DNA from: an uncultured Eubacterium sp.
Lineage (GTDB): Bacteria > Bacillota > Clostridia > Peptostreptococcales > Anaerovoracaceae
Reading direction: 5' to 3'
NCBI GenBank assembly: GCA_946555345.1
Contig: CAMNSS010000006.1
Coordinates: 62,001-126,000, forward strand
DNA: 64,000 nucleotides
Under the pieces are notes generated by a model that did no database searches, was not told where the DNA came from, and saw only the letters and a list, made by a program, of their open reading frames with translations. Below are positions 1 to 64,000 of this stretch, piece after piece. The position numbers and the translations under genes are program-made. Numbering within the stretch: the stretch's first letter is position 1; each line of letters opens with the position of its first letter.

Positions 1-1425
1 ATGGAGGCGAGGCGGCCTGTGGCTCTGACGGGCGATATCGATGTTGCTACTAATGCGTTGCCGCAACAGGTGCAGGAGGTTTTTTCATCGTATCAGGTGG
101 TTTTGACGGGGCTCAAGCATGGGACTGTGACGGTTGTGCTTTCGGCGGAGGGAGCATCCCAACAATCTGAGCCGCCGCAAGCAGAAGATTTAAACCCTTG
201 TGCAAAAAATCAGGTGACCTGGACGGCGGATTTGCGGTCTGCGCCGTCACAATCCGCATCGTCGCAACCTGAGCTGCCGCAACCCGCAGGTTCATGCGCA
301 CAATTCATTCCCGTGGAGGTTACCACATACCGCAGCGATGGCATTTACAGCGACGGCAGGCATCCTGATAGTGTGAAATTCCTTGCATCTATCGAAGAAG
401 ATTTAGCGCGCCGTGATTTTACCATGAACGCCATGGCCTGTGATGCATCTGGTAATTTAGTGGATTGTTTTGGCGGGCGGGAAGATATCCGGGCGAAGAT
501 AATCCGGGCGGTGGGAGAACCGGAAAAACGCTTTCAGGAAGATGCGCTGCGGATCATGCGCGCCTTGCGTTTTGCAGCAGTTTTAGGCTTTGCAATCGAA
601 AGAAAAACGGAAAATGCGATTTTCCAAAACAAGCATTTATTGCAAGGCGTATCCGCAGAACGGATTTTTACAGAACTCAACAAATTGCTTGTGGGAAAAT
701 ATGCGGGCGATGTGGTCAGGCGTTATGTGGATGTGCTGGGCGTGGTGATTCCTGAGCTTTTGCCGATGAAGGGATTTGAACAGCATAATTCGTACCATCG
801 TTATGACGTGCTGGAGCATTGTGTCCGCGCGATGGAGCTGGTCAGGGTTACGCCGGAAAATGCCGGGTATATGAAGCTGGCTGCGCTTTTCCATGATGTG
901 GGGAAGCCTGGGACGTATTCCATGGACGATAAAGGGATTGGGCATTTTTATGGGCATCCGAAACGAAGCGAGGAATTGGTGCGGGCTGTTTTGCTCCGTT
1001 TAAAGGCTGATAAACGTACGCTGGAAAGGGTGGCGGGTTTGGTGAAGCATCACGATCTTTTGTTTGAGCGGGATGCGCGGCTTTTGAAAAAATGGATGAA
1101 CCGCCTGACACCGGAGGTACTTTTGGAGATTCTCGAGATTAAGCTGGCTGATAATCTGGCGACTGGGAATATGAGTGCGGAACTGGAAGAAAAATTTGCT
1201 GATATCAGGCAGATGATCGAGGAAATTCTGGCGCAGGAGCAGTGTTTTTCGCAAAAAGACCTGGCGGTTTCCGGCAGTGATGTGCTTGCGGCGGGGATCA
1301 AACAAGGTCCTGCGGTTGGGGCTGCGCTTGGCGAGCTTTTGGATGCGGTGATCGAGGGTGCGTGTGAAAACGAGCGAGGTGCGCTGCTGGGGTATTTAAA
1401 GGAGCTTCAAGAGAAGAGGAGATGA
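1..1425 (+). CDS. cca: CCA tRNA nucleotidyltransferase, 5' end cut by window
   Basis: Adds or repairs the 3' CCA of tRNAs using CTP and ATP. The visible part starts inside the nucleotidyltransferase head: the DxD metal motif (GDIDVAT, residues 11-17) is present, but the GG-VRD segment that normally precedes it is outside the window, so the ATG at base 1 is only the window edge. After the head come EVTTYRSDGIYSDGRHPD (about 106-123), the RRDFTMNAMA motif (about 136-145), the PEKRFQEDALRIMRALRFAA region, and an HD domain with H298-D299 (LFHDVGKP). Between GTVTVVL and IPVEVTTYR there are about 55 extra residues (48-102), rich in Ser, Gln, Pro and Ala, absent from ordinary family members. They sit in a hairpin of the catalytic head and keep the frame. 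Confidence 0.93.
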   Translation: MEARRPVALTGDIDVATNALPQQVQEVFSSYQVVLTGLKHGTVTVVLSAEGASQQSEPPQAEDLNPCAKNQVTWTADLRSAPSQSASSQPELPQPAGSCAQFIPVEVTTYRSDGIYSDGRHPDSVKFLASIEEDLARRDFTMNAMACDASGNLVDCFGGREDIRAKIIRAVGEPEKRFQEDALRIMRALRFAAVLGFAIERKTENAIFQNKHLLQGVSAERIFTELNKLLVGKYAGDVVRRYVDVLGVVIPELLPMKGFEQHNSYHRYDVLEHCVRAMELVRVTPENAGYMKLAALFHDVGKPGTYSMDDKGIGHFYGHPKRSEELVRAVLLRLKADKRTLERVAGLVKHHDLLFERDARLLKKWMNRLTPEVLLEILEIKLADNLATGNMSAELEEKFADIRQMIEEILAQEQCFSQKDLAVSGSDVLAAGIKQGPAVGAALGELLDAVIEGACENERGALLGYLKELQEKRR

Positions 1426-1460
1426 GATTTTTGTCAGCCGCTTTTTATGTGGGGGCGGTT

Positions 1461-1628
1461 CGTCTTTTCGCTTGCGGGCGCAGTGAAGTAGAGTGATTCT
1501 GCTTGCTTCCTTCCTGCTGGAATGCTGTATCTTTTCTCCTACGGGCGCAGTGGGATGGAGCGTCTGGGATGCCGCCCTTAAGACTATTTAAAATTCGTCT
1601 TTTTGCTTGTGGGTGCAGTGGGATGAAG
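1461..1628. repeat. Three imperfect direct repeats, 67-68 bp apart
   Basis: Copies of about 33 bp begin at 1461, 1528 and 1596, each with a TCTTTT block followed by a GGGCGCAGTG-like block and GGATGRAG. Spacing is 67 and 68 bp. They lie downstream of cca and before its probable terminator, so they would be in its 3' untranslated region. Confidence 0.65.
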
Positions 1629-1705
1629 GCTTGGATTTTTAAATGAAAGGGAATTTGATTTTCGGGTCGATTTATGGTATCATATAAATTACGGTTTGAA
1701 ACGCT

Positions 1706-1740
1706 CCCGTACACAAAGGCTATTGTGTACGGGATTTTTT
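1706..1740 (+). terminator. Intrinsic terminator, probably for cca
   Basis: A perfect 11-bp stem (1706-1716 with 1723-1733, arms CCCGTACACAA / TTGTGTACGGG), a 6-nt loop, then ATTTTTTAT. The only plus-strand gene upstream is cca, about 280 nt away. Confidence 0.8.
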
Positions 1741-1745
1741 ATCTT

Positions 1746-1914
1746 GCAGAAGAGATTGGTGCGGGCGGGGCGGTAGTCTGTTGTGGCGTTTTGTGGATAT
1801 TTTGGGAATGCCAGCCTGCCGCTGAAAAAAATTGGCGAGGCCAATCTTGTTCCATTGCAGAAGAGATTGGCGCGGGCGGGACGGCCTGTTGTGGCGGTCT
1901 GTGGATATTTGGAA
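1746..1914. repeat. Two long direct repeats, 111 bp apart
   Basis: Copies start at 1746 and 1857, both opening with GCAGAAGAGATTGG and continuing through a GCGGGCGGG block to TGTGGATATTT, over about 55-60 bp. They lie between the cca terminator and the MATE gene. Confidence 0.65.
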
Positions 1915-2102
1915 TCTGCCCCGGACGCCATATGAACCTTCGGGATCTGCCAAGGGTATTTTGTGGATCTTCGGAATTTGCCCTGAATATCTTGCGCTCA
2001 TTCAGACTCTGCCCTGGACATTCGGTGGACATTCGAGATCTGTCCCGGGCGCTTTGCAAACACCTGGGAAATGTCAGTAAAATTTACTTTTGAAAGAAAA
2101 CC

Positions 2103-2120
2103 GGCAAAGCTGGCTTTGCC
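2103..2120. repeat. Short perfect hairpin GGCAAAGC/GCTTTGCC
   Basis: Eight-base arms GGCAAAGC and GCTTTGCC separated by 2 bases, ending 11 bases before the ribosome binding site of the MATE gene. Near-identical hairpins occur at 7356-7373 and 8889-8906. No T-run follows, so it is not a standard terminator. Confidence 0.55.
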
Positions 2121-2138
2121 TTTGATAAGCGGGAGGAA

Positions 2139-3488
2139 ATGATGACGAATGGGAGTATTTTAAACAATTTTATAAGATATGTCTCCTTTAATATCCTGGG
2201 GCAGATGGCATATTCGTGCTATACTTTGGCAGATACTTTTTTCGTGGCGGCGAGCCTTGGCGCAAACGGCCTCACCGCCCTGAACCTCGCATTTCCTGTG
2301 TTTTGCATCATCAGCGGAACGGGGCTTATGATCGGCATGGGTGGCGGGACGCGGTATTCGATTGTGAAAAGCCGTGGGGAAGATGGGGCGGCTAACCAGG
2401 TTTTTACCCACGCCGTATACATGGTGGTTTGCTTTGCGGCGCTGTTTGTTCTGTCAGGCATCTTTTTTTCAGGAGTTTTTGCAAAGGCGCTGGGCGCGGA
2501 CCATACAGTGTTTGCAATGATCGATACATATCTCAGGATTTTGTTGCTGTTTTCCCCTGCATTTTTGACGAATCATCTTTTGCAGTGCTTCGTGAGGAAC
2601 GATGGGCGTCCGTCGCTTTCCATGGCGGCCATGATCAGCGGCAGCGTGTCGAACGTGGTCTTGGATTATATCTTTATTTTTCCGCTAGGCTTGGGGATAT
2701 TTGGCGCAGCTTTTGCCACGGGGCTTGCCCCTGTTATCAGCATTGCCGTGATATCGCCTTATTTGCTCAGGAAAAAGAATCAGTTTCATTTCGTGAAATC
2801 CATTCCAGCGGCGTCCCGGCTTGCGGAAATCGTTTCCAGCGGCATTCCTCCGTTTGTGACAGAGATTACATCGGGCGTTGTGATGTTCTTGTTCAATTTT
2901 ATCATTTTGCGCCTGGCGGGGAATATTGGCGTGGCGGCTTTCAGCATCATTACCGTTATTTCGCTGGTGGTGATTGCAATGTATACGGGATTGTCGCAGG
3001 GCATCCAGCCGATCATCAGCGCAAATCACGGCGCAGGGTATGCGGCGGGCGTTAAAAGCCTTTGGAAATATGCGATGGTTACGGCGGTTCTTTTGTCCGG
3101 CATTATCTATGCGGTAATCTTTTTTGGCGCTTCGCAGATCGCCTTTGTTTTTAACAGCGAACATGACGCAGTATTGCAAACTTTTGCAGTGGCGGGAATG
3201 AGGCTGTATTTTCTCGCTTGCCCGTTTATCGGATTCAATATCGTGACTGCGACTTATTTTACTTCGACGGAGCGTCCGCGCCTGGCGCAAGCTATTTCGC
3301 TTTTAAGGGGATTTTTCGTTCTCGTGCCGGTTGCTTTTTTGCTTTCCTCTGTTTTTGGAATGACGGGCGTGTGGTGTGCGTATCCGTTGGCGGAATGCGT
3401 GGTTGCGCTGATCGCAATCGTGTTTTACCGCTGGGCGGGGGCAAGGGGAAGGGACGGGTTCAGCAGAGGGGGAAAGAGCGCTGCATAG
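2139..3488 (+). CDS. MATE-family multidrug/sodium antiporter
   Basis: Integral membrane exporter of the MATE family, expected to expel cationic compounds in exchange for Na+ or H+. Its 449 residues match the family length (about 440-460) and form about 12 hydrophobic segments in two homologous halves; typical family stretches are the N-terminal YTLADTFFVAASLGANGLTA, the GTRYSI region and FVRNDGRPSLSMAAM. GGAGG at 2132-2136 precedes two adjacent ATGs (2139 and 2142); the second is better spaced, so the true protein may be one residue shorter. It stands alone, with a small GGCAAAGC hairpin just upstream. The substrate cannot be read from the sequence. Confidence 0.9.
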   Translation: MMTNGSILNNFIRYVSFNILGQMAYSCYTLADTFFVAASLGANGLTALNLAFPVFCIISGTGLMIGMGGGTRYSIVKSRGEDGAANQVFTHAVYMVVCFAALFVLSGIFFSGVFAKALGADHTVFAMIDTYLRILLLFSPAFLTNHLLQCFVRNDGRPSLSMAAMISGSVSNVVLDYIFIFPLGLGIFGAAFATGLAPVISIAVISPYLLRKKNQFHFVKSIPAASRLAEIVSSGIPPFVTEITSGVVMFLFNFIILRLAGNIGVAAFSIITVISLVVIAMYTGLSQGIQPIISANHGAGYAAGVKSLWKYAMVTAVLLSGIIYAVIFFGASQIAFVFNSEHDAVLQTFAVAGMRLYFLACPFIGFNIVTATYFTSTERPRLAQAISLLRGFFVLVPVAFLLSSVFGMTGVWCAYPLAECVVALIAIVFYRWAGARGRDGFSRGGKSAA

Positions 3489-4378
3489 AAAGCCATCCCT
3501 TATACTATGCCCGATTAGCATGATTTAAGCTGGCGATAAGCATATCCGTATTAAATGCGGTATTTACACTATGTTCGTTTTCCTGGTGCGATTTTTCAAA
3601 TATATCCGGTGCGGCCACGGCTTAATTTCCAAGCGAATGCATGGGAACGCTGAAATTCGGTTCCTTTGCTTTGGTAATGCAATTTTCATAGGCCGCTTTC
3701 GGATGGCCGGGCCTGCCGCAGGGTTTGGGCGCATCGGCAGTTCGTTAAAGAACTTGTATAAACCTTCTTCCGGACGCTTTCGGGAAGCGTGCGGATTTTC
3801 ATATCGCTATTTTTGCATATCTTCATTTCAAAAAGGAATCCATCAGGTTTCCCGTTTTTATCTTTTCCGATTCTCCCTATTGCCACCGTGCTGCTTTTTG
3901 TCATGCCGCATAACGCTAATGCTTTTGGATTTAACAAGTGCAAGTGTCCATCCGCAGGCGGCAACAACAGGGATGCCTGGAGGCGCTTGCCCCAGCCTGT
4001 CTTTGATAGCAACATTTATCTGTGCATTATCGATAAGGCGTAATTGATAAGAAGCAATTCGTTTCCATGGCGTGCTTCTTATTAAGTACCCGGATCGTTT
4101 AAATACCGTTTCTTAATAATTGAAACAGAATAAGGGCGTGATTATAATAATAGCAAATGGCTCATCAGCGGATGAAAGAGGTCGAATTCCCGTTTCATTT
4201 GGGCGGATGAAAGAGACCGAATCCCCGTTTCATTTGGGCAGATGGAAAGGAATTTGTCCCGTTTCGTTTGAGCGGATGGAAGGGGTTGCGCATTGTTTAA
4301 TTTGGTGGAGTTCCTCTGCTGCATGGCCATTGGCCGTGTCTGTTTTTTTGAATCGGAGCAAAGGAGGCGATTAGTTAT
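3489..4378. other. Non-coding gap before the permease gene
   Basis: About 890 bp with no recognised gene. Open frames of about 110-160 codons occur on both strands (3571-4047 plus, 3686-4015 minus), but neither has a ribosome binding site, a domain I recognise, or a composition like the neighbours. A 10-bp inverted repeat (ATAAGAAGCA, 4047-4056, with 4073-4082) and the tandem hairpin repeats at 4168-4288 are the visible structure. A decayed gene cannot be excluded. Confidence 0.5.
4168..4288. repeat. Tandem 34-35 bp repeats, each able to fold
   Basis: Units start at 4168, 4203, 4238 and (partial) 4272, opening with GCGGATGAAAGAG or a close variant. In the first two units ATGAAA near the start can pair with TTTCAT near the end, so each could form its own small hairpin. 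The array ends about 90 bp before the permease gene and probably lies in its leader. Confidence 0.75.
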
Positions 4379-5782
4379 ATGAAAGAGGGTTTTAATAGTG
4401 CGGACAGCAATAGCAGTTTAGGGAAGTTTGGATATGAGGAATCGTTAAATCGTGTCATGAAGCTGCCGGATGTCGTATTTTTTGGCATGGCGTATTTAGC
4501 GCCGGCAGGGATGTTTTCGACCTACGGCATTGTCTGCAACATGACGCACGGGATGCTTGCTTTGACGTATACGATTGCAATGCTGGCGATGCTGTTGACA
4601 GCGCTGAGTTATCGGCAGATGGTGCGGGCATACCCGATCTCGGGTTCTGTGTATACATATGTGCAAAGGAGTATCAATCCGTACGTGGGCGTTCTTGCGG
4701 GCTGGACAATCCTGCTGGATTATGTGCTGTTGCCGATGTTTAACTTGGTTGCGGTGGGATTGTATGTAAATATTTTCATTCCGCAGGTATCGTTCCGAAT
4801 TTGGATTTTGGTCTTCTTAGTGTTGGTAACGATTGTAAACCTTGTCGGCATGAAGGTTACTTCGCTCGTTGATAATGTATTGAGCTTGATTCAGTTGGCC
4901 TTCCTGATCGGCGTCATCATCTTTTCCATTAAATATATTGCCGAGGGCGGCGGGCAAGGAACGCTCTTTGATTTTGAATCCTATTTTAATGCGCTTGAAT
5001 TTGGCAAGCCCGATGTGGGAATTGCGGCGATCTTAAGTGGCGCATCCATTTTGGCGATGGCGTTCCTGGGCTTTGACTCGGTCACTACCGTCGTGGAAGA
5101 AACGGTCGAGCCGGAGAAAAACGTGGGCAAGGCGCTTATTATCATATGCCTTTTCGCAGGCTGCGCCTTTGGCGTGACTTCATACTTGATGCAGGTGGCA
5201 TGGCCGGAAGGATGGTTTTCGTTCACAGATCCCGATACCGGGGCAAGCGATTATTTCTCCCATGTGATTGGAGACTTTATGGCCTCGATCTTTATCGGCA
5301 TTGTCGTCATCGGCGGGACGGCCTCGGCGATCGCTTCCCAGACATCTGCCTCCCGCATTTTGTTCGGCATGGGGCGGGATGGCGTATTGCCGAAAAAAAT
5401 CTTTGGCTATGTGAATCAGAAGACGAAGATTCCAACGATTAATGTCCTGATTATTTCGGTTATCACAAGCGCCGCTTTGGTTCTGGACTTAACGGCAGCG
5501 GCCTCCTTGGTAAACTTTGGCGCATTGTTAGGGTTTGCGTTGGTGAATCTATCGGTTATTTCCCATTACTTTATTAAGAAAAAGCAGAGGGGCGCAAAAG
5601 CTGTGTTAATCTACTTAATCTTGCCGATATTGGGGGCTTGCGTGTGCCTTGTGATATGGACGAACCTAGATGTTATGTCCAAAATCGTTGGCGGGATCTG
5701 GATGCTGGCTGGCCTGGTATTTCTGGTCGTGACGACAAAAGGATTCCGAAAATTGCCGCCAGAAATGAATTTTTCAGAATAA
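4379..5782 (+). CDS. APC-family amino acid/polyamine permease
   Basis: Secondary transporter of the APC superfamily, likely importing an amino acid or polyamine; resemblance is closest to the putrescine/amino-acid branch. At 467 residues it has about 12 hydrophobic segments. The first carries the unwound-helix signature of the family (VVFFGMAYLAPAGMFSTYGI, about 33-52) and a later stretch reads LGFDSVTTVVEETVEPEKNVGKAL, typical of APC helix 6 and its loop. AAAGGAGG at 4360-4367 supports the start at 4379. It is monocistronic: hairpin repeats lie upstream and a terminator follows. A role in supplying amino acids for fermentation would fit but is inferred. Confidence 0.9.
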   Translation: MKEGFNSADSNSSLGKFGYEESLNRVMKLPDVVFFGMAYLAPAGMFSTYGIVCNMTHGMLALTYTIAMLAMLLTALSYRQMVRAYPISGSVYTYVQRSINPYVGVLAGWTILLDYVLLPMFNLVAVGLYVNIFIPQVSFRIWILVFLVLVTIVNLVGMKVTSLVDNVLSLIQLAFLIGVIIFSIKYIAEGGGQGTLFDFESYFNALEFGKPDVGIAAILSGASILAMAFLGFDSVTTVVEETVEPEKNVGKALIIICLFAGCAFGVTSYLMQVAWPEGWFSFTDPDTGASDYFSHVIGDFMASIFIGIVVIGGTASAIASQTSASRILFGMGRDGVLPKKIFGYVNQKTKIPTINVLIISVITSAALVLDLTAAASLVNFGALLGFALVNLSVISHYFIKKKQRGAKAVLIYLILPILGACVCLVIWTNLDVMSKIVGGIWMLAGLVFLVVTTKGFRKLPPEMNFSE

Positions 5783-5800
5783 ATAAAGTGGAATAATGCA

Positions 5801-5830
5801 ATAAAAGGCTGCTAATGGGCAGCCTTTTAT
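5801..5830. terminator. Bidirectional terminator between convergent genes
   Basis: Perfect 12-bp stem (ATAAAAGGCTGC, 5801-5812, with 5819-5830) and a 6-nt loop. A/T tails on both sides let it stop both the permease gene (plus) and the AAA+ gene (minus). Confidence 0.85.
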
Positions 5831-5979
5831 TTAATTCCTGCTGGCGGGCAAAGCGCCGTTTTTTTTATTCGGTTTTCGTTTTAAATTTGTGGGGCAGGAG
5901 CTTTTCGCAGTGGTTTATTGCATGGCCGCCGCCTTTTTGCCAGCAGCGTTTTTCTCTCGAGCCTCTCTGTCTTCCAAGC

Positions 5980-7206
5980 TTATATTCCGATTTTAAGAAG
6001 CTCGACGAATTGTTTGGCCGTTCGCGGGCTTCTGCCGTTTTTTCGGATGGCGTGAGCCTCGGCTTTTTTGACAAGTTCCTCTTCCGCCATTTCAATCCCA
6101 TACTCTTCCGCCAGCGATTTGACGATAGCGAGATAAACATCCTTGTCCGGTTTTTGGAATGTGATGGTCAGGCCGAACCGCGCAGCCAGGCTCATCGTTT
6201 CCTGCATTGTATCGTTGAGGTGAAGTTCATCCCCGGCGCGGTCCTGGAAGCTTTCCTTGACAAGATGCCTGCGGTTGCTGGTAGCGTAAATCGCAACATT
6301 CGCCCCACAGCCGGATATGCTCCCTTCCAAGGTTGCTTTGAGGGCGGAGAAATTGTCGTCGTTTCCCGTAAAGCTCAGGTCGTCGATGAACAAGATGAAT
6401 TTCAACGGGTTCGCCGACAGCTCTTCCAAGATATCAGGGATTTGGTAAAGCTGGTTTTTTTTCACCTCGATGATGCGAAGCCCCTTTGGCGCAAAGTGAG
6501 CTGCGACTGCTTTCACCGTGGAGCTTTTGCCTGTACCGGCGTCACCGTAAAGCAGCAGGTTGCTAGCGCCTTCTCCCGATAAGAGCGCCTGGGTGTTTTT
6601 TATGATCAGGCTACGTTCCCGTTCGTATTCAAATAAATGTTCCAGCGGCTGGAAGTCGGGATAGGCCACGGGCAGGATGTGTTTGTCTTCTATGCGGAAA
6701 AAATTATATTTGGCGAAAATGCCATACCCGCTTCTTGCAATATTGCTGAGTTTCTCCGCAAAACTATACTGCAAATCGGCCTCGTGGTTGGTCCATGCGG
6801 GGAGAAAACCGTCGTAATCGATGGCGTTCTTTACGTCATCCGGCTTGAGTGCGGCGATGCGCTGCAAGATCGCCAGCTCTTGCTCGGCAGCTTCCTGGAT
6901 CTGCGAATCGATGTGGATGTTTGCAGCCTTATGCTTGATGTAGAAGTTGTCGTCCTCTGCGATGGCCGATTGGATATAGCTCGTCAGGTCGGACGTATTT
7001 GGATAGAGCGCGGCGACAAATTCACTGTACAGCTTGACAGCGTTATCATCGTTTTTTCCGGAAATGCAGGCAAGAAGCCTGTGAAGCCTTTTGATTGCCG
7101 TATCCTCTTTGATGCGGGAAAATACCACAAGGGAATCTATTTGCATTGCTAGCTGCCTGAAATACTTTTTCATGATATTCTGCTTTGCGGCGGGGCGCCG
7201 CAACAT
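5980..7206 (-). CDS. DUF815-type AAA+ ATPase
   Basis: Predicted P-loop ATPase of the DUF815 family, whose role is not established. The N-terminal half is helical. The C-terminal half has Walker A (LLYGDAGTGKSSTVKA), a Walker B-like LKFILFIDDLSF, an ATSNRRHLV sensor-1 region and a C-terminal lid ending GRSPRTAKQFVELL. On the minus strand an AAAGGAGG at 7207-7214 directly abuts an ATG at 7206, so translation may begin there, at the TTG at 7203, or at the ATG at 7173 (MKKYFRQ). The frame stays open to 7398, but that stretch contains the GGCAAAGC hairpin and repeated sequence and is probably leader. It is divergent from the DUF2804 gene. Confidence 0.82.
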   Translation of the reverse strand: MLRRPAAKQNIMKKYFRQLAMQIDSLVVFSRIKEDTAIKRLHRLLACISGKNDDNAVKLYSEFVAALYPNTSDLTSYIQSAIAEDDNFYIKHKAANIHIDSQIQEAAEQELAILQRIAALKPDDVKNAIDYDGFLPAWTNHEADLQYSFAEKLSNIARSGYGIFAKYNFFRIEDKHILPVAYPDFQPLEHLFEYERERSLIIKNTQALLSGEGASNLLLYGDAGTGKSSTVKAVAAHFAPKGLRIIEVKKNQLYQIPDILEELSANPLKFILFIDDLSFTGNDDNFSALKATLEGSISGCGANVAIYATSNRRHLVKESFQDRAGDELHLNDTMQETMSLAARFGLTITFQKPDKDVYLAIVKSLAEEYGIEMAEEELVKKAEAHAIRKNGRSPRTAKQFVELLKIGI

Positions 7207-7355
7207 CCTCCTTTTGCGAATCAATGCGTTCAATTTGCAATCCAAAGCTGAATTTTCATTATGCCTGAAATCTTGTTTTCGACATTCCAAGTTTGTTCCG
7301 AATATCCAGTGGATGCCCGGAAGCGGACAATAAAATCTGCCTGTGGCAAAGAATC

Positions 7356-7373
7356 GGCAAAGCCCGCTTTGCC
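7356..7373. repeat. Short perfect hairpin GGCAAAGC/GCTTTGCC, second copy
   Basis: Arms identical to those at 2103-2120 with a different 2-base centre. It lies in the 300-bp divergent region between the AAA+ gene and the DUF2804 gene. The same gap holds a direct repeat of about 15 bp around 7219 and 7385 (GCGTTYAATTTGCAA). Confidence 0.5.
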
Positions 7374-7504
7374 CTGAACCAGTGCGTTTAATTTGCAAAT
7401 CAATACGTTCATTTTAACATATCTTGCAAAAAAAAGCTGGGATGAATATAATAAATATGAAAAACATTGGGACAATGAGGATATTGGGAACAGGAGGCGC
7501 TCTG

Positions 7505-8644
7505 ATGCAACACGAAATAACGAAGCGGCAGCCGCTTTTGGATGAAACGGGCAGGCTTACGGAGGCGGGATATGCCACAAGCCTTGTGATGGACTATGAC
7601 AGAAATGCCATTAAAGGGGGCAAGACCCGCATCAAGGAATGGGATTATTATCTGGTTACGGATGGAAAGGCGGGCGTAGCGCTTACCATTGCCGATAATT
7701 CCTATATGGGGCTTGCCAGCATTTCTTTCCTGGATTTTGAGGGAGGCCGGGAGACGACGAAAAGCCCGATGAAGCTTTTCCCGATGGGGAAAACGGGGTT
7801 TCCGGCTTCTTCGGAGGCAGGCGATGTGGAAATTTCGGGCAAGGGATATCAAATCAAATTTCAAAATGATGGCAAAAAACGGGTGCTGTCTTTTCGGATG
7901 GAGAAATTTTTGGCTGGCTTTCCGATTACGGGGGAAATCGAGCTGGCGATGCCGAGGAAGGGAGCGGGGGAAAGAGGCCCGGAAGCGCTTCCCGAAAGTA
8001 GAGCGGAGGATACCGGGCTGGATGTGCTGGAAGCGCCGAAAGGCGGCGAACCGAATGAAAAAGCCGATTCGATGGTGATCGCAACGCCTTTTCCCGCCAA
8101 AAAAACGGCATTTTATTACAACCAGAAAATAAACTGTATGCCCGCATCGGGCTTCGTGGAGATTTACGGGCGCAAACACATTTTTTCGCCAGAATCTGCG
8201 TTCGGCTGCCTGGATTGGGGACGAGGTGTCTGGACGTACAAGAATACCTGGTACTGGGGCAGTGCGTCGGGTCTTTATGGCGGCGTTCCTTTCGGGTTTA
8301 ATATCGGCTATGGATTCGGGGATACTTCTGCGGCCTCGGAGAATATGCTGTTTTATGATGGAAAGGCGCACAAGCTGTCGCAGGTGAGGTTTCACATTCC
8401 CAGAGACGTCCGGGGGCATGAAGTTTATATGGAGCCATGGAAGTTCACCAGCAGCGACGATCGGTTTGAAATGGATTTTGTTCCCGTGCTGGACCGGTAC
8501 GCCAATACGGATTTCAAGGTGTTGTGTTCCGTACAGCACCAGGTGTTCGGCAGGTTTAGCGGCAAAGCTGTGCTGGATGATGGCAGGGTTTTAGCGGTAA
8601 AGAATTTCTTCGGGTTTGCGGAAAAGGTCTTTAATAAATGGTAG
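7505..8644 (+). CDS. DUF2804 domain protein with an internal insertion
   Basis: Member of the DUF2804 family, function unknown, with no obvious signal peptide or membrane segment. Family-like stretches are the N-terminal QPLLDETGRLTEAGYATSLV, the central CLDWGRGVWTYKNTWYWGSA and the YGGVPFGFNIGYGFGD segment. Length is 379 residues; family members are usually about 330-340. The excess lies at about 150-188, a Gly/Glu/Pro-rich run between ELAMP and SMVIATPF. The start at 7505 is chosen for AGGAGG at 7493-7498; an upstream extension to 7424 lacks a ribosome binding site. It stands alone, divergent from the AAA+ gene. Confidence 0.85.
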   Translation: MQHEITKRQPLLDETGRLTEAGYATSLVMDYDRNAIKGGKTRIKEWDYYLVTDGKAGVALTIADNSYMGLASISFLDFEGGRETTKSPMKLFPMGKTGFPASSEAGDVEISGKGYQIKFQNDGKKRVLSFRMEKFLAGFPITGEIELAMPRKGAGERGPEALPESRAEDTGLDVLEAPKGGEPNEKADSMVIATPFPAKKTAFYYNQKINCMPASGFVEIYGRKHIFSPESAFGCLDWGRGVWTYKNTWYWGSASGLYGGVPFGFNIGYGFGDTSAASENMLFYDGKAHKLSQVRFHIPRDVRGHEVYMEPWKFTSSDDRFEMDFVPVLDRYANTDFKVLCSVQHQVFGRFSGKAVLDDGRVLAVKNFFGFAEKVFNKW

Positions 8645-8770
8645 GCTGGCGTAAACCAAGCTTTCGCCGCACCGCCGCTCTTTCAGCGGCCGCCGCTTCC
8701 CCGGCAAAAACAACATAGCTGCTTTTCCATCCGGGGAAGGATTGAATGCGTTCGGGGAAACATACGAACA

Positions 8771-8807
8771 AAGCCTGCCGCTGAAAATATTGCGGCAGGC
8801 TTTTTCT
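8771..8807 (+). terminator. Intrinsic terminator of the DUF2804 gene
   Basis: Perfect 11-bp stem AAGCCTGCCGC (8771-8781) with 8792-8802, 10-nt loop, then TTTTCTT. It lies 127 nt after the DUF2804 stop. Confidence 0.85.
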
Positions 8808-8888
8808 TAATGCTTCCTTTTTATTATGTAAGAAATATCGTGCCGGCATTGCCCGGTTATCGATAGGAATTGTCCCTGATAGTGAATT

Positions 8889-8906
8889 GGCAAAGCCGGC
8901 TTTCTT
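8889..8906. repeat. Degenerate third copy of the GGCAAAGC element
   Basis: GGCAAAGCCGGCTTTCTT: the left arm is intact, the right arm (GCTTTGCC elsewhere) has changed to GCTTTCTT. It lies 22 bases past the end of yjfB on its downstream side. Confidence 0.4.
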
Positions 8907-8927
8907 TTAAAAACAAGCGGTATCATC

Positions 8928-9125
8928 CTATGCCTTGACATCGATGAGCTGTCCCAGATCGGCAGGAGAAACGTCCTCTGGTTCAGGCGTTGCGATTTGC
9001 AGCATCTCGATTAACCCCTGCATTTGCGCTTCCGCAACATCCATCGACTTTTTCGCAATCGACACAGACGCTTGTTGTTTTAGTTCAAACTGGGCGTATG
9101 CCATTGATATAGCAGCGATATCCAT
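8928..9125 (-). CDS. yjfB: YjfB-family putative motility protein
   Basis: A 65-residue helical protein opening MDIAAISMAYAQFELKQQ and continuing with a SIAKKSMDVAEAQ-type heptad pattern, as in the YjfB family of small proteins tied to motility in Firmicutes; their molecular role is not settled. The start at 9125 follows AAAGGAG at good spacing; the frame extends 8 codons upstream without support. A textbook sigma-28 promoter lies 28 bp upstream (9154-9180), placing this gene in the flagellar late-gene regulon together with the flagellin at 37707. Confidence 0.88.
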   Translation of the reverse strand: MDIAAISMAYAQFELKQQASVSIAKKSMDVAEAQMQGLIEMLQIATPEPEDVSPADLGQLIDVKA

Positions 9126-9153
9126 CGGTATTCTCCTTTCTTCTAACAATAAT

Positions 9154-9180
9154 ATATCGGCGGAAAACCGAAATAGTTTA
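9154..9180 (-). promoter_or_regulatory. Sigma-28 (SigD/FliA) promoter of yjfB
   Basis: Read on the minus strand: TAAA (9177-9180), a 15-base spacer, then GCCGATAT (9154-9161). This matches the Firmicutes sigma-D consensus at every defined base. Confidence 0.88.
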
Positions 9181-9250
9181 GTTTTTTTGAAAATAAAACG
9201 GAAACTAACGCCTTATTATGTTAAAATGGTACAACATGGAGGCAGGATCA

Positions 9251-9955
9251 ATGAGATTGAATAAGTATATTGCATCGGCAGGCGTTTGCAGCAGGCGAAA
9301 AGCCGATGAATTGATAGAAAATGGAAATGTGAAGGTAAACGGCGCGACTGTTAAGGCGATGGGATGGCAGGTAGAGGAAGGCGATTTGGTAGAGGTCAAT
9401 GGCAGGATGCTCGAGGCTGCGGACAAGAAGGTATATGTCGTTGTCAACAAACCGCTTGGATATATTACTTCAATGCAGGATGACAAGGGCAGGCAGACTG
9501 TAGCGGAGCTGGTCGCCGATATTCCGCAGCGGCTTTTTCCCGTGGGCAGGCTCGATTACAATACGACAGGTCTTTTGGTTATGACAAACGACGGGGAATT
9601 GACCTATACTTTGACGCATCCCCGGCATGAAGTTTATAAGACGTATGTGGCGAGGGTTGCGGGCGTCCTCTCGGATGCGCGGCTTGCAAAGCTGCGAAAA
9701 GGCGTTGATATCGGAGGGTTTGTGACTTCCCCGGCAAAGGTCAGCCTGGTGAAACAAATGCCGCGCCATGCCATCGTGGAAATCAGCATCAGGGAAGGAA
9801 AGAACCGGCAGGTAAGAAAAATGTTTGCCGCCGTGGGCAATAAAGTGCAGGCGCTTCACCGGACTGCGATCGGCCAGCTCCGGCTCGGCCGCCTCAAAGA
9901 AGGGCATTACCGCAAACTGACGAGAGAAGAAATCGCATACCTGAAAGAACTGTAA
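9251..9955 (+). CDS. rluB: rRNA pseudouridine synthase, RluB/RsuA family
   Basis: Converts a specific uridine of ribosomal RNA to pseudouridine. The 234-residue protein has an N-terminal S4 RNA-binding domain (MRLNKYIASAGVCSRRKADE, about 1-60) and an RsuA-type catalytic domain with VGRLDYNTTGLLVMTNDGEL, whose Asp is the catalytic residue; the NRQVRKMFAAVG motif follows near 185. The start at 9251 is set by TGGAGGC just upstream. The RluB branch (23S rRNA helix 89) is most likely because of the N-terminal S4 domain and size, but RluB and RluE/RsuA are hard to separate by eye. Confidence 0.92.
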   Translation: MRLNKYIASAGVCSRRKADELIENGNVKVNGATVKAMGWQVEEGDLVEVNGRMLEAADKKVYVVVNKPLGYITSMQDDKGRQTVAELVADIPQRLFPVGRLDYNTTGLLVMTNDGELTYTLTHPRHEVYKTYVARVAGVLSDARLAKLRKGVDIGGFVTSPAKVSLVKQMPRHAIVEISIREGKNRQVRKMFAAVGNKVQALHRTAIGQLRLGRLKEGHYRKLTREEIAYLKEL

Positions 9956-10385
9956 GCTGATCTTTTTCCGCCGTTTGGTATTTTGGGGAGGACGCCGTAT
10001 CTTGGGAGGCTGTGTAACGGAGGATTGCAGATAAGGACGTGGCTTCTGGAAAAGGAAGGAATGCCCAGCAAAAAACTTTGCAAAATCCATGAAATGCGTT
10101 GCGGCCGGCTGCAATGTTTGGGATGCTTTGCAGGGTTTTGCGTATGCTGCTGGCCTCGAAAACATCGTTTCGAGGCCGTAAAAATCTGCAAATGCTTTCG
10201 TTTTAATGCAGAACCAGCGAAGCAAATGTGGTCGCCATTATCGTATGTTTGCAGAACCAAAGACGCAAACGCAGTCGCAATTATCGTAAAAAATCTGCCA
10301 ATGGGCTATCATTGGCGGCAAGAGGGAACTGAACCGATTTCGGTTCGACGGCTTTGGCTGCGGTTTGCTGAAAAGGACGAAAAGA
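9956..10385. other. Non-coding leader region of the sigma-54 activator
   Basis: No convincing gene; a 161-codon frame at 9983-10468 overlaps the start of the next gene and looks like nothing known. It contains two 39-bp direct repeats 43 bp apart at 10207 and 10250. A TGCCAATG / CATTGGCG inverted pair around 10297-10318 follows, just before the regulator. Confidence 0.5.
10207..10288. repeat. Two direct repeats, 43 bp apart
   Basis: Copies at 10207-10245 and 10250-10288 share TGCAGAACCA at the start and ATTATCGTA at the end, with a partly diverged middle. They end about 100 bp before the sigma-54 activator gene. Confidence 0.7.
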
Positions 10386-12467
10386 ATGAACCAAATGAAA
10401 AACAAATATGGTCTGAACAGGGTGATTGCACCGCCCCAGGTTTTTCCCGCTTCTGCATGGCAGCTTGACAATAGCAGGGCGCTGAAAAGCGGAGAGATGC
10501 GTGTCAGCTTGCGGAAAATCCATATCGAAGGAACGAGCTTCCGGCAGATTTGCCAGGAAGCAAACAATGACGAAGCGATCATCAAGGAAAAAATCAAGGA
10601 CATCGTGATCAGAAGGGGAAAAATGCATAACCCGGTTACCGATACGGGTGGATTGCTGTATGGCGTGGTGGAAGAAATCGCCCCCGACTATGATAGCCGC
10701 CGCACATTTCGGCCAGGCGATGAAGTGATCTGTAACACGTCATTGGCTGGAACGCCTCTCTACATCGACAAAATCACCAAGGTGGATCAGGCGTACAGCC
10801 AGGTTGATGCGGAAGGGTATGCCATCATGCTGCCGGGCGTTCCGGTGGTAAAACGCCCCGCAGGGCTGCCGACGGACTTGTTGCTTTTCACCTTTAACGA
10901 ATCAGGAACGCTATACACGGTCAGCAAAGAGGCGGCGGGCAAAAAGCGGTTTGTGGTGGTCGGAAACAACCCGATGATGAACCTTCTGTTCGGCTACACC
11001 ATCAGGAAAAGCGCAGGAAGGGACGCTGAAATATACTGCATCTTTGACAGCAATACGGAGATTACGCTGAAAGGTCCGAAGCTCGAGGCGCTTATGACGC
11101 AGGTGTTCAATAAAATTTCCTATCATAACCTGCTAAGGCCGGTGGAATGCCTTGAGGCTTTTCAGGATGTGCCGCCGGTGGATATGTCCGTAAACTGCGC
11201 CGATATACCGGGCGCGGAAACCGTTAATATCATGGCGGCGAAATCCGGCGGAACCGTGATCTTCGCTAATTTTATCAGCAACTACAATATCGCATTGTAT
11301 GTGACGGAGGCGATTTCCAGGGATCTTAAAATCAGGTGTGCGGATGGATACCTGGAAAAGTACGATGAATATGATTTTGAAATCGTGCGGGAGCTGGCCC
11401 CGTATTTCAAGGATGCCGCAGGCGTCCGCCAGAAGCTGAAATTGCGAAACCGCAGCAGGGACTGGGAGAACGATTTGCCGAGCTATTACGATACTTACGG
11501 GCTTTCCCTCGCAGAAGATTTTGTGGCGGCAAGCCGGAGCATGCGGACTGTAATGGAAGAGATCGCAAGCGTTTCCCGCTACGATTGCAATGTGCTGATT
11601 TCAGGCGAAACCGGCGTGGGAAAAGAAAAAGTAGCGAATATCATCCAGAAAAACAGTTCCCGGAAGGTGCAGCCTTTCATCAAGATAAACTGTGCGTCCA
11701 TTTCGCCAAACCTCATCGAATCGGAGTTCTTTGGCTATGAAAAGGGTGCGTTTACGGGGGCGAATGCATCGGGAAAGCGCGGGTATTTTGAAGCCGCCGA
11801 TAACGGCGTGATTTTTTTGGATGAGGTGGGGGAGCTGCCGCTGGACATACAGGCAAAGCTGCTTCGGGTGATCCAGGACGGCGAGTTCATCAGGGTGGGC
11901 GGCACGCAGCCCGTTAAAACCAATGTGAGGATTCTGTCGGCTACGAACCGGGACCTGGAAGAGCAAGTGGAAAAAAAGCTTTTCCGGCGTGATTTATATT
12001 ACCGCCTCAATGTGTTTCCGATCAAAGTGCCGGCGTTGAACGACAGGAGGGAGGATATCCCGCCGCTGATCGATAGCTTTATCAGGAAGTACAATGATAA
12101 GTTCGGCGTCAGCAAGGACGCCGATGAAGACGTTAAGGAATATTTGCAGGCGCATGACTGGCCGGGCAATATCAGGGAGCTGGAAAATGTGATCCAGCGG
12201 CTCATGATCAACTGCAAGGGCGATCACATCACGGTCATGGATGTCATGAAGGAACTGCACGCAGACATGATGGAAAGCGCAGGGTTTGGGTTGAATCAGG
12301 AACAGGCGGATGGCGGTGAAATGAATTTGAGCCGCATGGTAGCGCATTTTGAGAGGAGCATTATCAAATATGCTTGCGGTAAATATGGTTCTACCCGGAA
12401 GGCGGCGCAGGCGATCGGCATCAGCCAGACGCAGCTGGTGAGGAAGAAAAATAAATACGGAATTTGA
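10386..12467 (+). CDS. Sigma-54 activator with a dehydrogenase-derived sensor domain
   Basis: Enhancer-binding ATPase expected to open sigma-54 promoters, most likely that of the lysine operon downstream. The first ~345 of 693 residues are homologous to Kdd, encoded just downstream: compare HNPVTDTGGLLYGVVEEIAP with HKNPWTGSGGMLIGTVKEIG in Kdd. The glycine-rich NAD motif of Kdd (VIGGGGKSG) is replaced here by VVGNNPMMN, so I infer a ligand sensor rather than an enzyme. The AAA+ domain has Walker A GETGVGKE (407-414), the sigma-54 contact loop GAFTGA (454-459), Walker B VIFLDE (475-480) and FRRDLYYRLNVFP. A Fis-type helix-turn-helix ends the protein. AAAAGGA about 8 bases before 10386 fixes the start. 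Confidence 0.95.
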   Translation: MNQMKNKYGLNRVIAPPQVFPASAWQLDNSRALKSGEMRVSLRKIHIEGTSFRQICQEANNDEAIIKEKIKDIVIRRGKMHNPVTDTGGLLYGVVEEIAPDYDSRRTFRPGDEVICNTSLAGTPLYIDKITKVDQAYSQVDAEGYAIMLPGVPVVKRPAGLPTDLLLFTFNESGTLYTVSKEAAGKKRFVVVGNNPMMNLLFGYTIRKSAGRDAEIYCIFDSNTEITLKGPKLEALMTQVFNKISYHNLLRPVECLEAFQDVPPVDMSVNCADIPGAETVNIMAAKSGGTVIFANFISNYNIALYVTEAISRDLKIRCADGYLEKYDEYDFEIVRELAPYFKDAAGVRQKLKLRNRSRDWENDLPSYYDTYGLSLAEDFVAASRSMRTVMEEIASVSRYDCNVLISGETGVGKEKVANIIQKNSSRKVQPFIKINCASISPNLIESEFFGYEKGAFTGANASGKRGYFEAADNGVIFLDEVGELPLDIQAKLLRVIQDGEFIRVGGTQPVKTNVRILSATNRDLEEQVEKKLFRRDLYYRLNVFPIKVPALNDRREDIPPLIDSFIRKYNDKFGVSKDADEDVKEYLQAHDWPGNIRELENVIQRLMINCKGDHITVMDVMKELHADMMESAGFGLNQEQADGGEMNLSRMVAHFERSIIKYACGKYGSTRKAAQAIGISQTQLVRKKNKYGI

Positions 12468-12851
12468 TATATGGTACGGTCATCTGGCGGTCTGTTTTTT
12501 GCGTGCCGCCAACAATATGGCGGCACATTGGCTTGGCAGGCTGCCTGCTTGAAATGTGGAGGGCGGTTAGGAACGTGCGGAGGCGGCTTATGCGGTGGCA
12601 GGCCGGCCGCAATGCGAGATAGGCTGGCAAGGCAAGATTTTTATTTGGTGCGGCCGGGCGTATTCCGTTCTCGTGTCGCTCCTTTATTGCGCCCGTTTGT
12701 GGCATTCGTGCTTTTGCCGGCCGATTGAAGTGTAGCGGGCGGCGCAATCGCTGTTGTCGTTGAAAAATGCTAGCTTGGCAAGTGACTTTGCGCTGTGCCC
12801 TTTGGCAATTTACGTTTTTTAGCACGGCGAACCGAAAATGCATCACTCCAG

Positions 12852-12895
12852 CGCAGGGATTGAACTGAAAATGGTTCAAAATCCCTGCGTTTTTT
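12852..12895 (+). terminator. Intrinsic terminator of the sigma-54 activator gene
   Basis: Stem CGCAGGGAT (12852-12860) with ATCCCTGCG (12881-12889), an inner TGAAC/GTTCA pair, then a run of six T. It lies 385 nt after the activator stop. Confidence 0.82.
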
Positions 12896-13005
12896 ATTGC
12901 CGTCTTTTATTGCCGTTGCGCCATGCGGTTTGACGACCCGCCTGAACCTGTGAATTTCAACGCAGTTCGCCGTCCGTCCACGAAAAACAGGCGGAACAGC
13001 AATCA

Positions 13006-13021
13006 TGGCACGTTAATTGCT
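13006..13021 (+). promoter_or_regulatory. Sigma-54 promoter of the lysine fermentation operon
   Basis: TGGCACGTTAATTGCT matches the -24/-12 consensus (TGGCAC-N5-TTGCW) completely, with exactly 10 bases between the invariant GG (13007-13008) and GC (13019-13020). The operon's first gene starts about 350 bp downstream and a sigma-54 activator is encoded just upstream. Confidence 0.92.
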
Positions 13022-13039
13022 TATAATAAAACTAATAGG

Positions 13040-13200
13040 AAATGATGCGGGCTACGAGCGGCACGCCGCAGGGAGCGTAAAACCATGCGGCGTTTCAAAG
13101 GCGTAGCGCAGGGAATGCGGAAAATAATGCGAAACCTTAACAGCGCATTGCAGGGAATGCGGCAATGATGCGGCATCTCAACAGCGCAGTTCCAAGGACT
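13040..13200. repeat. Degenerate ~41-bp tandem repeats in the operon leader
   Basis: Four imperfect units with an AATRATGCGG-like start at about 13040, 13080, 13122 and 13163, each also carrying a GCAGGGA-type block. They lie between the sigma-54 promoter and kdd and would be transcribed as leader RNA. Confidence 0.65.
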
Positions 13201-13385
13201 TTGCACAGAAAGCATGGCGAAAAAAGCATTACTCCAAGGCGCGCCACGTAAAAAGGCGCACCACGCAAAAGCGCCGCCCAAAACGCATCACGCCAAAAGC
13301 GCTGATTGCATATTTTTATCAGTCAAAGGAATTTTTAATTCAGTTAAAAGCATTTTTCAATGATTAAATCAGAGGAGGACAAAAC

Positions 13386-14453
13386 ATGAAAAAAGGATGC
13401 CCTTACGGAACACACCGGGTGATTGAACCGAAAGGCGTATTGCCGCAACCGGCAGACGTGATCGATAACACGATGGAAATCTACGACAACGAAGTATTGC
13501 TCGACGTTATTACATTGAATATCGACTCCGCTTCCTTCACGGAAATCGTCAGAAGAACCTGCGACGGCAAGAAGCCCGCAGAGATCGAAGGCGACCAGGC
13601 GGCAATGGATAAGGTAAAGGAAACGATGAAATCCATCGTGGCGAAAGCCGGGAAGCATAAGAACCCATGGACCGGCTCCGGCGGGATGCTCATCGGCACG
13701 GTGAAAGAAATCGGACCGGCTTACGTCGGCGACCTTGCGGTAGGCGATAAGATCGCGACGCTCGTGTCCCTGTCGCTGACGCCGCTCGTAATCGAAGAAA
13801 TCCACGAAATGCGTCCGGCCATCGACCAGGTCGATATTACAGGCCAGGCGATTTTGTTCCAGAGCGGCATTTATGCAAAGCTGCCGGATGACATGCCGGA
13901 AGGGCTTGCGCTTTCCGCATTGGACGTAGCTGGCGCGCCTGCACAGGCGGCGAAGCTTTCAAAGCCTGGCGATACGATCCTCGTAATCGGCGGCGGCGGA
14001 AAATCAGGGCTTCTCTGTTTATATGAAGCGAAGAAGAGGGTCGGCGTGACAGGAAAGGTAATCTGCGCCGCAGGCTCGCAGAAGTCAGAGGACCGGGCGA
14101 GAAAGCTGGATTTAGCGGACGAATATTTCCATATGGATGCGGCGGATGCGGTCGGCATGTACAACAAAATCATGGAACTGACGGACGGCAAACTCTGCGA
14201 TGTTGTGATCAACTGCGTTAACATCGAAAATACGGAAATGGCCTCCATCTTGTCCTGCAAGGATGACGGCACTGTATATTTCTTCTCCATGGCGACAAGC
14301 TTCACCAAGGCAGCCCTCGGTGCGGAAGGCGTTGGCAAGGACGTCAATATGATTATAGGAAACGGATACACGAAGGGTCATGCGGAAATCACGTTGCAGG
14401 TTTTGCGCGAACACGAAGGAATCAAGAAACTCTTTGAGGAAATGTACGCTTAG
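13386..14453 (+). CDS. kdd: L-erythro-3,5-diaminohexanoate dehydrogenase
   Basis: Oxidatively deaminates 3,5-diaminohexanoate to 5-amino-3-oxohexanoate with NAD(P)+, the step after the two aminomutases in lysine fermentation. The 355-residue protein has an N-terminal MDR-like part (NPWTGSGGMLIGTVKEIGP) and a Rossmann domain with VIGGGGKSGLLCLYEAKK near 200-217. It starts after GAGGAGG. It is the first gene downstream of the sigma-54 promoter and is homologous to the sensor half of the activator upstream. The cleavage enzyme Kce, usually next to kdd, is absent here. Confidence 0.94.
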   Translation: MKKGCPYGTHRVIEPKGVLPQPADVIDNTMEIYDNEVLLDVITLNIDSASFTEIVRRTCDGKKPAEIEGDQAAMDKVKETMKSIVAKAGKHKNPWTGSGGMLIGTVKEIGPAYVGDLAVGDKIATLVSLSLTPLVIEEIHEMRPAIDQVDITGQAILFQSGIYAKLPDDMPEGLALSALDVAGAPAQAAKLSKPGDTILVIGGGGKSGLLCLYEAKKRVGVTGKVICAAGSQKSEDRARKLDLADEYFHMDAADAVGMYNKIMELTDGKLCDVVINCVNIENTEMASILSCKDDGTVYFFSMATSFTKAALGAEGVGKDVNMIIGNGYTKGHAEITLQVLREHEGIKKLFEEMYA

Positions 14454-14458
14454 GGATG

Positions 14459-14556
14459 TTTATGACGGCATGAAACCGCTTACGGCTGCATGGACCCGCT
14501 CATGAATGCAGAGATGCGTAAGGCCGTTTATGGCAGCATAAAACCGCTTATGGATT
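14459..14556. repeat. Two direct repeats, 68 bp apart, between kdd and kamA
   Basis: Copies at 14459 and 14527 share TTTATGRCRGCATRAAACCG and a following CTTAYGG, about 28 bp in all. They sit within the 172-bp kdd-kamA spacer. Confidence 0.65.
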
Positions 14557-14625
14557 TATATAGCGTAATGGATTTATGTACGACTATTTCCCGCCTTTAT
14601 CGCTTTAGTCAGAAAGGAGAACGAA

Positions 14626-15885
14626 ATGGCTATTAGGAATTGGAAAGATATCCCCCTTTGGAAGGACGTTACGGATGAGCAGTGGAACGACTGGCATTGG
14701 CAGGTAAAAAACAGGCTGAACACCGTTGAGCAGATCCGGCAGGTGGTCAATCTCACTGCGGAGGAAGAGGCTGATATCGCCAAAGTAATGAATGGCTTCC
14801 GGGTCGGCATTACCCCATACTATGCATCCTTGATGGATGCGGATGATCCGAGCTGTCCTGTAAGGAGGCAGGCAGTCCCGATCATCGAGGAAACCCATCA
14901 ATCGGCAGCAGATATGCTCGATCCGCTTCACGAGGATGAGGATTCGCCGGCGCCAGGGCTGACGCATCGTTATCCTGACAGGGTGCTGTTCCTCATTACC
15001 GACCAGTGTTCCATGTATTGCAGGCACTGTACCAGGAGAAGGCTTGCAGGGGAAACCGACGGCGGCAGGAGCAGGGAGGATATCGATGCCTGCATCGATT
15101 ACATCAGGAGGACTCCTGCTGTAAGGGACGTTCTTCTTTCGGGGGGCGACTGCCTTTGCGTGGAGGATGAAACGCTGGAATACATATTCCGCAAGCTGCG
15201 GGAGATCGACCACGTTGAAATCGTCAGGCTGGGTTCGAGAACGCCTGTCGTAATGCCGATGCGGATCACCGATAAGCTGTGCGATATGCTGAAAAAATAC
15301 CATCCAGTATGGCTGAATACGCATTTTAACCATCCGAAGGAAATGACGCCGCAGGCAGCCGCCGCATGTGCAAAGCTGGCAGACGCAGGCATTCCGCTGG
15401 GTAACCAGTCGGTTTTGCTTCGGGGCGTCAACGACGATGTCCACGTGATGAGAAACCTGATGCACGTGCTGGTAAAAAACAGGGTGCGCCCATATTATAT
15501 CTACCAGTGCGACCTTTCACTCGGCATCGAGCATTTCAGGACGCCTGTATCGAAGGGAATCGAAATTATCGAAGGACTGCGGGGGCATACCTCCGGATAT
15601 GCAGTGCCGACCTTCGTTGTGGATGCGCCGGGCGGCGGCGGCAAGACGCCGGTGATGCCGCAGTACGTGATTTCGCAGACGCCGGATAAAGTAATCCTGC
15701 GAAACTATGAAGGCGTGATTACCACTTATACAGAGCCGGCGGGGCTGCCGCCGCTTAAATGCAGCTATGAGGCTTGCAAGGATATCGAGGGATACCGCTA
15801 TGAAGGCGTTGCGGGGCTTGCACAGGGCGAACGGCTGTCCATGGAGCCAGGCGGGCTTTTGCGGCATGAAAGGAACAAAAAATAG
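14626..15885 (+). CDS. kamA: L-lysine 2,3-aminomutase
   Basis: Radical-SAM, PLP-dependent enzyme converting L-lysine to L-beta-lysine, first step of lysine fermentation. The 4Fe-4S binding motif CxxxCxxC is seen at C128, C132 and C135 (DQCSMYCRHCTRR). The PLP lysine lies in DAPGGGGKTPVMPQY near residue 340. Its 419 residues match the clostridial enzyme. AGAAAGGAG supports the start at 14626. It is followed after 3 bases by kamB. EpmB-type homologues are shorter, and the operon setting makes the catabolic role firm. Confidence 0.97.
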   Translation: MAIRNWKDIPLWKDVTDEQWNDWHWQVKNRLNTVEQIRQVVNLTAEEEADIAKVMNGFRVGITPYYASLMDADDPSCPVRRQAVPIIEETHQSAADMLDPLHEDEDSPAPGLTHRYPDRVLFLITDQCSMYCRHCTRRRLAGETDGGRSREDIDACIDYIRRTPAVRDVLLSGGDCLCVEDETLEYIFRKLREIDHVEIVRLGSRTPVVMPMRITDKLCDMLKKYHPVWLNTHFNHPKEMTPQAAAACAKLADAGIPLGNQSVLLRGVNDDVHVMRNLMHVLVKNRVRPYYIYQCDLSLGIEHFRTPVSKGIEIIEGLRGHTSGYAVPTFVVDAPGGGGKTPVMPQYVISQTPDKVILRNYEGVITTYTEPAGLPPLKCSYEACKDIEGYRYEGVAGLAQGERLSMEPGGLLRHERNKK

Positions 15886-15888
15886 GCG

Positions 15889-16905
15889 ATGTTTTTACTG
15901 GAAGAGCTTTTGCGGGAATACAATACGGTTTCCATCGTCGGGATGGCGAAGAATGCGGGCAAGACTACGGCGCTCAATTACTTGATCGAAGAGGCGGTGG
16001 ATGAAGGAATCGTATTAGGCGTTACATCTACGGGCAGGGACGGTGAAAGCACGGACCTGGTAACCGGCACGGAAAAGCCAAAGGTTTTCTTGGATGCAGG
16101 GATGCTCGTATCCGTGCCAGCGCAGCTTTATGAGCTGGCGGATGCAGGCCTTGAAATCCTGCGGATGACGGAATACGGCTCGTCCATCGGGCAGATCATG
16201 ATCTGCCGGGTGGCGCATAGCGGATATGTCCAGATCGCAGGACCGGTGGCTAATGCCAGCCATGAAAAGCTGTGCCGGGAAATGTTGGATTTGGGGGCGG
16301 AGCTGGTGCTGATCGACGGAGCGATCGACCGCAAATCCATCGCAGCGCCGGGAACGTCCGATGCGGTTATCCTTTCTACGGGCGCAGTATTATCGAGAAG
16401 CATGAAAAAGGTGATCGGGGAAACCGCCCATACGGTTGGCCTTTACCGCCTGCCATGCCTTGCGGATGGAGCGGCAAAGGATGCGATTACCGGCAATTTA
16501 AACCAAGAACGATTGTTGGTGGTAAGCGGGGGATGCGCCCGCATCCTGGAAGCAGACACGGGGCTGGGGGCAGGAAGGTTCCTGGACGGCCAGATCGATG
16601 AAAATACGGAATGCATCTATGTGCCGGGCGCTTTTACACAGAGCACCGTGGCGGATATCAACCCGAAGAAACTACGGAATATTACGTTTGTCTTGAAAGA
16701 TCCGACCAAGATTTTCATCGATCCCGTTTCATGGGGACGGCTCAAGAAGGCGGGGCTTACGGTAAATGTGCTGGAGAATATCGAGGTCGCCGCAATCACG
16801 GTAAACCCTTACGCCCCAGGCGGATACGCCTTTGAACATGAGGCGTTGTTAAACGGGATGCAGGAAGCGATCCCGGATATCCCCGTGATCGATGTGATGC
16901 TATAA
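15889..16905 (+). CDS. kamB: KamB, lysine 5,6-aminomutase reactivation subunit
   Basis: P-loop protein of the KamB type; with KamC it is thought to reactivate the B12-dependent lysine 5,6-aminomutase after cofactor damage. Walker A (GMAKNAGKTT) is at residues 18-27 of 338. The middle carries LGAELVLIDGAIDRKSIAAP, a Walker B-like region. The ATG follows the kamA stop by 3 bases with only a modest AAAGGA upstream, so translation is probably coupled. The assignment rests on position between kamA and kamC as much as on motifs. Confidence 0.88.
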   Translation: MFLLEELLREYNTVSIVGMAKNAGKTTALNYLIEEAVDEGIVLGVTSTGRDGESTDLVTGTEKPKVFLDAGMLVSVPAQLYELADAGLEILRMTEYGSSIGQIMICRVAHSGYVQIAGPVANASHEKLCREMLDLGAELVLIDGAIDRKSIAAPGTSDAVILSTGAVLSRSMKKVIGETAHTVGLYRLPCLADGAAKDAITGNLNQERLLVVSGGCARILEADTGLGAGRFLDGQIDENTECIYVPGAFTQSTVADINPKKLRNITFVLKDPTKIFIDPVSWGRLKKAGLTVNVLENIEVAAITVNPYAPGGYAFEHEALLNGMQEAIPDIPVIDVML

Positions 16906-17198
16906 AGCGATGGAACGACGAAGCTTTGGGATGATTATGATGCTGTAAAACAAAAAAAGTGATGAAGGAATGGGCGGACAAAGTTGTAATTCGATAGGGA
17001 TATGGTTCTATAGCTCGCCAAAGGCGCCGCTTGATAAAGCAGAAAAGGCATAGCCTGGTAAAGCTTTAATTCGATAAAACCACAACTTCATAGAGCTATT
17101 ATTTGGTGAAGATATGGCTCGATATCCCCTTCGCAGCATCGTGATTTGTGGCATCATAATTTGATGAGCATGAATAGATTCGGCAGAAAGGAAAGCAG
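16906..17198. other. AT-rich spacer between kamB and kamC
   Basis: A 293-bp gap inside the operon with no gene. TTCGATA/AATTCGATA motifs recur (about 16988 and 17067), and the composition is richer in A and T than the flanking genes. No terminator is seen, so read-through to kamC is expected. Confidence 0.5.
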
Positions 17199-18833
17199 AT
17201 GATTACCCCGAAACGGCTAGCGAATATGAAAACCAGAAAAGAGACGGGCTTTGATTATGTCGTATCGGCGATTAATCTTCTGACTCCGTTTGGCATGAAA
17301 CAGATCAAGGAGCAAAAGCCCTTTTTCCCAGGGCAGGAGGAAGCGCTGCGGGAGGAGCTTTGCCGCATCCGGGCCATGATGGAAATTGCGGCAGCAAACG
17401 AGACGGACATCGGGGCGCTCCAGGAAACCTTCATGGTGATGAAGGATAGCACGTTCAGCATCGAGCGGGCGAAAACATCGGCCTTGTCCGTGGTCGAATT
17501 ATTTGAACTCAAATCGCTCCTTCTGCAAATGGAAAAAATCCTGAAGCTAGCGGAAAAGCTGGGCTTTCCGCCGGAGTTTGTGCCGGAGGATACGACCGCC
17601 CTCTTGGACGTGTTAGACCCGGGCGGCGACCGGCTGAACACGTTTTACATTTACGATAGCTTTTCCGAAAAGCTGGGCGGGCTTCGGAAGCGGCAGAAGG
17701 AAGCGGAGCGGGAAATCCGCAAGCTGCAAAAGGCGCAGAAGGCGGTTGTTAAAGAGAAATATGGACTGTCCCTGACGCCTAAGTTCGAGCTGGTGGTATC
17801 GAAGAGCGACCAGCAAAGTATAAAAATGATTGATGAGATTACCGAATTGACAAGATCCGCAGAGGATTATATGTCGGTGACGTTTTCCCTGGCGGCCACC
17901 TGCGAGGTGGATGAATGGATTAAAAAATGCGATGACCTTATGAGCGAGATCGAAGAAGAGGAATTATGCGTGCGGGAAAGGCTGTCAGGGGAAATTTCCG
18001 CATATGAAGCGGCGCTGTTGGAAAACTGCCGCAGGATCGGGCATCTGGATATTGCGCTTTCCAAGGCGTTATATGCGGCGAAGCACGACTGCGTGATGCC
18101 GGAAATCGTGGCGGAGCATACGTTGGAATTTGAAGAAGGGCGGAATCTCCAAGTGGAGGCTGCGCTGTGCGCTAAGGGCGAGGCATACTGCCCGGTCAGC
18201 ATTGCGCTGGCAGATGGCGTGACTTGCATCACGGGCGCAAATATGGGTGGAAAAACCATTTCTCTAAAGCTTGCTGGAATGGTGGCGATTCTGGCACAGT
18301 ACGGATTTTTCGTTCCATGCAAAAAAGCCAGGGTAGGGCTTTCTAATTATATGCAGATTTTGATCGGCGACAGCCAGTCGATCGAGCGGGGGCTTTCCAG
18401 CTTCGGCAGCGAGATGGAAGAGCTGAAGGAAATCCTCGATAACAGCAAGGAAAGATCCCTGCTTCTCATCGACGAAATCGCCAGCGGCACGAATCCGGCG
18501 GAAGGGCTGGCGCTGACGAAAAGCCTGGTGGACTACCTGAAAGACCGGGCGTATATTTCGCTGATCACGACGCATTTTGAGACGGTGACGTTCGATGCGG
18601 GCGTGAAAAATATGCAGGTGATGGGCCTTGCAGGGGCGGATTTTGCAAAGCTTGACAGGGAAATCAGGTATGCCGGGAGGCAGGAACGAATCAAGATTAT
18701 CGCAAAATACATGGATTACAGGCTGATGCCCGTGCATCATGCGAAGGAGATCCCCAAGGATGCCTTGAATATTGCGAAAATGCTCGGCATAGACAAAGCC
18801 ATTATCGAAAAGGCGAAGGATTATATAGAGTAA
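17199..18833 (+). CDS. kamC: KamC, MutS-like ATPase for aminomutase reactivation
   Basis: Protein related to the ATPase part of MutS and partner of KamB in maintaining lysine 5,6-aminomutase. The N-terminal ~320 residues are helical (clamp/lever-like). The C-terminal part has Walker A (TGANMGGKT, about 345-353), a GLSSFGSEMEELKEIL signature, Walker B (RSLLLIDEIASGTNP) and the THFETVTF segment typical of MutS ATPases. It lacks the mismatch-recognition and Smr domains. A start after AGAAAGGAAAG fits well. Its 544 residues and place before kamD separate it from MutS2. Confidence 0.9.
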   Translation: MITPKRLANMKTRKETGFDYVVSAINLLTPFGMKQIKEQKPFFPGQEEALREELCRIRAMMEIAAANETDIGALQETFMVMKDSTFSIERAKTSALSVVELFELKSLLLQMEKILKLAEKLGFPPEFVPEDTTALLDVLDPGGDRLNTFYIYDSFSEKLGGLRKRQKEAEREIRKLQKAQKAVVKEKYGLSLTPKFELVVSKSDQQSIKMIDEITELTRSAEDYMSVTFSLAATCEVDEWIKKCDDLMSEIEEEELCVRERLSGEISAYEAALLENCRRIGHLDIALSKALYAAKHDCVMPEIVAEHTLEFEEGRNLQVEAALCAKGEAYCPVSIALADGVTCITGANMGGKTISLKLAGMVAILAQYGFFVPCKKARVGLSNYMQILIGDSQSIERGLSSFGSEMEELKEILDNSKERSLLLIDEIASGTNPAEGLALTKSLVDYLKDRAYISLITTHFETVTFDAGVKNMQVMGLAGADFAKLDREIRYAGRQERIKIIAKYMDYRLMPVHHAKEIPKDALNIAKMLGIDKAIIEKAKDYIE

Positions 18834-18911
18834 GGGCAGGGGCATCAGGGCGGAAAAATCAAGGCAAGAAAATAAAGGCTAAGAAGGTAGAGAAGATAAA
18901 GGAGAAAAAGG

Positions 18912-20468
18912 ATGAAGAGCAAGCTGAATTTAGATCCCCAGGTGATCGACAGCGCCCGTTCCTGCGCCGCGCGGATCGCGCAGAGCATGCAGGCGTTTAT
19001 CGACAGGCATACGACGGTCAGCACGGAGCGGACGGTTTTGAGGCTTCTGGGCGTGGATGGCGTGGATGAGGTAGAAACGCCGCTTCCGAATGTTGTCGTT
19101 GACCAGATCAAGGATGCCGGGGGGCTTTCGCGGGGCGTCGCTTACTGGATCGGCAATGCCATGATCCAGACGGGCAAGAGCCCGCAGGAAACCGCGGAGG
19201 AAATGGCGGCAGGAAACCTTGAAATCACAAAGCTTCCGCTTGCGTCTGCAAAAGAAGCGGAAGAGGCGATCATGCCGCAGGTTTTGGCGGCGCTGAAAAC
19301 CATCCGCCAGCAGACGGAAAAGCGGAATCAATATTTGCAGACCATAGGGGAAGGGCGGCGGCCGTATCTCTATGTGATCGTGGCGACTGGTAACATATAT
19401 GAGGATGTGGTGCAGGCGCAGGCGGCGGCAAGGCAGGGCGCGGACATCATTGCCGTGATCAGGACGACGGCGCAGTCCCTGCTGGACTATGTTCCGTACG
19501 GTCCGACGACGGAAGGCTTCGGCGGGACATATGCGACGCAGGAGAACTTTAAGATCATGCGGAAGGCGCTAGACGAGGTCGGCGAAGAGGTCGGAAGATA
19601 TATCAGGCTGTGCAATTACTCGTCGGGGATGTGCATGCCAGAAATTGCGGCGATGGGTGCGATCGAGCGGCTGGATGTCATGCTCAACGATGCGCTTTAC
19701 GGGATTTTGTTCCGGGATATCAATATGCAGCGGACGCTGGTTGACCAGTATTTCTCAAGGGTGATCATCGGCTATTGCGATATCATGTTCAATTCGGGGG
19801 AAGATAATTACCTCACGACGGACGATGCTTACGAATCGGCGCATACGGTACTGGCTTCCCAGTTCATCAACGAACAGTTTGCGGTGCTGGCGAATGTGAA
19901 GGAAGAGCAGATGGGGCTGGGCCATGCGTTTGAAATGGACCCCGACATCGAAAACGGCTTTCTCTACGAGCTGGCGCAGGCGGTTATGGCAAGGGAAATT
20001 TTCCCGAACGCCTCTTTAAAATATATGCCGCCGACGAAGTTCATGACGGGAAACATCTTCAAAGGGCAAATCCAGGATGCGTTGTTCAACCTGATTGCGG
20101 TATGGTCGGGGCAGTCGCTTCAGCTTTTGGGGATGCTGACGGAAGCCATCCACACGCCGCATATGCACGACAGATACCTTTCCATCGAAAATGCGCAGTA
20201 CATCTTTAACAATGCGCGGGACATCGGATCTGAGGTGGAGTTCAAAGAAGACGGCATCATCCAAAGAAGGGCGCAGCACGTGCTGGAGGAAGCGAACAAG
20301 CTGCTTCATGAAATTGAAGCGGAGGGGCTATTTTCCACTATCGAGCAGGGAAAGTTCGGCGGCGTGAAACGGCCGCGGGACGGCGGCAAGGGCCTTGCGG
20401 GCGTTTGCGTGAAGGACGATGCCTATTTCAATCCGTTTATTCCGCTGATGTTGGGAGGTGCAAAATAA
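18912..20468 (+). CDS. kamD: Lysine 5,6-aminomutase alpha subunit
   Basis: Large, catalytic TIM-barrel subunit of the adenosylcobalamin- and PLP-dependent enzyme that moves the terminal amino group of beta-lysine to give 3,5-diaminohexanoate. Its 518 residues and sequence (SKLNLDPQVIDSARSCAARI at the start, TTRTERTVLRLLGVDGVDE-like region near 38, VPYGPTTEGFGGTYATQENF near 195) are typical. AAGGAGAAAAAGG precedes the start. Its stop overlaps the kamE start by one base, as expected for subunits made in equal amounts. Confidence 0.96.
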   Translation: MKSKLNLDPQVIDSARSCAARIAQSMQAFIDRHTTVSTERTVLRLLGVDGVDEVETPLPNVVVDQIKDAGGLSRGVAYWIGNAMIQTGKSPQETAEEMAAGNLEITKLPLASAKEAEEAIMPQVLAALKTIRQQTEKRNQYLQTIGEGRRPYLYVIVATGNIYEDVVQAQAAARQGADIIAVIRTTAQSLLDYVPYGPTTEGFGGTYATQENFKIMRKALDEVGEEVGRYIRLCNYSSGMCMPEIAAMGAIERLDVMLNDALYGILFRDINMQRTLVDQYFSRVIIGYCDIMFNSGEDNYLTTDDAYESAHTVLASQFINEQFAVLANVKEEQMGLGHAFEMDPDIENGFLYELAQAVMAREIFPNASLKYMPPTKFMTGNIFKGQIQDALFNLIAVWSGQSLQLLGMLTEAIHTPHMHDRYLSIENAQYIFNNARDIGSEVEFKEDGIIQRRAQHVLEEANKLLHEIEAEGLFSTIEQGKFGGVKRPRDGGKGLAGVCVKDDAYFNPFIPLMLGGAK

Positions 20469-21238
20469 TGAGTGCAGGGAATACAGCAGTCGCGCAGGTT
20501 GATTTGACGAAAGTGAAGCCTTATGGCGATACGTTGAACGATGGCATGATGGAGCTGGCGTTTACCCTTCCTGTCCCGCACGGGGAGGAAGGAAGCGAGG
20601 CGGCGAAGATCTTGGCAAAAAAAATGGGGCTGGATGAACCAAACGTGGTTTATTCCAAGAACATGGCGCCAGGCTTCACGTTCTTCGTCGTATATGGCAA
20701 GTGCCAGCATACGGTAGATTACACGTCCATCAAGGTGACGAAGGTGGAAGTGGACGTGATGGACCGGCTGGCGTGCGCACAGTACATCAAGGACAATATC
20801 AAGCGGGATGTGGTAATCGTCGGCGCTTCCACGGGAACGGATGCGCACACGGTCGGGATCGACGCAATCATGAACATGAAGGGCTTCCATGGTCATTTCG
20901 GCCTGGAGCGGTACGAGGGAATCGATGCGATCAATATGGGCAGCCAAGTGCCGAACGAAACGCTGATCCAGAAAGCGAAGGAAACGGGCGCTGATGCGAT
21001 CCTGGTATCCCAGACGGTAACGCAAAAGGATGTGCATATCCAGAACTTGACGAACATGGTGGAACTGCTCGAAGCGGAGGGGCTTCGCGACAAGGTGATT
21101 CTCGTCTGCGGCGGGCCGAGGATTTCCCACGAGCTGGCGCAGGAGCTGGGCTATGATGCGGGCTTTGGTTCGCACACTTATGCGGAACACGTCGCCTCTT
21201 TCGTGCTTACCGAACTCGTCAGGCGGAAGATGGTTTGA
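20468..21238 (+). CDS. kamE: Lysine 5,6-aminomutase beta subunit, B12-binding
   Basis: Small subunit carrying the cobalamin-binding domain and the PLP-anchoring region of lysine 5,6-aminomutase. The base-off/His-on B12 motif DxHxxG is DAHTVG at 125-130, followed by a Rossmann-like domain ending in VCGGPRISHELAQELGYDAG. Length 256 residues. The frame is open upstream into kamD, but GGGAGGT just before and the one-base TAATG overlap with the kamD stop mark 20468 as the start. Confidence 0.96.
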   Translation: MSAGNTAVAQVDLTKVKPYGDTLNDGMMELAFTLPVPHGEEGSEAAKILAKKMGLDEPNVVYSKNMAPGFTFFVVYGKCQHTVDYTSIKVTKVEVDVMDRLACAQYIKDNIKRDVVIVGASTGTDAHTVGIDAIMNMKGFHGHFGLERYEGIDAINMGSQVPNETLIQKAKETGADAILVSQTVTQKDVHIQNLTNMVELLEAEGLRDKVILVCGGPRISHELAQELGYDAGFGSHTYAEHVASFVLTELVRRKMV

Positions 21239-21570
21239 TTTTTTGGATGAGGGGATTTCATGCCGCAAGCGAAGGCAGCCGTTCGGTGGACGGCCGGTGG
21301 CTCTCAGGGAAGCGTATGAAATGATGCATGAAAGCGCAATAAAAGCATGATAGGGCGCGGCAAAAATGCAATAAAGGCGTAAGAAAAAAAAGTGGTAAGT
21401 GCGCATCAAAAATGCGATAAGAGTACGATAAGCGTGTGCTAAAAGGACAATAAAAGCGAAAGAAATAGACGGCGGTGGGCGGGAACGCAGGAAACATCGT
21501 TAAAAAAATATGCCTAAACTGTTTGCTGTATGGAAGAAGCGGTTTAGGCGATGGGGAAAGGAACGTTGCT
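21239..21570. other. A-rich spacer between kamE and atoD
   Basis: 332 bp with no gene. The part from about 21334 to 21460 is made of degenerate short repeats (CAAAAATGCRATAA at 21361 and 21407, with similar pieces at shorter intervals). No terminator is seen, so atoDA may share the kam transcript. Confidence 0.5.
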
Positions 21571-22284
21571 ATGAAAAATAAGATCATTACTGCGGACGAG
21601 GCGGTTGCAGGCGTACAGGATGGCATGACAATCATGGTCGGCGGATTTTTGGGTACGGGTTCGCCGGAAATCTTGATGGACGCCCTCATTCGGAAAGGCG
21701 TTAAAGACCTGACGGTGATCGGAAACGATGGCGGGCTTCCCGATGGGACGTACGGGCATAAATCGGCCAGGGGGATCGGCAAGCTCCTGGAAGCGGGCAT
21801 GGTAAAGCATATCGTCGCTTCCCATGTCGGCATGAACCCGCTGATCGGGGAAGGGATGCACGATGGGACGTTGCAATGCACGCTGGTGCCGCAAGGGACG
21901 CTGGCGGAAAAAATCAGGGCGTCCGCATATGGGCTTGGCGGTGTGTTGACGCCGACAGGCATCGGTACGCCCGTACAGTTTGAGCCGGATGAGCTGGGCA
22001 GGGAAAAGCGGGTCGTTGAGCTGGAAGGCAAACGCTATCTTTTGGAAATGCCGCTTCGGGCGGACTATGCGTTTATCCGGGCGACGATCGCAGATAAGTT
22101 CGGTAATTATATGTGCGCCAAGGCAACGAAGAACTTTAACTACCTAATGGCGGGGGCGGCTGGCAAGACGATTATCGCCACGGAAAAGTTAGTGGAAATC
22201 GGCGAAATGGATGCGGACACGTGGAAAGTGCAGGGTGTTTTGGTAGATGGAATTGTGGAAGGAGAGAAAAAATGGGAGATTTAA
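21571..22284 (+). CDS. atoD: Butyryl-CoA:acetoacetate CoA-transferase, subunit A
   Basis: Alpha subunit of a class I 3-oxoacid CoA-transferase. In lysine fermentation it passes CoA between butyryl-CoA and acetoacetate, linking the acetoacetate made from lysine to butyrate formation. Its 237 residues include the family's IMVGGFLGTGSPEILMDALI near the N-terminus, the NDGG and GVLTPTGIGTPVQ stretches, and KATKNFNYLMAGAAGKTI. The start follows AAAGGAA; earlier codons lack a binding site. It overlaps atoA by 13 bases. Confidence 0.94.
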   Translation: MKNKIITADEAVAGVQDGMTIMVGGFLGTGSPEILMDALIRKGVKDLTVIGNDGGLPDGTYGHKSARGIGKLLEAGMVKHIVASHVGMNPLIGEGMHDGTLQCTLVPQGTLAEKIRASAYGLGGVLTPTGIGTPVQFEPDELGREKRVVELEGKRYLLEMPLRADYAFIRATIADKFGNYMCAKATKNFNYLMAGAAGKTIIATEKLVEIGEMDADTWKVQGVLVDGIVEGEKKWEI

Positions 22285-22925
22285 AAGAAAGGATTGCCAG
22301 AAGGTGTGCCAGGGAATTTGAAGACGGCGATTTTGTAAACTTAGGAATCGGTCTTCCTACCCAGGTATCCAATTATATTCCAAAGGGAATCGAAGTGGTG
22401 CTGCATTCGGAGAATGGGTTTGCAGGGCTGGATGCGCTGGCGGCGCCGGGAAGCGAGGACGTGGATATCATCAATGCGGGCGGTATGTATGCGACTGCGG
22501 TGGATCATGTCGGTTATTTCGATACGGCAACGAGCTTCGGGCTTGTCAGGGGAGGCCATGTCAACGCCACCGTGCTGGGTGCGATGGAGGTAGCGGAAAA
22601 CGGCGATCTGGCGAACTGGATCGTGCCGGGCAAGAAGGTAGCGGGCATGGGCGGCGCAATGGATCTGGTGACGGGTGCGGAAAAGTGCATCATCGTGATG
22701 CTGCATACCCAGAAAGGCGAGCCGAAAATCTTGAAAAAATGCAGGCTGCCGCTCACGGCGGAAAAATGCGTGAACATGATCATCACCGAGATGGGCGTGA
22801 TGGAAGTAAAGGAGGAAGGGCTTGTCTTGAAGGAACTGCATCCTGACTACACGCTGGATGAGATCAAAGCCGCCACGGAATGCGAGCTGATCATCAGCCC
22901 GGATTTGAAGCCGATGGAAGATTAG
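22272..22925 (+). CDS. atoA: Butyryl-CoA:acetoacetate CoA-transferase, subunit B
   Basis: Beta subunit holding the catalytic glutamate that forms the enzyme-CoA thioester, seen in the SENG motif of VVLHSENGFAGL (about 38-49). The N-terminus (RIARRCAREFEDGDFVNLGIGLPTQV) and GGAMDLVTGAEKCIIVMLHT region are typical of class I enzymes; length 217 residues. GGAAGGAG just upstream, inside atoD, fixes the start. It is the last gene of the lysine block and is followed by a strong terminator. Confidence 0.95.
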   Translation: MGDLKERIARRCAREFEDGDFVNLGIGLPTQVSNYIPKGIEVVLHSENGFAGLDALAAPGSEDVDIINAGGMYATAVDHVGYFDTATSFGLVRGGHVNATVLGAMEVAENGDLANWIVPGKKVAGMGGAMDLVTGAEKCIIVMLHTQKGEPKILKKCRLPLTAEKCVNMIITEMGVMEVKEEGLVLKELHPDYTLDEIKAATECELIISPDLKPMED

Positions 22926-23332
22926 ATTCGTGAGAAAGCGGCGGGAGCTATCGCATGTACCATTTGCATTTATGTGATAGCCTCCTTTTGGTGGGAAGCG
23001 CCGCTTCTCGCAGATCGCAGGGAAAGGAGATGCTGCTTTGAGCGGTAAATTTCGATTTTCTCTTAAATTTTAAAAGAAAGCAGATTTTGAGAGAATTTTA
23101 GGTGATTTATGCAGGTAGCTGATTCGTGATTCTTTTGATTTGGTGAAAATCTCTGCATACAAGAGAAATTTGGTGCGTTTTTTCTCTGAAAATAAAATCG
23201 TCCGGAAAAAGAAAAGAATCTTTTCATTTCCGGACGGTTTTTCGTTACTTGCAGTGTTGTTTATCGGTAAAATTCTCTGGAAATTGAAAAATATCTATTT
23301 TTGGGAGAATTTCATTTTGCTTCGTTCTTGTT
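22926..23332. other. Convergent gap after the lysine operon
   Basis: No gene. A weaker hairpin (GCTATCGCAT, 22947-22956, with 22972-22981) just after atoA has a poor T tail, and the strong terminator at 23199-23241 follows. The sequence between is A/T-rich. Confidence 0.6.
23199..23241. terminator. Bidirectional terminator, lysine operon and capA-like gene
   Basis: Stem CGTCCGGAAA (23199-23208) with TTTCCGGACG (23227-23236), extended inside by GAAAAG/CTTTTC, with T-runs on either side. It separates atoA (plus) from the CapA-like gene (minus). Confidence 0.88.
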
Positions 23333-24637
23333 TTATTGGCTTCCGAACATATCGGCGGCTTTTTGCATTCCTTCGCTGATGGTGGTATATGTCCGGTCGT
23401 AAGATGCCTGCGCCTGGGATGCGATGCCAGAAAGCCCGGTGGTGCTTTCCAGGTTTTCGATATCGTTGAGCGGCAGTATGTAGTAAAGCCCGGCTGCGCT
23501 TTTGTAGACCCAGGTCGGAATATAGTCGATGCCGGTGAGGCTGACCTTGCCTTTTGCGTCTTTCGTGATTTCAAGATTCACCACCAAGCCGTCTTCCGTA
23601 TGTCCTGTGGAAAGCTTCATGAGCTGCCGCCTTTGGTTGGAAAGCTGGTTTCCGAGGGAATAGGCGCAGAACATTTTGTGGCTGCCATCCTCTGAGGTGA
23701 GGACGTCTGCGTTTTGCACGACGTGCGGGTGGCTTCCGATAACTGCATCCACGCCCATATTGCATAAGCGCTGTGCCATTTCCACTTGCCAATCGCATGC
23801 GGCGAGCTGATACTCGTTCCCCCAGTGCGGGTAGAATATGATAAATTCAGCCCCGTCCTGCCGCATATTTTCCAAAACGGCGGAAAATTCGGTATAGAAG
23901 CTTTCCCGGTCGTTTGGGTCGAATGAATTGAGGTATGGGGCGACGCTTGCGTCCATGTAGTTGGCGTTGATCGCCTTGACGTCCCCGGAGCTTGGCGTTT
24001 CGTAGGTGTAATTGATGAATCCTACTTTGATCCCGTTGATGTCTTTGATCAGGTACTTTTTCTCTTCATCCGAATGCGTTGCGCCCGTGTAATCGATGCC
24101 GCTGTCCGCCAGGAACTGCGATGTGCGCAAAAATCCGTTCTTGCCGCTGTCGTAGATGTGGTTGTTGGCAAGGAGCAGCAGATCCACGCCTGAGCTGGTC
24201 AGCGTGGTGGCGATGGAGTCGGGCGACTTGAAGAGCGGATAGCCTGAATATCCGGCTTCTTTGCCCGGAAGCGTCGTTTCCAGGTTGGCGGTCATATAGT
24301 CCGGTGCGCTGTAAACATCGCTGATGAAGGCGAATATTTTGGAAAAATCGTAGTCGCCGTCTACCTTGTATTCGGCTGGCTTGTAGGACGGACTGTGGAG
24401 CATGATGTCCCCGGTGCTACCGATTGTTATGGTGATCGGTTGGATTTCAGGCGTTTTCTGAATGAAATCGGAGGATGCTTCCGGCGCTTTCTTGGCGGCG
24501 ATTCCCAGCCCGATGCCACCGACAATGACGCATAGCGTGAGTACGAGCGTGATGATTTTTAACTTGTTTGATCTTCTTCTTTTCTTCTGCCTGATGCTTT
24601 CGGTGTTTCTGTTTGCGTGGTTGCGTGTGTTTGCCAT
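23333..24637 (-). CDS. CapA-family membrane-anchored metallophosphatase-like protein
   Basis: Protein of the CapA/PGA-synthesis family (calcineurin-like fold), anchored by one N-terminal membrane segment (about 27-47 of 434) with the bulk outside the cell. Family motifs in order are GSTGDIMLHS, NLETTL, LLANNHIYDSG, YPHWGNEY and VIGSHPHVVQN, which supply the expected metal ligands. True poly-gamma-glutamate clusters also have capB and capC, which are absent, so a role in that polymer is unlikely; envelope maintenance is a guess. GAGGA precedes the start. It is convergent with atoA. Confidence 0.88.
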   Translation of the reverse strand: MANTRNHANRNTESIRQKKRRRSNKLKIITLVLTLCVIVGGIGLGIAAKKAPEASSDFIQKTPEIQPITITIGSTGDIMLHSPSYKPAEYKVDGDYDFSKIFAFISDVYSAPDYMTANLETTLPGKEAGYSGYPLFKSPDSIATTLTSSGVDLLLLANNHIYDSGKNGFLRTSQFLADSGIDYTGATHSDEEKKYLIKDINGIKVGFINYTYETPSSGDVKAINANYMDASVAPYLNSFDPNDRESFYTEFSAVLENMRQDGAEFIIFYPHWGNEYQLAACDWQVEMAQRLCNMGVDAVIGSHPHVVQNADVLTSEDGSHKMFCAYSLGNQLSNQRRQLMKLSTGHTEDGLVVNLEITKDAKGKVSLTGIDYIPTWVYKSAAGLYYILPLNDIENLESTTGLSGIASQAQASYDRTYTTISEGMQKAADMFGSQ

Positions 24638-25063
24638 AGTTGTCCTCGTAATGGGTTCAGTCCCTTTTGTCTTTGTGCGGGCGAACCCCGAAAATTATAA
24701 TTTGATATGATGAAAAGGCTAGGTTTTCCAAAACGCCTGGAGGTAAATTCAATTTCCTGCGGGTTTGCGCCCGTTGCCCTTTTGTTCCCCTCGTCCTTTT
24801 GTGCTTTGCGATTTCTGCTCCTTCTGCCCTTTCGTTGAAACAGTAAAATCGTTAATATTATTTTACTTGATTTATTTCCTGAAAACAAGTATTGTTATGG
24901 GAGAAGACGGGGCTGGCGCAGAACAGGCAGTGAAAACCCTGATGGAAGAAGCGGGACGGGTGTTTGGCAGGGCGCAAAGCCCATCTTAAACACGATGGCA
25001 AAGACCGCTTTTGCATGAAAAATAGCAATGGGGCAGGAAGCCTCATTAAAGACCGCAGGCCCA

Positions 25064-25092
25064 TTGACAGAAAGAATAAACGCTACTATAAT
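25064..25092 (+). promoter_or_regulatory. Consensus sigma-A promoter for the ECF gene
   Basis: TTGACA (25064-25069), 17-base spacer, TATAAT (25087-25092): a perfect match. The first plausible gene downstream is the ECF component at 25465. Confidence 0.82.
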
Positions 25093-25287
25093 GGTAAAGC
25101 AAATTGTGCTTTAAGGCAGGCTCTGGGATTTGCAAGCGGTGAAAGGGTTTTTGGCGCATGGCTGGCAGGCGGAAGGAGCGTCCTGCTTTTAGGGGAATCC
25201 CTGTGGCGTTGGTTGTGTTGGATAGCTGGTGGGGTTTGGATTGGAGAGGGGCTTGTCCTTTGGGCGGTTTGAAGGTTTGATTTGAAT

Positions 25288-25450
25288 CTGGCTTTGCTTT
25301 TGGATGATTTGCAGTCTTTAAGCCAAAGCTGGTTTTGTTTTGGATGGTTCGCAGTTTTTAGGCTAAAACTGGTTTTGCTTTTAAGCGCTTTAAAGTTGTT
25401 GAACCGAAGCTTGCCGTGTTTTGTTTTGGGCAGCTTACAGCTTTTGAAAT
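25288..25450. repeat. Four ~41-bp tandem repeats in the ECF gene leader
   Basis: Units begin at 25288, 25329, 25369 and 25410 with CTGGYTTTG or a close variant; the first two continue through TTTGGATGRTTYGCAGT. The array ends at the ribosome binding site. A frame runs through it into the ECF gene, but the unit length is not a multiple of 3, so it is not a coding repeat. Confidence 0.75.
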
Positions 25451-25464
25451 GGAGGAACTTTGAA

Positions 25465-26148
25465 ATGACAGAGAAGCATATCAATAATAATGGGAATGGC
25501 GGGACTGACGGGACAGATAAAGCCGGCGGAGCTGGCAGGGTTGGCAGAGACGGCGAGGCTGATAAGGCTGGCGAAACCAGAGGAGTAAGCGGAGCTGATC
25601 GAGCTGGCAAAGTGGCGGGCAGCAATACCCTGCGGCTTGCCAAGATGGGGATGCTGGTAGCGATTTCCATCGTGCTGGTATATTTCATACATTTTCCAAT
25701 CTTTCCGGCAGTCGCATTTTTGGAGTACGACCCAGCGGATATCCCGGTTCTCATGGGAACGTTTGCCTTCGGACCTCTGGCCGGCGTGCTGCTTGCCGCT
25801 GTGACAGCTGTAATTCAAGGCGTTACCGTAAGCGCCGCCAGTGGGGCGTATGGCATTATTATGCATATCATCGCAACTGGGACGATGGTATTGGTAGCGG
25901 GGCTGATATACAAGCGGAATAAGACGCGCAAGGGTGCGGTAATCGGGCTGGTATGCGGCGTAGCGGCATGGGTGGTCGTGATGATCGGCGCAAACCTGGT
26001 GATCACGCCGCTGTTCATGGGCGTGCCGAGAGATGCCGTGTGGGATTTGATGCCGTTTATTGCGGCGTTTAACGGGATCAAGGCAGGCGTGAATGCACTC
26101 GTTACATTTTTGCTGTACAAAAGGATATCGGGATTTTTGCATAAATAA
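25465..26148 (+). CDS. ECF transporter substrate-binding (S) component, RibU-like
   Basis: Membrane S component of an energy-coupling-factor vitamin importer. After a charged, Gly/Ala/Asp-rich tail (1-52) come about six hydrophobic segments; FLEYDPADIPVLMGTFAFGPLAGVLLA is close to the loop 1/helix 2 signature of RibU, so riboflavin is the likeliest substrate, and the C-terminus has the usual FNGIKAGVNALVTFLLYKR. The ATPase and EcfT parts are not nearby, as expected when a shared module is used. GGAGG at 25451-25455 fixes the start. The 50-residue tail is unusual and resembles the low-complexity insertions in other proteins here. Confidence 0.85.
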   Translation: MTEKHINNNGNGGTDGTDKAGGAGRVGRDGEADKAGETRGVSGADRAGKVAGSNTLRLAKMGMLVAISIVLVYFIHFPIFPAVAFLEYDPADIPVLMGTFAFGPLAGVLLAAVTAVIQGVTVSAASGAYGIIMHIIATGTMVLVAGLIYKRNKTRKGAVIGLVCGVAAWVVVMIGANLVITPLFMGVPRDAVWDLMPFIAAFNGIKAGVNALVTFLLYKRISGFLHK

Positions 26149-26537
26149 TTTCTGGACCGGTAAAGAAATAGAAATAAAGAGGAAAAACGGGAGGATTCAG
26201 AACGAGAGGGCGGAGATGAAGGCCGTGTAAAGGTCAAACGAAAATCGTATGCAGGCGATGAGGGCGGCTGTAGCCAGTTGGTTTAACAGAAGGATTGAAA
26301 AGAAAAGGCAGGAATGCAGATCGCATGAAGCCTGTATACAGGCAGAATGAAGGCGGTTGGGGTTAACTGCCTTTTTTGTATAGAGAAAATCCCGTGTTTG
26401 ATACGGGGTGCAGTGAATGCTATAGTTTTGGGTTATTGTTTAGATGGTGAAAAGCATATGGAACGTATGATGAAGGAACGGGAGGGGGTGGAAGGAGATG
26501 GGATTCGCCGTTTCAGGGGGCGGAAGAGTGGCGAACG
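26149..26537. other. Non-coding gap
   Basis: 389 bp without a recognised gene or terminator. The only structure noted is a perfect 14-bp palindrome GCCTGTATACAGGC at 26330-26343. Confidence 0.4.
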
Positions 26538-26900
26538 GTGAAGCAAAGCGGGTGGCGGGCGGTGAAAGGCTGTGGAAAGGCATGGTTTGCCGTAGCGTTC
26601 CAAGGGGGCTTTACCGTTTTGCTGTCAAAATACGCACAATACGAAGAACTTTTGCTGGCAGGAGGAAATAAATGGTATCCGGATTTTAAAGTGAGAAGAC
26701 CGAGGGATGGTAAAATCATCATATGGGAACATTTTGGAATGCTGGATGATGTGGATTATGCCGTAGAAAATCAGGAAAAATTAATCATTTACATGGAATA
26801 TGGTTTTCGGCTGCTGGATAACTTGATTGTAACTTATGATGAGCGTGGCGGCCTGGATATGGCTGTTTTGGAAAAGCTTTGTGAACTGGTATTAAAATAG
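26538..26900 (+). pseudogene. Remnant of a PD-(D/E)XK nuclease-like protein
   Basis: The last ~75 of 120 codons (YPDFKVRRPRDGKIIIWEHFGMLDDVDYA, then a NLIVTYDERGGLDMAVLEKL tail) match the C-terminal nuclease-like domain found at the end of longer clostridial proteins: Asp of YPDF, Glu of WEHFG and a downstream Lys pattern. The first ~45 codons resemble nothing and lack the KSE-type helix that normally starts the domain; there is no clear ribosome binding site. I read this as the surviving end of a larger gene. A short expressed protein is less likely. Confidence 0.5.
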
Positions 26901-26918
26901 CGGCAGGATTTTATCTTT

Positions 26919-27112
26919 CGCCCCGTGCTTGTAAGTAATGTATTGACAGCCCAAGCCCCTCCGCCTCATGCTTGTAATACATATTTAATAGCGAAGAATT
27001 TCTCGCTTTATGTTTGTGGCGTATGTCTTGGCGTGCAAGAATTTCCTGCTTTATGCCTGATTCATGTTTTGGCGGTTAAGGACTCTTCGCCTCATGCTTC
27101 CGCCTCATGCCA
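26919..27112. repeat. Five degenerate tandem repeats of 41-43 bp
   Basis: Units start at 26919, 26962, 27004, 27047 and 27088, with a CGCCTCATGCTT-like head (variants CGCCCCGTGCTT, CGCTTTATGTTT). Spacings are 43, 42, 43 and 41 bp; a sixth head follows at 27101. Confidence 0.78.
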
Positions 27113-27162
27113 GCAGCATCCTGTGTCTTCTGCCTCGTGCTTGCAAAATATACCGTTTCCGC

Positions 27163-27191
27163 TTTGCATTCCGCTTTGGAAATGGTATACT
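27163..27191 (+). promoter_or_regulatory. Promoter for a probably leaderless tsaE transcript
   Basis: TTTGCA (27163-27168), 17-base spacer, TATACT (27186-27191). The tsaE ATG begins 9 bases after the -10 box, so transcription would start at or next to the initiation codon, and no ribosome binding site is present. Confidence 0.6.
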
Positions 27192-27200
27192 GTTTAAGTT

Positions 27201-27626
27201 ATGAGAAAACAGACTGTGATCATAAAAAACGAAATGGAAACCGCAGCGTTCGGCATGGATTTGGGGCGGCGGGTTTGTCCGGGGACGGTGATTGCGCTGA
27301 CCGGCGATCTGGGTGCGGGAAAGACCACCTTGACGAAGGCCATTGCCCAGGGGCTTGGCATAGCGGATATGATAACGAGTCCTACGTTTACGCTTGTGAA
27401 GGAGTACGGCAGCGGCAGGCTTCCGCTCTATCATTTCGATGTGTACCGCATCGGCGATGTGGATGAAATGTACGAGCTGGGCTATGAGGAGTATTTTTAT
27501 GGAAATGGCGTATGCGTCGTAGAATGGGCCGACCTGATTGAAGAGCTTTTGCCGGAAAACGCCGTACGGATACAGATCGAATATGGCGGCAAAGAAGGAG
27601 AGCGGGCTTACCAATGCATATTTTAG
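27201..27626 (+). CDS. tsaE: tRNA t6A biosynthesis ATPase TsaE
   Basis: ATPase of the TsaB-TsaD-TsaE complex that makes N6-threonylcarbamoyladenosine at position 37 of ANN-decoding tRNAs. The 141-residue protein has Walker A LTGDLGAGKTTLTKAIAQGL (about 34-53), SPTFTLVKEY and a YHFDVYRIGDVDEMYELGYEEYF segment, all diagnostic. The start has no Shine-Dalgarno sequence and sits 9 bases past a good -10 box, suggesting a leaderless mRNA. It overlaps tsaB by 13 bases and opens the tsaE-tsaB-rimI-tsaD group. Confidence 0.95.
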   Translation: MRKQTVIIKNEMETAAFGMDLGRRVCPGTVIALTGDLGAGKTTLTKAIAQGLGIADMITSPTFTLVKEYGSGRLPLYHFDVYRIGDVDEMYELGYEEYFYGNGVCVVEWADLIEELLPENAVRIQIEYGGKEGERAYQCIF

Positions 27627-28720
27627 CGATAGAGACCACGGGCGCTTTCGCATCTGTGGCATTGATGCAGGATGACAGGATTATTGCGCATATTCGTGGA
27701 AACGACAGGTTTTCCCATCTGCAAAACCTGATGCCGCAGGTGGATGCTGTCATAAAGGAAAGCAAATTGTCGTTAGGCGATGTAAATGGAATTGCAGTGT
27801 CTTGCGGGCCGGGTTCGTTTACGGGAATCAGGATCGGGGTGTCCTCTGCGCGGGCATTGTCGCAGGTGCTGGGGATTCCTTGCATTCCGGTATCGAGCCT
27901 TGCGGCGCTGGCGATGCGGGCGGCGGAGCTTGATCCATGTAAAGGCGCAGGGCGGCGTGGCGGAAATAATGCGCCGTTTGCAGAAGGGGATTTGCCAAAT
28001 GGCATATGTGAAAGCCCTGGGAGCGTCAGGACAGGGGCATTGGCGATGGCAGAGGATTCGCCGGGCGGTTCATGCAAAGGTTCGGAGCGGCAACGTGCCG
28101 AAAAGCGCATATTGTCAGCGGTAGAGAGTTCTCCGAGTGGCTCATGCAAAGGCTTGCAGCGGTGCGGCGGCGGGGAAGGCGCATCCTTTTCGGTGGAAAG
28201 CTCGCTGGATTTCCACGGCCTGTCGGGCTGTACTGGCAAAGGCTGGAATCGTGCGGCAAGCACACAGAAGGCTGCAAAGCTGCCGAATGATGGAAATGCG
28301 GCGCAGGATGCCGATGGAGCTGGCGAAGGTTGCCGCCGCTTGCTGGTCTGCCCGATGCTCGATGCGCGAAGAAATCAGGTTTATGCGGGCGGGTATTTTT
28401 TGCAGGATGGGTATCCTGTGGAAGCGATAAAGGCTGGACCATATCTGCTGGAGGAATTTTTGTCGAAAACGGTGGGATATCATCGAATATTGCTGTTAGG
28501 CGATGCGCCGGATCGATATGGCGGCGAGATCAGGAATTTAAGGCCTAATGGCACACAGACAACCCCTGAAAGCATAAGATATCAAGATGCTGCTACTGTA
28601 GCGAAACTAGGGCTGAAAATTTTTCATGAAAAAGGCGGCCTTGCTTATAACGACGTGAAACCGGATTATATGCGGCTGGCGGAGGCGGAACGAAAGCTAC
28701 GGGAACGGCAAAAGCTGTAG
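27614..28720 (+). CDS. tsaB: t6A synthesis protein TsaB with a large repeat insertion
   Basis: Scaffold partner of TsaD in t6A synthesis. The N-terminus (MHILAIETTGAFASVALMQD) and SCGPGSFTGIRIGVSSARAL are typical, as is the later VCPMLDARRNQVYAGGYF. The protein is 368 residues; TsaB is normally about 230-240. The excess is one block, about residues 108-241, between the AALAMRAAELDP loop and RRLLVCPMLDARR. It consists of 22-24-residue degenerate repeats (SPGGSCKG, SPSGSCKG and similar; DNA units about 66-72 bp apart at roughly 27989, 28055 and 28127). The conserved core continues in frame on both sides, so the gene is probably functional. Confidence 0.93.
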   Translation: MHILAIETTGAFASVALMQDDRIIAHIRGNDRFSHLQNLMPQVDAVIKESKLSLGDVNGIAVSCGPGSFTGIRIGVSSARALSQVLGIPCIPVSSLAALAMRAAELDPCKGAGRRGGNNAPFAEGDLPNGICESPGSVRTGALAMAEDSPGGSCKGSERQRAEKRILSAVESSPSGSCKGLQRCGGGEGASFSVESSLDFHGLSGCTGKGWNRAASTQKAAKLPNDGNAAQDADGAGEGCRRLLVCPMLDARRNQVYAGGYFLQDGYPVEAIKAGPYLLEEFLSKTVGYHRILLLGDAPDRYGGEIRNLRPNGTQTTPESIRYQDAATVAKLGLKIFHEKGGLAYNDVKPDYMRLAEAERKLRERQKL

Positions 28721-28981
28721 AAGCCGTAAAGCGCCAAAAGATCATGGAAATTGTGCGGCATCGGAAAATTGCAGGAAGCGTCAGGCGTGAAGGCTTGTAA
28801 AAACTGTGAAATGCGAAAGCACGCAGAATCTGCGAGGCGTGAAGCGACAGCGTGTTGCAAATACTGTGCGCCGCTAGTTGAAACGTGCGGAAGCCGTAAA
28901 GCGTATGAAAGCGCCGCAAAAGCAGCGGCAATGACCTTGTGGGGACAAGGCGGAAGTATAAGATGGAAAGGCTGAAATGAG

Positions 28982-29431
28982 ATGACGGACGTTACCATAA
29001 GACAGGCTACGGCAGGCGATGTGGATGATATCTATGAGATAGAGACGCTGTGCTTTCCCGATCCTTGGAGCCGCGACGCACTGTTGTACGAATTGAAAAG
29101 AAATCCAAGGGCGTTTTATATCGTGGCGGAGATGGAGGGGCAGGTAGTCGGTTATGCCGGTCTTTGGTGGATCGAGGACGAGGGGCATATTACGAATGTG
29201 GCAGTCAGGCCGGATTGCAGGGATCGGCGGATCGGCACGGGCATTATAGACGTGATGCTGGATTTTACCTGTCAGGAGGGGATTCGCCACCATACGCTGG
29301 AAGTAAGGCGTTCCAATGCGATCGCAATTCGGCTGTATGAAAAATTCGGCTTTCAAATCGAGGGCGTCCGTAAAGGATATTATGTAAACAATAAAGAAGA
29401 CGCCTTGATTATGTGGCGGCATGAGGCTTAA
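28982..29431 (+). CDS. rimI: Ribosomal protein S18 alanine N-acetyltransferase
   Basis: GNAT enzyme that acetylates the N-terminal alanine of ribosomal protein S18 using acetyl-CoA. Of 149 residues, the acetyl-CoA loop is seen as CRDRRIGTGIIDVML, preceded by beta-4 HITNVAVRP and followed by LEVRRSNAIAIRLYEKFGF and the MWRHEA end. The ribosome binding site is weak (GAAAGGCTGAAATGAG). It lies between tsaB and tsaD, the usual place for rimI in Firmicutes. The 260-bp spacer after tsaB holds degenerate repeats, including two copies of GAAGCCGTAAAGCG (about 28727 and 28890). Confidence 0.94.
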   Translation: MTDVTIRQATAGDVDDIYEIETLCFPDPWSRDALLYELKRNPRAFYIVAEMEGQVVGYAGLWWIEDEGHITNVAVRPDCRDRRIGTGIIDVMLDFTCQEGIRHHTLEVRRSNAIAIRLYEKFGFQIEGVRKGYYVNNKEDALIMWRHEA

Positions 29432-29793
29432 TACAGAGGATGGCAGGCGGGCAAAGAGTGATTTTTGCAAAACTGCGGGGTTTGATGGCCGAGTGGCGGT
29501 ATGAGGCTTGACGCATGGGCGGCGGCCAAAAGCTGTTGCGCAACAGAATGAACGAAGAAAGCAGAGCGGTGGCGGCCGGCCAACCGCCATGCTCATAGGC
29601 TGGCGGCGGCAGTTGGAGCGGGTGAGCGGGCTGGCGGCGTCCGAAAAAGTTTCTGGGCCGGCAGCGATGGAACTGACGGACACCGCGCCAGAAAGCGCAG
29701 GCCGCCTGCCGGTAAAGCCGCAGGGAATTGAATAAAATTACATCCTTTTACAGATAATAGAATATATTAATTTATGATCTGTAGGAGGCATAT
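29432..29793. other. Non-coding gap between rimI and the small Cys-rich ORF
   Basis: 362 bp: a G+C-rich part with GGCGGC-type short repeats, then an A/T-rich stretch (about 29730-29775). A 75-codon frame at 29508 is Ala/Gly-rich and resembles nothing. No terminator is seen. Confidence 0.45.
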
Positions 29794-29982
29794 ATGGACA
29801 GGCTTTCAGGGAACATGACGGATAACATGAATGTAGTTTATTCGCAGTGCAGGAAATTTTCCAGAAGACATGATTTTGATATATTCAGCATGAGCGACTA
29901 TACTTCATGCGAAAACTGTAAACATTTAAACGGAGAAAACCAGTGTGAAAAAAAACTGGACAAAGGACGAAACATGATATGA
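29794..29982 (+). CDS. Small cysteine-rich protein coupled to tsaD
   Basis: Not a family I can name. The 62 residues include a CxxC-x7-C arrangement ([18 protein letters not shown], about 38-55) that could bind a metal, and no membrane segment. TAGGAGG lies 7 bases before the ATG, and the stop overlaps the tsaD start as ATGA, so the two are probably translationally coupled. These two facts, rather than homology, make it a likely real gene. A function in t6A synthesis is possible by position only. Confidence 0.65.
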
Positions 29983-30995
29983 AACAAGGAAAGATAGTAA
30001 CGCTTGCAATCGAATCCAGTTGCGATGAAACGGCGGCGGCAGTGGTATTGGACGGACGGGAAGTCCTCTCCAATATCATTTCATCGCAGATCGAAATTCA
30101 TAAGCTCTATGGCGGGGTCGTGCCGGAAATCGCTTCCCGCCATCATTTGGACAACGTGAATACGGTGGTGGACCAGGCATTTTCAGAAGCGGGCATCACG
30201 ATGGATGATGTAGATCTGATCGGCGTGACCTATGGTCCCGGTTTAGTGGGGGCGTTGCTCATCGGGCTGGCTACGGCAAAGGCGTATGCGCTTGCGGCGG
30301 GAAAACCGCTGGTCGGCGTTCATCATATTCACGGGCATATTTGTGCAAATTACATAGAACACAAAACGTTAGAGCCGCCGTTTATGGCGCTTGTCATATC
30401 AGGCGGGCATACGAACATTGTAGAGGTAAGCGGTTATAATGATTGCCGTGTTTTGGGCGGCACGAGGGATGATGCGGCGGGCGAAGCCTATGACAAGGTA
30501 GCCCGGGTTTTAGGGCTTGGGTATCCCGGCGGTCCCCTCATCGACCGGATTGCGAAGGATGGCAACCCCCATGCGGTGGAGTTCAAGCGGGTGTTTTTGG
30601 AAAAGGGCAGCTTGGATTTCAGTTTCAGCGGAATTAAAACAGGCGTGCTGAATTATATTAACTCGGAAAAGCAGGCAGGACGGGAGATTCGGGTCGCTGA
30701 CGTAGCGGCGAGCTTCCAGGCAGCCGTGCTTGACGTGATCGTGGCCAAGACAGTTGGCGTTGCGGTTTCCATGAAAAAAGATAAAATCGTTTTAGCGGGC
30801 GGCGTGGCGGCAAACAGCAGGCTGCGGGAAATGCTGCGGGAAGAATGCAGAAAAAATGGGCTGGCGCTTTATTATCCACCGCCTGTTTTATGTACGGACA
30901 ATGCGGCGATGATCGGATGTGCGGCGTATTATAAGCATATCGCAGGCGGGTGCGATGATTTAAGCCTGGATGCAGTCCCTGGACTGGCGCTGTAG
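29979..30995 (+). CDS. tsaD: tRNA threonylcarbamoyltransferase TsaD
   Basis: Transfers the threonylcarbamoyl group to A37 of tRNA. An ASKHA-fold protein of 338 residues: phosphate motif [13 protein letters not shown] (11-23), the metal-binding HxxxH in [12 protein letters not shown] (H116, H120), [27 protein letters not shown], and the C-terminal [13 protein letters not shown] and CTDNAAMI motifs. The ATG overlaps the stop of the small Cys-rich ORF. Together with tsaE and tsaB it provides all three non-TsaC components of the pathway. Confidence 0.97.
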
Positions 30996-31118
30996 CTGGT
31001 TTGTGCCAGAGGCTGTTTGTGTAAAAGCTTGCAGATGCAGGCCCGCCCGCATGGACAGGGTCTGTGCGAAACAAAACAGGGTGCATTTACGGAGTTGCCC
31101 TTTTTGAAAGAGGTAGTT

Positions 31119-33188
31119 ATGATAGTAGTATCAGCAAAGGATTTGACAAAAGAATATGGAACGGATGTGATTTTGGACAAGGTGTCGTTTCACATCAACC
31201 AAGGGGATCGCATCGGCATTATCGGCGTGAATGGAGCGGGCAAAACTACGCTGCTGAAGATTTTGACAGGAGAGATCCCCTGTGAAGGCGGGGCGTTTTT
31301 TATTTCATCAGAAATCCGGACGGGCTATCTGCATCAGGATGGCGGATTTGATTCTGAGAAAACCGTGATTGAGGAAGTAGAAAGCATTTTTGGTGATTTT
31401 CCGCAGATGGAACAGGAAATGGAAAGCATTCTCGCAAGGGTCGAGGCGCTAGCTGGCGGTGCGGTAGAAAACGCCGCTGACGAAACGGAAGATGTTATAG
31501 AGGGAATGCAAACGGGTGTTGGCGGCGCGCCGCTGCAAACTGATGCAGCTGGTGCCGCCACTGAAAGCAGGCGTCTTCTGGAGCAGTACGATGCTTTGCA
31601 GGAACGTTTCAAGGCGAAGGGCGGCTATACATATAAAAGCGAAATGAAGGGCGTTCTGTCCAGCATGGCGTTTTCCGAAGACAGCTACGATAAAAAAATC
31701 TCGACTTTAAGCGGCGGCGAAAAAACGAGGCTGGCGCTGGCGTGCCTTTTGCTCCGCAAGCCGGATATCCTGTTCCTGGACGAACCGACCAACCACCTGG
31801 ATATCGGCACGCTCAAATGGCTCGAACAATACCTGAAAAATTATAAAGGCACGATTGTGCTGGTATCCCATGACAGATATTTCCTCGACCAGACGGTGAA
31901 CCGGGTCTTTGAAATCGAAAACCACAAGCTCAGCATATACGAGGGAAACTACAGCTTCTATGCGGCGGAGCGGGGAAAACGCCGGGAAGCGGAGTTAAAG
32001 AACTATGAAAAGCAGAGAAAAGAAATTGAACGCCAGGAAGAAATGATCCGCAGGTTTAAGCAGCGCGGCACAGAAAAGCTGGCGAGACGGGCGGCATCGC
32101 GGGAAAAACGGCTGGCGGCGATGGAGCTTGCGGAAAAGCCGGAAAAATCCCACGGAAAAATGAAGCTGTCCTTCCGGGAAAATTTTCAGAGCGGCAAGGA
32201 CGTAATGGTGGCGGAGAACCTTTCCAAAAGCTTCGGCTACGGGATGCGCAGGACGGAGCTGTTCCATGGCGTCAGCATGGATATCAAGCGGGGAGAGCGG
32301 GTCTGCATCGTCGGTGCAAACGGAATCGGCAAAACGACCTTGCTGCGAATGCTCATGGGCGACATGGCGTGCAATACGGGCCGCATCAAGCTCGGGCATA
32401 ACGTGCAGATCGGGTATTATGACCAAGGGCAGCTTCTGCTCAATGATGCGAATACAGTCATAGAAGAGTTGCAGGACGCATACAGATTGTACAATGATAC
32501 GGATATGAGAAACATCCTGGGGCGTTTCCTGTTCCGGGGGGAGGCAGTGTTCCTGCCGATCGGATCGCTCTCTGGCGGGGAAAAAGCAAGGCTATCACTG
32601 CTCAAGCTGATGCTGTCGGGTGCAAACGTGTTGCTCCTTGATGAACCCACCAACCACCTCGACATCGAGTCAAAGGAAGTATTTGAGGAGGCACTTTTGG
32701 ATTTTCCGGGGACGTGCATCATCGTATCCCATGACCGTTATTTTTTGAACCGCATTCCGACGCGGATCATGGAGCTTACGGAAGCAGGCATGGAAAACTA
32801 TCTGGGGACATACGACTACTATGTCGAAAAGAAACAGCAGCAGGTCCAGTCCGGCAAGAAATACCTGGAGCAGCTTTCCGGGAAGCAGGAAAAACAGGAA
32901 AGCGCTCTGCAAGAGGACGCTTTGCAGGAAGAACTATCGTCCGCCGAACGCAGGCGGCAGCAAAAAGAACGGGAAGCGGAAGAACGCCGCATCAAACGGC
33001 AGAAGGATGGTTTGGAAAAAGAAATTGCGGCGCTAGAGGCGGAGATCGCTGATCTGGAGGAAGCCGTTTGCCAGGAGGAAAATGCGACAGACCATGTCAA
33101 GCTGGCGCAGATCGGCAGCCTTTTGGAAGAAAAACGAGGCACATTAGAAGAAAAATACGAAGCGTGGCTTGCGCTATCGGAGCAATGA
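31119..33188 (+). CDS. ABC-F family ATPase with an interdomain insertion
   Basis: Soluble twin-ATPase of the ABC-F family, which acts on ribosomes. Both cassettes are complete: Walker A GVNGAGKTT and GANGIGKTT, signatures LSGGEKTR and LSGGEKAR, Walker B LFLDEPTNHLDI and LLLDEPTNHLDI. No membrane segments; a Lys/Glu-rich coiled coil ends the protein (about 570-689). About 40 Ala/Gly/Thr-rich residues (108-149) interrupt the first cassette between EQEMESILARVEAL and RRLLEQYDALQERF, similar to insertions in other genes here. The start at 31119 follows GAAAGAGG; a longer frame to 31017 lacks support. Housekeeping (Uup/YdiF-like) or antibiotic protection cannot be told apart by eye. Confidence 0.92.
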   Translation: MIVVSAKDLTKEYGTDVILDKVSFHINQGDRIGIIGVNGAGKTTLLKILTGEIPCEGGAFFISSEIRTGYLHQDGGFDSEKTVIEEVESIFGDFPQMEQEMESILARVEALAGGAVENAADETEDVIEGMQTGVGGAPLQTDAAGAATESRRLLEQYDALQERFKAKGGYTYKSEMKGVLSSMAFSEDSYDKKISTLSGGEKTRLALACLLLRKPDILFLDEPTNHLDIGTLKWLEQYLKNYKGTIVLVSHDRYFLDQTVNRVFEIENHKLSIYEGNYSFYAAERGKRREAELKNYEKQRKEIERQEEMIRRFKQRGTEKLARRAASREKRLAAMELAEKPEKSHGKMKLSFRENFQSGKDVMVAENLSKSFGYGMRRTELFHGVSMDIKRGERVCIVGANGIGKTTLLRMLMGDMACNTGRIKLGHNVQIGYYDQGQLLLNDANTVIEELQDAYRLYNDTDMRNILGRFLFRGEAVFLPIGSLSGGEKARLSLLKLMLSGANVLLLDEPTNHLDIESKEVFEEALLDFPGTCIIVSHDRYFLNRIPTRIMELTEAGMENYLGTYDYYVEKKQQQVQSGKKYLEQLSGKQEKQESALQEDALQEELSSAERRRQQKEREAEERRIKRQKDGLEKEIAALEAEIADLEEAVCQEENATDHVKLAQIGSLLEEKRGTLEEKYEAWLALSEQ

Positions 33189-33222
33189 AGGAAAACACTT
33201 CTAAATTTTTCGTGCAAAACTA

Positions 33223-33251
33223 TTGCAATCAGTAAATGTGTACTCTATAAT
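33223..33251 (+). promoter_or_regulatory. Promoter of acpP-rex
   Basis: TTGCAA (33223-33228), 17-base spacer, TATAAT (33246-33251), about 80 bases before acpP. Confidence 0.75.
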
Positions 33252-33329
33252 AAGTTCAGTTATCAAGGCTGTAATTGGCTTTGGTTAAATAAATTGTGAA
33301 CGTGATATTTGATAATGGAGGTATATATC

Positions 33330-33557
33330 ATGACATTAGACAAAATTAAAGGAATCATTGCAGAACAGTTGGACGCAGAGGAAGATGCAATCAAGCTGGA
33401 AACGCATCTGATGAAGGACCTGGAAGCGGATTCACTGGATGCCGTAGAAATCATCATGGCGATTGAAGATGAATTTGATATCGAAGTCCCTGACGAGGAT
33501 GCAGAAAAATTCCAGACGGTAAGCGACATCGTAAGCTACGTCGAGGCAAAGGCTTAA
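33330..33557 (+). CDS. acpP: Acyl carrier protein
   Basis: Carries growing acyl chains on a phosphopantetheine arm in fatty acid synthesis. At 75 residues, acidic, with the modification serine in LEADSLDAVEI. TGGAGGT precedes the start at 33330; the frame extends 7 codons upstream without support. It has its own promoter and is followed after 18 bases by rex. Other fatty acid genes are not nearby. Confidence 0.95.
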   Translation: MTLDKIKGIIAEQLDAEEDAIKLETHLMKDLEADSLDAVEIIMAIEDEFDIEVPDEDAEKFQTVSDIVSYVEAKA

Positions 33558-33575
33558 AGAGACGGACAATTCATA

Positions 33576-34223
33576 ATGAAGAAGCAAACGAAGATTTCAA
33601 ACGCCGTAATCAGGAGATTGCCACGCTATAGGCGGTATCTCAACGAGTTGCGGAAAAAAGGAGTCGATAAGATTTCTTCTAATGAATTCAGCCGCCTGAT
33701 CGGGTATACTGCATCGCAGATCAGACAGGACCTGAACAATTTCGGCGGTTTTGGGCAGCAAGGCTATGGATACAGCGTAGACGGGCTTTATCACGAGATC
33801 AGCGCAATCCTGGGGCTGGATAAGCAGTATAAGATGGTTATCGTAGGGGCAGGCAATCTGGGGCAGGCGATCGCAAACCATACTTATTATTATAAAGCGG
33901 GGTTCATGGTGTGCGGGATCTTTGAAATCAATCCAAGGCTGATCGGTATTAAAATAAACGATATCGAGGTTATGGATTATGAGACTGTGGTAGAATTTGT
34001 TGAGGAAAATAATATCGATATCGGGATCATATGCACGACGAAGGATGCGGCGCAGGAGGTTGCGGATAAGCTATGCTTCGCAGGGGTGAGGGGTCTTTGG
34101 AATTTCGCTCCCGTAGACATAGAGACGCCGAACCACGTCGCCATAGAGAATGTGCATATCAGCGATAGTTTGCATTCATTGGCGTACCATATGAACAAAA
34201 GCCAGGACGAAAAAAGTAAATAG
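33576..34223 (+). CDS. rex: Redox-sensing transcriptional repressor Rex
   Basis: Represses fermentation and respiration genes when the NADH/NAD+ ratio is low. The 215 residues comprise an N-terminal winged helix (ISNAVIRRLPRYRRYLNELRKKG, then SSNEFSRLIGYTASQIRQDL) and a Rossmann domain (MVIVGAGNLGQAIANH) ending in the swap helix near SDSLHSLAYHMNK. No strong ribosome binding site precedes the ATG; coupling to acpP 18 bases upstream is likely. I saw no convincing Rex operator in the window. Confidence 0.96.
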   Translation: MKKQTKISNAVIRRLPRYRRYLNELRKKGVDKISSNEFSRLIGYTASQIRQDLNNFGGFGQQGYGYSVDGLYHEISAILGLDKQYKMVIVGAGNLGQAIANHTYYYKAGFMVCGIFEINPRLIGIKINDIEVMDYETVVEFVEENNIDIGIICTTKDAAQEVADKLCFAGVRGLWNFAPVDIETPNHVAIENVHISDSLHSLAYHMNKSQDEKSK

Positions 34224-34255
34224 TGATGAAGATTTAATTTGTTTTCAATCATGAG

Positions 34256-34299
34256 GACAAAGCTGGTTCGCAGGCCTTCCTTCCGGTGCCGGCTTTGTC
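34256..34299 (+). terminator. Possible hairpin terminator after rex
   Basis: GACAAAGCTGG (34256-34266) can pair with CCGGCTTTGTC (34289-34299) with a further inner pairing. Only a weak T-rich tail follows. The arms resemble the GGCAAAGC element seen elsewhere. Confidence 0.45.
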
Positions 34300-34433
34300 G
34301 GTATTGTGTTCGGATTGCCTGCGGGATTCATTGTATAATGAACGCATTGGATTGATGCGGCGTTGCCGCAAGGGAGCGTTCATTGAATCATGAATACCGA
34401 TTGAAAGGACAGATGCAATTCATGGTATAATAA

Positions 34434-34462
34434 AATAACCGTTTCATTGTGAAACGGTTATT
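34434..34462. terminator. Bidirectional terminator between rex and ferredoxin
   Basis: Perfect 13-bp stem AATAACCGTTTCA (34434-34446) with 34450-34462 and a 3-nt loop, A/T-rich on both sides, between convergent genes. Confidence 0.85.
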
Positions 34463-34487
34463 CATTATCATAAGTAGATGCTTATTT

Positions 34488-34700
<213 letters not shown>

Positions 34701-34739
34701 TTATAGCAGACCTTTTTGAAGAATACAAGAGGATTCAGG

Positions 34740-35546
34740 ATGAAAGTTTATGGGTTGATCGGGAAAAGCGGCACGGGAAAGAGCTTTCAGGCCGTAAACC
34801 TTTGCAAGCAACTGAATATCGAAAGCATTATAGACGACGGGCTGTTTATCTGCCGCAACAAGGTCATGGCAGGCATATCGGCTAAGCGGCAGCCGACGAA
34901 AGTGGGCGCAACGAAAACGGCCCTTTTCCATAAAGAAGAGCATATGGAGGAGGTGCGCGGGAAAATCAAGAAGGTGAAACCGTCTTCTATTCTAGTCATC
35001 GGCACTTCCGACGGCATGGTTGACAAAATCACCAAGCGCCTGGAGCTTCCCAGGATCGGCAAGCGTATTTACATCGAAGACATCACTACGGAAGCGGAAC
35101 GCGCATTGGCGAAAAAACACCGTGAGGAAATGGGCCAGCACGTGATCCCTGCGCCTACCTTCCAGTTAAAACGGCAGTTTTCCGGTTATTTCATGCTGCC
35201 GATGCGGATCTTGTTCCGGGAGCTGGGATCGTGGAAGGATATCTCGGAAAAATCGGTGGTGCGTCCAACCTACAGCTATCTCGGTGAATACAAGATTTCG
35301 GCGAAGGTGATGAGCGATATCGTGGAGTGCGTGAAGCGGGAATCGGGTTGCGTGGCGGAAATTTTAAAGGTAGCGCTTTCCCCGGTGCAGGAGGGAATTG
35401 ATATTTTTATTACGGTGAATTTCAGGTATGGCGTTAATTTGATCGAGGAGACGAAACGGTTTCAGAAGGACGTAGTGGAGAAACTGGAGGAAATGACAGC
35501 GTTTAACATCAACCGGCTGGATTTGGAGGTCAAGGACCTCGTATGA
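34740..35546 (+). CDS. P-loop protein with a C-terminal Asp23/Gls24-like domain
   Basis: The 268-residue protein opens MKVYGLIGKSGTGKSFQAVNLC, a Walker A at 8-15, and continues with a nucleotide-binding domain that includes PSSILVIGTSDGMVDKI (81-97). From about residue 178 (YSYLGEYKISAKVMSDIVEC) to the end it resembles the small Asp23/Gls24 envelope-stress domain (ITVNFRYGVNLIEETKRFQKDVVEKLEEMT). This fusion occurs in other Clostridia by my recollection, but no function is known. The start at 34740 follows AGAGGA. A link to the cell envelope is inferred only from the C-terminal domain. Confidence 0.72.
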   Translation: MKVYGLIGKSGTGKSFQAVNLCKQLNIESIIDDGLFICRNKVMAGISAKRQPTKVGATKTALFHKEEHMEEVRGKIKKVKPSSILVIGTSDGMVDKITKRLELPRIGKRIYIEDITTEAERALAKKHREEMGQHVIPAPTFQLKRQFSGYFMLPMRILFRELGSWKDISEKSVVRPTYSYLGEYKISAKVMSDIVECVKRESGCVAEILKVALSPVQEGIDIFITVNFRYGVNLIEETKRFQKDVVEKLEEMTAFNINRLDLEVKDLV

Positions 35547-35832
35547 GGACGGGGCGCAGAGACCGCTGGAGTTCTAGGAGTGCGGGTGCATATGTTGCGC
35601 TGGGCAGATGGCAGACAAACGGCGCTGGCGCGCGGGACAGGTCTGCGGGGGGGCGCAAGGCTTTTGTTGGAATCTGTAAGGCTCGGGCTGATATGGACTG
35701 TGCAAGCGGCGGTCTAATGCGGATCGGGGGATCAGATGCTGCCAAAGGTCGTTGCGAGACTATGAAGTGGAATTATGAAATTGCGGGATTTCCGGGCTTG
35801 CGATGCGGGACAGGGATGTGATAGGAATTAAT

Positions 35833-36729
35833 ATGGAGAAAAAATGGAAGCTGGAAACGGATGGCGGTAAATTGATGGTAGCGGATGTGGCTGATTTTGA
35901 CCTCGATCACATTTTCGACTGCGGGCAGTGCTTCCGCTGGGAAAAAAATGCGGACGGCAGCTATAGCGGCATTGCGTTTGGCAAGCCTGTCCGGATTAGC
36001 TATGATAAGGACGACCGGGTTTTGTCGATATATGGTGCGGATGTAGCTGATTTTGAGTCGGTTTGGCGTACATACCTTGATTTGGATCGGGATTATGGAC
36101 AGATCAAACGATCGCTTTGCGAAAAAGATCCAGTCGTTGGCAAGGCGATAGAATTTGGGCAGGGGATACGGATTCTCAATCAGGAAAAGTGGGAAACGCT
36201 GCTTTCTTTTCTCATTTCCCAGAATAATAATATTCCGCGCATTAAGAAATGCATTCATTCACTGGCGGAGACGATGGGGGAAAAGGCTGGGGATTTTGAA
36301 GGCAAGACGTATTACAACCTGCCTTCTGCCGAAAGATTGGCGGCCGCAAGCGCTACAGATTTAGCGCCTTGCAGATTGGGATACAGGGCAAAATACCTGA
36401 TTGAAACAGCAAAGCAGGTGCGGGCGCATGGAATAGAGGCGCTCGAGCATCTTGGCTCTGATACGGTTTCTTCGGAGGAGGCGTTTGAAGCGTTAAAAGG
36501 ATATTGCGGCGTAGGCCCTAAAGTGGCAAACTGCATTGCATTGTTTGCGCTGGGAAAATTTGACCGTTTCCCGATCGATGTATGGGTGAAGAAGGTAATG
36601 CATCAGATGTATGGGATCGCAGAACACGATATGAGTGCGATGGCGGAGTTTGCCACAGAAGCGTTTGGGGAATATGGGGGAATCGCACAGCAATATTTGT
36701 TTTATTATATTACGCATCATGGCGCATGA
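35833..36729 (+). CDS. 8-oxoguanine DNA glycosylase/lyase, OGG1 type
   Basis: Base-excision repair enzyme removing oxidised guanine. The 298 residues hold an N-terminal OGG_N domain (HIFDCGQCFRWEKN, about 26-39) and a helix-hairpin-helix glycosylase domain with GYCGVGPKVANCIALFALG. Catalytic Lys is K230 and the helper Asp is D249 (FPIDVW), both matching the residues known in human OGG1. A weak AGGAATTA precedes the ATG at 35833. The G+C-rich gaps on either side contain no recognisable gene. Confidence 0.92.
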   Translation: MEKKWKLETDGGKLMVADVADFDLDHIFDCGQCFRWEKNADGSYSGIAFGKPVRISYDKDDRVLSIYGADVADFESVWRTYLDLDRDYGQIKRSLCEKDPVVGKAIEFGQGIRILNQEKWETLLSFLISQNNNIPRIKKCIHSLAETMGEKAGDFEGKTYYNLPSAERLAAASATDLAPCRLGYRAKYLIETAKQVRAHGIEALEHLGSDTVSSEEAFEALKGYCGVGPKVANCIALFALGKFDRFPIDVWVKKVMHQMYGIAEHDMSAMAEFATEAFGEYGGIAQQYLFYYITHHGA

Positions 36730-36992
36730 CTGTAGGGGCGGGCATGGAGGAGGCGCAGGAGCGGAAGTGCGCGTTTGTTTGGAAAGAAAGCGCTGGGCAG
36801 TTGGCGTGAAAGCGTGAAAAGTGTGCTGGGTGGTTATGCGGTGGCAGAGCGAGCCGAGTGCGTGAGTGTGAGGCAGGCATGGAGAAAGCGGGCGCAAGCG
36901 AGGAAGCGGCGTGCGGTTCATAATGCGGTGGAGCGGGAACGCTCTATCCCGTTGTTGCATATAAAAATCCCGGATTGACCGAATTACCCGGA

Positions 36993-37484
36993 TTAATCCC
37001 AGTTTCCGGTATCTTGAACGGATAATTGCGCTTTTCCGCAGTGCGGGCAGAGGCAAGCCGTATCGTCAGGGGTGATGCAAACCGGACTTTCGCAATCTTG
37101 GTGGCCAGCATTTGGAGCGGTGCGGTCTTGATTGCTGCAATTCGGGATGCCGGAATTAGAATCACCATTCAAATCATCGTTTAGGCTTGCGGAATTTGCA
37201 GAGCCGCAATCCGGGCAGACGCCGGTATACTGTTTGCCCGTTTGTAGAAAGCGTATGACGGGAACAGAAACGACCGCCTGGCACTGGGCGCATAATGCGG
37301 CGGAGTAATGAAATTCAAACAGCGGGAGTTGTTCTTTTGCCGCTGTTTCTTTAATTTTTTGCTGTATTTCAGGGGGAAAGGCTTGGATGACATTTTCTAA
37401 TGTAGCGTGCCTGAGTCCATGTCCGACATTGATTCTCCAGGATTTCTGGCAGGAAGGGCATGTAAATTCACGTATTTTTCCCAT
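36993..37484 (-). CDS. Zinc-ribbon protein with a low-complexity insertion
   Basis: Unrecognised protein of 163 residues with three CxxC pairs near the N-terminus and centre (CPSC at 9-12, CAQC at 65-68, CPDC at 90-93) and one at the C-terminus (CPHC, 146-149). The last two pairs would form one zinc ribbon but are separated by about 50 Asn/Ser/Asp/Cys-rich residues instead of the usual 10-20. AAGGAGA fixes the start at 37484; the longer frame to 37580 is unsupported. The first pair sits in FTCPSCQKSW. It might bind nucleic acid, but nothing shows this. Confidence 0.72.
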   Translation of the reverse strand: MGKIREFTCPSCQKSWRINVGHGLRHATLENVIQAFPPEIQQKIKETAAKEQLPLFEFHYSAALCAQCQAVVSVPVIRFLQTGKQYTGVCPDCGSANSASLNDDLNGDSNSGIPNCSNQDRTAPNAGHQDCESPVCITPDDTACLCPHCGKAQLSVQDTGNWD

Positions 37485-37706
37485 TTGTTTGTCTCCTTGC
37501 GGTGCGGCCATGCGCTGACCCGACTTACCAGATGGCGCACTGCCCCGCAGGCGGCGCATCAAATCGTGTGCCAGTGGCATTGACCGATTCGCATTCTGGT
37601 TTCGTTCGGGTTTTCTTTATGCATATTAACCAGCGCACCAGGTTATATGATGAATGGCGTAAGAGGATGCTTTTCTTTCGTTTGGATATTCCTGTGCGCC
37701 ATGGTT

Positions 37707-39587
37707 TTAGTTCAATAATTGCAGGACAGCTTGCGGCAGCATATTCGCCTGCGCCAGCATGGATTGCCCGCTTTGCAACAGGATCTGGCTGCGCGTGAAA
37801 TTCATCATTGCTTTTGCCATATCCGTATCCCGGATGCGCGATTCTGCCGCAGTGATGTTTTCCAATGCATTTCCTAAATTGTTTATCGTATGTTCAAGCC
37901 TGTTTTGGATGGCGCCATAGTAGCTGCGGATGGAACTGATTTCATCGATTGCGCCATTGATGGTATCAATGGCGTCGCGGGCGCTTTCAGCCGTTAAAAT
38001 ATCCGTATCGCTAAGCCCGATAGAGCCGCTGTCCATCTGGAACAGGTCAATGCCGATCAAATCGCTGTCAGCGCCTTGGCTGCCGACCATCAGATTCAGT
38101 GAATTGATGGCAGTTCCTTGTGATGCGGCGATCTGGTACTCTGCGACGCGGAATGCCTGCGGTGTTGTTATGGCATTTCCGATGATGCTGTCCCCGTTGG
38201 AGCTAAGGCTTGGGGCAATGATAGAGCCTGCCCCATCGTTTCCGCCGCCCTTTGCTGCATAGGAAAGCTGGCGGATGAAGTCGATCATGCCTGGAGACGG
38301 CGCGCTGAACAGGGCGTTGATATCCGCCTGGCTATTGAAGGCCTGCCCGGTAGCGGCGGAGATCGCAGCATATAAGCTACTGCCATTTAGGATATTGTCA
38401 AATATTTTATCCATGCCGCTGGCAATGTTTGCCCCGGTAACATCCGTTTGCCCGCTGGCTAGGTATCCCAGATATGCGGCGGCCAGATAACCATGCCCGT
38501 AAGGACGCGAGCTTGCGCTATATGCTTTTAAGTAATTGGTGATGGCGGTATCCTGTGATGTATCCGCCGCGCTTCCAAGTTGTTTTGCAATTACTTCCAG
38601 CGAATGGTTCCAGTTTGTAGGGAATCCGCCGCCTGTCAGCTGCGCCGTCCCTTCTACAAACCATTCGGGAAATGCTGTCGTGCCATTGCGTCCGCTCATG
38701 CCATCGGTCATCGTGTACTGCATGACGGAATGCATTAACTCGTGTGCAATGGTGGATTTCAGGACTTCGACAGCAGGACTTCCGTTTTCGATGGAAGCGT
38801 CCGAAAAATCCGCAGAATCTACTTTAATCAACATATTGATCGGCTTTCCGGTGGGATAACAAGCAAATTGGGCATATGCCAGCGTCCCGGAGGATCCGTC
38901 GATGTAATCGATTTGAAGCTTCATGTCGATAGTGTCCTGCCCAACCGCTGTTTTTAAGGAAGGAAATGCATCCAGGATCTGCGAGATGGCGTTGGGAAAG
39001 TATTCCGTGGCAATTTTTTCGGCAAGCGCCGCATTTTTGCCAACGGGCGCTGTCGGAAACCCTGTGCCAGTATTGCCGAATATCTTGGCGGAATTTACGT
39101 TAACCGTTAGATTTGTTAGATCGAGCGTTAAGTCATAAGAAGCGATTTGCTTCGGAAGCGCTTCTTCGCTGCCTTTTTTAAAAAGCTTTGTCCCGTTAAA
39201 GTTGGAATATGCGCCGATACGGTCGATTTCGGCCTTTAGCCGGGTAAGTTCATCATTCATCATTTGGCGTTCGCCCTGGGAATAAGTCCCGTTGGCTGAT
39301 TGCACGGCAAGGGATACCATACGGTTGAGCATGGAATGGACTTCCGTCATTGCGCCTTCTGCCGTCTGCACAAGGGAAACACCGTCTTCTGCGTTTTTCC
39401 CTGCTTGCGCTAAGCCAGTCATCTGGGAACGCATTTTTTCAGATATGGCAAGCCCGGCCGCATCGTCGCCAGCGCGGTTGATTTTATATCCGGAACTGAG
39501 CTTCTCTAAATCCTTGGCAAGGCCGCGGTCGGTAGCCGATAAGTTTCGATACGTATTGAGCGCTGAAATGTTATGTTGAATTCTCAT
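37707..39587 (-). CDS. Flagellin with an internal metallopeptidase domain
   Basis: Filament subunit and probable protease. The N-terminal D0/D1 region (MRIQHNISALNTYRNLSATD, then LSSGYKINRAGDDAAGLAIS) and the C-terminal one (about 500-626, ending SILAQANMLPQAVLQLLN-like) are canonical flagellin. The variable middle (about 150-490), exposed on the filament, contains HELMH at 282-286 and the third zinc ligand E312 in PEWFVEGTAQL, 26 residues on, as in gluzincins. This arrangement is that of flagellinolysins, described in other Clostridia. At 626 residues it is about twice a minimal flagellin. It has a sigma-28 promoter and no adjacent flagellar genes. Confidence 0.95.
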   Translation of the reverse strand: MRIQHNISALNTYRNLSATDRGLAKDLEKLSSGYKINRAGDDAAGLAISEKMRSQMTGLAQAGKNAEDGVSLVQTAEGAMTEVHSMLNRMVSLAVQSANGTYSQGERQMMNDELTRLKAEIDRIGAYSNFNGTKLFKKGSEEALPKQIASYDLTLDLTNLTVNVNSAKIFGNTGTGFPTAPVGKNAALAEKIATEYFPNAISQILDAFPSLKTAVGQDTIDMKLQIDYIDGSSGTLAYAQFACYPTGKPINMLIKVDSADFSDASIENGSPAVEVLKSTIAHELMHSVMQYTMTDGMSGRNGTTAFPEWFVEGTAQLTGGGFPTNWNHSLEVIAKQLGSAADTSQDTAITNYLKAYSASSRPYGHGYLAAAYLGYLASGQTDVTGANIASGMDKIFDNILNGSSLYAAISAATGQAFNSQADINALFSAPSPGMIDFIRQLSYAAKGGGNDGAGSIIAPSLSSNGDSIIGNAITTPQAFRVAEYQIAASQGTAINSLNLMVGSQGADSDLIGIDLFQMDSGSIGLSDTDILTAESARDAIDTINGAIDEISSIRSYYGAIQNRLEHTINNLGNALENITAAESRIRDTDMAKAMMNFTRSQILLQSGQSMLAQANMLPQAVLQLLN

Positions 39588-39651
39588 GTTAATCCATGCC
39601 TTCCCTGATAAACCCTATAATTGACGTATTTAAAACGACATATTTAATAAT

Positions 39652-39678
39652 ATATCGGCAGCTTTGGCATTTTTATTA
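39652..39678 (-). promoter_or_regulatory. Sigma-28 promoter of the flagellin gene
   Basis: Minus strand: TAAT (39675-39678, consensus TAAA), 15-base spacer, GCCGATAT (39652-39659, exact). About 65 bases before the flagellin ATG. Same architecture as the yjfB promoter. Confidence 0.85.
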
Positions 39679-40011
39679 ATCGTTTTCCCTCATTATTTCT
39701 TCCATACATTGCTATTTCCCCGCAAAGTATGGCGCAAGTTTCGCCATTCGCTTTTTTGCGATTCACATAGCTTCACTGCGTGAATGCTTTATTCCGTGCA
39801 GATTTTACGCAATGGATTTTGTTTTAACCGATAAAAGCAATGGCATCGTCATGCAGCAAGCTTCCGCTATAAAGTGTCCTTCTCATGCCAAGCGACTTTT
39901 GCAGGGCGTATCTGCCATGCATAGCATAGCTCCGGCTTCATCGGCGCTTTTCGGTTTCAGCCCGTTCTAAAGCATTTTTTCCATATTCTTTTAAAAAGAA
40001 TGAAAAACCTG

Positions 40012-40040
40012 TTGACAAATAGAGGAAATCGCTGTAAATT
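40012..40040 (+). promoter_or_regulatory. Vegetative promoter of groESL
   Basis: TTGACA (40012-40017), 17-base spacer, TAAATT (40035-40040), directly followed by the CIRCE element. Confidence 0.85.
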
Positions 40041-40044
40041 ATAG

Positions 40045-40412
<368 letters not shown>

Positions 40413-40415
40413 TAA

Positions 40416-42071
<1,656 letters not shown>

Positions 42072-42163
42072 GAAAGCAATGAATCACTAACAATGTAAAC
42101 AATTTGCTTTACTTCCCTAAAGACATATGCTATGATAATAGTGTATGAAAGGTAAAAGTAACT

Positions 42164-42224
42164 TCACATGTTTTTGTAAGACCGTTTAAAGCAGGTGATC
42201 TACAAAAACATGTGATTTTTTTTT
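42164..42224 (+). terminator. Strong hairpin-T9: groEL terminator or csp leader switch
   Basis: Perfect 15-bp stem TCACATGTTTTTGTA (42164-42178) with 42201-42215, 22-nt loop, then nine T. It lies between groEL and the cold-shock gene. A possible promoter (TTGCTT at 42104-42109, TATGCT at 42126-42131) precedes it, and I see no good promoter after it, so it may be in the cold-shock mRNA leader rather than, or as well as, ending groESL. Confidence 0.8.
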
Positions 42225-42273
42225 ACTGGCAGATACGGATGACTTACAGTTAGTGATATGGAGGTAGTAAAGA

Positions 42274-42486
42274 ATGAAAAACGGTACTGTAAAATGGTTT
42301 AATCCTGACAAGGGCTTTGGGTTTATTTGTGATGATGAGGATGGGCAGGATGTATTTGTACATTTTTCGGCCATAAACATAGACGGATTTAAAACGCTTG
42401 CAGAAGGGCAAAAAGTGACATATGATACAGAACCAGATCCGAAAAACAGCGAAAAGCTGAGAGCGATCGACGTAACGCCGGCGTAA
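42274..42486 (+). CDS. Cold-shock domain protein
   Basis: Single-stranded nucleic-acid chaperone of the CspA/CspB family. All of the 70 residues form one OB-fold with RNP1 (KGFGFI, preceded by KWFNPD) and RNP2 (DVFVHF). ATGGAGG provides the ribosome binding site. A hairpin followed by nine T lies 50 bases upstream, which may act in the leader. It ends with its own terminator at 42615-42643. Confidence 0.95.
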
Positions 42487-42614
42487 ATTGTGCGGGATGC
42501 ACAAGGCGCGGGAAATGGCGGCATGGAATCCATGGCGGCGTTAAGCCTTCAATGGCCATACCGCTAACGGCTACAGCGTTTAATGGACGAAATGATTTCA
42601 TTACGGATGAGCAA

Positions 42615-42643
42615 AAGGGCTGCCCACAGGGCGGCTCTTTTTC
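42615..42643 (+). terminator. Intrinsic terminator of the cold-shock gene
   Basis: AAGGGCTGCCC (42615-42625) pairs with GGGCGGCTCTT (42629-42639), including two G-U pairs, 3-nt loop, then TTTT. Confidence 0.75.
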
Positions 42644-42719
42644 ATTGTGCAGGAGCTAGGACGGAACAAGATTTCGACGAAAAGATCCGTTGTATTTTCC
42701 CGGCCGGTTTCGTGCGTTC

Positions 42720-42748
42720 TTGACAAAATGCCGATTGCTTTTTATACT
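42720..42748 (+). promoter_or_regulatory. Promoter of the restriction-modification gene
   Basis: TTGACA (42720-42725), 17-base spacer, TATACT (42743-42748). It lies inside the extended open frame, so the protein must start after it, which supports the ATG at 42791. Confidence 0.82.
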
Positions 42749-42790
42749 TTAAAACAATTAGGCGGCCGATTTGAAAACCAGGGGGCGGAA

Positions 42791-45217
42791 ATGGCGAAAA
42801 AAGAAGCGAACACAGATCTGTGGGTTTATGATTTGTTAAAGCAGGCAAATATTGCTCTCGACCCGCAAGGCAGTTCCGTAAAAGAAATAGATGACGCGCT
42901 CAAAACTGCGTCCAAAAAGGGTACCGGAAATGTTGGCTTTCCCGAATATGTAGGCGCAGTAAAGGATTACTTGCTGGTAATTGAGGATAAGGCGGATTTA
43001 GCGAGGCACGTCAAGTTAGATGTGAAAGGAAATATCAGCATGGAAACGGCAGATGTCACTGGCTATGCTGTAAACGGCGCTTTTTTTTATGGAAAACACT
43101 TGGCAGGCCATACATCATACAAAAAAATAATTGTATTTGGCGTGTCCGGTGATGAAAAAAAACATAAAATCACGCCAGTTTATGTTGATGAGACGGAATT
43201 TTACCGTGAATTGCCAGACGTTGAATCGTTTATTTCTTTCAATGCGGATAACATCGACGAGTATTATATTCGTGAAATATTAAAAGAAAAAACCGATTAT
43301 GAGAAGGAAACCGCAGAAATTTTGAAGGATGCGAGCGTATTGCATGAAGACCTGAGAAATTACGGCAATCTCCTTGATGCGGAAAAACCGCTAATTGTTT
43401 CCGGCATTCTGCTTGCGCTCCGTGAAAGCGAGTATAAAAACTTTTCCGTCGGGGATCTTACGGGCGATCGCGTAAAGACCGATGGGCAAAAAATATATGA
43501 TGCGATCAATGCCAATTTACAGAGGGCAAATGTTTCTCCGGAGGTTAAAAAAGATAAAATCCTCAGCCAGTTTGCATTTATTAAGGATACCGTAAAATTA
43601 AACGAGATTGAGCCGAAATTGAAAAAGACCCCTCTGAAACATTTTGCGGAATACCTCAATGATAAAATTTATAAATCCATTCGATACATAAGCAGCGCCG
43701 AGGATTATATCGGCAGGTTTTACGGGGAGTTTATGAGTTATTCCGGCGGCGATGGGCAAACGCTGGGGATTATTCTTACGCCTAAACATATCACGCAGCT
43801 TTTTTGCGATTTAGCGGATTTACAGCCGGAGGATATCGTCTTTGACCCTTGCTGCGGGACGGCAGGATTTTTAATTGCAGTCATGCACAATATGCTAGAA
43901 AAGGCTGAAGGTGATGCGCAGAAAAAAAGCATCCGCCAAAAACAGCTCCATGGGATCGAAATGCGCCCGGATATGTTTGCTATCGCTACGACGAACATGA
44001 TTTTGCGCGGCGACGGCAAAAGCAACCTGCTCAACGACGATTTTTTCAAGCAGGACGCAAACAAGCTACAACTAAAGCAGTCCACCGTCGGCATGATGAA
44101 TCCGCCTTATTCGCAAGGCTCAAAGCAAAATCCCGATTTATATGAGATGTCTTTTGTAGAGCATTTGCTCGATTCCCTTGTCGCAGGGGCGAGGGGTATC
44201 GTCATTGTGCCGCAATCCTCCATGACGGGGAAGAGCAAAGAAGAACGGGCGTTAAAAAGCAACATCTTGAAGCACCATACATTAGAAGGCGTTATCTCTT
44301 TGAACAAGGACACTTTTTACGGCGTGGGCACGATTCCTTGTATCGCCGTTTTTACAGCGGGAGAACCGCACCCGGCGGATAAGGTGTGCAAGTTTATTCA
44401 TTTTGAAAACGACGGGTATAAAGTTGCCCCTCATACAGGACTGATTGAAACGGAATCGGCAAAGGATCAGAAACAGCATCTGCTTGACGTCTGGTTTGGC
44501 AGGCTCAAAGCAGAAACAGGATTTTGCGTGGAAACGGCCATTGAGGCGGCTGATGAATGGCTGCATAGCTTTTATTACTTTAACGATGCAATTCCGGCAG
44601 AGGAAGAATTTATGAAAACCATAGGCGATTACCTGACGTTTGAGTTTTCTATGATCATGCAAGGGCGGGAATATTTGTTCGGGAAGGAGGAATCTGCCCG
44701 GGGAAGCAGGTCCATCATGCTGAACCTGAATGACAGGGATTGGAGGCCGTTTTTTTTGACAGAGTTATTTCCTGCCATTCAGCGGGGAAAGCGGTTAAAA
44801 TCAGAAGACCATATACCGGGGGAAATGCCATATGTATCGTCTTCCGCATTGTGCAATGGCGTTGATGATTTTGTTTCAAACACAGAAAATGTTAGAATTT
44901 TCTCTAATTGTATTAGCCTTGCAAACAGTGGGAGCGTCGGGTCAAGCTTCTATGAACCTTTTTCGTTTGTCGCAAGCGATCATGTTACGCATTTAAAAAA
45001 CGAAAGATACAATAAATATCATTATTTGTTTATTGCGTCGATTATGAACAGGCTTTCGCAGAAGTATAATTTTAACAGGGAAATCAACGATAATAGAATT
45101 TCAAGGGAAAAAATTATGCTTCCCATAGATGCGGAAGGAAACCTCGATCTGGATTTCATGGAGCAGTACGCTAAGGAACGGGAAGGCCTTTTGAAACAGA
45201 AATATAAAGACCGTTAA
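42791..45217 (+). CDS. Single-chain restriction-modification enzyme (nuclease-MTase-specificity)
   Basis: All three activities appear in one 808-residue protein. About 1-170 is an HsdR_N-like PD-(D/E)XK domain with LLVIEDKADLARHV (catalytic E and K). The middle is an N6-adenine methyltransferase of HsdM type: SAM motif DPCCGTAGFL near 350 and catalytic NPPY near 436. From about 650 (PFFLTELFPAIQRGKRL) to the end lies one target-recognition domain as in HsdS/BcgI specificity parts. Such fusions are type IIG/BcgI-like enzymes that cut beside their site. No separate R, M or S gene is near. It has its own promoter and a downstream terminator. Possible promoter-proximal start at residue 28 of the longer frame is ruled out by promoter position. 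Confidence 0.85.
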   Translation: MAKKEANTDLWVYDLLKQANIALDPQGSSVKEIDDALKTASKKGTGNVGFPEYVGAVKDYLLVIEDKADLARHVKLDVKGNISMETADVTGYAVNGAFFYGKHLAGHTSYKKIIVFGVSGDEKKHKITPVYVDETEFYRELPDVESFISFNADNIDEYYIREILKEKTDYEKETAEILKDASVLHEDLRNYGNLLDAEKPLIVSGILLALRESEYKNFSVGDLTGDRVKTDGQKIYDAINANLQRANVSPEVKKDKILSQFAFIKDTVKLNEIEPKLKKTPLKHFAEYLNDKIYKSIRYISSAEDYIGRFYGEFMSYSGGDGQTLGIILTPKHITQLFCDLADLQPEDIVFDPCCGTAGFLIAVMHNMLEKAEGDAQKKSIRQKQLHGIEMRPDMFAIATTNMILRGDGKSNLLNDDFFKQDANKLQLKQSTVGMMNPPYSQGSKQNPDLYEMSFVEHLLDSLVAGARGIVIVPQSSMTGKSKEERALKSNILKHHTLEGVISLNKDTFYGVGTIPCIAVFTAGEPHPADKVCKFIHFENDGYKVAPHTGLIETESAKDQKQHLLDVWFGRLKAETGFCVETAIEAADEWLHSFYYFNDAIPAEEEFMKTIGDYLTFEFSMIMQGREYLFGKEESARGSRSIMLNLNDRDWRPFFLTELFPAIQRGKRLKSEDHIPGEMPYVSSSALCNGVDDFVSNTENVRIFSNCISLANSGSVGSSFYEPFSFVASDHVTHLKNERYNKYHYLFIASIMNRLSQKYNFNREINDNRISREKIMLPIDAEGNLDLDFMEQYAKEREGLLKQKYKDR

Positions 45218-45539
45218 AGGAAAACCAGAAGACTGCGCAGGAAAGCGGCTTTGCAGGTTGGTAACGCCGCTAAAATAGCATAATGAAAGTGAGCGGCAAG
45301 ACGGCGAATCCTGGAGCGCCGCCATGGAAATGGAAAAATCAAAGCAGTGCTGCAGAAATAGCGAATCGTGAAACTAAGAAAGTAAAACGAAAATGACGCA
45401 GATAACAAAATGAAACGAAAGAGGCGCAGGTCTTTGAAGCCGCTTGAACAAAGCGGTAAAAACGAAAACGGCGCAGGCCTATCGAGACCTGCGCCGTTTT
45501 TGCGTGGATTTGCCAGATTGATAAGAAAAATTTATGCCG
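45218..45539. other. Convergent gap with repeats and a terminator
   Basis: 322 bp, no gene. ACGAAAAYGRCGCAG-type pieces recur at about 45385, 45413 and 45460, the last being the 5' arm of the terminator. The rest is A-rich. Confidence 0.55.
45465..45501. terminator. Bidirectional terminator
   Basis: AAAACGGCGCAGG at 45465-45477 pairs with CCTGCGCCGTTTT at 45488-45500, A- and T-runs on the two sides, between the convergent restriction-modification and QueG-like genes. Confidence 0.88.
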
Positions 45540-46319
45540 CTATTTGAATGAAAAACATTTGCCGCATACATCAGGCGACGGAATGTATTCGTCGATGGTT
45601 TTGCAGTACTGCTGGCACTTTGCCCGGTCGATTCCGTTTTCGGAAATGGCGTTGCCAGGGCATGCGTCGATCATTTCCTTCGTGCAGGAAACGTTTTGCG
45701 CCCCTTCATAACAGCAATCGGCCAGAATCTGCTGGTATATCTTTTCCAATTCTTCTTGGTCGTAAGGCTCCGATGCTTTGGTGAATTTTCCGTCCGTAAT
45801 CACGGAGTTGCAGCAGCCACCGAATCCAGCCTTCGTATGAATCGATCCGGCAGGTCCTAATTCCGCCATGCCGGAAACGTAGGCGGACAGCTTATGGGAC
45901 CATGCAGGCTGGCGCTTTTCTTCGTCCCAGTCGAGCTGGGTGTTGAGGATCGAAGAAAGCCTTCCGATGATATTGAGCGTCTGCCTGATGGTTCTGTTGA
46001 TTTTCATGGAAAGCCATGCGGATTCAATAGAGGCCCTTCTCCATTGTTCAGATATTTGCCCGCCGCCTTGGTTGCTTTCGGTGATTTCCTCTGCGTAAGG
46101 AATAAAATAGGTAATGACCGTGTTCCCTGGCCGGTAAATGTTTTTCGGATGTTCGGTGAGATTTTTGTCAAAGAGCAGGTCAAAAAGCTGATCCCTGGCG
46201 TCGATATAGGAGATGATCGGTTCGCCGAAGTGCGTAACGATATCCTCCCTTGCTTCAAATTCCTTGATTGCCTGTTTTACATTATTGGCGATTTTTTTTT
46301 CAATATTAATTCCAGCCAT
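45540..46319 (-). CDS. QueG-like double 4Fe-4S protein
   Basis: Resembles the epoxyqueuosine reductase (QueG)/DUF1730 group of Fe-S proteins. The C-terminal third has Cys clusters (GGCCNSVI near 165-172, CCYEGAQNVSCTKEMIDACP, CQQYCKTI, CGKC) compatible with two 4Fe-4S centres. At 259 residues it is shorter than QueG (about 350-380) and lacks its HEAT-like tail. Many such proteins in anaerobes are annotated only as 4Fe-4S double-cluster proteins, so tRNA modification is uncertain. GGAGG sets the start at 46319. It may be co-transcribed with the antiporter gene upstream; a hairpin (46410-46436) lies between. Confidence 0.72.
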   Translation of the reverse strand: MAGINIEKKIANNVKQAIKEFEAREDIVTHFGEPIISYIDARDQLFDLLFDKNLTEHPKNIYRPGNTVITYFIPYAEEITESNQGGGQISEQWRRASIESAWLSMKINRTIRQTLNIIGRLSSILNTQLDWDEEKRQPAWSHKLSAYVSGMAELGPAGSIHTKAGFGGCCNSVITDGKFTKASEPYDQEELEKIYQQILADCCYEGAQNVSCTKEMIDACPGNAISENGIDRAKCQQYCKTIDEYIPSPDVCGKCFSFK

Positions 46320-46550
46320 AAATAACACCTCCAGATTTGTTAAATATTGTTGAGGGGATCGTTTTATTATCCCCTATATAATAGGCTTTGCCTCCGCCCT
46401 GTTTCGGCTGGCAGAACCACTTGTTTTGGTTCTGCCCGAGCCTTGTTTTTGCTGCAATGCCGTCGGTTATGGCCGCTGCGCGGCCGCAGGGGAATTTAAG
46501 ATTGCCCCGAATGCATTCACAACAGCCTGCTGCAAATCCTTGCCGTTCCT

Positions 46551-47831
46551 TTATGGTTTCGCTATTTCTTTCTGCGGCCGCAAGGCGATGAAAAGCAGTA
46601 CGCTCACCAGCATCAGGATCGGATAATAAAGGTTTGGCAAGATCGCAAGCGGCGTGATACCGACAAGCGCCGCTGCCGTTAAAAGTTGTGCGCCATAAGG
46701 AATCAGTCCCTGGCCGACGGAAGCGAAGATATCGAGGATGGAAGCGATCCGCTTAGGATCGACTTCAAATTCATCCCCGATTTCTTTTGCCACAGACCCT
46801 GCCATGACGATCGCCACGGTATTGTTTGCCGTGCATAAATCCACGAGGAACACGAGTATGCCGATGCCAAATTCAGCGCCGCGCTTTCCTTTTACCGATT
46901 TCTTGATTCCGTCTATGATGAGGGATATGCCGCCGTTTTCTTTGATCAGGGACACGATGCAGGCGACGATAATGGATATGATGGAGATCTCAAACAGCCC
47001 GGTCATGCCTTCACCGATCACGCTGAACGATTCAAGGAACGTGAAAGAGCCGTTCGCAATGCCGAGGATCATGGAAAGGATGATGCCGGAAAACAGCACG
47101 GCGAACACGTTAAATCCGATTAAAGCGCCGACCAGCACGACCAGGTATGGAACGACCTCGATGAAATTATATTCGTATATGTTCGGCTCGTAAGACATAT
47201 GCATGGTACGGACATAAAAGATAAGGATGGTGATGATCGCCGCAGGCAGGACGATGAGGAAATTCTGCTTGAATTTATCCTTCATTTCACAGCCTTGTGT
47301 CCGCACGGCCGCAATCGTGGTATCCGAGATCATAGAAAGGTTGTCGCCAAACATCGCGCCGCATACGGTCGCGCCGATGCAGATCGCAATCGGAAAGCCC
47401 GTCTGATCTGATACGCCCAGGGCAATCGGCGCTAGTGCGGTAATCGTTCCCATGGATGTTCCCATCGACAGGGAGATAAAGCAGCCGATGACGAAAAGGC
47501 CGACTACCATGAATTTCGCCGGGATGATGGAAAGCCCGAAGTTTACGGTGCTTTCCACGCCGCCCGCAGCGGTGATGATGCCGGAAAACGCCCCGGCGAC
47601 AAGGAAGATCAGCACCATGGTGATGATGTTCACATCGCCTGCGCCTTTTGCGACGATATTGAGCTTTTCATCGAAGGAAAGCTTGCGGTTTTGCAAAAAT
47701 GCCACAAAAAGCGCGATCAGAAAAGCGACGTATGCAGGCATGCTGTAGAAGTCCTTGCTGATGATGCCAGCGCCTGCAAATATGATAACGAATACGAAGA
47801 ATGGCAGTAATGCCCAAATACGGTGTTTCAT
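46551..47831 (-). CDS. NhaC-family Na+/H+ or substrate antiporter
   Basis: Polytopic membrane protein of 426 residues, about 11-12 hydrophobic segments, matching the NhaC-type Na+/H+ antiporter family (PF03553). Typical are LSMGTSMGTITALAPIALGV (about 125-144), GAMFGDNLSMISDTTIAAV and VDLCTANNTVAIVMAG. Some relatives exchange carboxylates or amino acids, and the neighbouring 2-hydroxyacid dehydrogenase makes an organic-acid substrate possible. GGAGGAG gives the start at 47831. Confidence 0.88.
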   Translation of the reverse strand: MKHRIWALLPFFVFVIIFAGAGIISKDFYSMPAYVAFLIALFVAFLQNRKLSFDEKLNIVAKGAGDVNIITMVLIFLVAGAFSGIITAAGGVESTVNFGLSIIPAKFMVVGLFVIGCFISLSMGTSMGTITALAPIALGVSDQTGFPIAICIGATVCGAMFGDNLSMISDTTIAAVRTQGCEMKDKFKQNFLIVLPAAIITILIFYVRTMHMSYEPNIYEYNFIEVVPYLVVLVGALIGFNVFAVLFSGIILSMILGIANGSFTFLESFSVIGEGMTGLFEISIISIIVACIVSLIKENGGISLIIDGIKKSVKGKRGAEFGIGILVFLVDLCTANNTVAIVMAGSVAKEIGDEFEVDPKRIASILDIFASVGQGLIPYGAQLLTAAALVGITPLAILPNLYYPILMLVSVLLFIALRPQKEIAKP

Positions 47832-47954
47832 GATACTCCTCCAAGAAATAGATAAACGAGTGAATCGGTTCATCGCACAAGCGCAAGCCGTTCTACGGGT
47901 TTTGCAGGTTCGTTGTGCTCGATAAACCGGACGCCGGTTGATGAAAATGTTCTT

Positions 47955-48869
47955 TTAGTCCACCCGGTTGCACCTGTGGCCGGAAAGCCAGCCTTGCAGG
48001 TTTGCGGCCAGGATATCGATGACCGCTTGGCGCATTTCCTTCGGCGCCCATGCCATATGCGGCGTGATGATGCAGTTTTCCAGCCCGATCAGCGGACAGT
48101 CTGCCGACGGCGGCTCTTCTGCCAGCACATCCAGCGCCGCTCCCCTGATAAATCCGGCTTTCAGCGCATCGGCAAGGGCGCGTTCGTCCACGAGCTGGCC
48201 GCGGGCCGTATTAATCAGAAACGCCCCCGGCTTCATGTTGACGAGAAATTGCGTGTTGACCATTTTTTCATTTTCAGGCGTGAGCGGGCAGTGCAGGGAT
48301 ACGAAATCCGATTTCATCGCATCTTCCGGCTCTTTGCTGTAGATGTTGACCGTCATGCCCAGCGCCTCTGCAATCGCAGCAACCCTCTTGCCGATTGCGC
48401 CGTAGCCGATGATTCCCAGCGATTTGCCAGCTAGCAGGACGATCGGTTTTTTCCAGTAACAGAAGTATTTGCTTCCTGACCATTGCCCGTGCTGCACGGA
48501 TTGGTTGTGCAGCCCGACGTTGTTTGCGATTTCCAGCATCAGAGCGATGGTGTGCTGTGCGACCGCGTTGGTGGAATACGCCGGGACGTTCGTAACGGCG
48601 ATGCCCAGGTCAGCCGCCGCCTGCACATCGACATTGTTGTAGCCCGTAGCGGTAACGCCGATATATTTCAGGTTTGGGCATTTTTCCATGATTTCGCGGG
48701 TAATCAAGCACTTGCTAACCATAAGGACGTCACAATTTCCCGCCCGCATCAAGACCTTGTCCTGCGGGGTTGCGTCAAAGACGGTGAGCCGGTCCCCAAG
48801 CTCTTCTATTTTGTCCCAGCTCAGGTCGCCAGGGTTTATGGTATATCCATCCAATATCACGATATTCAT
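47955..48869 (-). CDS. D-2-hydroxyacid dehydrogenase
   Basis: NAD(P)-dependent oxidoreductase interconverting a 2-oxo acid and a D-2-hydroxy acid, closest in look to glycerate dehydrogenase/hydroxypyruvate reductase. The 304 residues show VTATGYNNVDVQAAADLGI, the dinucleotide motif GIIGYGAIGKRVA, catalytic Arg in NTARG, Glu in AEEP and His in ITPHMAW. GGAGG fixes the start at 48869. It is followed by the NhaC-like gene on the same strand, 123 bases on. Confidence 0.9.
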   Translation of the reverse strand: MNIVILDGYTINPGDLSWDKIEELGDRLTVFDATPQDKVLMRAGNCDVLMVSKCLITREIMEKCPNLKYIGVTATGYNNVDVQAAADLGIAVTNVPAYSTNAVAQHTIALMLEIANNVGLHNQSVQHGQWSGSKYFCYWKKPIVLLAGKSLGIIGYGAIGKRVAAIAEALGMTVNIYSKEPEDAMKSDFVSLHCPLTPENEKMVNTQFLVNMKPGAFLINTARGQLVDERALADALKAGFIRGAALDVLAEEPPSADCPLIGLENCIITPHMAWAPKEMRQAVIDILAANLQGWLSGHRCNRVD

Positions 48870-49072
48870 TGTAGAGCCTCCTGCTATTCTGCGTATATTT
48901 TCATATGATTTTGTGCAGATCCATTGCACGCTAGCGTATGTTTTAAAGCATATCTGTTTCAAAGCATATTCTACATCATAAAACGTGGAAAGTCCAGATT
49001 ATGTGTGATATACTTAGTGTTACGTATAGATGAAATAAAACCTGCAAATAAAAATTAAGCGGAGGTAGGAAG

Positions 49073-49681
49073 ATGAACGACGTAATCGTTGCCGCGACGC
49101 AAAATAAGCATAAAATAAAAGAAATCGAAGCGATCACAAAGGAGTTCGGTCTGTCCGTCATTTCACGCAGCGAGGCCGGGATTCCTGACATTGACATCGT
49201 AGAAGACGGCGAAACATTTGAAGAAAACTCATACAAAAAGGCTCATGAGATCATGAAGCTCTGCGGGAAAATAACCATTGCGGATGATTCAGGGCTTGAA
49301 GTCGATTTCCTGGACGGTGCGCCGGGCGTTTATTCGGCAAGGTTTGCCGGCGTATCTGGGGATGATGAAGCGAATAATAAAAAGCTTGTCGGGATGCTCA
49401 AGGATGTTCCTTATGAAAAGCGGACGGGCCGTTTCGTGTCGGTCATTACCATGGTCTTTCCCGATGGGGAAAAAATCGTTGCCAGGGGAGAAGTGGAAGG
49501 GCATATCGTCTTAGAGGAGCAGGGCGGAAACGGATTCGGATATGACCCGCTTTTCGTGCCGGAGGGATATGACCGGACGTTTGGGCAGATTTCGCCGGAA
49601 ATTAAAAATAAGATTAGCCACAGGGCGAATGCGCTCCACGCTTTGCGGGAAAAATTTAAGAAAAAAGAGGAGAGCCTGTAG
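49073..49681 (+). CDS. rdgB: XTP/dITP diphosphatase (RdgB/HAM1)
   Basis: Hydrolyses non-canonical purine nucleotides (ITP, dITP, XTP) to monophosphates, keeping them out of DNA and RNA. The 202 residues include the N-terminal ATQNKHKIKEIE, TFEENSYKKA, the DDSGLEVDFLDGAPGVYSAR catalytic region and GFGYDPLFVP with the C-terminal SHRANAL. GGAGGTAGG precedes the start. It is divergent from the hydroxyacid dehydrogenase, with a possible -10 box TATACT near 49008. Confidence 0.96.
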   Translation: MNDVIVAATQNKHKIKEIEAITKEFGLSVISRSEAGIPDIDIVEDGETFEENSYKKAHEIMKLCGKITIADDSGLEVDFLDGAPGVYSARFAGVSGDDEANNKKLVGMLKDVPYEKRTGRFVSVITMVFPDGEKIVARGEVEGHIVLEEQGGNGFGYDPLFVPEGYDRTFGQISPEIKNKISHRANALHALREKFKKKEESL

Positions 49682-49695
49682 ATGGCAATAAGCAG

Positions 49696-50568
49696 ATGAC
49701 AACAATCAAAACCCGGTTACTTCGAATGTTCATATTGGGATTCAAGCAATTCCAAGACCCTTATTATCAGGGCTTTGCTGCACAGATATCGTTTTATCTG
49801 GTGCTGTCTATCGTGCCTGTTTTTTTGTTGATTACGCAGATTTTGGGTTTTTTTAATATTTCGCTGGAAAGCGCGATGAGCCTGATCGAGCAGTATACGG
49901 GAAAGGAAATGTCCAGTATGCTCAGGGGGCTGTTTGCTTTCTCGTCGGTGGGCTTCGGAAACATCGTATTCTTAGGGATTGCACTCTGGGCAGGCTCGCG
50001 GGCGTCCTTTGCGATCATGCGGATTACCAACTATACCCTCACGGATGGAAAAAGCACGGGAAAAGGTTTCTGGAGTGAACGGCTGCGGGCAATCAGGACG
50101 ATGGCAATTACGGTTGTAACCATCGTGTTTTCGCTGGTGATCCTGGCTTACGGCAAGCTGATCATAGAGGCTGTTATTGCTGCGCTTGGGCTTTCAGAGG
50201 CGGTTTTCGTGGACAATATCTGGATGTGGCTGCGGTGGCTTCTGGGATTCGGGCTGTATTTTCTCATGGTGAGCTATCATTATTATATTTTGCCAACCGA
50301 GCGGGTGGCGTTTCGGAAGGTGCTTCCGGGCAGCATTCTAGCATCGGTGGGAATGCTGTTGGTCACGTATTGTTATTCCAAATATACGAACACGCTTGCC
50401 GACTATGACGTGTTGTATGGCGCATTGTCTTCGGTGGTGGCGATCATGTTCTGGTTCTATTTTCTGGCCTGGGTGCTGTGTTTGGGCGTGCTTTGCAATA
50501 AGGTATGGGATGATACGAGCGGCGGCGATTCCAAGCGGGAGTTGCCGAAGCCGTGGAACAGGCGTTAG
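49696..50568 (+). CDS. YihY/BrkB-family membrane protein
   Basis: Inner-membrane protein of the YihY/virulence factor BrkB family, once misassigned as RNase BN; true role unknown. The 290 residues hold about six membrane segments. Typical are the N-terminal GFAAQISFYLVLSIVPVFLL and the DYDVLYGALSSVVAIMFWFYFL segment. There is a weak ribosome binding site and the gene begins 15 bases after rdgB, so the two are probably one transcript. Confidence 0.88.
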   Translation: MTTIKTRLLRMFILGFKQFQDPYYQGFAAQISFYLVLSIVPVFLLITQILGFFNISLESAMSLIEQYTGKEMSSMLRGLFAFSSVGFGNIVFLGIALWAGSRASFAIMRITNYTLTDGKSTGKGFWSERLRAIRTMAITVVTIVFSLVILAYGKLIIEAVIAALGLSEAVFVDNIWMWLRWLLGFGLYFLMVSYHYYILPTERVAFRKVLPGSILASVGMLLVTYCYSKYTNTLADYDVLYGALSSVVAIMFWFYFLAWVLCLGVLCNKVWDDTSGGDSKRELPKPWNRR

Positions 50569-50793
50569 GATAGGAGCGGAGCGGGCGCGCTGGAAAGCCC
50601 CGGCTAAAAAGCGGCTAGAATGTGGCGGGGATGAACGAAAGACGAGGCAAGGAAACGTGGGCATGGCAAGAACGCCCAGTGGGAAGCGGCAAGCGTACGA
50701 TGGAAGCGTCCGGGAAGCGGCAAGAGCGTGGGAAAGGCGAAATAGCGCGGCAATGAGAGCGGCAAGGCGCATTCAGGAAGGAACAAAGCGGAT

Positions 50794-53154
50794 ATGGCAT
50801 CAGGTGATATGACGTTAAAAGATTTAAAAATAGGAGAGACTGCCATTGTCGTGTCGGTCGGGGGAGAAGGTGCGCTGCGGCAGCACTTTCTTGATATGGG
50901 GTTGATTCCGGAAGCGAAGGTGACGATGGTAAAATATGCGCCGATGGGCGACCCGATAGAGCTGAAATTGCATGGGTATGAACTTACGCTGCGGCTTGCG
51001 GAAGCAGAGAAAATAAAGGTCCGCAATGTGCGGGATTTGGAATGCCGGCTTGCGGGCGATAAGGGCGGAAAGCCGATCGTCCATCCGGGGCTTGGCGAAG
51101 ACGGCAAATACCACATGAAATCAGGCGAGAAGCCTTTGCCGGAAAACGAGACGTTGACCTTTGCATTAGCGGGAAACCAGAATTGCGGAAAAACCACGTT
51201 GTTCAACCAATTAACCGGTTCTAACCAGCACGTGGGCAATTTTCCCGGCGTGACGGTGGACCGCAAGGACGGCGTCATCAAAGGCCATGCCAATACGCTG
51301 GTCACTGACCTGCCGGGAATCTACTCGATGTCTCCTTACAGCAACGAGGAGCTTGTGACGAGGCAGTTTGTGATGGAATCAAATCCAAAGGGGATCATCA
51401 ATATCGTGGATGCGACGAATATCGAGCGGAATCTCTACCTGTCCATGCAACTGATGGAACTTGGCGTGCCGATGGTGCTGGCGCTGAATATGATGGATGA
51501 GGTGAAGGAAAACGGCGGAACGATCCATGTCAATGAAATGGAAGCGATGCTGGGCATTCCGGTCGTGCCGATTTCGGCGGCGAGAAACGAAGGCATTGCC
51601 GAGCTGGTGAATCATGCCCTTCACGTGGCCAGGTATCAGGAATGCCCGGATGCGATGGATTTTTGCAGTGCGCAGGATAAGGCGGGCGCAGTACATAGAT
51701 GCTTGCATGGCATCATGCATTTAATCGAAGATCATGCAAAGGCGGCGCAAATTCCGGTGCGGTTTGCGGCTTCCAAGCTGGCGGAGGGTGATACGCTCAT
51801 TTTGGAAAAGCTGGATCTGAGCCAGAATGAAAAAGAAATGCTGGAGCATATCATCATCCAGATGGAGGAGGAACGGGGGCTTGACCGTGCCGCAGCCATT
51901 GCGGATATGCGGTTTCGGTTTATCGAGAAGGTGTGCGCCGCTACCGTGGTTAAGCCGAAGGAAAACAGGGAGCATATGCGGAGCATGAAAATCGACCGGG
52001 TTTTGACGGGGAAGTTCACGGCAATTCCGGCGTTTATCGGCATCATGGCGATGGTGTTCTGGCTTACCTTTCATGTAATCGGCGCTTTTTTGTCCGATTG
52101 GCTGGATAAAGGCATTGTCTTTGTAACGGAGATGGTGGATCAGGCGCTTTCGGCGGGAAGCGTCAACAGCGTCCTGCATTCGCTTGTGATCGATGGGATT
52201 TTTAACGGCGTGGGGAGCGTTCTGAGCTTCCTGCCGATTATCGTGACGCTGTTCTTCTTTTTATCGCTCTTGGAGGACAGCGGATATATGGCGCGCGTCG
52301 CATTTGTCATGGATAAGCTTTTGCGCAAGATTGGACTGTCGGGGCGGAGCATCGTGCCGATGCTGATCGGGTTTGGCTGTACCGTTCCCGGCGTGATGGC
52401 GAGCCGGACGCTTCCTTCTGCGCGCGACCGCAAGATGACGATTCTTTTGACGCCTTTCATGAGCTGTTCGGCGAAGCTGCCGATTTATGCGTTTTTTACC
52501 GCTGCGTTTTTTCCTTCTTATGGTGCGCTCGTCATGATCGGCTTGTACGTTTTCGGGATTGCAGCGGGCGTGCTGATGGCTTTTTTGCTAAAGGGATTTG
52601 TGTTCAAAGGCGAGGCGGTGCCTTTCGTGATGGAGCTTCCGAATTACAGGATGCCGGGGCTGAAGAACGTGTGGCAGCTTCTGTGGGATAAGGCGAAGGA
52701 CTTCATGCAAAGGGCGTTCACTGTGATTTTCGTCGCTACTGTCGTGATCTGGTTTTTGCAGACTTTTGATATCCATATGGATGTGGTGTCGGATTCGCAG
52801 GACAGTTTGCTGGCGATGGTTTCGGGGCTGATCGCGCCGCTGTTTGCGCCGCTGGGATTTGGCGACTGGCGGATTTCGACTGCGTTGATTACGGGGTTTA
52901 TGGCGAAGGAAAGCGTGGTTTCGACGCTCTCGGTGCTGTTTGGCGGGACGGGGGCTTTGCAGGCGGTCTTATCGCCGGTGTCGGCGCTGTCGCTTTTGGT
53001 GTTTTGCCTTCTTTATACGCCGTGCGTTGCCGCCGTTGCTTGCGTGAAGCGTGAGCTGGGCGGGAAATGGGCGCTGGGCGTGGCCTGTGGGCAGTGCGTG
53101 GTCGCATGGGTTGCGGCGTTTTTGGTGATGCTTGTGGGGATGGCGGTCTCGTAA
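50794..53154 (+). CDS. feoB: Ferrous iron transporter FeoB with fused FeoA domain
   Basis: Fe(II) importer. An N-terminal FeoA-like SH3 domain (about 6-85, LRQHFLDMGLIPEAKVTMVKY) is joined to the G-protein domain (G1 GNQNCGKTT near 127-134, then GNFPGVTVDRKDG, DLPGIYS) and to a polytopic C-terminal part with two Gate motifs (SVLSFLPIIVTLFFFLSLLEDSGYMAR). Residues total 786, about 80-100 more than free-standing FeoB because of the fusion. AAGGAA precedes 50794; an internal ATG 5 codons on is an alternative. Common in gut anaerobes. No Fur box was recognised. Confidence 0.95.
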   Translation: MASGDMTLKDLKIGETAIVVSVGGEGALRQHFLDMGLIPEAKVTMVKYAPMGDPIELKLHGYELTLRLAEAEKIKVRNVRDLECRLAGDKGGKPIVHPGLGEDGKYHMKSGEKPLPENETLTFALAGNQNCGKTTLFNQLTGSNQHVGNFPGVTVDRKDGVIKGHANTLVTDLPGIYSMSPYSNEELVTRQFVMESNPKGIINIVDATNIERNLYLSMQLMELGVPMVLALNMMDEVKENGGTIHVNEMEAMLGIPVVPISAARNEGIAELVNHALHVARYQECPDAMDFCSAQDKAGAVHRCLHGIMHLIEDHAKAAQIPVRFAASKLAEGDTLILEKLDLSQNEKEMLEHIIIQMEEERGLDRAAAIADMRFRFIEKVCAATVVKPKENREHMRSMKIDRVLTGKFTAIPAFIGIMAMVFWLTFHVIGAFLSDWLDKGIVFVTEMVDQALSAGSVNSVLHSLVIDGIFNGVGSVLSFLPIIVTLFFFLSLLEDSGYMARVAFVMDKLLRKIGLSGRSIVPMLIGFGCTVPGVMASRTLPSARDRKMTILLTPFMSCSAKLPIYAFFTAAFFPSYGALVMIGLYVFGIAAGVLMAFLLKGFVFKGEAVPFVMELPNYRMPGLKNVWQLLWDKAKDFMQRAFTVIFVATVVIWFLQTFDIHMDVVSDSQDSLLAMVSGLIAPLFAPLGFGDWRISTALITGFMAKESVVSTLSVLFGGTGALQAVLSPVSALSLLVFCLLYTPCVAAVACVKRELGGKWALGVACGQCVVAWVAAFLVMLVGMAVS

Positions 53155-53167
53155 AGCACAGTTTCGC

Positions 53168-53312
53168 CGCCTAGAACCAGCCGTCCATGAATGGCAGGGG
53201 GCGTCCCAACTTTGTTGCCTCTGTTTGTCCATGCTCCTGCGAAACCCACGAAGGTACAGTTCCTCGCCCAAAACCAGCAGCCCATGAATGGCGGGGGTGT
53301 TCGGCCAGCTTT
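53168..53312. repeat. Two ~48-bp direct repeats, 97 bp apart
   Basis: Copies at 53168 and 53265 share CGCCYARAACCAGC, CCATGAATGGCRGGGG and a final CTTTG. They fill the gap between feoB and the EFR1 gene. Confidence 0.7.
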
Positions 53313-53327
53313 GACGCTTTGCTTTCA

Positions 53328-54080
53328 TCAGGCTTCTTTTTTACAAATATAGCGGGGTAAGCCGTTGCTGTGTTTTCCATATTCAATCGCTTCCTCCGGG
53401 CAACGGCAGATACACGCCATGCAATGCGTGCAATGATCTGCCCATGCGGGCTTTCCATTGTCCAGATGGATATTGTTAAGCGGGCATACGGCTGCGCATT
53501 TGCCGCAGGAAATGCAAGCGCTGGTGACATAAAATTTCTTGGCGTGGACGAACAATGGGTAAAAAAGGCTGTTTACCATCCCGCTGCTGATGCGGTCCGT
53601 CAAGGAGGCCTTTGCGCGAGGGAGCATATTGCCATTTTTGATACAGCTTGCGGCGTGGTCTATGACGGATTCCGCCTGCTCGATGGTCTGCAATGCTTCT
53701 TCCTGTTTCGGAGTAGAGAAAAGCGCAATGTAATTTTCCGGCATTACAATCCCCAGACACCCCAGGCAATTCATTTTCTTGCCCGCACACAGCTTTTTTA
53801 AGTATTTGCCCGCATTCCCGATGCTGTCTCCGCAGGTCATAATGAAATACATATCGTGGTTTCCCGTAAATTCTGTGTTTTCGATCCAGTTTTGCACGAT
53901 GCGCGGGATTCTCCAGGCGTAAGTCGGAACGACAACGGTCCATGGGCGTTCAGAATGCATTTCCGAAAAATCGTTTTCCCTGATTTTTGTAAAAAGATCC
54001 AGAACTTCATCACCGGTCTCTTTCCCGATTCTTTTCGCCACATATGCGCTGTTTCCTGTGCCGGAAAAATATAAAATCAT
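53328..54080 (-). CDS. EFR1-family flavodoxin-ferredoxin fusion
   Basis: Electron-transfer protein joining a flavodoxin-like domain (MILYFSGTGNSAYVAKRIG with the phosphate loop SGTGNS, about 6-11) to two C-terminal 4Fe-4S clusters (CISCGKCAAVCP and CTHCMACICRCP). The 250 residues match the EFR1 family, common in anaerobes, physiological partner unknown. AAAGGAGG fixes the start at 54080. It stands alone between feoB and a 600-bp repeat-filled gap. Confidence 0.93.
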   Translation of the reverse strand: MILYFSGTGNSAYVAKRIGKETGDEVLDLFTKIRENDFSEMHSERPWTVVVPTYAWRIPRIVQNWIENTEFTGNHDMYFIMTCGDSIGNAGKYLKKLCAGKKMNCLGCLGIVMPENYIALFSTPKQEEALQTIEQAESVIDHAASCIKNGNMLPRAKASLTDRISSGMVNSLFYPLFVHAKKFYVTSACISCGKCAAVCPLNNIHLDNGKPAWADHCTHCMACICRCPEEAIEYGKHSNGLPRYICKKEA

Positions 54081-54268
54081 AGCTTGCTCCTCCTTTATCG
54101 TCCTACCATTATAGCAAACCCCTGTTTTTAAAACAACATCGGCAAGGGGCGGCGTTGCCATGAAAATGAAGGACTCGCCAGTTTTTGTATCTGTTGGTAA
54201 CGTCCCGCCAGAAGGGGAAAAACCGCGCTTGCCAAGACACTCGCCGATGGTGTAAAGATGTTCTGTGC

Positions 54269-54440
54269 CATATGCCTCGCACCGTGTGTTTCATGTAGCA
54301 TATTTCATACCATATGCCCTGCGTCGTACGTTTTGCGTCATATATTTTCTCCATATGTTCTGTGCTGTATAGCCTTCATCATATGTTTTCCGCCAGAAGT
54401 TTCACGCCATATGCCCTCTGTCAGATGTTTCACGCTGTGA
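54269..54440. repeat. Degenerate 41-42 bp repeats with a ~21-bp sub-period
   Basis: CATATGCC-like heads at 54269, 54311, 54352 and (diverged) 54394, spacing 42, 41 and 42 bp. Additional CATAT cores lie roughly midway (54298, 54339, 54379), giving a half-period of about 20-21 bp, or two DNA turns. Confidence 0.7.
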
Positions 54441-54487
54441 AAAAATCCTCCTGGACAAGCCTCGTCTTGCGGCTGATTCAGGAGGAT
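54439..54487 (-). terminator. Terminator of the serA-ACT transcript
   Basis: On the minus strand, ATCCTCCTG (54487-54479) pairs with CAGGAGGAT (54453-54445), followed by a run of T (54444-54439). Located 216 nt after the ACT gene stop. A T-run also follows on the plus side. Confidence 0.78.
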
Positions 54488-54702
54488 ATGTTTTTTGTTA
54501 TGTATGCAGGGGGTTGTTTGCAAAGGGCTGTCTGACGGATATGTACGGTTTTTGCATCAACAGGCGGCTGGAACCTTTTGCATCAACAGGCATCTGGGGC
54601 TTTTGCCCCGAGCGGTTTATATGTGCGGCTTGGTATATCTATGACCATAAAATTATGATATGCCTGTTTTGCCTCACAATATTTTGATTGTCTTTTTTAG
54701 CC

Positions 54703-55074
54703 CTACAATATTTGGTAGCCGTTTTGTTTTAAAACATCGACCGCAGCGTCTAACTGATTTGCCTTTACTAAAATGTAATCCGTATTATAGGTAGAAACCG
54801 CAAATATGGAAATTTCAGCTTGCGCAAGTACCGTGCTGATCTTTGACAGTATCCCGATCAGGGAAAAATCTAAAATCCCGGTAATCCTGATTGCCCGCCA
54901 GCCGTCTTCCATAGCATCGCTTTCGATGGCTACGTCTTCGTCCACTACGATCGACAATTCTTCATCCGTTCTCGTGATGGAATAGAAGCCCTGCGCCAGT
55001 ACGGCCTCTGGGATTTTTGCATCACTTTTCAGTTTGGCTACCTTTAGTTTGTTTTCTAATATTTGTAATTGCAT
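54703..55074 (-). CDS. ACT-domain protein
   Basis: Small protein of 123 residues with a tandem ACT-like fold (CASTOR/ACT_7 type): EELSIVVDEDVAIESDAMEDGW leads into ITGILDFSLIGILSKISTVLAQAEISIFAVSTYNTDYILVK. Such proteins bind amino acids and often sit beside serine or aspartate pathway genes. It is 47 bases downstream of serA on the same strand, so it may sense serine or a related amino acid, but this is inferred from position. Confidence 0.82.
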   Translation of the reverse strand: MQLQILENKLKVAKLKSDAKIPEAVLAQGFYSITRTDEELSIVVDEDVAIESDAMEDGWRAIRITGILDFSLIGILSKISTVLAQAEISIFAVSTYNTDYILVKANQLDAAVDVLKQNGYQIL

Positions 55075-55121
55075 TTTACCTTCCTTGGCTTTATGTTGCG
55101 AAGCAGCATAGAAGCATTCGT

Positions 55122-56252
55122 TTATTTCAGGATTCTGACCCTGATGATGCCGTCACCCGTGATGGCGGTTTCATCTACATCGTTTGTGGTTTCGGCCAGC
55201 GTGTAAGCATAGTCGCCGCGCGTCTTGTTGATGACGTCTCCATCTGCGATGGCGGCCACCTTTTCCAGTGCGCCTGCGTCTGCCTTGGAAATCACGCAGA
55301 TGCGGACAGCCTTCTTCGGACCTAACGTGCAGGCGGGCATATTGACGGAATTTACAATATTGCCGTTTTCCAGGTAATCCATGATTTCATTGGCGGCCAT
55401 AGCGGCGCAGTTATCTTCTGCCTCTGCGGAGGAAGCCCCCAGGTGCGGCAATGCGATCACGCCTTCTTTGCCGATTACTGCGTCGTTTGGAAAGTCCGTG
55501 ACATATTTCTTTACTTTGCCGTTGTCCAGCGCTGCCAGTAAATCCGTATCGTTTACCAGCTTATCCCTGGCGAAATTCAGGAACGTTACGCCGTCCTTCA
55601 TCTGGGCGAAAGCAGCCGCATCGATCATGCCCTTGGTAGCGTCCATCACAGGAACGTGAATCGTGATGTAGTCGCATTTCGGATAGAGATCTTTTACCGC
55701 ATCGACGATTTCGATCGTATTGGAAAGGGAGTGCGCCGCCTTTACGGAAAGGTACGGGTCATAACCGATGACGTTCATGCCCAGGCTTTCGGCGGCATTC
55801 GCTACCAGCACGCCGATCGCCCCGAGGCCGATCACGCCCAGCGTTTTCCCCAGGATTTCCGTTCCCGCAAACTGCCCTTTGCCCTTTTCTACAGTCTTTC
55901 CGACGCCATCCTGTCCGATCAGCGTCGTCGCCCAGGTATAACCGGCCGGAATATTTCTCGCCGCCAAAAGCATCCCTGCAAGGCACAGTTCCTTCACCGC
56001 ATTTGCGTTCGCGCCGGGTGCGTTGAAAACGACGACGCCCTTCTCTGCGCATTTATCCAGCGGAATATTGTTGACGCCCGCGCCGGCCCTGCCGACTGCC
56101 AGGAGGTTTTCGGAAAGCTCCATCTCGTGCATATCGTAGCTTCTCAGAATGATGCCATTGGCTTCCTGCACATCATCCACTATCGTGTATTCATCCGTCA
56201 GGCGGGCTAAGCCAGCCGGTGATATTTTGTTTAACGTGCCGATTTTATACAT
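55122..56252 (-). CDS. serA: D-3-phosphoglycerate dehydrogenase
   Basis: First enzyme of serine synthesis, oxidising 3-phosphoglycerate with NAD+. The 376 residues have the substrate region VGRAGAGVNNIPLDKCAEKGV, the NAD motif GVIGLGAIGVLVANAA, NFARD with the catalytic Arg, and HLGASSAEAEDN with the catalytic His. A C-terminal ACT-like part (KAVRICVISKADAGALEKVAAI) probably binds serine. A GTG at 56261 is an alternative start, but GAAAGGTGG fits the ATG at 56252. No serC is adjacent. Confidence 0.93.
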   Translation of the reverse strand: MYKIGTLNKISPAGLARLTDEYTIVDDVQEANGIILRSYDMHEMELSENLLAVGRAGAGVNNIPLDKCAEKGVVVFNAPGANANAVKELCLAGMLLAARNIPAGYTWATTLIGQDGVGKTVEKGKGQFAGTEILGKTLGVIGLGAIGVLVANAAESLGMNVIGYDPYLSVKAAHSLSNTIEIVDAVKDLYPKCDYITIHVPVMDATKGMIDAAAFAQMKDGVTFLNFARDKLVNDTDLLAALDNGKVKKYVTDFPNDAVIGKEGVIALPHLGASSAEAEDNCAAMAANEIMDYLENGNIVNSVNMPACTLGPKKAVRICVISKADAGALEKVAAIADGDVINKTRGDYAYTLAETTNDVDETAITGDGIIRVRILK

Positions 56253-56682
56253 ATTAACCACCTTTCAAAATTGAATCTAAATTATTGATTTACAGATTAA
56301 ACCGCATCGGGGATGCCGGTGCTGTCCGCAGCGTGGAGGGTTTATTGAACCCCCTAGGGTGCGTCCGGAGAATGCGGTGATATCCGCTTGAAAAGGAAGC
56401 GGGCGCATCTGTTGCCAAAAGAACCGGCGTATCCGTCCCCCGGCCGTTTTGGTGCGGCCATGTCCGATCATCGTTTATCGCAAGTATTGTACCACTTTAC
56501 AGTAGTTTCGTAAAGTGGTTGGCTTGAATAAATTGGGATAGAGGGGGGGCGGCGGTTTGCCAGGAAACCACAGCGTTCGCAGACAAAATTCGACACAGGC
56601 AGAGCATCTCATGTAAAATGGCAATACCCCAAGCACAGTATGGCTTACGGTAATTATCAACATGGAAAGGAAGGAATTTTGC
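56253..56682. other. Divergent gap between serA and the recombinase gene
   Basis: 430 bp without a gene. The main structure is the ACCACTTTAC dyad (56491-56519). I looked for a serine T-box in the serA direction and did not find the conserved AGGGTGG block. Confidence 0.55.
56491..56519. promoter_or_regulatory. Dyad ACCACTTTAC-N9-GTAAAGTGGT
   Basis: Perfect 10-bp inverted repeat (56491-56500 with 56510-56519). It lies in the divergent region between serA and the recombinase gene. Its outer ACCAC/GTGGT matches the outer ends of the recombinase sites at 57539 and 57810, so it could be a recombinase-bound or regulator-bound site. Confidence 0.5.
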
Positions 56683-57528
56683 ATGGGAGAAAGAAGGTTA
56701 TCATTGGAAAAGATGCAGGTGTTTCAGGATTATTTGGCTTTGGATGAAAAGAGCAATGCGACAATAGAAAAGTATGTACGGGATGCGTATGCTTTTTTTG
56801 CATTCGCTGGAGAGCGGGAAATCACAAAAAAACTGGTAATTTCATATAAAAACAGGTTAATGGAACAAGGCTATGCGCCCAGGAGCATCAATTCGATGCT
56901 AGCATCGCTGAACAGCCTGCTGTATTTTTGTGGCTGGCGGGACTGTATCGTTAAGAGCATGAAGCTGCAAAAGCAGGTTTACTGCCCTGTGGAAAAGGCT
57001 TTGACAAAAGCGGAGTACATGAGGCTTTTGGATGCGGCGAAACAGAATCGCCAGGAGCGGCTTTATTTTGTTTTGCAAACGGTTTGCGGGACGGGCATCA
57101 GGATTTCCGAGTTGCGGTATTTTACCGTGGAATCGGTTCGGAGCGGGGACGTTAGTGTTTCCTGCAAAAATAAGACCAGGCATATCCTGATCCCGAAGAA
57201 GCTGCGGCGGATGCTTTTGCAATTTGCCAAAGATTCGGGAATTGCCCAGGGCGTGATTTTCAGGACGAAGAGCGGGAAGCCATTGGACCGCAGCAACGTG
57301 TGGGCTGAAATGAAAAAGCTGTGCGGGATTGCCGGGGTGAATCCGCAGAAGGTTTTTCCGCATAATTTGAGGAAGCTCTTCGCGAGGACTTTTTACAGGG
57401 CGGAAAAGGATATTGCCAAGCTGGCGGACATCTTGGGGCATACCAACGTCAATACGACCAGGATCTATCTTGTAGAGACAGGAAGCGAACACCGAAAAAG
57501 AATCGAGCGCCTCGGATTGGTCGTCTGA
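56683..57528 (+). CDS. Tyrosine recombinase, probable DNA invertase
   Basis: Site-specific recombinase of the phage-integrase/Xer type, 281 residues. The N-terminal SAM-like core-binding domain (about 8-95) precedes the catalytic domain with R140 (CGTGIRISELR), a lysine in the CKNKTRHILIP hairpin (about 161-171), H227 and R230 (HNLR), H253 (LGHTN) and nucleophile Y262 (TTRIYLVE): the whole active set. AAGGAAGG supports the start at 56683. Ten bases after its stop begins one of two inverted sites, so its likely job is to flip the 245-bp segment between them. It lacks phage or conjugative neighbours. Confidence 0.92.
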   Translation: MGERRLSLEKMQVFQDYLALDEKSNATIEKYVRDAYAFFAFAGEREITKKLVISYKNRLMEQGYAPRSINSMLASLNSLLYFCGWRDCIVKSMKLQKQVYCPVEKALTKAEYMRLLDAAKQNRQERLYFVLQTVCGTGIRISELRYFTVESVRSGDVSVSCKNKTRHILIPKKLRRMLLQFAKDSGIAQGVIFRTKSGKPLDRSNVWAEMKKLCGIAGVNPQKVFPHNLRKLFARTFYRAEKDIAKLADILGHTNVNTTRIYLVETGSEHRKRIERLGLVV

Positions 57529-57538
57529 AAAAAATCAA

Positions 57539-57564
57539 CCACATAATGAAAATTATGTGGTAAT
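57539..57564 (+). repeat. Left recombinase site of the inverted pair
   Basis: A simple tyrosine-recombinase-like site: 10-bp arms ACCACATAAT and ATTATGTGGT (57538-57547 and 57552-57561) around an asymmetric GAAA centre. Its 26-bp sequence recurs in reverse orientation at 57810-57835 without a mismatch. Confidence 0.88.
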
Positions 57565-57649
57565 GCCGTCGTTTCATATTCCCTGGTTTCCAGCGAATAA
57601 TCCCCTATCCCCATTTGGAAAAGGGCAATCACTTCATTTTAACATATCC

Positions 57650-57678
57650 ATATTATCATACGCTCTGCTGTTCGGCAA
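57650..57678 (-). promoter_or_regulatory. Candidate promoter inside the invertible segment
   Basis: Minus strand: TTGCCG (57673-57678), 17-base spacer, TAATAT (57650-57655), 4 of 6 matches in each box. As drawn it reads toward the end of the recombinase gene; after inversion it would read toward the TnpB-like gene. Other candidates on the plus strand of the segment are weaker. Confidence 0.45.
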
Positions 57679-57809
57679 TTATTTTCTTGTCTTACTAGAG
57701 CCGCTTTTTGTGCCATGATTAACTCAGCGGAAGAAATAACCAAAATAATTATTATCTGCCGTTAAAACCCATATATCTAATCGTCATATCCAGCTTGGAA
57801 ATTAAGCGA

Positions 57810-57835
57810 ATTACCACATAATTTTCATTATGTGG
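57810..57835 (-). repeat. Right recombinase site of the inverted pair
   Basis: Reverse complement of the left site, all 26 bases identical, with centre TTTC instead of GAAA. The opposed centres mean that recombination between the two sites would invert, not delete, the DNA between. Confidence 0.88.
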
Positions 57836-57862
57836 CATATGCGCCATATTTTATAAAAACAT

Positions 57863-59191
57863 ATGCTAACGAATCGGATCTGCAAGACGACGCGCCAGTA
57901 CAGCAGGAGCAGGATTCCTGAAAAGGACATGGAGGCGCTCCAGGTTATTGCGTGCGATTATTGCACGGTGAAAAATTACATATACCGCCGGTATGGCGGG
58001 GCGGGAAGCCTTGATAAAATTTATCCGGGCTATACGGTGCAGAATGAAATGACGGAATCTGGCTTGCGGGCGGCGCTAGGCTTGCCATCGGTGTATTTTT
58101 ACCTCGCTATTTTTGACGCGCTGGGGGACATCAAAGCACAGTGGACGCAGGTAAAGGAAAAGATTCGTGCAGCGGCTGGGCGCAATGAAAATTTTGGCGG
58201 CGCAGACAGGCGCTACTTGCGTTTTGTGCTGAAAGTCCATGTGTGTTTTGCCGCAATTATCCAGGGCAAGGAAATCAAACTTCCCAGAAAAATGAAAGAC
58301 ACGTTCGACGGACTGGCAGGACTTGTGGATCGCAGAAGGCTGGACAGCTATCTGAAACGCCAGGCGCGGAAGCACCTGCGCAGGCTTTGCACGGAGGAAA
58401 GAAATGGGTTTTCCATCTCGAAAAAGGCGTATCGGTATGAAAAGGACGGTATCTGCATTGCTTCAAAAGAACCCAGAAAGCGTATCTTTATCCCTTTAAC
58501 GGACGGAAACCAGTATGAACGGCAGCTTTTCGTTAAGCTGTACCCGCAGGAACAGCGGCTGGAAATCGCCGTTCCCCTCGATGTGCAAATCAAATCGCAT
58601 ATGCACTATGATAATGAGGTAGGGATATCCGCAGGGATGTTCGCTATGCTGACGACGGATCAGGGAAATGTGTACGGGGAGCGGCTCGGCGAGCTTACGA
58701 TGCAGTATGCGGATTGGGTGCAAGCGCAGGCGAAGCGGCATCGGGAAAACAAGGAAAGCAATCCGGGAAGGAAGAAATATTATGCGCAGAAGCAGAAACG
58801 GCAAGCGCAAATGCATTGCTACATCAATGCGGAATTGAATCGTTTTTTTGAGGAGGAAAGGCCGAAGACGGTTTACTTTCCGAAGCTTCCGGGGGCGGGA
58901 AGGGCTGGCGCAGTGCGCAAACATAACCTTTATGCGCATATGTGGCAAAGAGGCTATATCAGGCGGCGCCTAGAACAGAAGTGCATCGAACATTCCGTTG
59001 CGCTTGTGGAAGTGTATGCGAAAGACATCAGCACAATCTGTAGCCAGTGCGGCGGCTTTGGAAAAAGCGTAAAAGGGATTTTTTCCTGCCGGGAATGCGG
59101 GTACCAGGGAGACGCCAAGGAGAATGCTGCCCGCAATGCGAAAAACAGGGGGCGGGATGCGCAGGGCCGCCACGAAGAACGCACGACATGA
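57863..59191 (+). CDS. TnpB-family protein with lost RuvC active site
   Basis: Homologue of TnpB, the RNA-guided nuclease of IS200/IS605-type elements and ancestor of Cas12. The C-terminal zinc ribbon (C393, C396, C409, C412) and the VEVYAKDISTICSQCG lead-in are diagnostic. The three RuvC acids are gone: VGID is VGIS (S256), the Glu of the second motif is Pro or Phe (VYFPKL, about 337-342), and the DxNAA Asp is Lys (K419 in KENAARN). The protein is otherwise intact at 442 residues. No tnpA or element ends are seen. This pattern is that of TnpB-like nuclease-dead repressors. No ribosome binding site precedes the ATG at 57863, so the start may be further in. Confidence 0.85.
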   Translation: MLTNRICKTTRQYSRSRIPEKDMEALQVIACDYCTVKNYIYRRYGGAGSLDKIYPGYTVQNEMTESGLRAALGLPSVYFYLAIFDALGDIKAQWTQVKEKIRAAAGRNENFGGADRRYLRFVLKVHVCFAAIIQGKEIKLPRKMKDTFDGLAGLVDRRRLDSYLKRQARKHLRRLCTEERNGFSISKKAYRYEKDGICIASKEPRKRIFIPLTDGNQYERQLFVKLYPQEQRLEIAVPLDVQIKSHMHYDNEVGISAGMFAMLTTDQGNVYGERLGELTMQYADWVQAQAKRHRENKESNPGRKKYYAQKQKRQAQMHCYINAELNRFFEEERPKTVYFPKLPGAGRAGAVRKHNLYAHMWQRGYIRRRLEQKCIEHSVALVEVYAKDISTICSQCGGFGKSVKGIFSCRECGYQGDAKENAARNAKNRGRDAQGRHEERTT

Positions 59192-59286
59192 AACAACGCA
59201 GGAAAACCGCCGCAGGAATAAAGACGCGAGAAAATAAAACAAATACAAGAAACATCAAATCGTTCAGAAGAATCTTTGCATGAATA

Positions 59287-59310
59287 AATCCGCCAGAAAT
59301 GACGGATTTT
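59287..59310 (+). terminator. Possible terminator of the TnpB-like gene
   Basis: AATCCG (59287-59292) pairs with CGGATT (59303-59308), 10-nt loop, followed by TTTT; short stem, about 95 nt after the stop. Confidence 0.45.
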
Positions 59311-59368
59311 ACCGAGAGGATCATTGCTCTGGATTCATGAAATAAAAAACAATTTACGGCGTTAGAAG

Positions 59369-59505
59369 GCAGGTGCATTTTGGTGCATCCTGCGCATTGG
59401 GTACGCCAAGACCCTGTGAACATATGCCAAAAGGATATGAGTGGCAGGGAGCGAAGCGGGAAACCTGCAAAGGCGCAGGGGTTTCGCATCATCCGTTTTG
59501 GATGA
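59369..59505 (+). ncRNA. Candidate structured RNA, five consecutive hairpins
   Basis: Pairings in order: GCAGG-TGCA with TGCA-(T)-CCTGC (59369-59393); TTGG/CCAA (59397-59409); CCCTG/CAGGG (59412-59449) enclosing CATAT..CC/GG ATATG with an AAAA loop; GCGAA/TTCGC (59451-59487) enclosing CCTGC/GCAGG; and TCATCC/GGATGA (59489-59505). Nearly every base of 137 is in or between short stems, unlike the surrounding DNA. It could be a guide RNA scaffold for the TnpB-like protein, a leader element of the next gene or a riboswitch. I recognise none of the known riboswitch consensus blocks. Strand is assumed from the flanking genes. Confidence 0.5.
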
Positions 59506-59668
59506 CCAATATGTCTTATTTTATATTTTAGTATGTTAAATGCGATATTGATATTTTCTTTAGACGTCTAGCGAATTGCAGGCATCTGGGAAATGTTTTT
59601 ATCGGTGCGCTTTGATAAAGCTCACTGGGATATCTGCCAGATATTCCGCAGGTGGATGGAGGCCGTGC

Positions 59669-61357
59669 GTGCGTAGATACCAGAAGAAACAATTAATAGA
59701 ATTGGCAAACACGATGGAAGAAGCTTTTTCGCACATCGAGTATTGCCGGCCGGGAGCAGGTGAAGCGGGGCAAGCAGATCAAATGAATAAGGTGGGGCAA
59801 GCGGACGGAATGAGCCAAGCAGGCGATAACGTGCTGGTTTCCCTCTGCGCCGATTGCCAGGACTGCGCCGTTGCAATCGGCAATGCCATCGAAACCCTGG
59901 CAGGGAAGGAAGCACAAGCCGGACAGACTGCGACTGCGCAAGGCGAACAAACAGCGCGTGACAGGCAAGCGGCATATGCAGAGCAGGCAGCGCAGACCGT
60001 GGCGCTGCTCGAGGAGCTGTGCGAGCAGCTTTACTTCATCACGCAGGAGGACGGATCGCTCAAGCCATACATAAAACGGTGCAGGGGGCTGCTGGCTAAG
60101 GTAACCTACGGCATTAAGTACGGGTTGCCTGACGATAAACTGGAAATCCTGTTCCTCCCCTACAAGGCGTCCATGTGGACCGCGTTGGAAAGCATCTGGC
60201 AGGCGGCAATCGGCTATGAAAATTGCAACGTGACGGTGATGCCCGTGCCGTACTACAAGCTGTACCTGGCGGAGGAAAAGGGCGAGTTTGCCTATGAGGG
60301 GGAGGAATTCCCGGATTGCGTGCCAACCGTTTCATACAAGGAATACGACATCGAAAAGGCGCGCCCGGACATGATTTTCATCCACAACCCGTACGACGAC
60401 ACGAACACGCTGACGCGCATCCCGGACGAATACCACTCGCAGGCCCTGAAGCAGCACACGGACCTGCTCGTGTACAGCCCTTACGCAAATTTTGGCGCGT
60501 TTAACCCGGTGGCGACGCACCCGTTCATGTGCCAGACGAAGGCGCTGCAGTATGTGGATTATGTCGTCGTGCAGTCAAAGAAGGTGGCGAAGCTGTACAG
60601 CGACGCGGGCGTTGCGAAAGAAAAGTTGCTCACGTTTGGTTCCCCCAAGGCGGATGCCATCGTCAATAAATTGAAGGAAAAGCAGCCCCTGCCGGAGGAA
60701 TGGGAACGGAAGCTGGCGGGCAGATGCGTTATATTGTTTAATATCAGCCTCTCGTATTTTATCGTTTGGAGAAATAGGGAAGAACAGAAGGAAGTGCCAG
60801 ATGAATATAGTTATGCGATGACAGTTGTCGAGCGTTTTCTGATGGAGATGGGCGGGCATCCTGATTTTGGTCTTATCTGGCGGCCACACCCGCTGATGAA
60901 GGATATGCTTCGGAGCAGAGGCCTTGAACGGGAGATTGAATTTATTGCAGAAATGGAAAAGCTGATTGAGGCTTCGGAGAATATGGTCATCGACCGGAAT
61001 GCCGATTATATCCCCGCGTTCCAGCGGTCTGATGGGTTTATGACCACGTATACTTCATTGATTTCCGAATACATGATCACGGGCAAGCCGGTTGCGTTAT
61101 ATGAGTGGAATTATAAATTTTTAGAGGATGAAAACCAGCCCGTTAGTTACCTGCATAATTATTTTTGTCGTGCGGCAGAAGTTCCATTGCATGATAAAAA
61201 CCAGGTTTACCGCCAAGGTTTTCTCGAACTCGTGAAATCCGGCAAGGATCCGATGCGGGAAGGGCGCATGGAGGATGCGCAGAAAGGGTTCGGCAACCTA
61301 AATGGTGATGCGGGGGAAAAAATATTCTCGTTCCTCATGGGGAAATTGCAGTTTTAG
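59669..61357 (+). CDS. CDP-glycerol glycerophosphotransferase-like protein
   Basis: Probable GT-B transferase acting on teichoic acid-like or other surface polymers. From about residue 150 (KLEILFLPYKASMWTALES) the sequence has the general plan of CDP-glycerol glycerophosphotransferases: LTFGSPKADAIV, FGLIWRPHPLM and a donor-site stretch RSDGFMTTYTSLISEYMITGKPV. The N-terminal part is interrupted by two Ala/Gln/Gly-rich stretches (about 28-54 and 80-110). A GTG at 59669 is preferred because GGAGG lies 6 bases before it; the frame is open to a TTG at 59576 without a binding site. 562 residues, no membrane segment. Polymer and donor are unknown. Confidence 0.75.
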   Translation: MRRYQKKQLIELANTMEEAFSHIEYCRPGAGEAGQADQMNKVGQADGMSQAGDNVLVSLCADCQDCAVAIGNAIETLAGKEAQAGQTATAQGEQTARDRQAAYAEQAAQTVALLEELCEQLYFITQEDGSLKPYIKRCRGLLAKVTYGIKYGLPDDKLEILFLPYKASMWTALESIWQAAIGYENCNVTVMPVPYYKLYLAEEKGEFAYEGEEFPDCVPTVSYKEYDIEKARPDMIFIHNPYDDTNTLTRIPDEYHSQALKQHTDLLVYSPYANFGAFNPVATHPFMCQTKALQYVDYVVVQSKKVAKLYSDAGVAKEKLLTFGSPKADAIVNKLKEKQPLPEEWERKLAGRCVILFNISLSYFIVWRNREEQKEVPDEYSYAMTVVERFLMEMGGHPDFGLIWRPHPLMKDMLRSRGLEREIEFIAEMEKLIEASENMVIDRNADYIPAFQRSDGFMTTYTSLISEYMITGKPVALYEWNYKFLEDENQPVSYLHNYFCRAAEVPLHDKNQVYRQGFLELVKSGKDPMREGRMEDAQKGFGNLNGDAGEKIFSFLMGKLQF

Positions 61358-61390
61358 GAAGAAGGAAAGCGAGTACGCGGGCGATTAACG

Positions 61391-62194
61391 ATGCTTGGGA
61401 AAATCACACACTACGAACAGTTGCTTCCGTACCTTGAGGAAGATATCGAAAACTGTCTGTACATTTACATGGATCTCGTCAATGGGAAAAAAGAATATGC
61501 TGATATGGATGTCTGGGTACAGGAGGAAAGAAGCAAACCTGAGCTGGTTTTGCTCCGCTATTACGAGAGCTTTCAGGTTTATAGCAGTAACGGCACGGGA
61601 AATATGGCGGCGGCAGTCGAGATTATGGAACAATTCCAGCCAAAGATGATTTCCGGGCCGGAAACTGTAATCCGAGCCATTGCAAGTTTGGACGGTGGAG
61701 ATTATCAGGCTGAATACGGGGCGGTTTATGAGATTTGCAGTGAAAGGCGGTTTTCCGGGGCTGCGGATGTGCAAAGGGCAGTGGAGATGGATGCCGCAGA
61801 AATTGCGCGCCTGATTAGCATGGATCAGAAGCTGGGCGGGCATTACGGTGAAGAAAATTTGGCACATCAGCTACGAAGCAGGATGCGAAGCGGGACGGGG
61901 CGCAGCTATGTCATCAGGAGGGACGGCAGGATTATAGCGCACACGGCGGCTTATGCAGAGACAAAAAAGTATGCCGTCGTCAGCGGGACGATCATCCATC
62001 CCGATTACCGGGATAAAGGCTATTACCCCATCATCAGCAGTCATATTGCAAGGGCGTTAAAACAGGAAGGCAAACGAAGCTATACGTTTTCCGTCACGCC
62101 CCAGATGATGCGCTACCACGATAAGGTTGACAGGAAGTGCGGCTGTTATGGGAAATTAACGAGGAGGACACGAAATCATGAAATTGTTGGATAA
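61391..62194 (+). CDS. GNAT-family N-acetyltransferase
   Basis: Two-part acyltransferase of 267 residues. The C-terminal half is a GNAT fold (about 140-260): AEIARLISMDQ, HTAAYAETKKYAVVSGTIIHPDYRDKGY with the acetyl-CoA loop region (PDYRDKGYYPIISSHIARAL), and SVTPQMMRYHDK. The N-terminal half resembles that of GNAT proteins with a preceding helical domain. It overlaps the next gene by 17 bases, which suggests one operon making or modifying an amino sugar or aminoacyl group on a surface polymer; the substrate is not known. Confidence 0.8.
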   Translation: MLGKITHYEQLLPYLEEDIENCLYIYMDLVNGKKEYADMDVWVQEERSKPELVLLRYYESFQVYSSNGTGNMAAAVEIMEQFQPKMISGPETVIRAIASLDGGDYQAEYGAVYEICSERRFSGAADVQRAVEMDAAEIARLISMDQKLGGHYGEENLAHQLRSRMRSGTGRSYVIRRDGRIIAHTAAYAETKKYAVVSGTIIHPDYRDKGYYPIISSHIARALKQEGKRSYTFSVTPQMMRYHDKVDRKCGCYGKLTRRTRNHEIVG

Positions 62195-63704
62195 AATCAG
62201 GGAACACGCCGCTAATATGCCAGAAAACATGGCCATAGCCGATTACCATGGGCAGAGTTTTACTTATGGGCAGCTTGAGCAGTACTCGAACCGGATTGCC
62301 GCATATTTGCAAGAACACATCCCGGATGACGGAAGCCCTGTCATCGTATACGGGCATAAGGAATTATATTTGCCAATCATTTTCCTTGGATGCGTGAAGG
62401 CAGGGCATCCATACTGCCCGATTGACAGCTCTGAGGCTGATGAGAGGATACGGATGATCATCGACGAGGTAAAGCCGCACATTGTTTTTGCGGCAGGACC
62501 GCTGGGCGCGGATCAAGGCAATGTCCTTTCCTTGGAGCAGGTGAAGGACATATGCCTGTCTGAATCCTTCAGTGATGGGAAAGACGGCAGCACACAGGAA
62601 AACGATATTTTCATCCTTTTGTTTACTTCTGGCAGCACGGGCAGGCCAAAAGGCGTTGAAGTAAAGCAATCGAATATTGATGATTTCTTCATTTGGTTTG
62701 AAACTTGGTCTGCGGAATACCAGGAAGATTTCGTTTTCCTGAACCAACTGGCATATACGTTTGATCTGTCGATGCTGGAGTTGTATGCGCCGTTATGGAT
62801 TGGCGGAAGCGCATATATTATCGACAGCATGGTGCAGAAGGATTTCAAGCGGATGCTCAATGCGCTGGGAGACTCCAATGCCGTTGCATCCATGTCTACG
62901 CCGTATCTGGCGGAGCTGTGCTTGCTGAGCAAGGCGTTCTCTGAAAAATTGATGCCGCGGTTACGGCTGATTCTGTTATGCGGCGAGGTTTTGGAAAATG
63001 CCACGGCTCTCAAATTGATCGATCGGTTTCCAGAGGCCAAGATTGTCAATATGTACGGTCCGACGGAAGCGACCATAGCCGTCACGGAGCAGGAAATTAC
63101 GAAAGGGCTGGCTGAAAAGCCCGATCCGCTTCCAATCGGCAAACCGAGGGCGCGCACGGAAATAGAAATATGGGATGAAAGCGGGAAAGTGGTCAGAACT
63201 GGGGAAAGCGGGGAAATCGTGATCAAAGGAGACTCCGTGACACGGGGGTACTTCAGGCAGAAGGAAATGACGGAAAAGGTGTTCATCCCGTATGAAGAAG
63301 ACGGTCGGAAAAAAGCGGCGTACAGGACAGGGGACTGCGGCTTCATAGATGCGGATGGCATTGTGCATTGCAGGGGCAGGATTGATATGCAGGTACAGTT
63401 CCATGGATATCGCATCGAATTGCCGGAGATAGAAAAAACGTTATTGAAACTGGATCTTGTTTCCAAGGCTGTCGTTTTGCCGAAATGGGATGGCGGGAAG
63501 GTGAAGTATTTAGCGGCTTTCATGATAGCGGCGGATGAGGCTCAAGGACAAAAGTCGCCGGAAGAGCTGGGTAAATTGATTCGGGAAGAACTGAAAGGTT
63601 TCCTTCCGGAATACATGATCCCAAAACGGATCATCTGTTCCGATAGCCTGCCGATGAATAAAAGCGGCAAAGTAGACAGGAAAAAACTTGCAGAATCGCT
63701 TTAG
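62178..63704 (+). CDS. AMP-forming adenylation enzyme, DltA-like
   Basis: Adenylate-forming enzyme of the D-alanine:carrier ligase/NRPS adenylation type, 508 residues, which would activate an amino acid and load it on a carrier protein. The phosphate loop is LLFTSGSTGRPKGVEVKQSN, then NMYGPTEATIA, the YRTGDCGFID motif, GRIDMQVQFHGYRIELPEIE and the C-terminal catalytic Lys in PMNKSGKVDRKKL. Overall closest to DltA. GGAGG precedes the start inside the GNAT gene. A carrier protein gene follows. dltB and dltD, if present, are beyond the window. Confidence 0.88.
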   Translation: MKLLDKIREHAANMPENMAIADYHGQSFTYGQLEQYSNRIAAYLQEHIPDDGSPVIVYGHKELYLPIIFLGCVKAGHPYCPIDSSEADERIRMIIDEVKPHIVFAAGPLGADQGNVLSLEQVKDICLSESFSDGKDGSTQENDIFILLFTSGSTGRPKGVEVKQSNIDDFFIWFETWSAEYQEDFVFLNQLAYTFDLSMLELYAPLWIGGSAYIIDSMVQKDFKRMLNALGDSNAVASMSTPYLAELCLLSKAFSEKLMPRLRLILLCGEVLENATALKLIDRFPEAKIVNMYGPTEATIAVTEQEITKGLAEKPDPLPIGKPRARTEIEIWDESGKVVRTGESGEIVIKGDSVTRGYFRQKEMTEKVFIPYEEDGRKKAAYRTGDCGFIDADGIVHCRGRIDMQVQFHGYRIELPEIEKTLLKLDLVSKAVVLPKWDGGKVKYLAAFMIAADEAQGQKSPEELGKLIREELKGFLPEYMIPKRIICSDSLPMNKSGKVDRKKLAESL

Positions 63705-63761
63705 CATAAAAAGAGAGGCGCTATTGAAGGATTTCATCCTCCATTGTAAGGAGCTTTCAGT

Positions 63762-63839
63762 ATGCCCTATTGTGGCAAAATACCTAGGGCTTGCGGATGT
63801 GGCCGCAGCGAATACATAGAAGTATTGACAGATCCTTAG
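63762..63839 (+). CDS. Possible 25-residue Cys-rich peptide
   Basis: TAAGGAG 7 bases before an ATG opens a 25-codon frame reading MPYCGKIPRACGCGRSEY and on to DP. It has four Cys. It fills the gap between the adenylation enzyme and the carrier gene. No homologue known to me; the good binding site is the only support. Confidence 0.25.
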   Translation: MPYCGKIPRACGCGRSEYIEVLTDP

Positions 63840-63907
63840 CAATGAACAGCGTCTGTAACATATGCGGTGGCAACAATATGATGGATAAACAGAAAGGAAT
63901 AGGAAGA

Positions 63908-64000
63908 ATGGAAAAAAGTATCAGGGAACGAGTGCTGGAAGCGATCTGTGAAGTGAATGATGAAATTATGGAAAACCAGGATAAGGATCTGCTATTGAAT
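63908..64000 (+). CDS. Acyl/aminoacyl carrier protein, 3' end cut by window
   Basis: The first 31 codons (EKSIRERVLEAICEVND and on to DLLLN) read like helix 1 of a DltC/phosphopantetheine carrier protein; the serine motif is beyond the window. AGAAAGGAATAGGAAG precedes the ATG at 63908. The frame stays open upstream to an ATG at 63842 that would add MNSVCNICGGNNMM, a zinc-knuckle-like start as in some methyltransferases, but that ATG has no binding site. By position it is the carrier for the adenylation enzyme. Confidence 0.7.
   Translation, partial: MEKSIRERVLEAICEVNDEIMENQDKDLLLN

Follow-up and report, generated by a model that had tools for sequence, protein, structure and literature searches.

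In the window (i.e. the whole 64,000-nt stretch of DNA analysed here), a short segment flanked by inverted repeats lies between the gene of a tyrosine recombinase and that of a predicted nuclease-dead TnpB, which is followed by a conserved structured RNA and by surface-polymer genes (Table 1). We consider it fairly probable that a recombinase-flipped promoter turns on the dead TnpB gene, the RNA and the surface-polymer operon as one unit, and that the dead TnpB is an RNA-guided regulator. The flipping and promoter half of this proposal draws on comparative evidence, and the half concerned with RNA binding and regulation on homology and conservation.

Table 1. Features of the predicted switch and the genes behind it (window coordinates)
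Feature	Position	Strand	Evidence
Tyrosine recombinase, 288 aa, Xer-like, probable invertase	56662..57528	+	Pfam Phage_integrase E 3.6e-24
Left recombination-site-like dyad, ACCACATAAT-GAAA-ATTATGTGGT	57538..57561	.	Repeat and dyad scans
Segment predicted to invert	57565..57809	.	245 bp between arms; no listed ORF of at least 60 aa
Right recombination-site-like dyad, with TTTC centre, in inverse orientation to the left one	57813..57835	.	Repeat and dyad scans
Predicted nuclease-dead TnpB, 442 aa	57863..59191	+	TNB domain (Cas12f1-like) E 3.9e-11
Conserved structured RNA, omega-RNA-like scaffold; variable stretch from 59521	59357..59520	+	Fold z-score, covariation
CDP-glycerol:poly(glycerophosphate) glycerophosphotransferase-like (TagF-like)	59669..61357	+	Pfam Glyphos_transf E 1.3e-08 (on 59657-61354)
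GNAT-domain acetyltransferase, next gene in the same direction	61391..62194	+	Pfam scan
AMP-binding (adenylation) enzyme	62178..63704	+	Pfam AMP-binding E 2e-65

The inverted repeat and its segment

A first-pass annotation of this DNA had described a mismatch-free 26-bp inverted repeat at 57539-57564 and 57810-57835, beginning 10 bases after the stop codon of the recombinase. Both points are exact: the arms are 26 nt long, 100% complementary and 245 nt apart, and the stop codon ends at 57528. Each copy had also been read as a dyad with a GAAA/TTTC centre; the centres are as described, but the outermost base of the right copy is C, so that its outer arm has 9 bases where the left has 10, the dyads being otherwise the same. 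Both can be read as 9-6-9 or 10-4-10, and their asymmetric centres point in opposite senses, which is the arrangement required for inversion. The 22-nt dyad occurs at only two sites in the window with up to 3 mismatches (0/100 shuffles); in the 2.85-Mb assembly, the exact dyad is confined to this pair, with two further places at 3 mismatches.

The best promoter-like match within the segment (TTGCCG-17-TAATAT, starting at 57678) lies on the minus strand and points away from the dead TnpB gene. The state captured in the assembly, the single orientation known here, is therefore probably OFF, with some uncertainty because the match score (11.3) is equalled by 9% of 300 shuffles (P 0.09). The left dyad, together with its outer T-tract, scores as a minus-strand terminator for transcripts that leave the segment toward the recombinase, while terminator-like sites in the window scan are about as frequent as in shuffles. 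The top NCBIfam match of the recombinase is XerA_Arch, under the model cut-off; residues R..K..HxxR..H..Y, read by eye from its translation, fit the motif of a tyrosine recombinase. This enzyme presumably acts on the two adjoining dyads, and the segment would thus flip in the window organism.

Recurrence of the predicted switch in relatives

An inverted repeat lies directly upstream of the dead TnpB gene at 22 of the 28 loci compared, against 1/98 control ORFs. Repeats were counted if they were at least 15 nt long and ended no more than 200 bp from the gene, at loci with at least 450 bp of upstream sequence; controls were ORFs of the same loci with at least 200 aa, lying at least 3.5 kb from the dead TnpB gene. 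The count omits L087, as well as four loci with too little upstream sequence (L018, L021, L080 and L085), and the gene start of L084, whose ORF runs into a recombinase remnant, was set by hand. No such repeat was found at L013, L015, L023, L024, L072 and L079 (6/28), of which L072 has a dyad pair with mismatches; the repeat scored for L070 differs from its dyad pair. The later addition L102, also a dead locus, combines a TagF-like gene with a recombinase enclosed by a 20-bp repeat. Two size classes of inner segment occur: short ones of 103 to 339 bp and long ones, mostly of 1.4 to 2.3 kb, which contain a recombinase. Site sequences differ among groups of relatives.

Comparison of orientation among related genomes, which the first-pass annotation had proposed as a check, revealed opposite orientations in two sets of loci. 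Between L019 and L020, the flanks and the dead TnpB gene align on the same strand (80-87%), whereas the segment matches in reverse orientation (75% over 251 bp). Its TTGACA-17-TATAAT promoter, whose score is reached by 0/200 shuffles, points toward the gene in L019 and away from it in L020. In L016, the segment with the recombinase lies the other way round than in L017 and L081, the dead TnpB gene having the same direction in all three; one flank was compared, the other being a contig end in L016. Both orientations of the segment, a feature of tyrosine-recombinase invertons, therefore occur in relatives. The earlier suggestion of a 245-bp promoter segment that flips and so switches the TnpB-like gene gains support from comparison, i.e. 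from the excess of repeats over controls, the opposite orientations and a promoter that appears to turn along with the segment.

Promoter facing was also scored in other relatives. In the end 300 bp of ten long segments (L084 and L102 omitted), the best outward promoter is at the TnpB end in four (L011, L016, L075 and L086) and at the far end in six (L017, L025, L078, L081, L082 and L083); five of the ten match the consensus perfectly and the others score 12.4-13.2, all scored without a shuffle control, and L075 has an inward match of 14.7. Among short segments, all six of G296 have their best promoter facing away from the gene (in three of them the plus-strand match scores 12.7 versus 14.4), as do L022 and L077, while the two facings of L014 score 9.0 and 8.6.

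Loss of the nuclease centre in the TnpB relative

The gene behind the switch had been called TnpB-like, and its product is indeed a TnpB relative but apparently no working TnpB; the RNA and the surface-polymer operon had escaped the earlier annotation. The product reaches 56 bits against the guided_TnpB model (cut-off 100). The RuvC residues D, E and D are replaced by S, K and K, and all three acidic residues are absent from 33/33 aligned relatives, the window included (30/30 in an earlier alignment), and present in 2/2 canonical TnpBs. The CxxC zinc finger is kept, with cysteines invariant in a 16-row alignment. An AlphaFold model built with 15 relatives (mean pLDDT 86, pTM 0.57) matches TnpB/Cas12f structures over most of its length (best E 6.6e-11, TM ~0.44, 13% identity; rmsd 8.7-13 for the top two). 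Because the RuvC positions are replaced, the zinc-finger cysteines are invariant and the structural match is to TnpB/Cas12f, we predict that the protein is a nuclease-dead TnpB.

The closest relatives found with both RuvC aspartates are L100 (4247-5638) and L101 (turned, 3769-5157). Since both aspartates are kept and the glutamate is one alignment column off, the two are counted as probably intact catalytically. No TagF-like gene accompanies either of them in the fetched stretch. Our repeat count would have included L101, on account of an AT-rich 15-nt inverted repeat, so that the contrast between dead and intact loci weighs little. In a tree of the loci of this analysis alone (i.e. with no published TldR sequences), L100 and L101 fall among the dead TnpBs with weak support (84/80), which makes one loss and several losses indistinguishable.

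A conserved structured RNA with a candidate guide

The RNA region of the window (59352-59522) folds better than 200/200 shuffles (z -3.86), and its core follows the dead TnpB gene in 30 of the 32 loci scanned, the exceptions being L018 and L023. When the core pattern was run against 119 genomes of the family, it appeared only in G000 (the window's own genome) and G054, each with a dead TnpB. Rfam gave no match across 54000-62000. We aligned 24 of the 30 RNAs (L022 and L070-L074 left out), which share three helices and a short hairpin with 87.5% paired cells; the pairs of the short hairpin suit one of two RNA groups better. Compensatory cells, in which both sides changed, number 73 (23.8 +- 4.9 in shuffles), and the covariation score is 0.434 (shuffles, 0.179 +- 0.019). 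The paired-cell, compensatory-cell and covariation-score values are reached by 0/500 shuffles, and sliding the partners abolishes the signal. Two further measures are weaker: 11 pairs are doubly changed (reached by 14/500 shuffles) and there are 25 further pair types (118/500).

Right behind the scaffold of L019, L020 and L021, nine columns vary among the three loci, whereas the 16 columns ahead of them and a run of 24 beyond them are invariant; a changing guide would look like this. The stretch behind the scaffold in L083-L085 appears hairpin-like by eye. Searches for guide targets gave no convincing match in the window's own genome, three other genomes or the sister loci, guides of ~10 nt being too short for such a search. 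The 17-nt stretch behind the scaffold matched only its own locus in G000 with up to 2 mismatches, and the same type of search in G304 likewise returned only the own locus; in G306, there was one additional 2-mismatch match, within an ORF. The G296 stretch gave 22 matches with up to 3 mismatches, its own locus included, against 28 for a reversed-pattern control, and two 2-mismatch matches there fall in the same repeated element before one kind of gene. Ten-base guide matches in the sister loci are mostly AT-rich and scattered, and five guides that the pattern had missed added only 9- to 11-base matches. A candidate match between the L085 stretch and TagF codons was dropped, since a conserved protein motif underlies it and the stretch seems to be part of a hairpin.

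Some RNA regions show further peculiarities. In L019, L020 and L021, the variable stretch is followed, ahead of the next gene, by a strongly conserved TTGACAATTTCATACTTTATA, part of which also occurs in L013. Two loci of G296 (L073 and L074) have an expanded scaffold, in which a ~60-nt unit bearing a hairpin is repeated several times in tandem, and three others (L070, L071 and L072) have a second TATGTGCCTTATT-like scaffold end some tens of bases downstream, like two ends in a row.

Surface-polymer genes and distribution

The start of the TagF-like gene in the window was placed at 59669, a GTG with GGAGG upstream, in an ORF open from 59576; the AMP-binding enzyme two genes further is, we presume, possibly DltA-like. 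A TagF-like gene is present within the fetched stretch at 21/32 loci (i.e. 11 of L011-L025, 9/16 paralogue loci and the window). It precedes the dead TnpB gene in L013, L024 and L079, directly adjoining it in L013 and L079, and lies behind it in the other 18. Of eight proteins scanned, the TagF-like one of L019 matched no Pfam family. In eight of the 11 loci that lack a TagF-like gene there, the dead TnpB gene is followed by sugar or glycerol nucleotidyltransferase-like genes, identified by eye, with L012 alone checked by Pfam.

The dead-TnpB gene is rare in general. Only 5 of 296 genomes of the family match at E 0.001: two dead (G000 and G054), two with canonical TnpBs (G282 and G238) and one remnant with an internal stop codon (G059). 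In the class, 4/391 match at E 1e-40 (two dead and two probably intact). A single scan of genome contigs found 15 dead-TnpB loci, mostly in Lachnospiraceae; one scan of viral contigs yielded no relative, and neither did 50,697 phage and 72,556 plasmid records at E 1e-5. The L005 and L022 loci are the same and were counted once, the G059 remnant (L006 and L009) is excluded from the counts, and L076 is a fragment only.

Several genomes have more than one copy. Searching the same genomes for paralogues with an alignment of 16 as the query, we found seven full-length dead-TnpB copies and a fragment in G296 (Sporofaciens musculi), three copies (one truncated by a contig end) and a fragment in G298, three copies each in G299 and G305, and two each in G302, G304, G306 and G309. 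A weak second match in G310 was left uncounted.

Proposed mechanism and alternative readings

In the mechanism that we propose, the tyrosine recombinase would recombine the two inverted 24-bp dyads and flip the 245-bp segment, the promoter of which would face either the dead TnpB gene (ON) or the opposite way (OFF). In the ON state, a single transcript would span the dead TnpB gene, the structured RNA and the glycerophosphotransferase-like genes, all of which run in the same direction in the window. The dead TnpB would bind the RNA downstream of its gene and form an RNA-guided regulator with no nuclease, and switching the surface-polymer locus on would also turn on its own regulator. With its RNA, the protein may act on a DNA target set by the short variable stretch, or on its own transcript. 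A wider version is tentative and, in our judgement, somewhat doubtful: a family of phase-variable RNA-guided repressors in which every polymer locus would come with a flip switch, a dead TnpB and a guide of its own, an ON locus would silence chosen other genes of the cell, the up to seven full-length copies would form a network that chooses surface polymers, and tyrosine recombinases would have been recruited several times independently.

The switch could be invertible and the dead TnpB and RNA nevertheless act in cis on their own transcript, e.g. by antitermination or as a leader RNA for the polymer operon. This is unlikely in our view, although the near-constant presence of the RNA behind the dead TnpB gene, the hairpin-like stretches of L083-L085 and the failure to find a post-scaffold target in four genomes (one locus each) or in the fetched sister loci all accord with it. 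The RNA position, taken by itself, is explained by ancestry, omega-RNA lying downstream of the gene in TnpB loci; moreover, the varying columns between conserved runs in L019, L020 and L021 are expected of a changing guide, and the plus strand of 59192-59700 has no terminator-like site.

Two other readings would deny the switch. The repeats might be only a terminator or a regulator-binding site in a fixed segment, with the recombinase (Xer-like or a remnant) serving elsewhere. The terminator score of the left dyad with its T-tract and the single known orientation in the window are compatible with this, whereas the perfect inverted arms, an exact dyad found nowhere else in the genome, and relatives that repeat the layout with other site sequences and in opposite orientations render it improbable. 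Alternatively, the recombinase, repeats and TnpB-like gene might together form a mobile IS or integrative element that ends in the repeats or uses them as attachment sites. TnpB is normally transposon-borne and many elements are moved by tyrosine recombinases, and this general habit is the point in favour of a reading that we otherwise hold to be highly improbable: the nuclease residues are gone in all 33 aligned proteins, the phage and plasmid records and the viral-contig scan contain no relative, the repeats bound just 245 bp with no listed ORF, and the gene is accompanied by weakly similar recombinases of unlike length, or by none in the fetched stretch. We retain the flipped promoter ahead of an RNA-guided regulator as the preferred reading.

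Comparison with known systems

In fim and Bacteroides capsule invertons, a short gene-free promoter segment lies between inverted dyads, with a tyrosine recombinase adjoining or in trans and a surface structure downstream. The window locus has these features in common with them: inverted sites, a promoter segment and a recombinase are all present, the promoter being weak and the recombinase presumed to act on the sites. It belongs to a family that differs from them in that the first gene is a predicted dead TnpB with an omega-RNA-like element and that ten loci have the recombinase inside the segment. With IS200/IS605-type TnpBs and their omega-RNA, the family shares the fold, the zinc finger and the downstream RNA element. 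By contrast, catalytic residues are absent in 33/33 and locus mobility was not seen, so that neither the active TnpB nor the mobile distribution of such elements was found. As in TldRs, the RuvC residues are lost and a scaffold RNA, predicted from covariation, lies beside the gene.

The closest published case is that of the csrA-associated TldR flagellin loci with hin invertons of Walker et al. (PMC13418256), who cite Wiegand et al. 2024 for TldR. According to that paper, a recombinase and a ~120 bp promoter-bearing inversion lie directly upstream, guide targets were obtained by ChIP-seq and one Oscillibacter strain has four loci (PMC13418256). The idea of a dead TnpB behind a flip switch has thus already been published (PMC13418256). 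The csrA-tldR loci and the window family have in common a TnpB homologue with a dead RuvC, an adjacent RNA, a chromosomal location, surface-structure genes, an upstream inversion with a recombinase and genomes with several copies. The former have Hin, csrA and flagellin, whereas the latter has tyrosine recombinases or none nearby, and glycerophosphotransferase-like and other surface-polymer genes; it also has seven full-length copies in one genome, has yielded no target and is known from sequence alone. New with respect to csrA-tldR are thus the tyrosine recombinases (Hin is a serine recombinase), the surface-polymer operons, the copy number and the set of loci. Among the literature matches listed, none dealt with this combination, and an earlier mention is possible.

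In Lachnospiraceae and their relatives, many of them gut dwellers, these surface-polymer loci would bring two mechanisms together, inversion of DNA and regulation guided by RNA. If the dead TnpB were guided to other genes, it would give bacteria a reversible, heritable and programmable choice of surface. The recurrent pairing with different recombinases suggests selection for flip-switch control of the regulator, and the loci are ready material for testing the uses of domesticated TnpBs.

Recombinases at the dead-TnpB loci

The recombinases at these loci are only weakly alike and have lengths of 189, 288 and mostly about 370-410 aa, while some loci have none in the fetched stretch. One site type is common to six loci of G296, in which comparison with the recombinases known here revealed none in the fetched stretch. 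The recombinase lies inside the invertible segment at 10 loci (for L025, from DNA similarity only).

The window's genome encodes a second tyrosine recombinase (G000:C7:123175-124014; L010:4170-5015, minus strand), which is 48% identical to the first. The single dead TnpB gene of the genome lies elsewhere, and a search within 1200 bp gave no inverted repeat reaching 15 nt; a loose dyad can be made out by eye in the AT-rich stretch that follows the recombinase gene. Two recombinase genes in opposite directions occur in L078 (728-1846 and 2353-3471), with identical first 45 residues and only one of them between the repeats. In L084 (turned, dead TnpB on the plus strand), a recombinase remnant and the dead TnpB share one open frame (ORF 1102-2802), which may reflect a natural fusion or a coincidence of frame.
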